Assembly: GCF_000003815.2 (NCBI RefSeq)
Contig: NC_049980.1
Coordinates: 2,083,727 to 2,147,726, forward strand
Source: Branchiostoma floridae
Lineage: Eukaryota; Chordata; Leptocardii; Amphioxiformes; Branchiostomatidae
Direction of reading: 5' to 3'
Length of the DNA stretch: 64,000 bases
The notes under the pieces were generated by a model that was not told the origin of the DNA, ran no database searches, and saw only the letters and a list, made by a program, of their open reading frames with translations. Below, piece after piece: positions 1-64,000 of the stretch. Numbering within the stretch: the stretch's first letter is position 1; every line of letters begins with the position of its first letter. The position numbers and the translations under genes are program-made.

Positions 1-515
1 CATACCTGTCCCTGTACAGACCTGTCCCTGTACATACCTGTCTCTGTACATACCTGTCCCTGTACATACCTGCCACTGTACATACCTGTTTTTGTACATA
101 CCTGTCTCTATACATCCCTGTACATACCTGTCCCTGTACATACATGTACACACCTGTCCCTGTACATACCTGTCGCAGCACATACCTGTCCCTGTACATA
201 CCTGTCGCTGTACATACCTTTCCCTGTACATACATGTTCCTGTACATACCTGTCCCTGTACATACCTGTCCCTGTACATCCCCGTCTCTGTACATACCTG
301 TCCCTGTACATACCTGTCCCTATACATACCTGTCCCTGTACATGTACATACCTGTCACTGTACATACCTGTCCCTGTTCTTACCTACCTACTAGTATCTG
401 CCCCTGTACATACCTGTCCTTCACATACCTGTCCCTGTACATCCCTGTACGTACCTGTCCCTGTACATACCTGTCCCTGTACATACATGTCCTTGTCCTT
501 ACCTACCTACTACAT
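1..515. repeat. 16-bp minisatellite
   Basis: Roughly 30 tandem copies of a unit close to TACATACCTGTCCCTG, with small deletions and point changes. Both strands stay open for about 100 codons because 16 bp cycles through all frames, but the peptides are only repeats of a few residues, so I do not call a gene. The array starts before the window edge. Confidence 0.9.
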
Positions 516-1322
516 GTACCATGTTTTGTCACTCCAATTTTTGTTACTTCATGGTGTTTATTTTGAAAATCTTTATAGATATCTTTGTTTTTTCTCGCCC
601 TATCACTTTATTTTTGCAGTCTGCAGTGAATGTCATACAAAATATTTACTTGCTATGGTCTAACGGCAGGTCAGAAAACTCAACTATGAAAAGAGTAACA
701 ACTTCCGTAGAACGCCTGACAATGTCAATATACAACACAAACACGTGGCTGGCCAATAAAAATCTCAACACTTGGCATATCTTACATATTTCTCAGTGTT
801 GATAATAAATAACGAACAACTCGTGATCGAGGAAGAAAATTAGACCACTTATCCATAAGTACCTCCAAGTTTCCGCGGGAAAGAAGGGAATGTTTTCATG
901 AAAAATAGAAAAAGGACTCATTTGAACGGAAACAGGAGTCATCTTACTAAGTCCGATACTTTCACTTTTCTGACAGGAACTCATACTTGGTGAACTGCCA
1001 ACAGATTGCGGGCATGACTAATGATTTCTCCATGCCTGCGACCCGTAGCTCGAGACTCTGGGAAGTTCCCTCTGATACATACCAAGGAGGTTAAAAAGAC
1101 AAACCTCCTGGTACATACATATGCGATGATACGGAAGTAGAGATGAAATATTTCTGGAAGACTCTATGGATCACAGACCGCATCTCAAATACGAACGTTC
1201 ACGAGTCAAGAAAACATCGGGCCGTACGAAGACCTCCTAATCACAGAAAAGAAAACTGAAGACAGTACGGTATCACGGTAATGTGGGGAACCGTCTAGGG
1301 AGGAAGAAAGAGAGGTAACTGT
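516..1322. other. Intergenic stretch, no gene seen
   Basis: No exon-like open frame with homology or splice signals is visible. A short inverted pair, CCAAGGAGGTT near 1082 and AACCTCC near 1102, belongs to a small hairpin family that recurs at 21590-21636 and 50846-50873. Confidence 0.5.
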
Positions 1323-1427
1323 AGGCAACTGAAAAGATGGGAGGATAACATTAGAGAATGCACAGGCATGACACTAAGTGAAACATTAAGAAAAATCAGA
1401 AAACCAAGACGTCTGGAAAAAAACTAG
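1323..1427 (+). pseudogene. Relic of a LINE ORF2 C-terminus
   Basis: The frame reads RQLKRWEDNIRECTGM and onward to a stop at 1425-1427. It resembles the tail of non-LTR retrotransposon polyproteins, where a K/R-R-W-x-D-N-I-x-E-x-T-G block is common. Neighbouring frames continue the resemblance after shifts, so this is a decayed fragment. The family assignment is from memory of such proteins, not a search. Confidence 0.5.
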
Positions 1428-1929
1428 TCGATAAAACTTCGGTGGTGTCCCAGCAGTCAAATATTTAGACTAATGGATGAATGACGTTGTCGACTGAAAA
1501 ACGTATCATATATGGTACAAAACACTGAATTGTACATGATTCAAACGAACGGAAGAATGGAAGGTTTGGAGCACTCTAAGATGTGGGACGGGAAAGGGGA
1601 AGACCAAATCTAACATAATCGTCTAATGAACCAGGAAACACGTTTCTCCTCACGTGGTTCGTCCCAAATATTTGCTTATTGATATCATATCCATCAAAGA
1701 CAAGTAGCTTCCTTCTTAGATGACGTTAGCAGGTTGTAGAGGTTCAAACGAATTGTTACATAGATTGACGTCATGAAGGAAAACACACAGACCAGGTTTC
1801 CGCATTTTATAACAAATCTCAATCTTGTGTTGTTACAGTCTTAATTGTTTTACGACTCTGAGTCGTGGGTCATTCATCAGGTGTATACTTCACAGGCCAG
1901 GAAATTAGACGGCACTTACGGTTGCAGTT

Positions 1930-2632
1930 CGAGGGGTGATCAATAAGTTCTCGGTCCCACCCAGAAATAATAAGCACAACTCAGGTTTGGAAGCATAAAG
2001 TATAAAGTCTAGGAATGTGTACCAAAATTCAAATCAGTGTGATCATTACTTTGCAGGCGACACCGAATAACGATAAGTAAGAGAGAAGGAAATAAAACAT
2101 GGACAATTGAGCTGCGGCCAAAGGTATACGAGTCAACTTGCGCTGCTTGANNNNNNNNNNNNNNNNNNNNNNNNNNNNNNNNNNNNNNNNNNNNNNNNNN
2201 NNNNNNNNNNNNNNNNNNNNNNNNNNNNNNNNNNNNNNNNNNNNNNNNNNNNNNNNNNNNNNNNNNNNNNNNNNNNNNNNNNNNNNNNNNNNNNNNNNNN
2301 NNNNNNNNNNNNNNNNNNNNNNNNNNNNNNNNNNNNNNNNNNNNNNNNNNNNNNNNNNNNNNNNNNNNNNNNNNNNNNNNNNNNNNNNNNNNNNNNNNNN
2401 NNNNNNNNNNNNNNNNNNNNNNNNNNNNNNNNNNNNNNNGGGGGCGTACCAGAGGCGCGGCAGACGGCAGAGCAGCGCCTCTCATAAGGCTAGGTATCTC
2501 GAGTTTATGACTGCAATGATTTGAAATTAAGAGGATATTGATGAAAGGATTCATACAACGAAGTTCGTGCTGGAAATTTGAGTTGTGATTATTATTTTTG
2601 GGTGAGTCCGAGAACTTATTGATCTCCCCTCG
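1930..2632. mobile_element. Mariner-like inverted-repeat element spanning a gap
   Basis: The left end (1930 onward, CGAGGGGTGATCAATAAGTT) and the right end (reverse complement of 2570-2632) match over about 60 bp with a few differences. The bases between the ends include the assembly gap 2151-2439. Terminal CGAGGGG...TCAATAAGTTC is typical of Tc1/mariner-type elements. The right flank is TA and the left flank TT, so the TA target duplication is at best degenerate. No transposase reading frame is visible in the sequenced part. Confidence 0.65.
2151..2439. other. Assembly gap (289 N)
   Basis: A run of N inside the mariner-like element. Reading frames drawn across it are artefacts. Confidence 0.99.
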
Positions 2633-2639
2633 TACACAA

Positions 2640-3460
2640 GGATTAGGCGTGGGAATATACGACGAACAAATATATACACCTATAGATATAAGTATATGGC
2701 GCCTTCCATCCATATCAGTACAGAAAGCACTGGGCAAGTTCATGTCACAATGAACCAGCATGGAAACCTCTGTGGACTCCTCATTCACTACCAAAAATGT
2801 CTTTTCGTATTTTAAAAGAAGAAAACTTTCTGTGTAAAGAAAAATCATTTGTCTACAAGTCAATTTATTTGATAAGTAATGTTTTCTTCAGCTTTTTTTA
2901 AAAGTAAGATCACTCTTCTTGAAGGAAAAAATACTCTAACGCAACAAGAAAAATAATCTTGCTGTACATGCGACACTTAAATTAAGAAATTAAGAAAGTA
3001 TTCATTGTTGTGATAATTTTCATGAGAATTTTCAATTTATTTTTCTTATTTGTTCTTGAAATTCTTGTTAAAGAAAATTTGTCCATAAATCATGAAAAAA
3101 AAAAAACAAGAAAAACTAGAATGAATATTATTGGTAGTGTGCAAAAAGAAGAGTAAGTCCGTACCTCTGATAACGTGTGAAAGAGATCCTAGAGTATGAT
3201 GCTGGCTACATAGATAGATACGGATTCTTTTGAGCGTTGGTGGTAAAGTTACGTTTTAAAACGAAGGTGCGCGCTTTTTACGGATACCTTGCAGAAAAAC
3301 ACACAAATTACCCCCAGAAAAACGTAAACACTACCGAATACGATCAAAACAAACCCGATTGCTACATCTGCTTGAAGATACATCTGTGAAGGCGACGCAC
3401 CTCCAAATCTCGTTGGCTCCCGTCTGTCCAGGGATCTGTCCGCGAGAGGCCACGAGACTT
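2640..3460. other. Intergenic, AT-rich, no gene seen
   Basis: AT-rich with poly-A/T tracts between about 2880 and 3120, then rising GC toward the CIMIP2C promoter from about 3380. No exon recognised. Confidence 0.5.
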
Positions 3461-3466
3461 CGGCCC

Positions 3467-3479
3467 GTTGCTAGGGAAC
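3467..3479 (+). promoter_or_regulatory. Candidate RFX X-box of CIMIP2C
   Basis: GTTGCTAGGGAAC is an imperfect inverted repeat (GTTGCT, then GTTCCC on the other strand, 1-bp spacer). It resembles the X-box bound by RFX factors upstream of ciliary genes. It lies about 325 bp before the CIMIP2C start codon and just before a possible non-coding first exon. The match is seen; RFX function is inferred. Confidence 0.4.
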
Positions 3480-3803
3480 AAGACGCTACCTCTGGATGAC
3501 CGCAGTATCAGCTGTAGTATATCCCTCCGCCATCGTAAGTAAACTTAACAAAACAACAAACATTTGTAACTACACCCAACACATTGCGACAATATTATCT
3601 GAAACGTATCTCTTACGTTTTTTCATACTTGTTTGTAAGAAATCTGGTTCGATATCCTGGAAGAATACCGTCTTGATTTGGTACTATTTTCTGTCCGGCG
3701 GACCTCAACAAAGCGCAAAGTGGCCACGTCCTAGGTTTCTGAGGAGTGATCAAGTAACAGGTGACAAGAAGTTTGCAAGATTTGGACAGGTGTGAAGGAA
3801 AGT

Positions 3804-6800
3804 ATGGCGTCTCGGAGTGCAGGAACGCTCATAACCACGCACAATGCCACGTACACTCCGCCGGCACTCATGCCCGGGTAAGTAGCGCTTTCTATATTCG
3901 AAATGTCCAACAAATCTACTTGGAGGTCACTCCACACTAAGAGTAAGACTCAACTCAAGACAGCTTCGCTATGCTTGCCGAACTTGAATGTAGTTGTAGG
4001 ACCAGTTTGATACGAGAATTATCTGGTGAATAATTTTTTCACAGAACTGTAATAGTTGCAAGATGTTGTAAATATGACATGTAATATTGACACGGAACAT
4101 GCCACTGAATAAGATTAAGTGACACCACAGAAAGTTTACAAAAGGATGACCGAATTGAGCTATCAATTGTTTACTTTGTTTACCTTACAACAAAGCCTTA
4201 GAACAAAGGTACCAGAGTAGGAGGAAGCCTGTAAACATAACGTGTTGAGAATGTGTGACTAGGGAAACCATAATGATGGCATTGACACCATTGCAACACC
4301 TTCTCTTTGTGATGTTCATAAGTGCACCGCCTTGAACTGGACATCTTATGTTGCAGATGTTTTAATATGAGCAGTTTATCTAGTACCTTTTGCACAACAG
4401 TAGTCCACCTTTACCCACAGGGTAACCTATATCCATTGCTACCTTAAAGAGCAAGTCACATTTTCAAATATCGGCGTAACCTATATCATCATTATATCAA
4501 ACTGCAATATTTTCATAGTACATGTATTGCTGTGTGAAATCACCATCCGTTGATACAGTTTATAAAAACAGTGGATATATGTTACCCTGCACATAAAGGT
4601 GAACTAGCGTTACCTCCCCAAAACACCTTTGCCAATCCATAGTCCCCAACAACCAACTGCTATACCTTTCACTTTACTCTAGACTAGCACACCCTAACTA
4701 CGTTACATCTCTTAGCACCTTTTTATAAATCTAGAATATGTCTGATACACTTCATGAGTGACAAGTTCAGCAACATAGCTGAAAAGTTGTCCATCTGAAG
4801 GCACTATATCTATTTTTTGTATTTATTTATTTATTTCAGGCTCTCACTGGCCCATATGACACAAGGACAAACATGAAAAACATAGAATATGTACATTGTC
4901 AACATTTTTAAATATCCTGGAAATATTATGGCTATGTGCATAGGCGCCGCCAGAGATTGGTGAAAAATGAATTGTGGTAAAATGAATCGGACCTAAGCAG
5001 GGACTGTAAAATGGTATTGGTTGAATTGAAAAGCCTATGTACAAATGAATGGCACTATTTACGCCATCTGGTGTCGAAGGTATCAGTATGGTTGAACACA
5101 AACATTTCACTAGTGCTGCTGGATCTAGGCAAATTCATTTATTATACGGAAACAATTGTTGTAAGCAATGCGGCATTTCGACAGAACACTCGAACGAAAT
5201 GAATTCCATAACTGCGCACCAAAGAGTTGGGAGCAATGAGATGTGAACAGTGTTTTCTTAATAGTAGGTGAACAATGACAAAATTTTCGAATTATAGTAT
5301 TTGCACGACAATACAGACTCCTTAGCTGGGCGAGAATACAGTCATCATCACTCAGTCTGTCATTAATAACAATTCCAAGATATACAAATGATGTCACAAA
5401 TCTCAAACACTCTCCATACAGTTTGATCGACGGGAGCGGATGTAGAAGTGGCAAACTAGCACTCGGAAAGTACATGCAGCATGTCTTCTTTATATTGAAT
5501 AACAAATCATTTTCTAAACCAAAGTCCTCACAAGTACTTACAAGTTTTTGCAGAGACTTAAGGCTTAGGACATAACAAACACATGTCGTCAGCGTAAAAA
5601 AGATGGTTCACAAGAAAGCCTCCTATATAGCAACCTACTTTAGTACTGCTGAGTCTTGAACTTAAGTCATCAATATATACATTGAATAATAGTGGGGATA
5701 GCAGACTCCCTTGCCTTACACCATTTGATACATAAAAGCAGGGAGACAAAACATTGTTCCATCTAATACCCATTGTTTGGTTCTGGTGCCAGTAAACCAG
5801 AAACCTCACCAAATACAAATCTTCACATGTGTAATGATTTTTAACCTTCAGAGCTCGTATTGGACTCATTAGCCACAGCAGGACTCCCCAATCCTGACGA
5901 GACAACGTGATGTCATTGGTCATCGTCAATGCCGACGGACGAACAAGACATTCCAATCAAATTTGCACAATTTTCCTGCCTTTACGTATCTTCTGAACTG
6001 TGGGACAAAAGTCCTCTGACAGGTATCTTGCTACATTCTAGGTACAAGGGCCATTGTCCCACCATCATGTTCCGGTACGGAGACACCTATGGCAACACTA
6101 CCAAGAAGTGGTTCCAAGACTTCCGCTCTGTCACCCTGAACAACAGCCAGACACAGTACTCCAATGGTAAACACCACAACCACAACGTTGTATCATAACT
6201 TACATAAAGAATACAACGTGGTGTATTCTGTATCACCCGAGGTACTAGCCCGACCGCGGGAAGGATTGCCCGAAGGCCGGAGGGTGATCCAACCCGCGGG
6301 AGGGCTGAGACCGAGAGTGATGCGGAATACACCGTGTTATATTTTTTTAATGTCATACCTACCTGAGAAAACCCATGTTTTGATGCAAAATGCGCCAGAA
6401 GTTGAACAAATTTGGTGCCCTCAAACAAAACGAGTTAGAACAGTAATGCTCCAACGTCCGAATCAGGTATTCGAATTTTCGACGGCGCCGCACTCATCCC
6501 GCTCGAAATAGTTAGATTTATTCGAATGGAGCCCGTGTGACACAACTTAGACTTAGAGCCCGTCTGATACGGGAAGGTATCACCCGGTCCGGAACACCCG
6601 TATCGAACGTTTTCGCATCACAGGTATGACATAACTTTGGATATTGTCTGGTTGTCAGGTTTCCTAGCTGGTTGGTAGAGCTACATCAAACCTGTAAAAG
6701 TGACCACCTTTTCATAAGACCACATCATTGAATGACTGTCCAACCCAGACAAGTTACCACCTGTTAATAAGGACCACCTGGTCAATGTGACCACTTTTTG

Positions 6801-9800
6801 CTAATCTTTTGGACAATTTTTACTATAAACACAAGCATTCAGAGTCCTCTGTATAGTGACCATGTAGATCATTCTGTCTATTCCCTGATTGGTCTTCTGG
6901 GGTAGCTTTGACTGTATTTTGATTGGACGTACTTTGTGAGAAAAAAAAATTTTGGCTTGACTGTGTATGTGATCATTTAGAGTTGACTCCATAGTCTCCA
7001 CAGGCGTCCCTTTTGGCTTGGTTAGTGGTAAGCAAGCCAAAAGCTAAAGGGTGAGTCAGCAGTAACTATGGAGGATGGTACCTAGGCTACACTATACAAG
7101 GGCTAGACCGATAAAAACTGGACTTCTACAGAAAATCAACTTAATGTCCTTAAATCTTGCCCCCGACACAGGTGGTTCGTTCCCGACATCCCTGTCCAAT
7201 GACCCTGCCCTGGTGTTGGGGAACCGTTCCCGTACTCGGGACCGCTGGCTGGCCGCGCCGCGCGTCCGTTTGTACAACGTGCATCACGATGGCAAGGAGT
7301 GGTACAACAAGTTTGACAAGGTATGAGCACATGAGTATCATTCAATTACCGCGTAAATGCAGCATTGTTTGCATCAGTGGTCAGTCTTTGACACACGGTT
7401 GTAGCCAGCACCCGTCCTTCCGTCCAACGGAATTTTGCAGCTGGGGACGGAAAAATTTTTTGCCCATTCCGTCCTCTGTGAGCAAAATTTAACCCTTAAA
7501 ATGCAGGAAATAGCGTTTCAGAGGGTCTAGGTTTCAAAATTTTCCTTGGGAGCAATTGCCTCCGGACCCCCTAGGAACGCTGCACCAAAGCCATTCAAAA
7601 TGGAGGGGACGGAAAATGATTTCTGGCTGGCTACAACCCTGCTTTGACATATTTGTTTTTGACTTGAAGGAATTCTTTGTTAACAGGTGTCGCAGGAACA
7701 CCGTGAATACTACAAGGACAAAACAGGAACCTCCAAGCGAGTGACTTACTTCCATCTCCCTACAAAGGCAGAGGACAGCTTCCGTAAACTCCCGCCCATG
7801 TAAGCATGTCCGCAGTTGTGATTAGTGCTCTTTGAACTTGCACTGTTCTTTTTATTTAGACTTGGTTTCTTATTTGCTTTGTTACACTATTTTTTGTCAC
7901 TTCTGACCACCCTGTCATGTAAAGTCATCTGAGCTGAAGCCTACAGTTGGTAATTTTGTAGATTATTTTGGATCCTTTACTGAACTGAAGAATAGTGTTG
8001 TAGTGGTATATTAATTACTTTTTAAGCAGAGTTTTGCCTCCGGCTTGATCTGGATGTCTTGTCAGACATTTTTTTATGTTGTTGGCTAATTTTTTGTATT
8101 ATTCTTTTTTTCTATACTGCTACTGTTAGTCAGTACATACTACAAAAAAAAAAGGAAAAACTGACAAAAACAATAAGCCAGTAAACCTTTTTTTAAGCCC
8201 AAGCCTTAACCTCTGCTTGTAGAATATCCTTATGAATATCAAGGAATAAGGCAAGGAACAAAGATGACCAAAGATGACAATGACCTGTCAAGTTTAGTGA
8301 AACTCACATCCCTTTCCTTTACTTCAGGGTTTTTCTTGCTCATGAACTGTATGATACACGCCTGGTGTACTCTTCTGGTGTATTTTTTTGCTAACGCTAG
8401 TTCACATTTGTTTGAGGGGTAACCTATATCTGTTGCTTTTAAATATAGGATATTTATTAATACAAAACAAGTTGGCGGACGGCTGTTTGCTATATTTTTT
8501 ATATATTTATATTTTACGACTTGAATCAATATCCCTGGATACCCTGTTTAAGAAATAAAGGATATAGGTTACCCATCGGATAAAGGTTACCTAGCATTAC
8601 ATATTTCTTTCTAACATTAAACTTAAAATGCACTTAGTCTGTTCTCAATGAAATGTGCAAATTACCAATTCTTAGGTTCTGAAATAGATCAGTTCATTTT
8701 TCAGGCACATCTACATTACTTTTTGTGAAAATATTTCCATGATTATCAAAAAATGACACCGTATGACAAGAAGTTTGGCACCATACTTAGTCATTACGTC
8801 TTTTCGAAGACAGGTGTAACTAATCTGTTGAATATGAAAAGTGCTCTGGAAAAACGAAAAAGAGCAATGATGGTATGGGCCTGCAAGTTGGTTCATATCA
8901 TGACTCATAAAGGCTGGCGACAGCACTCTGCACATATCAGTGAGAATGACTCAGTGAGAATTATCTAACATGATCTTGGCTACTATTGGTTGGTGTGATC
9001 TCAATAACCACTGTGTGGTGTGTATTTTCTCACGGTGTGTGTTTGGTCTCCCAAGTGGCATGGGGTCTCGTCCCGAGTCACGCACTTTCTCCCCGAACAA
9101 CTCAGTATCCTGGTAACTGGTTCCCATGGTAACACAGGTAAGGTTGTTCCCATACAGCCCGCTCATCATCATCATCATCCTGCTGCAGCAATCTGACCAA
9201 TCAGTGCATGGCTTATGTAGCTTTATGTTCCAATCATCATCATCATCCTGTAGCAATCTGACCAATCAGTGCATGGCTTATGTAGCTTTATGTTCCAATC
9301 ATCATCATCACCTTGCAGCAATCTGACCAATCAGTGCATGGCTTATGTAGCTTTATGTTCCAATCATCCTCATCATCATCCTGTAGCAATCTGACCAATC
9401 AGTGCATGGCTTATGTAGCTTTATGTTCCAATCATCATCATCACCTTGCAGCAATCTGACCAATCAGTGCATGGCTTATGTAGCTTTATGTTCCAATCAT
9501 CCTCATCATCATCCTGTAGCAATCTGACCAATCAGTGCATGGCTTATGTAGCTTTATGTTCCAATCATCATCATCACCTTGCAGCAATCTGACCAATCAG
9601 TGCATGGCTTATGTAGCTTTATGTTCCAATCATCCTCATCATCATCCTGTAGCAATCTGACCAATCAGTGCATGGCTTATGTAGCTTTATGTTCCAATCA
9701 TCATCATCATCCTGCAGCAATCTGACCAATCAGTGCATGGCTTATGTAGCTTACAGTTTAGGATCCGATCATGGCTTTGAAAACAGGGTACATGAATCCC

Positions 9801-11419
9801 TTAATTGCATTTGATTTTTTCAGGGTACGCATGAATCCTGAGGTAGATGCAGACTTCTCAATAGTTGTGAACAAAAAAAAAAGAACTGTGTCGTCAAATA
9901 CAAATGTACATATTCATACATTATAAACTACATGTATGTAATATATATATCTGGAATTATACCTGTTAAAACTGTACTAAAGCCAGTAAAGGATTGTGAA
10001 AAAAACATTTAGTAAAAAGTTTTTTTTCAGCACATTGTTGTCAGCAACTGCAGAGAAGTCTGGAGACAGTTGTAGTTTAATTAGATTTACATGTACTAGC
10101 CTAGCCTGGTATCCAGCTGTATTATAGCTCCCAAGTATCTTCTGTCCTCTCTGCAATATCAGTCTAGTATTAGCTTGATTATGCCTAAATGCATCCATCT
10201 TTATTCATCATAAACCCATCTATGCCTCAGAATTATTTCCTCATAATCCCATTTGCTGTTGTGATTCATGCTGGATGACACAATACACAGTACAGCAGAA
10301 GCTGTTTAATTGCACACCCCATTTGCAAGCATATTTCGTGCAATTATCCGGGTAGGGCAATAATGCGAAGTTGTCCAGCTGGACTAGGCTGGTTGGAGAT
10401 TTTGGTATTCCGTGCAATTAACAGAAATATATGTGCCTTAATCTGTTGTGCAATTAACTGGCTTCTACTGTAACTGCAACCCTAAAATAATTAGACTACC
10501 AAGGGATGGATTAATCCCTAGCATGCTTCACACCACAATCATCCATCCCTCATGACAACTGTGCATTGCGCACTGCAAACTCTTTAATTGGAACTTTCTG
10601 TGCTATGACCGGCGCAAAGTAAAAAGTTTCAAGAAAGAAAGACTCAATAAAGTTTATTACCAGAAACTATTGAGGCAGGTGATTGATTATAGCAGTGCAA
10701 AACATGCTGTTTGTGGATTCATCCATCCAATGTGACAATTATAGCAGACTACAAGTTACAGAAGAAGGGCTATCACACATAGATTTGAGAGACCAATTAA
10801 ACTTGCAATAGAAGATATGACAAGTACCAGTAAGGAGAAGGGCTTGCTTTAGGTTTATCTTAGCAAAAGTCTTACAATCATCCAGTGAAACAATGCTTGT
10901 AATACTCCTTGGGAAAATAAAAGGCAGATTTGTAGTACAACATCCTTGCTTGGTGAGATGGTGAAGACAAAAATGTGACCAGATTTTGCTATTTTTTGGC
11001 CCCTTGCATGTTAACTTTGTTATACGTTTTCAAAGTTGTAAGTTCTAGTGCAATGGTAATATCAAGTTGAGAAGCTGACTGGGGCAATATCCATTTTATG
11101 AAGTTGAGAAGAAAAAAGATAATGTTAAAGTTTCATACAATCCAGGATCTACCAAATGATACAGCTCAGGATACCACCAAACATTAGAGTAATGGGAATG
11201 AGAATATTTAGGGCAATGTGTAGAAAAAAAGGAAAAGAACCTAATTTTCATTTTGAATTTTACAGCTTCTACACGACAGGCGGGACCCGTACTACGGACA
11301 TTGACCTACCAGCGATAAAAACGGTGGGGTCTCGCAAGATGGCAGAGCTTGACCGCTTCGCTGATAAATCCTCGGTCAGGGATCGCGCCATGAGAGATGT
11401 ATTCTTCGAGCGTAGATAG
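3804..11419 (+). CDS. CIMIP2C: Ciliary microtubule inner protein 2C (FAM166C family), 5 coding exons
   Basis: Coding exons 3804-3877, 6042-6166, 7172-7320, 7687-7799 and 11266-11419 join in phase to 204 aa. Family members line the lumen of ciliary and sperm doublet microtubules. The N-terminus [17 protein letters not shown], the [20 protein letters not shown] block (about residues 23-42), [10 protein letters not shown] (about 83-92) and the [11 protein letters not shown] motif (about 120-130) match vertebrate C2orf70/FAM166C, which is also about 200 aa. The start is the ATG that opens this conserved N-terminus. A possible 5'UTR exon ends at 3534 (donor GTAAGT) and joins at 3790. Intron 4 (7800-11265) carries an hAT-like MITE nearby, other MITEs and a higher-order minisatellite. 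The gene is convergent with CIB1. Identity is confident. Confidence 0.93.
4405..4613. mobile_element. MITE, family ending in TAACGCTAGTTCACC
   Basis: Starts near GGGTAACCTATATCC and ends with AAAGGTGAACTAGCGTTA. The same ends occur at 8392-8599 and 50895-51100, with decayed copies near 19808-20010 and 59275-59400. It has no coding capacity and lies in CIMIP2C intron 1. Confidence 0.55.
5125..5956 (-). pseudogene. CR1-like LINE reverse transcriptase fragment
   Basis: On the minus strand one frame (5956 to 5558) reads [20 protein letters not shown] followed by a [10 protein letters not shown] block. These are the central reverse transcriptase motifs of non-LTR retrotransposons, with the catalytic Y-A-D-D. 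A second frame (5505 to 5125) continues the C-terminal half, so a frameshift of about 50 bp separates them. The fragment is 5' truncated, broken, and sits in intron 1 of CIMIP2C. It is not functional. Confidence 0.85.
6214..6338. mobile_element. Palindromic MITE in CIMIP2C intron 2
   Basis: An imperfect inverted repeat. ACGTGGTGTATTCTGTATCAC on the left pairs with GTGATGCGGAATACACCGTG on the right, with CCGCGGGA/TCCCGCGG toward the centre. No coding capacity. Confidence 0.6.
7386..7638. mobile_element. hAT-like MITE with 8-bp target duplication
   Basis: Ends are near-inverted: a left end of CACGGTTGTAGCCAGC (first bases mutated from CAGGG) and a right end of GCTGGCTACAACCCTG. The flanks are CTTTGACA on both sides, an exact 8-bp duplication as hAT transposases make. 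A second copy lies at 35157-35472. It sits in CIMIP2C intron 3. Confidence 0.75.
8392..8599. mobile_element. MITE, TAACGCTAGTTCAC family
   Basis: Left end TAACGCTAGTTCAC, then GGGGTAACCTATATC. Right end GATATAGGTTACCC, then AAGGTTACCTAGCATTA. Same family as the copies at 4405 and 50895. In CIMIP2C intron 4. Confidence 0.6.
9165..9760. repeat. 65-bp minisatellite with dimeric higher-order pattern
   Basis: Nine units of about 65 bp share GCAATCTGACCAATCAGTGC and a following conserved half. They differ in the spacer: one type has CATCATCATCACCTTGCAG, the other CATCCTCATCATCATCCTG. From about 9300 to 9660 the two types strictly alternate, giving a dimer of about 131 bp. Each unit holds a CCAAT pentamer. 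Located in CIMIP2C intron 4. Confidence 0.9.
10293..10470. mobile_element. Tc1/mariner-type MITE with TA duplication
   Basis: Inverted ends CAGCAGAAGCTG.TTAATTGCAC and GTGCAATTAACTGGCTTCTACTG, flanked by TA on both sides. A partial relative lies at 40866-41032. In CIMIP2C intron 4. Confidence 0.65.
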
Positions 11420-13138
11420 ACAGGAAGCATATATTTGTATGCCATATAAAACCCTTCCATGTACATATCATAATTTTTCATATTTCTGTTGAAATGTGTA
11501 CATTGATTGCATGAGGGGTTTTGAAAAATTGCTGCTCTTTATACACAATGCATGTATATATAACATAATTATATATATTGGGTGAATTGTATTGAGGTTG
11601 AAGTTGCACATAGATTATGAATAAATATAACCACCATGAGTATTACAATGCTATCAATGGTTCTAATGCTTAGCAATGTGAAACTACAGCTCCTACAACT
11701 TTAAGAATATTACTGATCATGAGAATAGCAATTTTACCCCTTTGAAGATGTTGCTGTTTTTTATTTGAATTGGATATATAGACAATGAATGTTTGTTCTC
11801 TGCTTCCCTCTGCTTGACATACATGATACAGGAAATTTTTGAAAAATATAACACAACCACAAGAGTGCATGTTGTGAAATTTGTATGTTTATTTCATTCA
11901 CTTAACGCTGAAATGCTGCTTTTGCAGTGTTGTTTCCAGCATATCTTGCCAAGTGTCCTTTACTTTAATTTTCAGCTTATATTTCTCACAAACACACGAC
12001 TACTCACATCCAACATATTGTTTTCAGTCTTTCATTTCTTACAAATGTAATCCACAAAGGATCAAATCTCTCAAATCACATCTATTTCAAGACAAGCTCA
12101 TTTTCTATACAGATATCTTGACACAACTTTATCTGGCAGTCAGAAAATGTACAAAACAGATATCATTTTCATTCTGTAATCAAATGTTGAGAGTTCATGC
12201 CAAGGTTTAGTATATGTACAAATAATTGTAGTCTTCATGAGATCTACTGTTACAATAGAATCTTTGGTCAGCATCTTCAGAAATTTTGAAAAATATGTAC
12301 AACAATGTTTGTAGTTCAATTACTAAAAAATTTGCACAAAGGTTAACATGTTTAAAAGGAAACTGCAACAACATGCAGTTATACATCAGCATTTAGCCTC
12401 CATTGGCCATAAAATGTAAATGTAAAATTGCTGCTTTTTCTATGAAATTTCAGATAAGTATTGAGACTATGTTTTAATTACTTCTGAAAAACAAGGCACA
12501 GTTGTTTTCGTATCAAAATGATTAATAATACCTTGCATAGGGATAGATTATTTCTTTATGACACATGGAAAGCTTTAAAATTGCACTAAACAGTTTTTGT
12601 TAAAATCACAATGGACTCGTTGCTTGGTAATGTGCGAATATGACAAATCTTAACATTCCAAAACAAAATTGTCAGTCTCAATTTGATCATGCAAAATATG
12701 CCTGGGTCTCACGAGAATTAAATTACACTGAAATTTTTGTCCCTTTTGTATGGTGATTGCAGGGAAAGAAGACATCAAAATTAAACCCATTTCTATGACT
12801 TTGCCGGCATTTTTCAAATCACATAGACATTAACTATACATACCGGGTTAATAACAACAACAAGCACAGCTTTCAAAGAACACAGAACAGACAACAAGAA
12901 AACTACTTGCAAGACATTTTCCAGATCATGACAAATATTTCATTCTAACCATCTGAAAGATTCTCTTGTCACCTTCCAATGTGTATATGCAATCAACTAC
13001 AAGTTAATTCATTCTACTTGGCACACATTGAGCCATGCATTATTCTGATAATATTAAGGCACATGCAGGACTGTTGAAGGCATCATGCACATGTAGTGGT
13101 GAGTGGTTAGGTGATGACCACATGGAAGAGCCACACAT
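11420..13138. other. Convergent 3' flanks of CIMIP2C and CIB1
   Basis: AT-rich, with no further exon recognised. It should hold the 3'UTRs of both genes. An AATAAA at 11620-11625, 200 bp after the CIMIP2C stop, is the best poly(A) signal for that gene. Confidence 0.5.
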
Positions 13139-16100
13139 TTACAGACGGATGCGGAATGAGCTGAAATGGAAACACAGGTTCCTGTTAGACGTACACAAGA
13201 CAACATTTCTACATAGGTCCACATGTTATGCACCTTGAAGCATTACCACAGCTAGAACTACATGTAAGCTATGGGTACTGCTAGGTACAAGCATGTCATT
13301 CTCCTATGTATATTGTATAGGCCTTGCCAGTAGTAGTGGCCACTGCAATATACCTTGGGAAGGCTCTGCTGATTGGGCTGAGGTTTCTACTTTGATTTGT
13401 GGCTCATGGCCTCTAATCAGATATCAGCCAATCAGAACTGCCTAAATGCTTTCTTTATGAAAGCCAATTATCTGATTGGCTATAAAATGTGAGGTCACGC
13501 CCACAAAAGTGGAAACCTCAGCCCAGTTGGACAGAGACTCCCCAAGAGTACACAGGCTGTGAGTGAGGCTCTGTGTAGGATAGCACATGTGCAATACACC
13601 ATTAACTGGCACTACCATATGTGCAGACAGTATTACCCTACTGACACAGACAACATGCAAGCAGTTTGAATCTAGTATCAATGATTTCCATTGAACTTGG
13701 TGAGTGTACAAATAATGCACACATCAAAGTTGTAACTTGTATCCTCAGAAAGGGCTCCTACATTCATGTGAAAATCTAAGCAAGGGAATGGTTTTGACCT
13801 TTGCTCTACTCCCCTTCCCCTTACTTTATTTCCTTCATTAAAGTACAAACTTTCAAAACTTTCAAAAAGTCGCTGCCAATGCAAAGTCAGGGTGCATACA
13901 AGTACTTAATTTGAGGTCTCCATGAGTCAAACTGATCTAAAACCCTTGAATACCTGGGTTTTTTGTTTCAATATGTTTTGGGTCCCCTTTTGGTCTATTA
14001 CTATGAAATACAATGGCAGGATTGATAAAGCTACACATGCCTATGGACTGGACATGTGGGAAAATCATTAAAAAGGAAAATGTTCACTACTTACTTGATG
14101 AAGTCTGGTGCTTTGGAGATGACGTGCTCAAACTCAGCAAAGGACAGTTGATCATCCTCATCCAGATCAGCTTCTTCAAACAACTGCAAAGACATAGTTC
14201 AGTTCAGTTCAGTTTTGTTACTTGACTTTCATCTCATGCAGTCATCAATGTAGTAGACAAAGGAAAAGCGCAAATGACGGACTTAATGTAATTCAATTCA
14301 AAACATTTTTTTAAACCTCAATAGCTTGTATTACCATATGGCCACTTTTACAAGGTTAAGTATCCATTGCATACATAACGTCACACCAATTTCATTTGTT
14401 GTTTCTCGGATTTTTTTCAGAAAAAAATTGGGTTGGTCGGTCGAGAGACAAAATAGTCGGGTAGGAGAGATCGAGGGGCTTACTCAAGTTACACATCAGA
14501 AAGAACAACATTTCAACGTATGTAAAGTTCAAAGTTTGAAGAAAAATTATAAATGTACCGTCCAAAATAGGCACGTACAGCTACTGGAATTTGAGCCCTA
14601 TATTTAATTTGATAAAGGAGAGGCACTGAAATTTTGTCAACACGAGGTGTCACCATCAATTTGAAAAGTTTTTTTTTTTTTCAAATCGGAAAAAATAGGG
14701 TCAGGAAATCCAAGAAACAACAAATAAAATTGGTGTGGCCTAATCTACAAATTGTCAAACAGAATATATATCATATGTTAAATCTCTACAAGGGACCACC
14801 TGAGCATTAGGACCCCCCGGCCAATCTGACCACTTTTTGGTGGTCCCTTAATTTTTCACATTGACACTTAGCATTAACTTAAGAATAATCCTGGTTATGG
14901 TGACCACCCATCAACATTTTTTTGGTTCCCTTGCTGGTCTTTTGCAGTTTTGACTGATTGCTACATCTTACACAGTACAAAGTAAGGATGCGTACATTGT
15001 CCACCAGTTGTTCCATCTCCGTATCACTCAGTTTCTGGTCTCCTGTCAGCCGATCCACCACCTGCTTCAGGTCTGACTTGTCCAGGTAGCCATCACTGTC
15101 AAAGTCTGTTATAGAGGGAAGAGGGCATGTGTTAGATATGATGGTAAAGACATTCGCAGATTAAAGGCTTACATCATTAGTCAGTGTAAAATACTATAAA
15201 ATACTCATCTAAGAACTGGGTTGCCCTACAACCTATAAAATTGATTTCCAAGAGTATAAAGAACATAAAGGAAGAGGCAAAGTGGACAAAATTCAGTAAA
15301 ACAAAATTTAAAGTTGAAAGGTTACAAGTTGATGTGGAGGTCAGAGGTCAAGAAATCCATGAGTTAGGCATTTCAAGGTGACTTTAACTACTGTAAATGC
15401 ATTTAAGTTTGCAGGGATTTAATTTCGCGCTAGCGGGAAAAAGGACTTTTCGCGGTGGTTTTAAGTTCGTGGTAGCACCATGCAATGCATCTCTTACTGT
15501 CATGGAAAAATATTCGCAGTGGTTTGAAGTTTGCGGTGAAGCGGCCATCGCGAAAACCGCGAACATTAAACCACTGCAAAAGTTTCTGCATTTACAGTTG
15601 TCGTTAAAATGTCCTAGGGTTGAACAATCATGTCTTGTGAGGATTCAGCAGTTTGTGTAACAGATTAAACCAACTTTAATTAAGTTTAACCAGCTTATCC
15701 GAGACTTGAAACTGACCACATTTCCAGAATAGATCAAATGAGGATACTTTTCAGGGACAGATGTCTTACCATAAACTTTGAAGGCATATTCCACTTTGAC
15801 ATTCTTGGGTGCCTGCAAAAGAAAATTTGTTTTAGACATGTCATAAAGTCTAAACTACAGGTGACACATATTACTTTTTTATTTCTTTTCTTTGTAATGC
15901 ATACTCTGTAGACCTTGCTATAGTATATACATATCATTGAGTACCATGAAATGCATTTGCAATAATGGGATATCAAGAAAGGAAGCATCGTACAGATATC
16001 AGATAGCGTTGATCCTCCTATATATCATAGACGTCATTCTTTAATGAAAAAAAAAGAAATAAACAAGCCTTCAATACAAACATGAATGCAATTAAGTTCA

Positions 16101-19100
16101 TACATACAGAATCACTGAACACAGACATCATGTCCAGGAAGTCCTCAAAGGACAGGTCCCCATCCCCTGATGATGAGAACACGTCACAGATGCGATCTTT
16201 GAAGGGATTCACCTGTAAAGTTTCAGAAATGTCAGACCTGTGTGTAAGCAGTTGGTACAGTGCTACAGACAACAAGAAATCAAAGCTCTCATGCTTCCAT
16301 GAAATATCTAGAGCTTTTGTGATAGCTTAGCCATCATAAATGTTAGGGGTCATTCAATGGGATGACTTGACCAGCTGTCCGATGGACTATACCACACTAC
16401 TTTCAGGAAGGGGATGTTGGCCTGTAATGCTGCAGTATCTGAAAATACTGCTAGGGGGCTCCCAAATCCCTATGTTTCTCTTGGACTTCAATAACTACCC
16501 ACGTACTTAAATTCATAGAAATCCATTTAAAAAATCTTTACAGTTACTATACAGGTGCAAACACACAAACCCAACCAAAAACAGCACCGCCATCTGAGGT
16601 GGACCTTCGTAGAATATTGACTGGTCATGAACCCAAAGATGCTTTTGTCATAGGAGTAGTTTTTTGATGTTGCATAAATACTTAACAGATCGGTTAATAT
16701 TTCCTTCTTCATCATAGCACAAGTCTAAAAAAGTGGTCTCTCTTACTTTTAACTCAGGAAGGGACCATATCCTCTCCTTGGGCAGCCTGGCATTCTTGTT
16801 GGCTCGGACACTGGCGGGATCCAGTATTTGGAACCTCTTGAAAACACTGCAAAAAAGGACACATTCATAATGTCACAGTCTCCCTCCTCAGTTCAACTCC
16901 AAAATACGAAGCCACAACACAAGACAAAACAATAACTTTTGTTTTGAATGTCTTAAAAGACCAATCAAGATCATATCAAATCAACAACAGTTTACATCCA
17001 TGTACAAGTCTCAATCTGGATTAGTCTCATTAAAATAAAAACTGTCCCTCCATGGGAATATCTAAAAGCAAATAGACAATAAGCAATAAACAATAAAAAT
17101 TCTCCTGTCTTCAAATCCTCGGAAGCATTTGGTATCAGGTTGCAGTTTGGTACAAGCAAGTCTCTATCATTTACAACATGTAAGGTTAATATAATGTGGT
17201 TCCGAGCTTATACATGTACTATGTCAGGGATCAAAATACTTTTTTTTTTGCTACATGCAAAATTGCAAGTTGGCAAAATTTTTACGTGCAATTTGAAAAA
17301 TTTACATGCAAAATACAACTAGTCTATACTGCAATGTTCTAGCCAGCATCCATCATTCCGTCCTTTGGCGGAATTTTGCTGCTCAAGACTCAGAATTTTG
17401 CCCGTCACTTTTGGCAGACAGAAATCGGTGCATGAATATATAGACAGAACTTGAAATTTTGGAAAGATATCCACACAATCAGCATGGAAGTTTGAAGAAA
17501 GCCAAATTTGATTATTTTTAACACCTACAGACGACCGGTGACGATCCCCGTCAGACAAACAAAGGCACTGTGGCCTCAGTATTTTTACTATAGGCCAGGT
17601 CTTTTCAACATGCAAGATTGCAAGTTCAGAATATTTTTATATGCAAATCTCAAAAATTACATGCAAATTGCAAGTTAAGTATGTGTATTTCGAACCCTGT
17701 ATGTGATGTCAATTTGTCTGGCAAGTGAAAAAAGAAGTCCTTCTCATGATGATGTAAAATGAGTTCAAAGTACTAACATTGTATGCATGCAATGAAGCGA
17801 ATACATGTACTTACTGTAGAATTTCTTTCTTTGTGAAATATGTCAGCTCCTGAAACATACAAGTTCAAGGAATGTTTTTACATTATAGGAATTTTACATA
17901 CTTAATATCATATGTAACCTACAAGTAGTGTTTCATGCAGTTCCATGCAAATGATACATCATATTTGGCTTATCGTCAAAATCAAACTTATCGTAAAAAT
18001 CAAACCAAAGTGGAGTTATCTGAGTCGGAAGTTTGGTACTGCTTTAAAGGCTGTTTCATGGATGAAAGACCTTTATTTTCTTTGTGCAAACAAACAACAC
18101 AGTGTCAGATAATTGTGTTTTACTTCCTAAAATTAATAGATATTGGAAAATAACACCCTCGCAAACAATTCAAAAAGAAATGTACTTCCAGAAAGGCGGG
18201 GGAAATGCATTATGGTAGATTTTCCAACACAGTATGTCAAATTTTTGTGTTAGAAATTATAGTTCATCTTTGCTACTGTTAAATGTCATTATGCTTCTTG
18301 GTGAAATACATGTAGTAGTCCTGACAAATAAACTATGGGCATCAAATTTCAGTGCGTGTACCTGGTTATTTTGGACGGTATGTATATTTTGTCTTTCAAA
18401 ATTGGGACTTTCGAATCAGGGACTACCCTAAATATTGATTTGTTGCATAAAATATGCCAAGGAAATCTGAAAAATTCTTATTTGTTAAATCTGTTGTTAT
18501 TCATGTTGTGTAACTTCAGTAAGCCTCTCGATCTCTCCACCCCAGACTTTTTGTAAAAAAATTTTATTTTCATTTTTTTTTAACCTGCCGGTCCAATTTT
18601 TCTGGAAAAAAAAATCTGAGAAGCAGCAAATTAAACTGGTGTGGACACAAGTAAGTAAGCACAAAGTCTCTATAACTCCCAACCGTGGATGGGATACCCC
18701 CACTTGGTTGCTCTGCTCCATCACAGCACTCCCTCTTGCAGTTTTGTTTTTTTTTGCTAGAAAAACCCCTGATGATGAGATGTGTGTAGTGTGTACACAA
18801 CTCCACAAGTGGGCTTGTCCACAACAAGTATGTGCAGCATGAATACAGAACGGATTGGGCGTTCCCTGGAAAGTCACGCTGCTGCGCTGCCGTGTAATCA
18901 GGCCTGACAATGGCAGGTGGGACTGTTGTGACGACCTGCTACAACAACGGGGAGGTGACTGACACCTGATACCCCCACACAGGGGTCACCGTGCCAGGTG
19001 GTTCCTTCCCACACCCAGGGCAAACATAGCCTGGGTACCATCCGGAAAGTAGCTCGCTCCGGCGTTCATTATATACTATATACAGTCGCTTCTACTAGAA

Positions 19101-20646
19101 GTTCTAGCTCTGACATTCATTATGCACTACTCTCTCTCTCTCTATATATATATAACTTCTCTGCTATTCCATCTGAGATCCCGGACCATGTTAACGTCTG
19201 GAATCATCCAACTTTTGTTGCAGGTGCTGATTGGTCCCTGCACATGAGCGAATTGTGGAATAGATTCATGTGATCGTTCGAACAGGTGTTCCAACACCGG
19301 ACAAGCCCTCCGTCTGCATGCGGAATTAGGCCTGTTGTCATCGGACGAACGCTCTAGAACTCATTTCTTAATTCGCTCATTAACTGCCGTTAGCACCAAA
19401 AGGTTTGAATGCACAAGTCTCCAGACAGATAGCAGAAGCAAACATATGAGCAAACTACGATCTGGATGGTACCCAGGCTAAGCCAATCATGCAAAATCCT
19501 GCAAATCTTCTGACAGACTAAGTTTACTAGCCCAAACTAAAGCATCTCTCGTCATAATTTTAAAACTTTCTCCACTTTCTCCCAATAGTTCATCATGATT
19601 AATATGTGCAACCAAAAATTTCAATACTGGTCGGTTACCAGTTAAAACACATGATAATGTAGGGCTTGTCAAAGATCCCATAAAAAGTAGCATTCAATTT
19701 CCTAGGATTATTACAATCACGTCATGGAATCCTTATCAAACTTCAAATCGAGGGTGACATGCCAAGTGTCAGTCACTATGTACAGGTGTGTAATGCTACT
19801 TCACCTATATCTGAGGGGTAACCTTTATCTGTTGTACATGTATATAAAAACAGGGTATCTAGTATGTACTAGTAGTGACATCAAGTTGATGGACAGCAAT
19901 CAAATGAAATTTGATTTTGAAACCTCCGTCCGTCACCCCCCTTAAATTTTATCGTTTTTAAATGCAACGGGCATAGGTAAGTATCCCACGTACGGATAAA
20001 CGTGAACTAGAGTAGAGTAGAGTAGAGTAGAGATTCTTCGGCCAGGTAGGAAACGGCTGGTTCCATTTTAGGCCGCTCTTCACATCTATATTATATATAT
20101 GCATTTTAGATGTCACCAAAAATTTAAAGTGACACGTCAGTATAAATTCGTGCAGCAATCTATGATTTTTACATTATCTCTAACGTGTTAAACTTGTACA
20201 TGTTGGTTCTAAACCCTATATCCATTCTCAACCTTGGCCTGAGCTACAAACTCTTATAACAATTATTTGCGAATATTTTTAAAATGTTATTTCCTTGTTG
20301 ATCCTTACTCAGTTTCTTCAAGGTTTCTTTGACATAAGACATGCACATAAAATTTGATAATTTTGCAAACGAATATACAAAGACATGCAATAAACCACAA
20401 TGCTCTTGTGCTTATATCCTTTGTAAATTTAATTGCTTGATTGCCACATTTCTAAAGTATGTATAAATATGTTTTAACTAAATGTACAGAAAAGAGGAAA
20501 GCGTCGACTCTACTCTATAAATTATAAACAGGCTTGGCCTGGGAAGACATCAGAAAGTGAAGAGAAGTGAAAAGTCACCTAACGCCCAACTTTACCTGAT
20601 ATTCCTTCAGTTCTTCCTGCGTGAACTGACTACTTGATCCTCCCAT
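13139..20646 (-). CDS. CIB1: Calcium and integrin-binding protein, CIB1 type, 8 coding exons
   Basis: Exons in coding order: 20646-20596, 17849-17815, 16846-16747, 16212-16108, 15812-15770, 15105-14996, 14183-14095, 13160-13139. They join in phase to 184 aa (human CIB1 is 191). CIB proteins are small EF-hand Ca2+ sensors that bind integrin tails and kinases at membranes. MGGSSS at the start fits N-myristoylation. The FTKKEIL block is near residues 23-29 and LPELK at about 58-62. EF2 (about 75-86) is degenerate. EF3 has DFDSDGYLDKSD (112-123), a complete loop. EF4 has DLDEDDQLSFAE (154-165), with Asp instead of Gly at loop position 6. The last exon adds only SFRIRL. The exon 6 donor is the weak GTACGC. 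CIB1 fits best on the N-terminus and C-terminal tail; a common ancestor of several vertebrate CIBs is possible. Confidence 0.93.
13374..13525. mobile_element. Short inverted-repeat MITE in CIB1 intron 7
   Basis: TGGGCTGAGGTTTC at 13374 pairs with GAAACCTCAGCCCA ending at 13525; inner parts also pair. No coding capacity. Confidence 0.55.
14379..14740. mobile_element. MITE with GGCCACACCAATTT ends
   Basis: Left end TCACACCAATTTCATTTGTT; the reverse complement of the right end reads GGCCACACCAATTTTATTTG. A related right end (CCACACCAGTTTAATTTG on the minus strand) lies at about 18629-18648. In CIB1 intron 6. Confidence 0.6.
15391..15597. mobile_element. MITE with CTGTAAATGCA inverted ends
   Basis: CTGTAAATGCA at the left and TGCATTTACAG at the right, with the interior TTTCGCG.TAGCGGGAAAA. 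Incomplete copies occur at 36495-36630 (minus), 39272-39315 and 58720-58880. In CIB1 intron 5. Confidence 0.65.
17225..17699. mobile_element. CAGGG-ended MITE with 5-bp target duplication
   Basis: Begins CAGGGATCAAAATAC and ends GTATTTCGAACCCTG, flanked on both sides by TATGT. The interior carries repeated TTGCAAGTT/ACATGCAAA motifs at both ends. Its centre (from about 17340) resembles part of the TGTAGCCAGC hAT-like family, so it may be composite. In the third CIB1 intron region. Confidence 0.7.
19028..19479. mobile_element. TAGCCTGGGTACC MITE, copy 1
   Basis: Ends TAGCCTGGGTACCATCCGG and its diverged complement. About 80-90 percent alike by eye to copy 2 at 28266-28690. Flanks GGGCAAACA and AGCCAATCA agree at 6 of 9 positions, compatible with an old 9-bp duplication. 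In CIB1 intron 1. Confidence 0.7.
20010..20110 (-). mobile_element. Decayed LINE 3' end with ACTCT tail
   Basis: The minus strand reads CCTGGCCGAAGAATCTCTACTC followed by an ACTCT repeat. This matches the LINE 3' end at about 63405-63446. It interrupts a TAACGCTAGTTCACC-type MITE. Confidence 0.45.
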
Positions 20647-21114
20647 CGCGATCCGCTGTGTTCAAACGACGCAAATCTCAGGAAACTTTGGTGCAAAACT
20701 GAAAACAGACAAAGTTAGACGGAAAGACCTAAGAAACAATATGGCTGATGTTTTGTTACTTGTCACGTGACTAAGGGCTAGTTCATGTATAAGTAGGAGT
20801 GTGTAGCATCGTATTCAACTATTTCTTTGTAACAAACCTAACTACGTATCGTTAAAATAATTTAATACAATCTAATAATTTGCAAAATATTGGAAATTGA
20901 CAGTTAAATTAATTCAAGTGCTATTCTTTTATTACTTAATGATTATTTTAATGATGTACTGTCCCTATGAAGAAACAATTTGGAATGTTCTGATGACGTA
21001 TTCTGACTCAGCCTCACGACACGGAAGTGACAAGCAGACATCAGAAACAGAACTGACGTTTTTGACGCACTGTCATTATTCTGTACCCTCCCGAGAACAG
21101 ACAGCACGTCAGGC
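20647..21114. promoter_or_regulatory. Divergent CIB1/VPS28 promoter
   Basis: 468 bp separate the two start codons. The interval holds an ATATGGCTGATG (YY1-like) near 20739, GTCACGTGAC E-box near 20762, a TGACGT half CRE near 20994 and ACGGAAGTGACA (ETS-like) near 21019. Motifs are seen; shared promoter use is inferred. Confidence 0.55.
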
Positions 21115-24100
21115 ATGTTTCAGGGAGTACATGCGAACCCTGGCCCAGGTTGGTACTCAGTGTACAGCTGTTGTTGTTCGCCCTGTAGTTTTATTTGTCT
21201 CGTGTAGTGTTAAATTGTTGGGGGTGGGGGGCTACAAATTCATGAGGCAGCATCTCCTCTTGCATGTTTCTTCAACTTTTCTGCCTTCAAAGACGTATGA
21301 TTTCTACAGACACAGAGCACAGAGCATGGAACAGAATACAAATAGGTTTAAACTTCTATTTTACAAAAGTATGTCATTTGTTAGCAGGCATTCTTGTACT
21401 AAATCATAATTTTTTTTCATATGATGTAACGTTATAACGTTAGATAACTTCATTTGTCATAGTTTCAGGTAAGAGTTTTGGTATGAAGAAACGTTAGCCT
21501 TAAAATTATTAACAGTTAAACATGTTAGCATATATGGTTTCCAATTTCTAATAATTGAAATATTACTGGTCGTTGTTTTTGTTGAACCGAGGAGGTTGAA
21601 CTCTCCATCTTCACCAACTAGGTTGATTTTTAACCTCCTTGTCTTCACAAAACAATTTTTGGCTCTGTGCTCAATGTAATGTTGGTAACTTCTGTCTGAT
21701 TCTCTTTCCAGCTGCTAACAGGCCAGAGCTAATGGAGGTAAGCTGTGCAAATTTATTTGCAAACTCTTTGTATCTGTGGGTACCTACTGGCTGGCAAAAT
21801 ACACCAGATATTATAATCCCAACTGCAGGACAAGCAGACACATGGAATATGTGCCTTTGGACAATGGTGCTGTACTTCAATGAAAAAAACATTGCTGTAG
21901 CACTTAGACCTCTCTCTGCACGTCATACTGTAATTTCTTTTAATTTCGCGGTTGCTTATTTGGCAGTAGAAAGAAAGAGGACTTAAAGACTTCAGTTTTA
22001 ATAAAGAAAACAGACAAATTTTACAAACAATAACAGAGACATACAAGATACAGTATAATCATAAGAAGTTTTTGCAGGGTTTCAAATTTGAGGTATAACA
22101 CAATTCTATGGTACAACAGTAACTGTTACATTGGGAACAAAAACTGGCAGTGTCATGAATTCAAAGTGCCCAGAAAGAAAACAGCTGCAAAAAAGTTTCA
22201 TGACTTACATGTACAGTATTTCTGTGAATACTGTGAGATGTATAGTCAGTTTTTGCGCTGTTGTCAAGGAAAGCCTTGAGCATGCTAGCATGTTAAAGTT
22301 ACATTATTGGGATATTTGATACCCAAACCAAATGCATCCTCTGTGGTAACCTTACTTATTTATGGTCACAGGAAGTGAAGCTCCATCGGACGTCCCGTGA
22401 GAGAGAGCGCTATGATAACCAAGCTGAACTGTTTGCTGTCATCAACACCCTACAGAACCTAGAGAAGGCTTACATCAAGGATGCCATCAGGCCAGAAGAG
22501 TATGTTACATTTTCAGCACAACTTTTTACCCCTTTTACAAGAAGGTTTTGTTTCGGGGTCTTTTGTTTTGTTTGTGTGAGTGTTTGTAACAATGTAACTT
22601 AAAAAGTTGTGGACGGATCTTTATGATATGTGTTGGTAGGTATTGGCTAAATGAAGAAATGACTAGATTTTTTTTTACCTCCTGGTGACTTCCTTGGGTA
22701 CTGCTGCAGTTTTGATATACATGTACTGTATTGTGTTCCTGACATTATATGGTCATGATTTTTCAAAGCTTTGGGTTCATGAAGAAATGGTGTAAAGTTT
22801 AACATGGAACAGCATAGCATTTGTGCTTATTATAGAGGAGGGCCTAGTATTAGCTAATATTCTTTTCCCCTCCTTCTGCTCCTGTTTTATCTACTATCTA
22901 TTGTATTATGTATTGATACATTGCAGTACATAATACGATAAACAATAGATGAAACAGATGCAGCAGGTCTTTCTTGTTGTGCAACTAAATATCTAAAAAA
23001 AATGAGACTGCTGTAACAGTGGGGTTCAAGTAGCGCTAACTGACCATGCCAAACACCTGTCCGGCTTTGACGGCCGGGGTTCGATTCCCGGGAGTCCGGA
23101 TATTTGTAGATATTGCTTCTTTCTGTTCTACTCGCCCCTCTTGTCGTTTCACTTAGTAATGAGTAACATAAAGAAGGTAAATGTTACGAATGCAGTGCAA
23201 TAACATACATGTACTTAATTCCAGGTACACAGCTGCCTGCTCCAAGCTCTTGGCCCAGTACAAGGTAGCCTTCAAACAGGTCAAAGGGGATGAGTTCCAG
23301 ACTGTAGAAGCTTTCATGAAGAAGTACAGGGTGAGCTTTCCTGGCTGTGGTTTTTGATTACATGTATGCCTTTGATACCCTCTAAGGCATTGAATTTTGG
23401 TCACAAAGTGAGGTACACCTTGACAAAGTTAGCCTGGAAACTGCCAGATTCTGTATCTATGACAGGAGTGATAGTGTCTCCAAAATGAAAACAGATGCAC
23501 AGTGAATTCCACTTGAGGGCAGAAGAATAATGCTAATTTTTTATTTTTTATTTTATGAACTTATTTTTATAATTTATAAATTATAAATTTTCATTATTTT
23601 TTTTACTTTAAATAATATTCATTATTTATTTTTTTTTATTTTTAATAAATTATTTTTTTATTTTCTAATATAAAATTTTTTTTTATTAATAATATTTATT
23701 TTTTTATTTAGTTAATTTAAAAATAAAATTTATAATTTAATTATTTATATCAATTTATATATTTTTTATAAAAATATAATCATTTATATTAAATATTTTA
23801 TTAAAATTTAGTATATTTAGTTAATTTTATCTAAATTGTAAACGAAGTTTATTTTTTTTTTAAACATATTTATTTACTTATATTCTTTCATTTCATTTCG
23901 TTTAAATATTCATTATATTATTTATTATTATTTTATATAAAATTATATAATTTATAAATAATTTTTTATTTATTACATAATTATAAAAAATTATTATATT
24001 TAATTTTAATTTATAAATGTTATTTATATTTAATTATTTAAATTTATTTTTTAAATATAAATTAATAAAATTTTCATATATTTTATAAATAAATAACTTT

Positions 24101-27100
24101 GTATTTTAATTTAAATAAATTTTTATTTTTATTTAAATTAATTTTAATATAAAAATTAAATGATTTTTTTTTTTTATTTTTTATTTAGTATAATATAATT
24201 AATTTTATTTTTGAGTTTTCAGATTTTCCATTGAAATTGGGCTTTTTCTAGGTTTAGTTCCTTCCACATTATTTCCCGCGGCCACACTTAAATTCATGAA
24301 AAATTAGCATTATTCTTCTGCCCTCAAGTGTGACTATGCATGATGTACCAAATACAGGGCTCGAAATTCATTTTTGGGATTAGGTGCACTGGTGCACCCA
24401 GCTTAAAAAATTGGGTGCACCAAAAAATTTTTGGGTGCACCACTTAAATTTAAGTAGAATGTAAAAAAAAACTAACAACAAAACTTTGTTACAAGCTATC
24501 AAATTCTTAAACAAGTAACATGACAGAATTTTTTATTATCTTTCTAACACTTAGATGTCAAGAATATGATGTATACTAGTATACTTGATATCTTTCCATA
24601 CATAAACCTAAGAAAATACCCTATGCACCCACTGAAAAAAATTGGGTGCACAGTTCCAATTTTGGGTGCACCCAGTATTTCGAGCCCTGAAATAAATTGA
24701 TAAATTTGTGGACATACCGACTGATTAGTATCTAATACTAGCTCAGGATAGAACTAGAAATAGTAATGCCTTCAAGTACTGCAGTTATCAACTCAGAATT
24801 GAGGTAGTCAAAAATTTGTTTTTCCACAAAACTATCATAGAGTGGAACTCCTTGCCACCAAGAACTTTAGGAGTATCCTCACTAGATAGCTTTAAGCAAC
24901 ACCTATAGTTAGGTTGACAGCTCATTTACAGTAATATAACCAGCTGCTGCCTCGCCTTCTGTCTGCAAAGCTGGTTGTGTCGAAGGGTGGTTGTAACAGA
25001 TGCAGCTTGCCATTTCAAGTTTCTTCAGATTTGAATGATTGATAAAGAATCATATTTTATTCACCTCGCAGATGAACTGTCCAGCTGCTCTCGAAAGAAT
25101 AAAGGAGGATCGACCAATCACAATCAAGGATGATAAGGGCAACACATCCAAGAGTATCGCAGATATAGTCTCAGTAAGTAAATTGTAGCTGTTTTAACAT
25201 TTCATGAGCAGGTAGTATCATCCACCATTCAGTTGGGGCTCAGAAAGGGCAACCTTTGCATATCATTTCACTAGCTAGAGGTGGCAGACCAGGGTTGTAT
25301 CGAGGACCCATCCATCCATCTGTCCCAAGATGGTAATTTGCATGTTGTGACAAAAATGTCACACAAAAGTTTGTCCACACAATCTGAACTTCATGAGATG
25401 ATGATATCTTTTCTTAGGTTTAAAATGACAAATTTAACAACAAAAAGTAACAATATTGGCTTTCAAATGCCAATCCAATCAAATTTTGCATTATTTTTCC
25501 TTTGCTACATTTATCTTCATTTATCATGGTTAATGCCATCAGATGGGAAAGACAAACATTAAAAGCATACCCCCTGCATCGTTGAAGAGGTTCATCAGTC
25601 ACGTTTGCATACAGTTACAACAATTTTCTTCAATCAATGACTGTTTTGTAAAGGTACAGTACATACCTCCCAAATTTTCGATGTCTACCAGCACATCTTC
25701 ACGGGGAATGACCACCCGTCCATGTTGTCGACAGCAAAACCACTCAGAAACCCATGGCACATCACATCCCAAACATCTATACAAAATTCACACTCAAAAC
25801 TCATTTCTGCATACAATGAGGATGTGTATAATTTGTATAAGTGATTTATGGTTTCCAAGTCATTTTGCAAAGACTTGTAAACTTGTTCAGGAATGTTATT
25901 TTTTCTTTACCCTTTTGCACTCACACACACACACTCACTATCTGGTTTAGCGTCCTTTGTTAGCTGTCTTGCAAGCTTCAATTTTTATCCTAGCACTAGC
26001 TGACCTGTTCCTCCTTAACACTGTCACAATGTCGAATGGTATGACACCATCTAGTACATAACTTTTTTTCTGATTTCATTTTCAGCTGTTCATCACAGTC
26101 ATGGACAAGTTGAGGCTGGAGATCAGGGCTATGGATGAGGTGAGTTCATGGAGAAATTATAAGGAAGGACAGAATTTTTCTTTCTTTGCTGTGGACTTCA
26201 TCACTCTGTCAACAACCTTCAGCGGAACTTTTGATTGCCAGGATGTCACCGAATTTCAAACTTGCCAGAGAGGCAAGCATATTTTTTGTGTGAAAATCTA
26301 TCAGCATATTACCTGTGAACATCAGCCATTACATATAGTGCACACTGAGCATGAGGACACTGGCCGTATTGCTGCCAAAAATGTTCTTTAAGAGCTTGCA
26401 GACTCAAGCTATTTTCTCTCTGTGTGATCACCACCACTGTAAGTAGGTACAAAGTTTTACAAGCTTAAGGCTTGATGAAATTCTTACACAAGGGAAAAGT
26501 CTCAATCAAAGACTATGATTTCCTTTTTTTATATAATTGTACAAATATTGACATTTTCCTCACTCCAGATTCAGCCAGACTTGCGTGAGCTCCTGGAAAC
26601 TATGAACAGACTCAGTTCTCTTCCTCCTGACTTTGAGGGGAAAGCAACAGTCAGCAGATGGTAAGATCAACACATATACTCATCATCGGCAAATTAAGCA
26701 TAGAAACAGATTTTTTACTAGGACCTTACGTAGTACTATCTGTCATCGGTGACTGACAATGAGCCTGCAGACAAGTGTTCACAATTGTCATTCTCATTCA
26801 CTGATAAAAGATACTATCTGATATCTGAATCTTCCAAAAATTTATCCAGTTACTTGGCGTATTTGTGTGGAGTCTGTGCACTTGTTTTGTAGGTATGCTG
26901 AATTAAATTGACATTACAAAATATATTTAAAAAGACTTCATGAACGCTTGAGATAATTGTGTTAGTTAGAATGTTAGTTTCTATTATTGTTTTTTGCATC
27001 TCATGTTTGTGTACACAGTACACCTGTTGTTTATCCTTCTGTCCCTCCAGGCTCCAAACATTCAGTAACATGCAGGCCCATGATGAACTGGATGACAACC

Positions 27101-27165
27101 AGGTCCGACAGATGCTTTTTGACCTGGAGTCTGCGTACAATGCCTTCAACCGACAACTTCGTTGA
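21115..27165 (+). CDS. VPS28: VPS28, ESCRT-I subunit, 8 coding exons
   Basis: Exons 21115-21148, 21712-21737, 22372-22499, 23225-23330, 25072-25173, 26086-26139, 26569-26660 and 27051-27165 join in phase to 218 aa (human 221). VPS28 is a core subunit of ESCRT-I on endosomes. Its N-terminal part packs with TSG101 and VPS37, and its C-terminal four-helix domain recruits ESCRT-II. Visible landmarks: MFQGVHANPGP start, EREXYDNQAEL-like block (about 31-43), EKAYIKDAIRPEE (about 52-63), KEDRPITIKDDKGN (about 108-121), LFITVMDKLRLEIRAMDE (133-150), and ELDDNQVRQMLFDLESAYNA near the end. The start is the ATG of the conserved N-terminus. Intron 4 hosts an A+T-only element and a CAGGG MITE. The 3'UTR contains a foldback, with AATAAA at 27666. 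Confidence 0.96.
23028..23100 (+). repeat. tRNA-like or SINE-head sequence
   Basis: Contains a perfect pol III B-box, GGTTCGATTCC (23078-23088), preceded by TAGCGCTAACTGACC, which resembles an A-box at the right distance. The T-stem has one mismatch and I cannot fold a full acceptor stem, so it is more likely a tRNA pseudogene or SINE head than a working tRNA. Confidence 0.4.
23510..24330. mobile_element. Nearly pure A+T element with 32-bp terminal inverted repeats
   Basis: The left end (23510-23541) starts CACTTGAGGGCAGAAGAATA and the right end (24299-24330) is its exact inverted copy. Between them, about 23542-24210 is almost only A and T. A short normal-composition stretch follows (24211-24298). 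No open frame. Ends starting CACT recall CACTA/EnSpm elements but I see no target duplication. It sits in VPS28 intron 4. Confidence 0.75.
24355..24689. mobile_element. CAGGGCTCGAAAT MITE with 5-bp duplication
   Basis: Begins CAGGGCTCGAAAT, ends ATTTCGAGCCCTG, flanked by AAATA on both sides. The interior is rich in GGTGCACC. Close relative of 54707-55068. In VPS28 intron 4, 24 bp from the A+T element. Confidence 0.8.
24828..25010 (+). pseudogene. CR1-like LINE 3' remnant
   Basis: The frame IEWNSLPPRTLGVSSLDSFK, ending in a stop, matches the C-terminus of the LINE at 41903-42680. It is followed by the same 3'UTR block, AATATAACCAGCTGCTGCC. Directly precedes VPS28 exon 5 at 25072. Confidence 0.75.
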
Positions 27166-27191
27166 GTCAGCAGCCATATTGATATGTTATT

Positions 27192-27525
27192 CGATATAGG
27201 AGAATTCTTTTTACAACCAGCAGGAACTTACATTGCTTGAGCTTCTAACTGGAGTTCTGCTTCTCACCGCTATATGTAGGTGAAAAAACAATCCCAAATG
27301 TGGCTAAGCTTGTATCCCCCCTCGTTCGGGTTTATCACTGGGGTTGACTTTCTTATCCAGACCGCCAGAACGTTTGGGATTGTTTTCTCACCGCAAAAGT
27401 GCCACCTACATCGGCTACATATAGCGGTGAAAAGCAGAACTCCAGTTAGAAGCTCTGACGAAGGTGTCTAAGAGACATCGAAATGTAAGTACCTGCTGGT
27501 TGTATAAAAAGAATTCTCCTATATC
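27192..27525. mobile_element. Foldback element in VPS28 3'UTR
   Basis: Left arm CGATATAGGAGAATTC... and CTTCTAACTGGAGTTCTGCT pair with the right arm AGCAGAACTCCAGTTAGAAG ... GAATTCTCCTATATC over most of about 150 bp each. The right arm also holds GACGAAGGTGTCTAAGAGAC. A related half element is at 52425-52550. It starts 27 bp after the VPS28 stop codon. Confidence 0.7.
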
Positions 27526-28265
27526 CCATATTCTACCAACCTGATGAAACTATTTTCGGAAATGATATGTTATTGTTTCTAATGTGTACAAGATATCCCT
27601 TCTTTGTTTGCTGATGGAAGGAGTGGTGCCTTAGGAAATTGGCACCTTGTTATTGCTATTAGTTGAATAAAGCACTGTTGAATGATGTAGACAACATCTA
27701 GCAAAGAGGTAGACTCTTGTTTGTGATTTCTTGAATATTGCTGTGGTTACAAGATTGACGTGGTAAATGTCTGTTTTGAACAGTATGGCCATACATAATC
27801 TTTAGTATGTTCTTTGTTTTCGGTGCCCAAATCTACACTGCTTGGCCTACATGTATATGCACAAGGAATGACTGTTATAGATATGGCTATCTAACACCTG
27901 ACAGCTTTTTCTTGCATTAATATGAAAATTTTGGAAAATCCAGACAGGAATAAATTGAAATAAGGTTGAGATAATCAACTACCTAGCTGATAGTTGATAA
28001 TTGATAGTCACACAACACTAAACTTTTGGACTCCATTGAACAAAGATTGAGGTAGTGTAAGGCTGGTCTTTGATGTCATCTTGATACAGTTGCAAAACAG
28101 TCTGCAATATGTTTTTCTAAATGCTGCTTCTAGACAAAGTGGCTAAACAATAGTCATTGTAAATTTGTTTGTCATGTTAGGAGGTCAGTTTTAACATCAA
28201 GATCATGTAAAATTTTATGTAGGTTAGGAATTGCAGACTGTACTGAACAAGATGCACAAAGTACT

Positions 28266-28690
28266 TAGCCTGGGTACCATCCGGAAAGTAGTTCGCTCCG
28301 GCGTTCAATATATACTATATACAGTCGCTTCTAGCTCTGACATTCATTATACACTATATACAATCGCTTCTCTGTGTTTCCGTCTGGGAACGCGGACCAT
28401 CTTAACGTCTGGAATCGTCCAAATTTTGGACGCAGGCGCTGATTGGTCCCCACATAAGAGCAAATTATGGAATGGGTTCAAGCGATCGTCCGAACAGGCG
28501 TTCCAACACCGGACAAGCTCTCCGTCTGCTTGCGAGAGGGCCTGTTGTCATCGAACGAGCGCTCTAGAACCCATTCCTTGATTCGCTCATTAACTGACGT
28601 TAGCACCAAACGGTTTGAATGTGCACGTCTCCAGACGGATAGCAGAAGTGAACATAGGAGCGAACTACTATCCGGATGGTACCCAGGCTA
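28266..28690. mobile_element. TAGCCTGGGTACC MITE, copy 2, 9-bp duplication
   Basis: TAGCCTGGGTACCATCCGGA at the left and its inverted copy at the right, flanked by CAAAGTACT on both sides (an 11-bp identity if terminal bases are counted). A 9-bp duplication is typical of Mutator-like transposases. Lies between VPS28 and PARPBP. Confidence 0.8.
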
Positions 28691-28761
28691 CAAAGTACTT
28701 GGGTATGGTGTATATAATACTAACTGTACATAGACCAAGAATAGGCAAAAAGACGACATTG

Positions 28762-28767
28762 TTTATT
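28762..28767 (-). promoter_or_regulatory. Candidate PARPBP poly(A) signal
   Basis: TTTATT on the plus strand is AATAAA on the minus strand, about 520 bp after the PARPBP stop. Other signals are possible. Confidence 0.35.
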
Positions 28768-29288
28768 ATCAACCTTTGTACAAATTTTTAAAATTGCATG
28801 TTAGGTACACATGGTGGGGAAACATGAGCTTGTCTTCTGTATACATAATCGCTAACTGTACAACTGTTATATTTACGTATCTCAGATGATACAATGATGT
28901 TACCTTACTGAATACATACAAGATGAAAATACATGGCAAAGCCAGGCGTTGAAGTGTTTTACTGGTAGTCAAGTTGGTGTATAATTATGGTTTGACCAGT
29001 CTGTGGTTTTACATCAATTAATTGCACCTGAATAAGATTGTCATTGATGACTATTTACAATTTTATACAAAGCTAAAAAACATAGAAAACTGCAACGTCT
29101 ACTGACACTTAAAATCAAAGACCACCAAGTATTGTTTAAAAACAACACCTAATAAAAAGTATAATAACCAGAGAAGGTCATTGAATGTTAAATTATCAAT
29201 ATTTCAACATCAAAAGCTCGAAGTCCTCCATGTCAACAAGAGCAGTACATTCAATGGACATGGTTGAATGCTAAGATTAAAGAAAACA

Positions 29289-32200
29289 TTACATTCTGAA
29301 GAACGTTGTCAGCTTTTTCTGTCCAGTGAGCAGGGGAGCCACTTTCTTCTTGGACTTTGTAGCTGCAGGCTTCTTAGGCTTCTTGCTTGGTGGCTGAGAA
29401 GAAGCAGTTCCTCCATCCTTCAGTTTTCTCTTCCCGGAGTTCTTGGTTGAGGGTTCTCTGTCAAGGTTGACATTTTCCTGGTCATCAGCTGATTCTAGAA
29501 TCTTGTTGATGAGGTCTTTTCTCTTCCTCTTCTTTTCTTCTTCGTCACACTGCAGATTATCCTCTGCTTGCAGGATGTTGGTGGGAGGAGCTTGAGCTTG
29601 GATGATATCATGATTGACAGGTGAGTAGTCCACATGGATCTCCTCCTTGTTGTTGAGTGGACTAACTGACACAGCTGGCATGGCCCAGGTACAGTCCGAC
29701 TGGTACCTAGGCACTGCTAGCTTCTGTAACAAATTGAACCATTGTAAGCATTTCATAACCCTTCCCAGGCCTTCCTAAGGGGTAGTAGAATTTGGCAAAA
29801 ATAGGATGAACTAAAAAATGTAGGGTGTATCCCCCACAGTAAATTTGCCTTTTGTCGAGCTACTCGCACACAATACTATTACTAATTTAAGCTTGCCAAT
29901 GAGGCGTTGGCAAATAAAATAGGCTCACCCATGAGGTGTCGCCAAATATGACAAGAAGAATAAAGAAAGAGGAACACCAGCACAAACAATATGTTTTCCT
30001 TATGGGAAACATAATGATAGAAGAGTGAGGCCACAGTAAGGGTAATGTGTGGCAAATGAAACCACAAGGTACTCGTACTCCCCTGGTGAGTTAATCTCCA
30101 TACAGCCAGCATAGTTAGTCTGGGTAGAGACAACCTCTGTTCAGCATCTAACAGAACTAAACCATTCAGAACTAGGGTGCATACTTAATGGCGTATGACA
30201 TGCAATTTCAAATATACGTCTTTGGTATACAGTCTAGTAGTAGTCCACTGTGTATACCATGGTATACAGTTTCAGAGAGGAAAAATCAAGACATTTAACC
30301 TTTAAAATGTATTTCATGGGTCAAACCAGGGATTGCAACAATTGTTCTTAATGTAACTTTTATAAGAAAAGATGCTGATATGAATAAGATATCCAGAGAT
30401 GAAACCAGACTACCACAGGGCAGAATTCAAGGGCATTGAATCATAGAGCAAACAAACCTTATTGTTCAGTTCCTTCATTCTCTGCATAGTTCTCTGAAGC
30501 AAAGGAGTGTCTTCTCTACTTTTCTCTGTCTCTGTGTCAGGAGACCTGGTGTTGGGATAACATATGAGATATCAGATTATGAAGGATGAGCGGTTAAGGT
30601 GTGGTGACATTTGCACAATTTTGCTGCTGTAGAATTTTCAAGAAGGCTGTGAGAGGAGGCAGAAATCAAACATTTCCTTTTCTTAACATAACATAACATA
30701 ACAGTTACATTTTGTTGGTCGGCAGGAATACATGGACAAATTTTTGACAGCTGTGCACTCAGTGTAGCCAAAGTACATTTGAAATTTTGAATGATTCTAT
30801 CAAAGCCCGGGGCCATGTGATGCAAGTAGGAGCCTATGTCATAACCAAAATATCACCTTGTCCAGAACACCCGTATCGAATGTTATCACGGCCCGGGTAT
30901 TACATAACAGAGCGTTATCTTGGTCCAAGTGTGACATAAATGTAAAATATACACTCGTTACAGACCTGACCAATAAGACAAGTTCCTATTGTAAGCTCGA
31001 CATCACATCACAAGCATCCTCCTGCGCAGGGACATCCAATGGCAAAATCACCTATCTGGATGTACCCTGCTTTCTCAACAGTCACCCTTAGTTCCTGACC
31101 GCCCTGCTTATAAATATTCTGTTTCACGAGCTTACTCTTATACACGCAAGATCCCTTTTGAAAACTTAAAGGCCTATTCTCTGATTGGCTGGTTTGTGGC
31201 GACGCCCACAGTAGCTAAGAGTGACCGTTGAGAAAGCAGGGTACATCCAGACAGGTGGTTTCCGAGTTGGATGTCCCTGCGTAGGAGGATGGTCACAAGT
31301 GACCTAGTTATCATAGGTGATAAGTACCTGAACTGTGAGACAAGAGATGGGATCCTGACAGGGGTGCTCTGGCTGGTGTACACATCACTCAGCACCTCCA
31401 CAACATGGCCGACACTGGGCCGCCCGGCCTGTCTGTCCAGGTACAGCTGGATGAACCTGCTCACATCTCTCCCATACACCGAGCCACCGCTGCCTGGGGA
31501 CTGCAGTAATGTGGTGTTTAGAACATGCCACGTAGAATACAAGCATAGAACATGCCACACAGAATACTAGCATAGAACATGCCACACAGAATACTAGTGT
31601 AGAACATGCCACACAGAATACCAGCATAGAACATGCCACACAGAATACCAGCATAGAACATGCCACACAGAATACCAGCATAGAACATGCCACACAGAAT
31701 ACCAGCGTAGAACATGCCACACAGAATACCAGCATAGAACATGCCACACAGAATACCGTAGTGTAGAACATGCCACACAGAATACTAGTGTAGAACATGC
31801 CACACAGAATACCAGCGTAGAACATGCCACACAGAATACCAGCATAGAACATGCCACACAGAATACCGTAGTGTAGAACATGCCACAACTGGATATGGTT
31901 TTGGAAACGGTCAGACATTTCAACTACTATATATATCCAGCAGTTTTCATCACTAGTTAACTACTGGATAGTAGTTGAAATGTCTGACCGTTTCCCAAAC
32001 CATATCCAGTTGCATGAGTAACTACGTTTTGGCGTATCTTATTACCTGGATGTCTAACCTACATCAACGCGTTTTCCAAGAACTATCATACTATTCATAG
32101 AGTGGAACTTATCGCCACCAAGTACAGTATTCAGTAGAAGCATCCTCACTATACAGCTTTAGACAATAGTTGCAGTCAGATGTGCAAAGATTACGTGTAG

Positions 32201-35200
32201 GAGTAACACATTGTAACATAACCAGCTTCTGCCGTGCTGTATGTATTATGCCAAAGGACATTTAAAGCTAACTGCACAGAAACATAAGAATGAACAGTGA
32301 ACAAAAGGGCAAGATAAGATTTTTAAAAAGTTTTTTAAAGTTCCAACAGATTGGAAGAAGAACACTATGTTAACAAAAAGATTTTTTTGTTAGGTCCACT
32401 TATTTCTGACTCAGTACTTGCAGTATTACAATACATAATGTGTATGAGGAAGAATGTCTGTTTTACCCTTTTTGGACTGGCAGTGTCAGTCCGTCTGTCA
32501 GACAGGTGATCCGCCAGTCTCCCAGCTTCCTCCATCATCGTCACGGCAACAACCTCCACACTCGACTTCCTCAGGGTCAGGTCCTTGGAGCGCATCAAGA
32601 CGTTCTTAAGCACAGTCAGAAGTCTTCCAAGTGCAGACCTGATGAAAGATCAAATTGATGATAATGTAAATAAAGTCAAAATTTTTCCAACAATGTTCAT
32701 ATATAACCCTGTACTATAAAACCACTCAATGAATTCGGCTAACGTAAACTACTAGAGCTCAGTCTTCTGTTGACTGTGATGGAGTTCACATCGGGGAAGG
32801 CTGGCTGAGACCACTGACCAACACAAGTTTATTTTCAATTCAATTTTGAAATTAGGATACTACATAAGGTATTGAAGAATGATTATACACAAAGCTTTAC
32901 CTAACCCAGAATATAAAGTAATGAAAATGCTGGCTTGTCTTACTCTGGTACTGTGACAGTGAGACATAACTGACAGTTACAAGTACAGTCTACATAGCCC
33001 CTGTTGGTACACTTATAAATAGACACCACATTATTAGCCATATTTCTAGACACATAAATATCAGAGCTAATTCAGTTATAAGGAAGATTTTCAAGTTGCA
33101 ATCATATGTTGTAGATACAAAAAGACACTTTGATACAAAGTTGGCAGAGCAGAATTGAAAGTTTCAATTTGAACACAAGGTTTGTTTCCCCAAATTTAAA
33201 AGTTGCTGTTATTAGGACCTCGATTATGTAACTTTGTTACAACTATCTGGATCATTCTGCAGGGTTTGATAGTGTTTCATTGAAAACCAGTAGAGAAAAA
33301 TACTTGAATTTTCGACCAGTATTCTATGCTAATGTGTCCCTGCCTTTGTTTCCAGCGTGTATGGACTGTCTGGGATGTTTATTAGTTTATGTATTTATAG
33401 GGGTCAATTCGCCCCTTTAGCTGCTGGGATGGTTACAGTAGGGATACTTCCTTAGTGCTTTACCCAGGGTTCACCTGATTGCTCTTTAAAAGTTTTTTTT
33501 GCAAACAATTGTGTTATTTACCAAGCTGTCACCTTCCTCAGGGTTATACTGACTGTTTCTACTTTACACCACTGTTGCTGCTGCAGTATGTACAGCCTTA
33601 TTTGTTAGCCTGATGAAACAACTTGGTAATGTCCAAACTACTACTTACTCTTCAATAGCAACAAGCGATTGTCTTCTACCTACCTTGAATCTGTGCACTC
33701 CTCTACAATTGTCTGCATCTTTTGTAGTAAGGTCACAAACTCACTCAGGCCCTAAATGATAAAAAAAGAACACATGAAAAAAGAACAGATGATGCAAATT
33801 GTAATAATTTGTATGGTGTGTCTAAACATTATGCCAAAGGTTGCGATATCACTTCCAACAATCACATGATTACAGATATATTAGTATACCTTAATGTGTA
33901 CACCTTAATTAATATACCTTAATGTGCTGGAGAAGTGGGTTGTCCTGGCTTGGAGCATAGCTTTTCCCTCCCAGTCTCTTTTGCATGACAAATGACACAG
34001 CAGTCTAGGCATGGAATAAACAAAGATCAAAACTATGAATGTGAAGTTGAGATGCTATATGCCTATATTCAGGGCTTGAAATACATTTTTCTGCATACCT
34101 GCACTGGTGCAGGTAACATTGAAAATTACCTGCACCAGACAAAGTTTACCTGCACCACTCTGAATCTAGGAAGTATGGATCGTACTAGAATTGTTCAGGA
34201 ACCATTGCTATTTTTTCTTTTATACTTTATAGGTGGTAACAGTCAATGCAGCTAATAACAATCCACATACATCTACATCATATGACATTTATGTATAAAA
34301 CCCAGTACATGGGCTAGTGCAGGTTAGGTGCAGGTAGACACCAGGCAGAAATACCTGCACAGCTTATTTCAGCATGGTGAAATTCAGTTTATTATAGCCT
34401 TACTCAAAACTGACAGGACTGAACATTAGGCTGAACATCAGTTATTATAATACATTGATCAGAAATTCTTGCCCCAAGGCAAGTAAGGAACAAGAAAAAG
34501 ACGAACAAAAAATGGAGAACAGGTTTGGATTAGTCTGATTGTCCAGGGCAAGTGAAAGTGCCCATTCCCACGTGCATGTCCTACTATACTTGCCTAATTG
34601 GTCAAGAGTTTTTAAGTACTTGGTTACTTTCCACAGTCATGGAATCAAGCATTGGTGAACATGAAAAATAGAGGCAATTCAGGCAAAAATAAAGAATGTA
34701 GTTGCTCAAGGTAGAAATACATTAGAGAAATGTCATTTGAATTTTCATGCACGCGAAAAGTTGACCTGAGCAAGTTAATCTTGTTTCAGAAGTTCATAGA
34801 CAACTTTTTCAACCCTGGAGAACATGAGACCAAAGCACCAATGGACATATTTTTCTGAGACATTGGAAGACAGAAGAAGAATGTGTGGGCTCTGTAGTTT
34901 CCTTTGTCTGTAATGATGGAACAAATAGGACAGAGTTAATCCGAACCTGGCACATCGGCATGTTCTTCTTCCTTGCCATCCTCTTCAGTTCTGTGAAGGC
35001 CCTGTGGTCCAGGTCTCTGTCAGGAATGTTGATGGCTCTGGCCAGGGCTATCTCATCTCTACAGTTCAGCAGCAGAGTCAGGTAGGACTGGAACACTTTC
35101 CTGATGTAACTCTGGACAAGCAAAGGGAAGGGTCAAATACTGGCACACACTGTACCAGGGTTGTAGCCAGCCTGAAATCATTTTCCGTCCCCTCAAAGTT

Positions 35201-38200
35201 CTACCAAAGGCACAATGTTCCTAGAGGGGTCTGGGAGCATGCTCCCCCCAAAAAATAAGAAATCTACCCTCCTGAAATGTTTTTTTTTTTTCGGAATTTG
35301 GAGGTTCTGGTGTAAATTTTGCTGGTAGACTAAGCAGTTCAACGGCAGTTTATGTTTTGGTGAAAAATTTCAATTTTTAAAAGTATCTTTTGTCCGTCCC
35401 CGAGTATGGAATGGGCAAATTTTTTTCCGTCCCCATCAAAGAATGGAGGGACAGGTGCTGGCAACAACCCTGCACTGTGCCATCTCTACATAAAGATTAC
35501 CTGGCCAGTGTGACAACTTCTGTGTGGTCCATTGGATAATTTTCCTCATTGTCAAAAGCATGAAGAATCCAATCTATAGTGACCTATCCTCATAGACCAG
35601 ACTTTACTGGCCCCCCATCTACAGCAGTTGACTGGGGCAGTGATCTGAGCTAGTGCAAAGAATATAAACTACTGACAGTTGCCTTCCTTGGCTCCTGATT
35701 GGTTCCAACAGTGCCTGTCAACAGTGAAAAAAAAGGTTGGTTGACAGGAACATCCTGATATGAAAAAAGAAATTTCAGGATAGATATGTAGCCTCAGCAC
35801 TAGTGCCCATGAAATTTCTTGATCAAGAAACAGCCTCGACAAACTTTTTTCCTGTAAAAGTTGCCAGTAAATTCTTATAAACAAGATTTTAAGAACTAAT
35901 GTATGTGAACCACAATGTTGCAGCAAAACTTGTCTTCTCCTCACCTCAGTTGCACTGGAACTTGACAGCACAGTTGTTGATAGAGAGTGGCCCCTCTCTA
36001 AAAGGTCATTGAGATCTGTCTCTTGATTGGTCAATCTCACATCTGCTGGCTCCACGGATTGGCTGAAAGATGTGTCGAGGGACGTCTCCATGGTGACAAC
36101 AGTGACTGACTTGTCCACGAGTAGCTTCAGCATCTCCGTCTAAATCAACAGAAGACAACATCAGGAAACGGGGAGGTTTAATACCTGGATTCATGGATTG
36201 CAACGGTCCCATGGTCCCAACTGTTTACAAGCTTTGGTGTGTACTTTTAGTACAATTTTGACTGAAGGCAAACTACTGTCGATACATAAATGTTTATTTT
36301 GGGCATTTTTTGTGGTCAGGCCACTTAACCACAAACTAATTCCATTATCTTGGATTGGAAGCTCATCGGTGTTGGTAGTAATCATAGCACAATGCTAAAC
36401 TTTCTTCCAACACAAAGGTACACATGGATCAAATTTTCAACGGCCACTGTCATGATCACCTTCTTCAGGATCAATATGTCAGAACGTAAACTTGCAAGAG
36501 TTATCCCATTACAGTATGTGACTACAGTATATAGTGCTACCGTGAGCTCAAAACCACATACACTCCATTTTCCTGCTACTGCAAAATCAAATCTCCACAG
36601 ACTTAAGTGCATTTTGCAGTATGCTAAACACTGTATAAGACTCATTGACTGTTGCTGTTTTATTTTCACATCATATATCAATGTCAGACATCAATATATT
36701 GGCCCATAGCAACAAACACACATATGCAGATTAATAAAAGCTACTATTAAAGTCCTGATGCTTTGTCTAAAAGCTTATTCACCAATACAATTTGAGTAAG
36801 TTATTTGTAAGCTCACCTCCAGCTGAGTTTGTGGCAGCTCTAACAGGATGTATTTAGAGCTGCTTCTGCACCGTTGTGCTGTATCTGGGTCCAGCTGGAA
36901 CTTCTCCTGCACTCGTAGGAACACATCTGTACAAGGAAATAAGAAGGCATTGTGTCTAGTAAAATATTGTGGACTAAAATTAAATGAACTGATATACTGA
37001 TTTTTAAATTTAGGGTGTTTTGATAAAATTCATGAAAATTTGCATATTGTGCCATGCAACCTTTTATGGCAAAGCTCTACTCTAAATTCTAGGAAGATAC
37101 ATGCCCAAGTTCTACTTTGTACTTGTACTTGTAAGGAAATAGATTACCTAGTAAAAGGTTACCTAGTAGATGTCTAGCCTATAGAACTACCAGATGTTTC
37201 TACATACATTACTGCGGGTCTAAGAATGTAAAAAAATCAATCCCCCAGGCATTTGGGTTTCAAAATCTGTCACAAATTCTATCTAAGTTGAAAAGGTAAC
37301 AACTCTAAGATTATCTGCATAAATCAAAGTTCAATAACCCTTGTTGCCAAAAATATTCAAAAAAGCATTCAGGTTTCTACTCTGCTCTTTACCTGCTATG
37401 TCAGACACATTACAGTGATCCAGAAACTTGTCATAGGCTTCCCTGATCAGGTGGTAGTCATCCCTGTGGGTGGGGCCTCCTGCTGTTGCTAGGTTACCCA
37501 GCTTGTCTTGAATGAGATGATTGACAGCCTCCAGGACATCACTGGCCTGAACTTCAAATGCTCCAATTTGCTAGAGAGGAGAATGAGAATCATCTTGTTG
37601 TCAATTTTCAAATGGCTGTTAAGAAGTGTAAAATGGTATAGAAAAGGTTGATACACTACATATGAGGGGAAATGTTTGAGATGGTTTTATGTTCACAATT
37701 TCCCAGGTGATCTCTATAATGTTCTCTGAAAATTTTATTTTTCTATCATCTGTCAGCCTTTCACCTTGTTTTGACTGCAAACTAAAAACACTTTATTTTC
37801 TTCCAATGTGAATGGTCAGCCCTCCTGCGGGTCAGATCACCCTCCAACCTTCGGTCGTCAGGTGATCCTACCCGCGGTTGGCTAACCAGTCGAAGAAAAT
37901 AACGAGCTAATTAGATTACAGTCTATATATAGTCATTTCTACCAAGTTTTACAGTCAATCGTACAGACGCAGTTAGATTAAAAAACGCCAGTGGGAGTCG
38001 AATACTCTGCAAAACAGATTTCTTTGTAGCAAAATTGACCATTGTTTTGAGTATCGACTATTCACAAGTTTTCTCATACTGTACCAGGTTCAGGTCTGGA
38101 TCTGGACCTGATCCTGTGGACCTGAACCTGAATTTTCTGTACCAGTACCCACCCCTAGTATTTACAGGTTAACTCATACCTGGGAGTTGAGTTCCGCCAT

Positions 38201-39130
38201 ACACAGCTGCAGGGCTACCAGCTGGTCATCAGGAGTGAGAATGGTTTCCCGTGTGTTCCTCCTGAGCCCCAGACTCCTGTACCACGTCAGGTACACATCC
38301 GTCAGGGACAGTACAGGATGGCTGAGGGAGATGTTCCCACTGTGCACAGGATTTCCTATCACACACAGCTGCTGCTCATCTGTGCAGGTACAGAAGGAAA
38401 CAAGAGTTCTTAGACCACAAAATTGGAGCTTTGCACCTAATTTGAATGTTTGTGCACTGGTGAACCAAGATAAAAGCTCCTTGGGTGAACATGTAATGTA
38501 ATATCTAAAGTATTACTACTAGTCCTTTTGTGCACTAGTAGAGCTCGAGAGCATATTCTTGGCAATAGTTTCAGAAAAAAATGTGAAAGACTTGTACAAA
38601 ATTCTAGGTCAGAATTTCAGATTCAAGTGATGAAGAAAGGCAGTAAGGTTTGCTGTTAGATTCTGATGACATTCTACTCTATATTATGTCAATTTTTTAC
38701 TTCGCATTTAAAAAAACCTTTATGTCAGGTGCTGCTATGCACCTACCCCCCCCCCCCCCCCAAAAAAAAACAACAGCAACAATAATTTCAAGCCCTATCG
38801 GGCCCTGACTGACACGATAGTAGATGCATTTGAGGACATGTACATTGTCATTGTCTGACCATTGCTATAACTGCTTCACACCTACTGTTCATATGCTAAG
38901 CAGTAATTGAGTGAAACACAGAAGTGAATTGTCTATTCAAAAACAACTGACACTTGTCAACCTGGAAAGGCCAGATATACTATATAAAAGAGTTATACAT
39001 AATAATGGAAAACTGCTGTACCGTGTGTGTTGTTGTCAACAAGCTGCTTGACAACAGCATTGAGGAAGACACTACCGTTCTCAGTGTCTGCATTCTCCAG
39101 GTATAAAACACCCCCAGTCATGTTCTCCAT
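29289..39130 (-). CDS. PARPBP: PARPBP / PARI, PCNA-interacting anti-recombinase, 12 coding exons
   Basis: Exons: 39130-39022, 38379-38180, 37570-37393, 36926-36817, 36139-35945, 35111-34947, 34004-33918, 33751-33684, 32638-32467, 31500-31328, 30545-30458, 29723-29289. All phases agree; 659 aa (human 579). PARI binds PCNA and restrains RAD51 recombination in the nucleus. Matching blocks: a PDDQLVALQLCMAELNSQ region near residues 85-102, INIPDRDLDHRAFTELKR (about 291-308), LGGKSYAPSQDNPL (about 330-343), GLSEF after it. The end is a PIP-box, QKKLTTFFRM, preceded by a Lys-rich tail. The start used is the first ATG in exon 39022-39149. An upstream exon (40002-40135) stays open in phase and would add 51 residues, but it carries a CCAAT box and looks like promoter/5'UTR. 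Confidence 0.92.
31519..31889. repeat. 27-bp minisatellite beside a PARPBP splice acceptor
   Basis: About 14 copies of TAGAACATGCCACACAGAAT plus a 7-bp variable end, in PARPBP intron 9. The first unit begins 19 bp from the splice border at 31500/31501. On the minus strand each unit contains GTTCTA, and the unit nearest the acceptor reads TTCTAAAC, a plausible branch point. Confidence 0.9.
31886..32012. mobile_element. 127-bp near-perfect foldback
   Basis: Left arm CAACTGGATATGGTTTTGGA and onward is mirrored by a right arm ending CCATATCCAGTTG, about 48 bp per arm with very few mismatches. It abuts the minisatellite at 31519-31889. Confidence 0.8.
32085..32270 (+). pseudogene. CR1-like LINE 3' remnant
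   Basis: Frame IEWNLSPPSTV and following bases, then AACATAACCAGCTTCTGCC, match the C-terminus and 3'UTR of the LINE at 41903-42680 and the relic at 24828. Degenerate; in PARPBP intron 9. Confidence 0.65.
34070..34372. mobile_element. CAGGGCTTGAAAT MITE, decayed right end
   Basis: Left end CAGGGCTTGAAATACA. The interior is full of TGCAGGTA/TACCTGCA, like the copy at 58885-59224, which it matches in reverse orientation. The right end has diverged. In PARPBP intron 6. Confidence 0.6.
35157..35472. mobile_element. hAT-like MITE, second copy
   Basis: CAGGGTTGTAGCCAGC at the left, GCTGGCAACAACCCTG at the right, flanked by CACTGTAC and CACTGTGC (7 of 8 alike). Same family as 7386-7638. In PARPBP intron 5. 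Confidence 0.7.
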
Positions 39131-40001
39131 GTGTCCAATGATGAATCCTCTGAAAGTACAGGCTGCTGTCAGGAAAATTATTTGTGAAAGAGGTCTTAGA
39201 GTTGAAATTTCAAACTGTAACCAGCTCTGTAGCCATTAGGCAACTGTTCAACATCAGATATGACCAGAGATACTGTACATGCATTTAAGTGCAAGGGGAT
39301 TTAATTTCGGGCCTCAAATCACAAGCTTTTTTTCTTGGATGCTAGACTGTTTCCAGGGCGTGCACAGGCCAGCTCCTCGGTTCTAACTTCTAGTCTAGGG
39401 TTAACATGCTTCCAAGGAATTTATACCACACCCCCTACAAGTAGATAGACCCTGAGAACCAACTAGCCTAGGGGGCTGTGGTAGAATTTCCTTGAGGGCA
39501 TGTTGGCCCCAGAGCCGAGGGCTTGGCCTGTGCATTCCCTGGAAAAAGTCTAGCATCTAGGCTTCTGTGTGAGGAGAAGTTGTTGGTTATGCAGTGGTAT
39601 GCAGGTTATGTTGTCTATCGAGAACACAACATGATATAACGTAGACCTTCAAACGAGGCACTACCAACAGTTTGTGTTTTAAACCAATACTTCATAGTAA
39701 TTAGATGAAAATTGCACAGAAAATCAGAAATTCTGCCTATAAACTGTAGACATACAGGAACAAGGGAAGAAGAAAATTTTATTTTGTGGCCATTTTGCTT
39801 TGTTTGAGACAAGACAACAACAGTAACAAAAGACACAACAGTTTCGACCGTCGTATGAAATTTTGCCGGTATTTTAGCTTGAAAACGACACGAAAAAAAG
39901 AATAAGCCACTTTAGTTACCCTTTAATAAACCAAGAAATGTTTAATTGGATGTCTACCAACAAAAAGAGGTAAAAACAACAGCAGAAACAGAATATCTCA
40001 C

Positions 40002-40080
40002 CTTCTCTCAGCAGAGTGCTCCCGCGGTGAACTTTGACCGAAGTTTAAATTTCGTGCTGCGCTTCCTACCGACCAATCAG
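40002..40080 (-). promoter_or_regulatory. PARPBP 5'UTR exon and inverted CCAAT box
   Basis: A GTGAGA donor at 40001-39996 ends a probable first exon, and GACCAATCAG at 40071-40080 is an inverted CCAAT box for minus-strand transcription. The span is also open in the PARPBP phase, so a longer N-terminus cannot be excluded. Confidence 0.45.
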
Positions 40081-40140
40081 GTGCCGGGACGGTGATCTCG
40101 TTCGTAATCTCGTTCCCATATTTGGGTGTTGCCATATTTG

Positions 40141-40181
40141 GGTACAAATCGTGATAGGAAAGTGCCATCACGATTTGTACC
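40141..40181. repeat. Perfect 15-bp hairpin
   Basis: GGTACAAATCGTGAT, an 11-base loop, then ATCACGATTTGTACC. Upstream of PARPBP. Confidence 0.8.
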
Positions 40182-40209
40182 ATAAAGAAGTATTTGTATA
40201 TAATAAACA

Positions 40210-41560
40210 AACTTAAAAAGTGTCAAGATAGATTTGCTTTGTTTTGAAAGGAAGGCAAGGCATGTCTTGATACAATGGAATACTGGGGATGAAATCTAGA
40301 CAACGCACGATACTGAATGAATATTAAAGAAGAGCAAACTTTCGTGAGCAAAATTGGCTTTAATGAATGAAAAATCATTTTTTTAAGTATGCACAAATTA
40401 TGTTCATGCCATGCTATTTTACGTGGACTTTATCGATATAAACTTTTCGTTCCCGGACTTCGTCCGCGGGGAAGAAGCATCCCCCCATTGAAACTGTACT
40501 CTATGGCCGGTTAACCCCGGCACTCGGCACGTTAGTGTGTTTGTCCAATATACTACCCAAGGTGCCGTCCATGTAGAAATGATACCGGGCACCCATTCAA
40601 AAGTAACCCCATGCAGACACCAACCCACCCCATGCAAAAATGTGTAATACATGAAGTACATGGCGATCTTTAGTACATACAGTTATTGTCTACCAAGGGC
40701 AAAGCGAACCTGAGAAACGGTATTTATAGCATTAATAACTGCACTTATTGTGACTGGCCTTATCATGTAGAAACTGGCTTTAATAATAATATCATATTTT
40801 TTGCATCTACGCTACACTTGTCATCATTGGGATGTCGGGTGATGATGATTATGATGATTATGATAAGTAGAAGCCGTTTAATGCCACTCCCGATTTGCAA
40901 TGCCCAGCACATTTCATGCAGTTATCCGGATGGTGCAACAAAGCGAAGTTATTCAGCTGAGCCGCGTCACTGCGGGACTTTGGGATTCCGTGCAATTAAA
41001 AGAAGTGTGCAGTTATCCGTTGTGCAAGGTGGTCCTCATCGGCCGCCAGTTCCTGACCACATCACGACCATCACTCTGGCTTTCATCGTGATATCAGGTG
41101 GGCTATGAAAGGGGATTTATGATTCACTAAACCAAGAAAATATACCCTTTTTGGGGTCCAATTATATTTTAGACCACACGCCCTGAGTAATATTGAAAGG
41201 AACGAGACCACAAGTCCCCTAACACACACACCGACATATGTACCAATCGGGGGAAGAGGCAGCAGGGGTCCGTCCGTACATGTCATCAGCCTCCACATTT
41301 AATAAGTAATCTTCAAGCAGATGTGTAACAGGCGGGCCGTGTTTGGTGGTGCTTGTGCGCTTTCTACTGACAAATGACTTTTTTTCTGGCAGACGGATAT
41401 CTGTAAAAAGCGTTTTTAACATCCAGAACTTGAAACGCAAAATACTCATACTCTGAAAACTACCCCGACTGCTGTATCGGCTTGATTATCTGAAAGACAT
41501 TATTATAATTACTTCATTGCATATAAACTGTACAAGGTACAATGTATGGTAGAGTCCATT
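40210..41560. other. Intergenic region, no gene seen
   Basis: Contains a truncated relative of the 10293 MITE at 40866-41032 (AGAAGCCGTTTAATG, GTGCAATTAA) and little else I can name. Confidence 0.4.
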
Positions 41561-41569
41561 GCAGTCTTC

Positions 41570-41763
41570 GAACGGGGCTGGTTCGAAAGGGAGTTTGCCG
41601 AGGAAGGGAGTTTGCTGTGAAAGGGAGTTCGCCGTGATATATTTGTACAGCGATTCTGCCCCGTCCCTTTCTCGCCAAACTCCCTTTTCCGGCACAAGAG
41701 AACCCAACCAACGTTGAAAATCGCGAACCAACGCCCTCCCCCTCGATAAAAACCAGCCCCGTT
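41570..41763. mobile_element. MITE with GAACGGGGCTGGTT ends
   Basis: GAACGGGGCTGGTT at the left and AACCAGCCCCGTTC at the right; the interior repeats AAGGGAGTTTGC in both orientations. Similar AACTCC blocks occur at 45255-45300. Confidence 0.55.
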
Positions 41764-41799
41764 CTAAGATTGCAACGGAGTCTAATGTATGGCACCTAC

Positions 41800-42680
41800 T
41801 GGCTCATAACTATCTGTATCTGTATCTATATAGCCGGTATAACCGCCGTTCGGCGTAACACACCAGCTTCGCAGGCACGCGGCGCGGCAGCAGCTGGTTA
41901 TATTACACCGAACTACTCATTACACCTACCTTTTGCACATATATCTGCAAGCGTTCTTTAAAACTACCAAGAGAAGATGCCCCTACTGTACTTGGTGGTA
42001 ACAAATTCCACTCTACGATAGTTCTGGGAAAGTACGAATTTTTGAACACATCAATCCTAGGTTGGTAACTCTGGTATTTGAATGCATGACTGTTTCTTGT
42101 TCTTTTTTGAGCTGGTATTAGATACTTATCAGTTGGTACGTCCACCAGTTTATTGGTCATTTTGTACATCATGGAAAGTCTGGACATTTTCCTTCTATCT
42201 TCAAGTGACATCCACTGCAAATCTGTTTTCATTTTGGTAACACTAGAATCCCTGTTATAGTTGTTTGTGCAGAATCGGGCAGCTTGGTTCTGTACCCTTT
42301 CAAGTTTATCTTTGTCTTTCTTTGTATACGGGTCCCATACTGTAGCGGCATACTCAAGGTTAGGTCTTACTAGTGACGTGTATGCAAGTGATTTTACGCT
42401 GGCTGGGCATGCCCACAAGTTACGTTTGATTACTCCCAATGTCTGTTTAGCCTTGGTTGTTATTTTGTTAACATGGACACCCCACTTCAGCCCAGTTGTT
42501 AATGTAACACCCAGGTATGGGTAGGTTTTTGTGGTTTCTAATGTCTGACCACAAAACTGGTAAGGGGACACTTTTGGTGTTCGTTTGTTCGTTATGTGCA
42601 TGATATAGCACTTATCAGGATTGAACTGCATAAGCCATTTCCTTTGCCATTCTTCCAGGGTGTTCAGATCTACAGTTAAT
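41800..42680 (-). mobile_element. 5'-truncated CR1-like LINE with intact 3' part
   Basis: The minus strand from 42680 to the stop at 41903 is one uninterrupted frame of about 255 codons. It contains the FNPDKCYIMH block after the reverse transcriptase, YLGVTL, NLEYAATVWDPY, and IVEWNLLPPSTVGASSLGSF near the end. It is followed by the 3'UTR block AATATAACCAGCTGCTGCC and a short GATACA-type tail near 41806-41832. The lack of stops over this length suggests a recent insertion. The upstream part of ORF2 is missing. Confidence 0.88.
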
Positions 42681-42689
42681 GATGCTAAT

Positions 42690-43480
42690 CTCCAAAGTTA
42701 AAGTGTGCATGGGTATGTGATGAGTATGGCTTTTACAATCGTTGGGCGAATTCCCAACGTGTAAACAATCTTTAATACAGTTTCCTAATAGGAATAGATA
42801 CTTCATTACTCGCAGACGACGGCTGTACCAATGATTGGCCAACTGTAGAAGTAACAACGAAATGTAAGAAAGGGTCGATGTTGTGGCCCCAGGTTCTTTA
42901 GAATGCTGCACGAGGAACTTTTAAACTACAGGACTAAGAAACACGTACAAGACACAGGTTTGACATTGACACGAACGGGAGCTGCTGAGTTGGGACCCTC
43001 TCTCTGTTCTCTGGCTCAAGCCTCTCTCCCACTGTCTTCCAACTCAACAACCCACTGCTCTTTATTTCAAAATCCCAGACACATATGCAGACACTGTCTG
43101 CTGTCAATGTATATGACAATAATTATGACAGGTACATGTCACCGCTTCGGTAGTTTGTCTCATGCTCATTGCTTCAAAGGATAGAACAAAAGGTAACGCC
43201 TCGTTAGCATTAATCATACAACAATAGCGCTATAGCAGACAGAAACACATCTGGCCACGGAGACGCTCTCCTCAGACAACATACACTATATATAGTCTTG
43301 TTGTGAAGTACGACAGGGCACCACGATTTGTGGTTTGGATAATGGTCCTACTCGGCCGGCTGACTCCCCTAGCGTACTATTGACTCTATTTGTCCAATTT
43401 CTACAATCAGACCACCGAACCACGGAGCCTGGTAGAGGCTAGCTAAAATTATGCCCACGACAAATTATTCGCCCATTTCT
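42690..43480. other. Intergenic, upstream of SLC24A5
   Basis: No exon recognised. GC content and CpG rise from about 43250 toward the SLC24A5 start. Confidence 0.4.
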
Positions 43481-43542
43481 TCCACTCGACCGGCGCGGCA
43501 TGTTTGTTCCATGGAAGACACGGGATCGTAATGTCCAATAAT

Positions 43543-43555
43543 TACGTCATGTGAC
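43543..43555. promoter_or_regulatory. Overlapping CRE-like and M-box motifs
   Basis: TTACGTCATGTGAC contains a CRE-like TTACGTCA and an M-box TCATGTGA. It lies about 160 bp before the SLC24A5 start codon at 43711. In vertebrates MITF acts through TCATGTG boxes on pigment genes; a role here is inference. Confidence 0.35.
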
Positions 43556-43710
43556 GAGCACCCACCCTGTGCCGACCGGCGGATGACCTCTCTGTTATTT
43601 AACTACGGTCCGCAAACATTGTCTGACAATCCCCGCCGCTTCCACGTGACCCTTCTGTGTGATTTCTTTAAGCTCTTCTAGGCGGGTGGAATTATCCCTC
43701 AATACGGAAG

Positions 43711-46700
43711 ATGGGAGAGTTCCGGACCGCTTTAAACAGACCAGCACCGCCCGGCCGATGGAATGTCATCGCAGGTGTGTTTTGCCTCACCTGCGTGCGT
43801 TCGGTGACACAAGGAGCCCCTGTGCAAGACGTCAACCCAGGTCTTACCCCGGCCCTTGGATTCGCAGGTGGGTCAAATTTTAAGAAGCTGAAACAGTGAC
43901 GTTCTAAAAATGATCAAGCGAGAAATGCGTCAGACAGACAAGTCAACGTGTTGACGAACTTTGATACCGCATATAACGTTATAACAGTTGTGTCTGACGT
44001 TATGCGTTGGTGTGCACTCTCTGAAAGGTACATGTACACCATGACTATGGCATGTTTTTTCTTGGACAGACCTGAAACATCTAGCCTGGGTCCCATCTTT
44101 GTTGGTTGGTTAGGAAGGCGCCCGGGCTAGAAATATCTTTGATTCTCCCACCATAAGGCGTTTGTCTAATCAAGGACTAATGAGTCTTTCTGTGCCAGGC
44201 ACCGGGAGGCCTGCCCACCCTAACCTGGGACCTCAAAGCTCTCCCATCCCCCACACCCCACGATGCCCCTATTTGGAGGGTAACCCCCAATGTAGATGTA
44301 GATGATGCGTCAATAATTGAAACTACACGTATTAAGTGAGAACCTGACATGCATCAAACATGTTGAAATAAACATGCTACACTACACTACAAGTGAACTT
44401 TGATACCACACATAGAATAACGCAATGTTGTTTTTGTTTGCTCCGTATCTCTACCTGTGTCATATACTTCAGGCAATATTGTCGGCTATTGTTATTATTT
44501 TCTTGATGAAGCAGACAAGTTGTCATGACAAGAAATGTAAATCACATTTCTAAATATCACTGATCCACTGTGACATAACACAGTGAAGTAAAAGTTGACG
44601 AACGACTTTTTCTGTGTAAAGTGTCCGGATCCAACTGTAATGTCCTTCTTAATCTTTAATTTCTTGTAGTTTGACAAACCTTTTCGTGGTATGCACCTTG
44701 AATGAGTGATTTCATTTCACACATAGTTATCACGGTGCTTGGGCTTGCCTTGCCGCTCGTAATAAAAATAAGTGGTTCTCGCCTTGTTATGTTACGTCGA
44801 CGGGCGGTTGCACCGGTAGCATAGCACTGAATGACACAAACAACATACAAATGTACACAATAGGTGATACAGCCAAGGGTGTACCTTTGACCCTTCACCT
44901 TTGGGGGTCCAAACCACAAGGCTGACGACTGTGCGTGACCTTGAGTCTGTGACCTGTCATGTTACCTGTTGTTCCACCTGGCTGTGTACAGAACAACTGG
45001 CGTTAGTCACCGTAAACTTGTACATGTGGCGTTCAACTTCCTCACATGCCTTAAGATCTTAAGACACAACCTGAAATCAGTGTGACCATGGATCACCTGT
45101 TGACGTACTCAGGTGAGTTAGTAAGCTTCTGATGACTGACGAAAGAGGACTCAGTATAGTCGTTTAGAGCCGGGTCTGCCATTGTTTACGACGGAGGAAC
45201 CGAACTGAGAAGGGTTTCCCATTTATTATGCAAACTGCCCCGCTTCGAGGAGGCGCAAAACTCATTCCAAGGCGAACTCCTTCGTCGGCAAACTCCCTTT
45301 AACGCCATTAGAGAAATGAGCGAACGTTGAAACTCGTAAACCAGCACCTGCGACAGAGGATAGTGAAACTCTGGTTTCGGATTCTATACTGTACGCCGGC
45401 GCCAACTGAGTTTTTCCGAGTGGTGAAACGACATCTACCCTATTCTGTTCTCCCCCTCTTGTTGACTTGTTTTCACCATATTTCTACAATTTGCAGGGCG
45501 CAGGCTGGGTTTCTCGGCGGCGCATAACGACTGCGTGCCGCCTGCTATAGAGGAGTTTCCCGCGGACTTCATGACCCAGTACCAGCGGCTGCACCAGGCG
45601 GGAGTCACCATCCACCTGCTGGTGTCGTGCTACATGTTCCTCGCCATCACACTTGTCTGTGATAACTATTTCGTACCCGCATGCGAGGCCATCAGCTACC
45701 GTGAGTACTGAGAACCTTCGTTAGGTTTCATTTTAAACATAACGACATTTTGTTTGTTTGATTCAATTCAGATCTCCATTAGTGACTAATGTCACTATTC
45801 TTCCTGGAGTCCGGGTGAATAATTTAAATCACCGTATGGCTGACGTGGGTCCATTCGGGTGATTTGAAGTAAAACACCAACTCCAGATAGAATGGTTTGC
45901 ATCATATTCTAGTTTTGGGGTAACAATACGTCCCCTTGACAACTTAATGACAGCAGGTAAATTCTATTGCTTCTCTAATTCTATAAGAGATGATGAAGTG
46001 AGCCGTATCCTTACATCTGCTTGAATTGGGAAACACCAGAACCATGGTCACCAACATCAGCCACCAGTCCTGTATGCTGCAAAACCCTAACCTTCTAGCA
46101 AAATCCTAACCCTTAGCAATCTCCAAATGAACCTACAGGGACAAATAATAAATTGCTAGCCATGTTTATCTGTTTGGAGATTTAAGCCAGGCAAAACCCT
46201 GCAGAGGTTTGGAGCTGGCTAACGCTGCATGTATCCCAAATATCTCCTTGGAAATCACATGACTCCTAGTCTCTACCACTCACCTTTGGTTGATGATGAT
46301 TAATAGAAAAGAGTTTCTCTCAGAAATGATTTGCCAATCAATCGTAGAGCCACACCGTGAGTAGGGGAGTCAAGTACCCCCGGGCCCCGGTATTAAAGGA
46401 TGACATCACATTTGCAAACTTGGACCCGTCGGCCGGGCTGTCTGTGGAAATGAAGAATAGAAATGTATTCGTAAAATATACGCAAAAAAACTCCAACGGC
46501 TATTCTCTTTACGTTTTGTGTAGTTTGATGTCTTTTGATATCATGATTTGAAGTGTGACTAACCAACTGTGAAGGGTTTTGTGTTGGTGGATTAGGTAAG
46601 CAAGTAGCGTTTCTGCTAGGCGTTCGAACCCCAGCGATAGAATATGACTTTGGAATTGGGACCGTACGGTTGTGCAGGAAAAGGTAGCGCTCGTGTTTTC

Positions 46701-49700
46701 TGCCGAAGTTCAAGTTCCCTAACCCTGCATAGGATATCATACGATTTGGCGTCCACCGACCCTCCTGGTGATTAGCACAAAATGTTCGTGGTTTAAGGCC
46801 GAGTTCAATATCAATTTCATCCCCAGGAGTTTTTATTTTGTGCTTGTCAGGCTTCACAGCAGACACTTCCGGGTTACGTCATGTTGGGAGAGACCATTGT
46901 TCCCGCGCGGGGGTTGCCTAGTCTCGCTTATCATTCTTTTTGTGAATCATGTATTTATATGGGGGGATTTGGTGGTCCCAAAAATTGCGCCCGACCCACC
47001 GGCTAGCGGCAGGCGACGCGGTAAAGTGTTGGTGCAGGTGTCAGCAGAATTACCCTCACTTTGCGTTCATTGGATAATTGCTCACCCCCTGACAAAGACG
47101 GTTGGCCCTGCCGTGCGCGCATTTTGTTTAGATACGTACTAGGCGTAAGTTTTGTTTGTGGGTAGAAGAAACGTAATACGCCATATAAAGCACCTACATC
47201 CTTTGTAAGTTCACCTGTAGATGATCCACACAATGTGGATAAGTTTATTGTAAACTTAAACTCATTTGGCAGTCGCAAATTTTATAACAATGGACCTAAA
47301 GTGACTAGTAGACACTTGTAACATAAATTATGATAATGAGCCCGATTCACTACTATTTTTGGCTAACTAACCTTGCTTATCGATTATTTATAACTCATTA
47401 ACCAGATAGATCAATTCAAAATTACAAATTTGAAGCTATGACGTGACACATCACCTTGTGTGTACGCGGGACAAACCATTTGTGAGGCGGGGAGGGAGTT
47501 GTGCAATGCTGCCTTGGCTACTAGTATTATTAAGGAGAAATAAACATGTCCTTGCTTAGGCGAATGAATTCCATATTGCTGTTTTGCCTTGGGCTTTGAG
47601 ACGTTCCTTCAAAAACTTGTAATTACAAGACACGGTCAGTCGTTATGATAAAGCTCCATTCGTGCTTGTGTCCAGTCAACCGTGCTTTAAATTTAATCAT
47701 TGCGTAACCATTGCGTATGTTTTCTAAAATTTAGTATCGTGAGAACATTATCAGTGCGCCCTAGATTATGCTAGCGATGACAGCGGACGTATTTTATAGC
47801 ACACGTCATTTGTGCATGTAGATGGACAGAACAACCAAATAAATTAGTTCCTTTGGTTCCCACCTGTCGTTATACTTATACATGTACATTTTGTAACGTT
47901 TGAATGTGCATCAAGGCAATGCATTAACATGGCATTAAATGATTAATTGCTTCAGATGTCGTAAGAGAGACCTCGGGCGATATGTTTATGAATGACAACT
48001 CGCAGTGGAACCTTGGCGCAAGGAGTGAGAGATCAAGGAAAGTAACCTCTTCTTATCAAGCGCAGATGTGAGCTCACGTTTTTTTTTCACTCTAGGACTG
48101 GGACTACAAGAGCATGTGGCCGGTGCCACTTTCATGGCAGGGGGGAGCAGCATACCGGAGTTGGCCACAGCGTTCATCGCGGTGTTCTTCACTCAAGGTG
48201 ACATCGGCGTCAGCACTATAGTGGGCTCCGCTACTTACAACATGCTGGGCATCATAGGGTTCAGCGGGATAGCCACGGGCATGGTACCGGTCACTCCTTA
48301 CTTGTCTTTGCTTCTCTTCCTTCCTACGGCCAATCAGACTGTTCATTTTCATCGCTAACTCATATATCATGCATGCGAACAATCTGTTCAGATTGCAATT
48401 ATAACACGACGATGTACGGAGGAAGCACGTGTATGAAATGGCATGTATATTATACTAATGGTGTATATCGTGTTATAGCGACTCGTCCGTTACTACACCC
48501 GTAAAAAAAACGAGTGAGCGAAGCGGACGAGGTGGGTTTTATGAGGAAGTAATGGCTGGTTGGTCACCAACCCTTAATTACATTGAATAGGACAGACTTT
48601 GGCACCCTCCATGCACATTCCCGCATTTTGGCGACGCACTCAGGGAGAGAGCGTGATATACATGTAGTATACCATACACCCAGTTGAAGAAATTTTAAGA
48701 AAATGAGATTTTTCCTGTTCTTAGGTGGTGTACCTGTCGGTGTGGCCGATCTTCCGGGACTGCACGTTTTACGCGCTCAGCATCGCCATTCTCATAGCTG
48801 TCATCTCGGACGGGAAGGTTTACTGGTGCGTACAGGGGCTGGGGATATTGGAGGGGGTTAGAGGGGACATGAATATCCAAGCACATATTAGGAATAATAG
48901 GACCCTGCATTCCCTCACCTATAGCTTGATAATCATAGATGACATTGGTGAATTCCTGAATTAGTCTCTAAACCCACACGAGCTAAACTGGTTCACTTTC
49001 CCCCAGGTACGAGGCGTCCATGATTCTGCTGCTGTACATTGTTTACATCGTTGCCATGGTGTTCGACACACGACTGCAGACCGCCGGCTCTACACTTGCA
49101 CACAAACTACAGTAAGGGAACGGGAGATGTTCTTGTTGTTATCATTTATATCATAATCGGCTACTTTTGTTTTCATTGTAATGTTATTTTTTTAACGAGT
49201 TTGTTCAAAGGAAGGTCACAAAACCACTTCAAGGCAATAAAACTGTGTACGGAGATAGTGGTGGACATTTGTTTTAAAGGCTGATAAGTTCAGGTATCGT
49301 CGAGAGAGTTCCATGATTTTAGAAAGAAACTGTTCGGCAATTGAACAGTAAAACGTTTGTTGGAATGTATTTTTAGGCTTCTTCCATTTGACTCAAATTT
49401 CACGAAGCTCATTTTTACAAACCCTCATTTTATCGATGATGTTTTTCTAGTCTGGTCAGCAGATTCGGGAGGCCGGAGTCGGACCGGGAGGAGAGGACGT
49501 CTCTGATAGCGCGGGACGACAAGGAGGACAGTCTGTCCCACTCGTCCGACTCCGGATACGTCACGCCAAGAATATACACTCCGGAATGGTTAGATTCAGG
49601 TAAGGATCCGGATACGTCACGCCAAGAATATACACTCCGGAATGGTTAGATTCAGGTAAGGATCCGGATACGTCACGCTAAGAATATACACTCCGGAATG

Positions 49701-52334
49701 GTTAGATTCAGGTAAGAATCCGGATACGTTACGCCAAGAATATACACTCCGGAATGGTTAGATTCAGGTAAGGATCCGGATACGTCACGCTAAGAATATA
49801 CACTCCGGAATGGTTAGATTCAGGTAAGGATCCGGATACGTCACGCTAAGAATATACACTCCGGAATGGTTAGATTCAGGTGAGGATCCGGATACGTCAC
49901 GCCAAGAATATACACTCCGGAATAGTTAGGTTGAGGTAAGGATCCGGATACGCCACGCTAAAAATATACACTCCGGAATGGTTAGATTCAGGTGAGGATC
50001 CGGATAACGGTTACGCCAAGGGTATACATGTACACTCCGGAATGGTTAGATTCAGGTAAGGCTCCGGATTCGTCACGCAGATGATATACACTCAGGAATG
50101 GTTAGATTCAGGTAAGGATCCGGATATGTTACGTCAAGGGTGTACATGTACACTCCGGAATGGTTAAATTCAGGTAAGGCTCCGGATACGCCACGCAAAT
50201 AATATACACTCCGGAATGGTTAGATTCAGGTAAGGATCCGGATATGTTACGTCAAGGGTGTACATGTACACTCCGGAATGGTTAAATTCAGGTTAGACTT
50301 CGGATACGCCACGCAAATAATAACGGAATGTTCTGATTCATATAAGGTTCAGTATACGCCGCGCCCGTGAATGGTTAGACTTGGGTACGAATCTGTGGGC
50401 GGGGCCGTTACAGATTTTTCCACACCTGAAACTCATTGCTCGACCCCGTTAGGTCAAGTGTCCACGTATGGGTCAGTTTTTCTGAGGTAGGCTTTAGTGA
50501 CAACGAAAATTCGTTTTCTTTGTGTTCAAGAATTTTTACTCTATGACAATAAAGGATTATGTCGTAAAACTTTTAAGTTGTTCATTATTCTTAAACATGG
50601 CTTTCTTTGATCTCATGTCTGACGGTCAGAGCCCGAGTCGTTCTTTGAGATGCCAGAGTCTGACGTAAAGCGGATATTCTGGGTGCTGGCCCTCCCCACC
50701 AGCGCCTTGCTGTACCTCACGGTCCCGGACTGCAGACAGAAGAGGTGGCGGAGCTGGTTTCCCGTCTCCTTTGTCCTCTCCGTGGCGTACATAGGCGGCA
50801 TGGCGTACCTGCTGGTGTGGATGGTCACAATTATAGGTTCGTACAAGGAGGTTCTTTTTTTAACCTCCTTGGTTCGTATTACATCAACTTCAGGTAACGC
50901 TGGTTCACCTTTATCCGATGGGCACCTAAATCCGTTGTTTGTAGATTTAGGGATGAGTCGACGGACGGTGGTTTCAAATCAGAAAAAGTTGAAATATTGC
51001 AAATTTGAAACCACAGTCCGCATGTTTAATACTCCAAGATGTGCTGTTTTTAAAGACAACGGATAAAGGTCACCCCGTGGATAAAGGTGAACTAGCGTTA
51101 TATAGCATACAGCATCAAGCATCTCTTTACTACACTATTCTTTTGAAACTCTTTTTCCATCGGTTGCATAATTTGTGGATATACCACTTTTGAATCTCAA
51201 TCTATGTCTAACTTCTCCCGTGATCTCAGCAATATTGCAGCGTTAAAAGTGGGCATATTCTGGATGAGGAATCTGTATAATATTGACATCTACTGCACTG
51301 TATTCCCATATTTACATCATTACTTCATCATTTCAGCGGTTAAAAACGGCCCAGAGACAAGCCACACGAGGATATTCCTTATCATCGGAACCCAAAAAAT
51401 TAGGCCTTGATCAGGAATCCTCGTGCGACTTGTTTCTCCGCCGTTTTTAACGGCTCAATTTATGAAATGAGGTAAATGTGCTAAATGGTGCATTAGACGT
51501 CAATATTATGCAGATTGCCTTACACAGATTATCCACTTTCAACGATGTAATATTGCTTAGGTTGCCTTGGAGGTTCAAACCTATTCTGTTGTCTCCTGTC
51601 CAGGCTACACATTCGGCATCCCCGACACGGTGATGGGTCTGACGTTCCTGGCGATCGGCACCAGCCTGCCCGACACCGTGGTCAGCGTGCTGGTGGCCAG
51701 GAAAGGTACGGCAGGACACCGGGACTTTTCTGTAATTGTTACGGTACAATTGGCCAGGAGATAAATATTTGTTTATCCTTGGCTGTTGAAAAAAAGGGCA
51801 TGACAGTGCACCTGTCAAGTTTAAATTGATAGTTAACCGTTGAATTAGAAGAACGGCGCCCACCAAAGTTTCATCATTTATTTACTCTGAAACAGAAACG
51901 AGGAATCTATCTATCTATCTATCTATCTATCTTTATCTCTATGTGTCGATAAATCAATTGATTGATTGATTGATTGATCGATTGCTTGGCATTGTCCCGG
52001 TCCAGGGCACGGTGACATGGCGGTCTCCAATGTGGTTGGCAGCAACATTTTCGACATGTTCGCGCTGGGCCTGCCGTGGTTCATCATGACCGTGATGGTG
52101 AAACCGGGCAGCTGGATCACCATCAACAGCTCCGGTATGCTGTTCACCGCGCTGTCGCTGCTGTTCGGCATCGTGCTGGTGCTGGCCGCTGTCATGCTGT
52201 CTGGCTGGCAGCTGAACAGGAGGATGGGCACAGCCTGTATTGCTGTGTACGTGGTGTTCGCCCTCTTCGCCTGTCTGTACGAGACTGGAGTGTTCGGAGA
52301 CTTCAACCCCGACATCTGTCCGATAGAGGCGTGA
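43711..52334 (+). CDS. SLC24A5: SLC24A5 (NCKX5)-type K+-dependent Na+/Ca2+ exchanger, 9 coding exons
   Basis: Exons 43711-43867, 45497-45700, 48096-48283, 48725-48825, 49007-49111, 49451-49599, 50630-50836, 51604-51705 and 52006-52334 join in phase to 513 aa (human 500). NCKX proteins trade Na+ for Ca2+ plus K+; SLC24A5 acts in intracellular membranes and melanosomes in vertebrates. Exon 1 gives a leader with a hydrophobic [11 protein letters not shown] stretch. The alpha-1 repeat has [19 protein letters not shown] (129-147, key Glu142). The cytosolic loop is acidic and Ser-rich (about 240-285). [10 protein letters not shown], and [20 protein letters not shown] (377-396, key Asp394) with [15 protein letters not shown] form alpha-2. 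DTVMGLT, KRIFWVL and WPIFRDC favour NCKX5 over NCKX1-4. The exon 3 donor is GTACCG. An alternative first exon lies at 45088. Confidence 0.9.
45088..45112 (+). other. Alternative first coding exon of SLC24A5
   Basis: ATG plus eight codons (MDHLLTYS) end with one base before a GTGAGT donor, the same phase as exon 43711-43867. Using it gives 469 aa without the leader. Which start is used cannot be settled from sequence. The 43711 exon gives the length closer to the family. Confidence 0.4.
49551..50370 (+). repeat. 56-bp minisatellite made of an SLC24A5 exon end and its splice donor
   Basis: About 14 copies of a 56-bp unit run from the last 49 bp of exon 6 into intron 6. Each unit contains the exon end (CACTCCGGAATGGTTAGATT), the donor CAGGTAAGGATCC and GGATACGTCACG. 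Later units diverge, some with GTGAGG donors. 56 is not a multiple of three. Reading past the first donor meets TAG in the second unit, so only the first donor keeps the protein. Confidence 0.92.
50895..51100. mobile_element. MITE, TAACGCTAGTTCACC family
   Basis: TAACGCTGGTTCACCTTTAT at the left and ATAAAGGTGAACTAGCGTTA at the right, an imperfect inverted pair. The interior also pairs (GGTTTCAAA/TTTGAAACC). In SLC24A5 intron 7. Confidence 0.75.
51228..51562. mobile_element. About 335-bp foldback in SLC24A5 intron 7
   Basis: The two arms of about 150 bp pair imperfectly. The outer part is GCAATATTGCAGCGTTAAAA against TTTCAACGATGTAATATTGC. The inner part is AAAACGG..CAGAGACAAG and CACACGAGGATATTCC against GGAATCCTCGTGCGACTTGT. 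Confidence 0.75.
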
Positions 52335-54700
52335 GCGAACCATCTCCGAAAGGTTTTCCAGACAAGGGTGGTCTCTTGACATAAGAATTTTCTTTTACAC
52401 GACCAGTTTTTCTCACCTGCTGACGTTTCGATGTCTGTCAGACATCTTCCTCAGAGCTTCTAACTGGAGTTCTGCTTCTCGCCGCTATATGTGGTTGCGT
52501 ATAAGAAAATTCTTGTCCTATGATCTACCAACCTGATGAAATTATTTTAGGAAGAGTGGTCTCTGTAACTGGGTATAACAGAGATTATATTATATGTTTG
52601 TTACTAAGATATCATAAATGAACTAGCCTTTATCATTGTACCTTCAAGTGTAGCCTAGGATCGCGCATAGGAAGCCTTTCCACTCCTTTTGAAAGAAAAG
52701 GAAAGCAAAAGTGCGAATTCTTTTACTTACAGATTTCAATTGATTTGAAATGTCAAATTATTAACTATGTGTGTATACCAACTACATATACAGTATTGCA
52801 GTATCAGAACTATTTCATTAAAAAAAAAACTGGGACAGAAAAAAAAGTGACAAGAAATGGCCAATTTCTTTATTCAAGAATATTTTATCTAGCGCAATTT
52901 TACAGATCAGCCTGTATCTGCACAAGACGAACAAAGTACAGCTTAAAATGCTGCTAATTGTAGACTAAAACTTACGCAAAGTGCAATAGAGTGAGCAAGA
53001 CATTTATATACATGTAGTACATGTGCAATTTGTTTACTAGAGACACTGGCAAGGTGGAAGTATCATTTTTTTCTGCATAACTTTGAACAAGGCACTGCAA
53101 TATTAAAATTTTCATGTTGACTAGTGTATTATCGTTATTATTTGTCAGAAACATTACTGTACCAACCAAATACATCGTATTTGTCACTAAAAAGACTACT
53201 AGTAAATAGACCATCACAGAATTACTATTGTGCCATCTCTGTACTACTGTTGTACTATTCAAGGTCGACTATGCAATGCACAGATAATAAACAATAGCAC
53301 TCAACTTGTCTTCCATGTATCCGTCATTGGGCCAGACCAAGGCAATAACCTGTTCGTCTGTTATTACAGCCTTGTTTTTTTACAGGTTGCATTAATAGGT
53401 TGATTGGCCTTGTTGTACCCCTAGGCTTTAAACAACCTTTAATACTACTACCTGATTGACTAATGCCTGGAGTTGTGGAACATTCTGACATCTGTGTAGT
53501 CAGTATGGGCACCAGTAGAGAATAAATCACACTTGAATGCTTAGAGAGGCAGATACATTCAACTGTTACCACATATTGGAAAATAGTGAACTCATTTTTT
53601 TGTATATCTCTGGCTGAGTTTATTTCAAATCCAGTCCAGCTTTTACTTGAAACAAGTTATCCTATTATCGTGGCCTGCTTACCACTACTTTCCAACTAGG
53701 CAATAACTAATCAATTCTGGAAGGAGACTTGATTTCTTTATCATTACCTTCCATGGATGGGAAGCTCCATTCAAAACATCACATTTGTGAATAATAAATA
53801 CAAGTGTGTCTTTCACAATCCACACACAGACACCCGTGTGCATTAAACTACATTGCACTACATTTGTAGTGTTACAGTAGATTCTTAGAGGTACAGAGCT
53901 ATCTGTTAAACAGCTATCGCTTTGTTTCCTATATAGTTAAAACAAACCTAACAACAGTGTTTAATCTACTTCACTACTGTGAGATGTTAGTTCATACATC
54001 TGTGCAAAAATAGACTATTTTTTTAGCACAAGATATGAGATAGAAGAATACAGTTCTAACTTCTGGACTTTCGTCACACTTAGTTCTTGTCGGTCCATGC
54101 CATTGGTCCACTGTTAGATCTCATCAGATTGGTTAGTAAAAAAGCTCAGCAGGGCTCAAAAAAATCTTCACTTTCAGCCCAAATCACTAACATTTTCCTT
54201 TCTTATTCAGTCTATTCTAGAAAACAATGAAATTACTTATTGTGGCCTAGAGCAAAATCTATATATCTGTACATGTCACAGGAAACAATTGTTTTAAGCA
54301 ACAATATTGATGTCTATCTATGTCCACCACCAGTACATAAAGGAAGTACTGCTTAAATTCATCAGCAACCCACATATCTATGACTACCTGCAAGGCTTTA
54401 TAAAGCTGGTTAACTTGCTGACCCTTGTGTTGACCCACGTGGGTCCATGTATCAATCAATGTTCACCCATATGGTTCCACAGGGTTTCATATGCAGGTTC
54501 ATATACTAGTACTAGTTAGTATCTCTCCATGTAGGTCGCCAAATTTACCCAATCAAGGCTGACATGTCAACCCAAGTGGGTCCATGTTTAGTTCTCTATG
54601 CAGATAATCAGATGTATCTCCTATACATGTCTACTTGCACAGAACATATCACATCATATCAAGGGCCTGCATGATGCTGGTTAAATACCGTAGTGACCAC
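52335..54700. other. Convergent 3' flanks of SLC24A5 and PRRC1
   Basis: No further exon. 52425-52550 holds half of the VPS28 3'UTR foldback family (CTTCTAACTGGAGTTCTGCT and CCAACCTGATGAAAT). The rest is AT-rich single-copy-looking DNA that may be 3'UTR. Confidence 0.5.
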
Positions 54701-54706
54701 ATACAT

Positions 54707-55068
54707 CAGGGCTCGAAATTAATTTATGGGATTAGATGCACTGGTGCACCCAGCTTAAAAAATTGGGTGCACCCAAAAATTTTTGGTTGCACCACTTGAA
54801 TTTAAGTAGAATGTCAGAAAAATCTAATAACAAAATATAGTTACATGCTATCAAATTCTTAAACAAGTACCATGACAGACATTCTTAATATCTTTCTAAC
54901 CCTTAGATGTCAAGAATATGATGTATACTAGAACACTTATATATCTTTACATACATAAACTCAAGAAAATATTTGGGTGCACCCTGTGCACCCACAGAAA
55001 ATAATTGGGTGCACAGCTCCAATTTTGGGTGCACCTGGGTGCACATGCACCCAGTATTTCGAGCCCTG
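54707..55068. mobile_element. CAGGGCTCGAAAT MITE with 5-bp duplication
   Basis: Begins CAGGGCTCGAAAT, ends ATTTCGAGCCCTG, flanked by TACAT on both sides. GGTGCACC-rich; nearly the same sequence as 24355-24689. Confidence 0.82.
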
Positions 55069-55360
55069 TACATGTAATGACAACTCAATACCCCACCCCA
55101 ATACAGCCCCTAGGTACACCCCTATACATGTTGTTTACCAGGTTTTAGCACAACCACTCAAGGCTGCGATTGCTGAGTGACCAAAAATTTGAACGATCTC
55201 TCAACGAGTTTCATGGAAAAGAACGTTTTATAATGTCTATAGTATCATACCTTTACATCTTGTAATCGTAGTTCAACTATAAAATCACGAGTAACACAAA
55301 TCCAATTTCAGTCGCTCAGCCACCGCCATCTTACAGAGAGCCTTAACAGTCCCAGTGCCC

Positions 55361-62585
<7,225 letters not shown>

Positions 62586-62823
62586 CTTGACGCAGTGTTG
62601 GTACGTACACGGTGTGGGGAGGGGGGTGCTACCTGCAGGATGTGGAAATTAAATGTGGAAAAAAATCTTTCAATTCTTTCAAACTGGGTTTTCATAGTAA
62701 TTATAAGCTGACTTATGAATATATCTATTACTGAATGAATATATTCAAAAAATGAAAGCACTGTACTCAACCCCCCCCCCACCACTCTCATCCATTCACT
62801 CTCATCAACTCACTTTCACATTG

Positions 62824-63032
62824 TCTATCTCTCTTTCTCACTCACTCACTCACTCACTCACTCACTCACTCACTCACTCACTCTCCCACTTACTCACTCA
62901 CTCACTCACTCTCCCACTCATTCACTCACTCACTCACTCACTCTCCCACTTACTCACTCACTCACTCTCCCACTCATTCACTCACTCACTCACTGACTCC
63001 CACTCATTCACTCACTCACTCACTCACTCATT
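62824..63032. repeat. ACTC microsatellite
   Basis: TCACTCACTCAC repeats with interspersed TCTCCCACT units forming a higher-order pattern. Confidence 0.9.
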
Positions 63033-63199
63033 TTGACTTACTTAAACTCATCCACTCGCTCAATCACACTTCAATCACACTCACTCAAACTCACAAGCTA
63101 CATACAATCAAAAGGCAACTGTTATTTCTATACACTCTGACCTGACAGTGCCTACAGTTTTAGATCCAGACCCCAGTTCCATATATTCTTGATTTAACA

Positions 63200-63446
63200 G
63201 TACCACGGTGGAACGCATTGCCAGAAGAAGTGGTCACAGCACCAACAGTTAACAGCTTTAAGACGAGGCTAGATAGGGCCATGGAAGATCATCCTGTCAT
63301 GTCAACTATAAAGCTCTGGACAAACCACACAAACCAACTATGACTCACTGTATGCTGACTGAAGAGAAATAAGGAGTTCAAGAGGAGCAGTTTCAACTGG
63401 AGTGAGACTCCTGCCTAACCGAAGAACTCTACTCTACTCTACTCTA
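63200..63446 (+). pseudogene. LINE 3' end with ACTCT tail
   Basis: The frame RWNALPEEVVTAPTVNSFKT and following codons is the C-terminus of a CR1/jockey-like ORF2, distinct from the 41903 family. It is followed by a 3'UTR and an ACTCT repeat (63427-63446). Confidence 0.7.
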
Positions 63447-63720
63447 CTAATAATAATCACCAGGTGTATTTTGCCAGCTAGTAGGTACCCAAATTATGAG
63501 TAATGAGGCTGTTTAACGTGGTCAAGGCACCTCCTCCAGCACGGGACCCCCGTTTTACGTCCCTCCCGGAGGACGATTTCGTGGAAAGCTTCGTGACGCT
63601 ACAGCAATGCGGTCGTCCTTGGTTGGGGGTCTCCCATCCAAGAACTGACCGGACTGCCAATTGCTTAACTTCCGATCTCGAGATCAAGGGATCGGGTGTA
63701 CCAACGCGCCACGCGGCCGT
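63447..63720 (-). mobile_element. 5S rRNA-derived SINE
   Basis: On the minus strand the head (63720 to about 63625) reads TACGGCC, CCCGATC, ATCGGAAGTTAAGCA and CTTGGATGGGAGACC in 5S rRNA order and spacing. These include the internal pol III promoter region of 5S genes. The rest (63624-63447) is unrelated body. It is flanked by ACTCT repeats on both sides, as if inserted into the LINE tail. It is not a functional 5S gene: the middle and end diverge. Confidence 0.75.
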
Positions 63721-63735
63721 ACTCTACTCTACTCT

Positions 63736-64000
63736 AGTACAGTGACTTAATTTTAGCGACCTTAGCGGTACAGTGCTCGGACCGACACTAAAATTTCATG
63801 GACACAATTATTTGATCACTGTGCAAGAAACTTGTTCTCTCCACTAAGACTTATTGCCATGAGCTACTCCTTTTCAATCCTACTCTCCAAGCAGATGTTG
63901 GGGGGAGTGCGGACAGAAAAAAGTCACAAACTTCCCTGCCAACCTCTGCTTGGAAAGTACTTTTCCCAAACAGGTAAATTACCTACCGCAATATTAAACG
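63736..64000. other. Unassigned window end
   Basis: No gene or repeat recognised; a PRRC1 5'UTR exon could lie here or beyond. Confidence 0.3.

What the first reader, a model, noticed from the sequence alone, without database searches (positions are those of the whole stretch)
49551..50370. Splice donor amplified as a minisatellite in SLC24A5
The repeat unit of 56 bp spans the exon 6 / intron 6 border, so about 14 near-copies of a working donor (CAGGTAAGGATCC) sit in a row. Only the first keeps the protein frame; using the next one adds 56 nt and hits a TAG. The array could tune splicing efficiency, act as decoy donors, or create regulated nonsense transcripts.
Basis: partly seen in the sequence, partly recalled or inferred. 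Interest (0 to 1): 0.72.

Follow-up and report, generated by a model that had tools for sequence, protein, structure and literature searches.

The report
Amphioxus splice-donor repeat array ("mirage")
In a lancelet sodium/calcium-exchanger gene the end of one exon, with its splice signal, has been copied about a dozen times into the next intron; this is a known lancelet oddity, and a genome count suggests that it occurs at many genes.

Summary
A 56-bp unit (last 49 nt of an exon plus first 7 nt of its intron) is repeated at 49551-50322, with decayed copies to about 50387. Twelve GTRAG donors result, one real and 11 decoys, not 14. Every decoy leads to the same TAG after 264 of the model's 460 codons. 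A regulatory role is not supported: the donor 9-mer is no better conserved than the rest (rank 27 of 48 windows).

It fits the amphioxus "mirage", a minisatellite-like duplication of an exon/intron border, described in Adh3, TnC, globin and PGBD5 genes and reported not to disturb splicing (passages of PMC3087553, PMC3902484): a new member of a known kind.

The wider result: triple tandem CAGGTAAG has 1593 overlapping matches in this genome, its backward pattern 10, though single copies are equally frequent (9 versus 8 in 182 kb). The first 100 matches form 12 loci, 4 of one dispersed family. Of the other 8, 6 start at an exon's donor, 1 is acceptor-side, 1 is cut off. A second, acceptor-side mirage lies 5 kb downstream.

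The parts
49451..49599 (+). Exon 6 of the model, ending ...[15 protein letters not shown] with CAG|GTAAGG
   Evidence: Acceptor TTTTTCTAG, donor CAG|GTAAGG, in frame with seven other exons
49551..49606 (+). Unit 1: 49 nt exon end plus 7 nt intron start, the real donor at 49600
49607..50348 (+). Units 2-14 inside intron 6; GTRAG decoys at 49656, 49712, 49768, 49824, 49880, 49936, 49992, 50056, 50112, 50174, 50230; GTTAG at 50292; broken at 50342
   Evidence: TRF
49999..50348 (+). Alternating long (62-64 bp) and short (56, last 50 bp) units: a two-unit higher-order repeat
   Evidence: Units 9-13 are 0.91-0.97 identical at i,i+2 and 0.71-0.74 between neighbours; unit 14 is diverged
50365..50387 (+). 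Remnant of a further unit
   Evidence: Local alignment score 24, 0 of 200 shuffles as high
50630..50836 (+). Exon 7, joined to exon 6 in frame only from donor 49600
45497..52334 (+). Exchanger gene model: exons 45497-45700, 48096-48283, 48725-48825, 49007-49111, 49451-49599, 50630-50836, 51604-51705, 52006-52334
   Evidence: One frame of 460 codons ending in TGA; Pfam Na_Ca_ex, 2 stretches, E 2.5e-54. First exon(s) not located

Best explanation
This is a mirage: a minisatellite born by tandem duplication across an exon/intron border. Each new copy carries exon end plus donor and lands on the intron side of the first donor. If the spliceosome keeps using the first donor, all extra copies leave with the intron and the protein does not change. 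The array is then sheltered from selection and can grow, shrink and decay at its far end. Shown here: the anatomy, the gradient from near-identical units beside the exon to degenerate units at the far end, no extra conservation at the donors, and many similar arrays at other exon borders. Inferred: use of the first donor in vivo, and slippage or unequal exchange as the way of growth. The excess of tandem donors in the genome suggests that the border is a preferred place for array birth or retention; the cause is open.
For: Unit = exon end + donor, first copy in frame. Identity to unit 1: 0.93-1.00 in units 1-8, 0.70-0.95 in units 9-14. Donor 9-mer conservation rank 27 of 48 windows in units 1-12, 25 of 48 in units 1-14. 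Same anatomy in published amphioxus mirages (passages). 1593 tandem-donor matches against 10 for the backward pattern; 6 of 8 fetched arrays begin at the donor of an open exon. A second border array in the same window.
Against: No RNA was seen. The decoys match or nearly match the real donor in U1 pairing, and donors 1 and 2 share 72 nt of context, so leaky use of decoys is plausible. In other systems SRSF1 favours the intron-proximal of two donors (PMC5585400, passages), which would favour decoys. In L035 the frame-keeping donor is weaker than its decoys (-7.7 against -11.5). The human IFI6 minisatellite is said, by title, to provide multiple donor sites.
Confidence: 0.85

Rival explanations
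1. Leaky multi-donor use: several donors are used in every tissue, giving a steady fraction of transcripts with the TAG that are removed by NMD; a cost, not a switch (IFI6-like).
For: Decoys are as strong as the real donor and share its context. IFI6 title. Intron-proximal preference under SRSF1 (passages).
Against: Published amphioxus mirages are reported not to give aberrant mRNAs (passages).
Confidence: 0.25
2. Regulated nonsense switch or donor-strength tuning: the array is kept because decoy use lowers or adjusts exchanger output.
For: All 11 decoys give one and the same TAG, and later exon junctions would allow NMD (and established rule).
Against: Donor columns not more conserved than the rest. 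Similar arrays at unrelated genes. In-frame stop before donor 2 in 5 of 6 other arrays too, so the stop is not special.
Confidence: 0.06
3. Intron-gain or recursive-splicing nursery: the AG|GT in each unit serves as both acceptor and donor, so parts of the array are spliced stepwise or may become new exons.
For: Each good unit ends ...TTCAG|GTAAG; duplication of AGGT is a proposed route of intron gain (passages of PMC3443670), and PMC3087553 proposes mirages as intron source.
Against: The unit lacks a long pyrimidine tract before its AG (sequence); no RNA seen.
Confidence: 0.05
4. Assembly artefact: the array or its length is wrongly assembled.
For: Exact copy number was not checked.
Against: Units differ in substitutions, indels and two-unit order.
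Confidence: 0.03

Closest known systems
Amphioxus mirages (Adh3, TnC, globin BflGb6/BflGb9, PGBD5)
   Same: Tandem repeat that spans an exon/intron border, with duplicated splice signals and unit divergence (passages of PMC3087553 and PMC3902484).
   Different: Another gene; 56-bp unit, about 14 units, donor side. BflGb6 units are 150-160 bp and 3 or 6 in number, on the acceptor side.
Human IFI6 (6-16, G1P3) minisatellite
   Same: A minisatellite that gives multiple splice donor sites (title of the 1995 paper, seen in a reference list).
   Different: There several donors are said to be used; here use is unknown. The paper itself was not held.
Intron gain by tandem genomic duplication of AGGT
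   Same: Duplicated AG|GT at a border, tolerated because splicing removes the copy (passages of PMC3443670).
   Different: Here an existing intron grows; no new intron is seen.

Membership tests
Amphioxus mirage | Tandem repeat whose unit spans an exon/intron border | tested here: met
   49 nt exon + 7 nt intron per unit
Amphioxus mirage | Splice signals present in many but not all copies | tested here: met
   12 of 14 units GTRAG, 1 GTTAG, 1 broken
Amphioxus mirage | Cephalochordate genome | tested here: inconclusive
   Assembly size and 19 large contigs fit B. floridae as recalled; no call names the organism
Amphioxus mirage | Regular splicing is not disturbed | not testable with these tools
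   No RNA data
Amphioxus mirage | Length instability between alleles or individuals | not testable with these tools
   One assembly only; alternating two-unit order suggests past turnover
IFI6-type donor minisatellite | Several donors of the array used in mRNA | not testable with these tools
   No RNA data
Selected regulatory donor array | Donor columns more conserved than the rest of the unit | tested here: not met
   Rank 27 of 48 nine-column windows in units 1-12, 25 of 48 in units 1-14
SLC24A5 (NCKX5) | Na/Ca exchanger domains | tested here: met
   Pfam Na_Ca_ex, 2 stretches, E 2.5e-54
SLC24A5 (NCKX5) | Closer to SLC24A5 than to other SLC24 members | not tested
   Likeness is recalled; the own-genome protein search did not complete

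The most novel reading that the evidence does not exclude
Splice-donor borders are a genome-wide hotspot of minisatellite birth or retention in this amphioxus: about 190-210 loci by extrapolation from 12 loci in the first 100 of 1593 matches (about 130-140 without a dispersed family that makes 4 of the 12). The excess over the backward control is about 160-fold in matches, and of the order of 100-fold in loci by the same extrapolation against 2 control loci, at equal single-copy frequency. A mechanism tied to the border itself, such as transcription- or splicing-linked damage in the germ line, would make splice junctions mutagenic sites, and the arrays natural tests of how the spliceosome picks one of many identical donors.
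Probability: 0.35. Interest if true: 0.78.

Novelty: new member of a known kind. Interest (0 to 1): 0.45.

Why it matters
As a single locus it is one more mirage. Two things go further. First, donors 1 and 2 are identical over 72 nt, so if donor 1 is chosen the choice must rest on position or order of synthesis, not on local sequence; twelve donors in a row make a natural test of 5' splice-site choice. Second, the strong excess of tandem donors suggests that exon/intron borders are where this genome makes or keeps minisatellites, which bears on intron growth, allele length diversity and intron gain.

Tried and rejected
RNA structure hiding the decoys: 280 nt, z -1.07; 950 nt, z -4.12 on 20 shuffles. 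The unit holds the self-complementary TCCGGA twice, so a repeat of it folds well by construction; not used as evidence.

Selection on decoy donors: not seen.

Transposon origin: the DNA search found the unit only at its own locus (only best candidates are scored). In the C1 list one 51-bp family recurs, by eye, at 4 of the 12 loci, so those 4 are not independent.

Acceptor motif: tandem TCTTTCAG gives 55 matches, its backward control 10. By eye many of the 55 share a few dispersed units, so no acceptor-side excess is claimed, and the 55 show that an 8-mer can reach tens of matches without being a donor.

Random sample: 20 stretches of 10 kb (18,160 N) gave 17 arrays, none with MAGGTRAG and none with the reversed motif. 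This neither supports nor contradicts the genome count: at about 200 loci in 513 Mb less than one is expected in 200 kb.

Ciliary genes looked frequent among the fetched arrays (axonemal dynein twice, TMEM237, SPATA7). This is post hoc, L032, L037 and L038 lie within 24 kb of each other, and L034 is cytoplasmic dynein. The planned test with a second donor motif (CAGGTGAG) and a scrambled control (GGACATAG) did not complete, so neither exists as evidence.

Gene paralogs: protein query did not complete.

Papers: PMC3087553, PMC3902484, PMC2572611, PMC5585400, PMC3443670 and PMC2206037 were seen as passages only. The 1995 IFI6 paper and the 2002 Adh paper are not held (one search used a PubMed id that was off by one). 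Searches are listings; I saw no genome-wide count of mirages in them, but for most papers only title and start of abstract were seen.

Full report
What is there. The window lies at C2:2083727-2147726 of a 513.4-Mb assembly of 431 contigs. Size and the 19 large contigs seen (17-35 Mb) fit Branchiostoma floridae as recalled; no call names it. TRF finds a 56-bp array of 13.4 copies at 49551-50322. A model of eight exons (45497-52334) reads as one frame of 460 codons ending in TGA; the first exon(s) and start codon were not located. It matches Pfam Na_Ca_ex in two stretches, E 2.5e-54. The likeness to SLC24A5 is recalled, not tested. Exon 6 ends at 49599 with CAG|GTAAGG, and the array starts 49 nt before that point: the unit is exon end plus the first 7 nt of the intron.

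Frames. Of 14 aligned units, 12 carry GTRAG, one GTTAG, one is broken. Joining exon 6 to exon 7 from each of the 12 GTRAG donors gives the full protein only for the first; the 11 others stop at the same TAG after 264 codons, 9 to 583 nt before the exon 6/7 junction, before the best Na_Ca_ex stretch at residues 293-441. Further junctions lie downstream, so NMD is possible (established rule, not tested).

Strength and context. With a simple U1 duplex energy (11-nt U1 end, recalled) the exon 6 donor scores -11.5 kcal/mol and the 11 GTRAG decoys -10.1 to -11.6; the six other donors of the model score -4.1 to -7.2. Twelve of the 33 GTs at -10 or better on the + strand of the 64-kb window lie in the array. 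Donors 1 and 2 share 49 nt upstream and 23 nt downstream without a difference, so local sequence cannot separate them.

Age and selection. Units 1-8 are 93-100% identical to unit 1; units 9-14 are 70-95%. From unit 9 on, units of 62-64 bp alternate with short ones: neighbours among units 8-13 are 0.71-0.74 identical, units two apart among units 9-13 are 0.91-0.97. A remnant reaches about 50387. The donor 9-mer ranks 27 of 48 windows for conservation in units 1-12 and 25 of 48 in units 1-14, so no selection on the decoys shows.

What it is. [quoted passage not shown] PMC3902484 (passage) adds TnC and PGBD5. The structural features that I could test are met here; splicing and allele length could not be tested. 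The human IFI6 minisatellite with several donors (title in a reference list) is the nearest case outside amphioxus that I know of.

How common. A pattern of three CAGGTAAG copies with gaps of 21-51 nt has 901 + 692 matches in the genome and the backward pattern 8 + 2 (searches agree). In the 20 sampled stretches (181,840 bases without N) the two 8-mers occur 9 and 8 times, so single-copy frequency does not explain the gap. Matches overlap within arrays. The 100 listed places, all on C1 between 0.2 and 29.2 Mb, fall into 12 loci, 4 of them by eye one dispersed 51-bp family. The 10 control matches lie in 2 loci. Scaling 12 loci by matches or by length gives about 190 to 210 loci, or about 130 to 140 without the dispersed family; this extrapolates from part of one chromosome. 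One more motif pair, TCTTTCAG and its backward form, gave 55 and 10 matches, so the background of an 8-mer may reach tens of matches. Two further queries, a scrambled control and CAGGTGAG, did not complete. A random 200-kb sample held 17 arrays, none with the donor motif, as expected at this density.

Where they sit. I fetched 8 of the 12 listed C1 loci, leaving out the dispersed family. Six begin at the donor of an open exon (read by eye): L032 (dynein AAA_8, E 1.7e-10), L033 (no Pfam or PDB hit), L034 (cytoplasmic dynein 1 heavy chain in the PDB, E 3.1e-13; no Pfam hit), L035 (SPATA7/HSD3, E 3.6e-5, below its curated cut-off), L036 (TMEM237, E 3.5e-18), L039 (TPR, Pfam E 0.0021, below the cut-off; PDB engineered TPR E 3.3e-10). 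L038 proved to be an acceptor-side array of an exon on the other strand (PDB axonemal dynein, E 7.3e-12; Pfam dynein stalk, E 0.0011, below the cut-off), with seven exact acceptor copies and three donor copies on its other end. L037 is cut off at its start. L032, L037 and L038 lie within 24 kb, so they may be one gene. In 5 of the 6 donor-side cases an in-frame stop precedes donor 2; in L034 it does not. In L035 the frame-keeping donor is weaker than most of its decoys, -7.7 against -11.5.

Second array in the window. A 33-bp array at 55676-56112, read on the minus strand, repeats a pyrimidine tract ending in AG. Of 13 tracts, 6 end in CAG or TAG and 7 in GAG; the last is the acceptor of a minus-strand exon that reads [14 protein letters not shown]... 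(PRRC1-like as recalled; no Pfam hit). A reading frame at 57605-57913 on the same strand gives Pfam NTPase_I-T, E 2e-5, 0.1 bit below its cut-off. The 27-bp array at 31519 and the 65-bp array at 9165 show no obvious border.

Judgement. The array is real and is best read as a mirage, neutral or nearly so as long as the first donor is used. Against that comfort: decoys are as strong as the real donor, and SRSF1 is reported to favour the intron-proximal of competing donors in human cells (PMC5585400, passages), so leaky decoy use remains a live rival. The regulatory reading has no support beyond anatomy. The genome-wide excess at donors is the part worth following; whether it reflects where arrays are born or where they are tolerated is open.

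Noticed in passing
window 55676-56112 (-): A second border array, acceptor-side: 33-bp units with pyrimidine tract and AG, the last being the acceptor of a PRRC1-like (recalled) exon. The unit is found at its own locus, plus one weak 69% match on C3.
   Followed up: partly
L038 1-900: A dynein exon bracketed by arrays at both ends: seven exact acceptor copies before it and three donor copies after it.
   Followed up: partly
L035 (minus strand): The frame-keeping donor (GTATGG, -7.7) is weaker than most downstream decoys (GTAAGG, -11.5), a sharper test of donor choice than the window's own array.
   Followed up: no
L032, L035, L036, L038: Several fetched arrays lie in genes of cilia (axonemal dynein, SPATA7, TMEM237), which might point to germ-line transcription; post hoc and untested.
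   Followed up: no
G000 C1:9479866, 20224899, 20226107, 29239706: A dispersed 51-bp tandem family with CAGGTAAG in each unit, at 4 of 12 listed loci; origin unknown.
   Followed up: no
window 41906-42697 (-): A 264-codon open frame that by eye resembles the end of a non-LTR retrotransposon reverse transcriptase; not searched.
   Followed up: no
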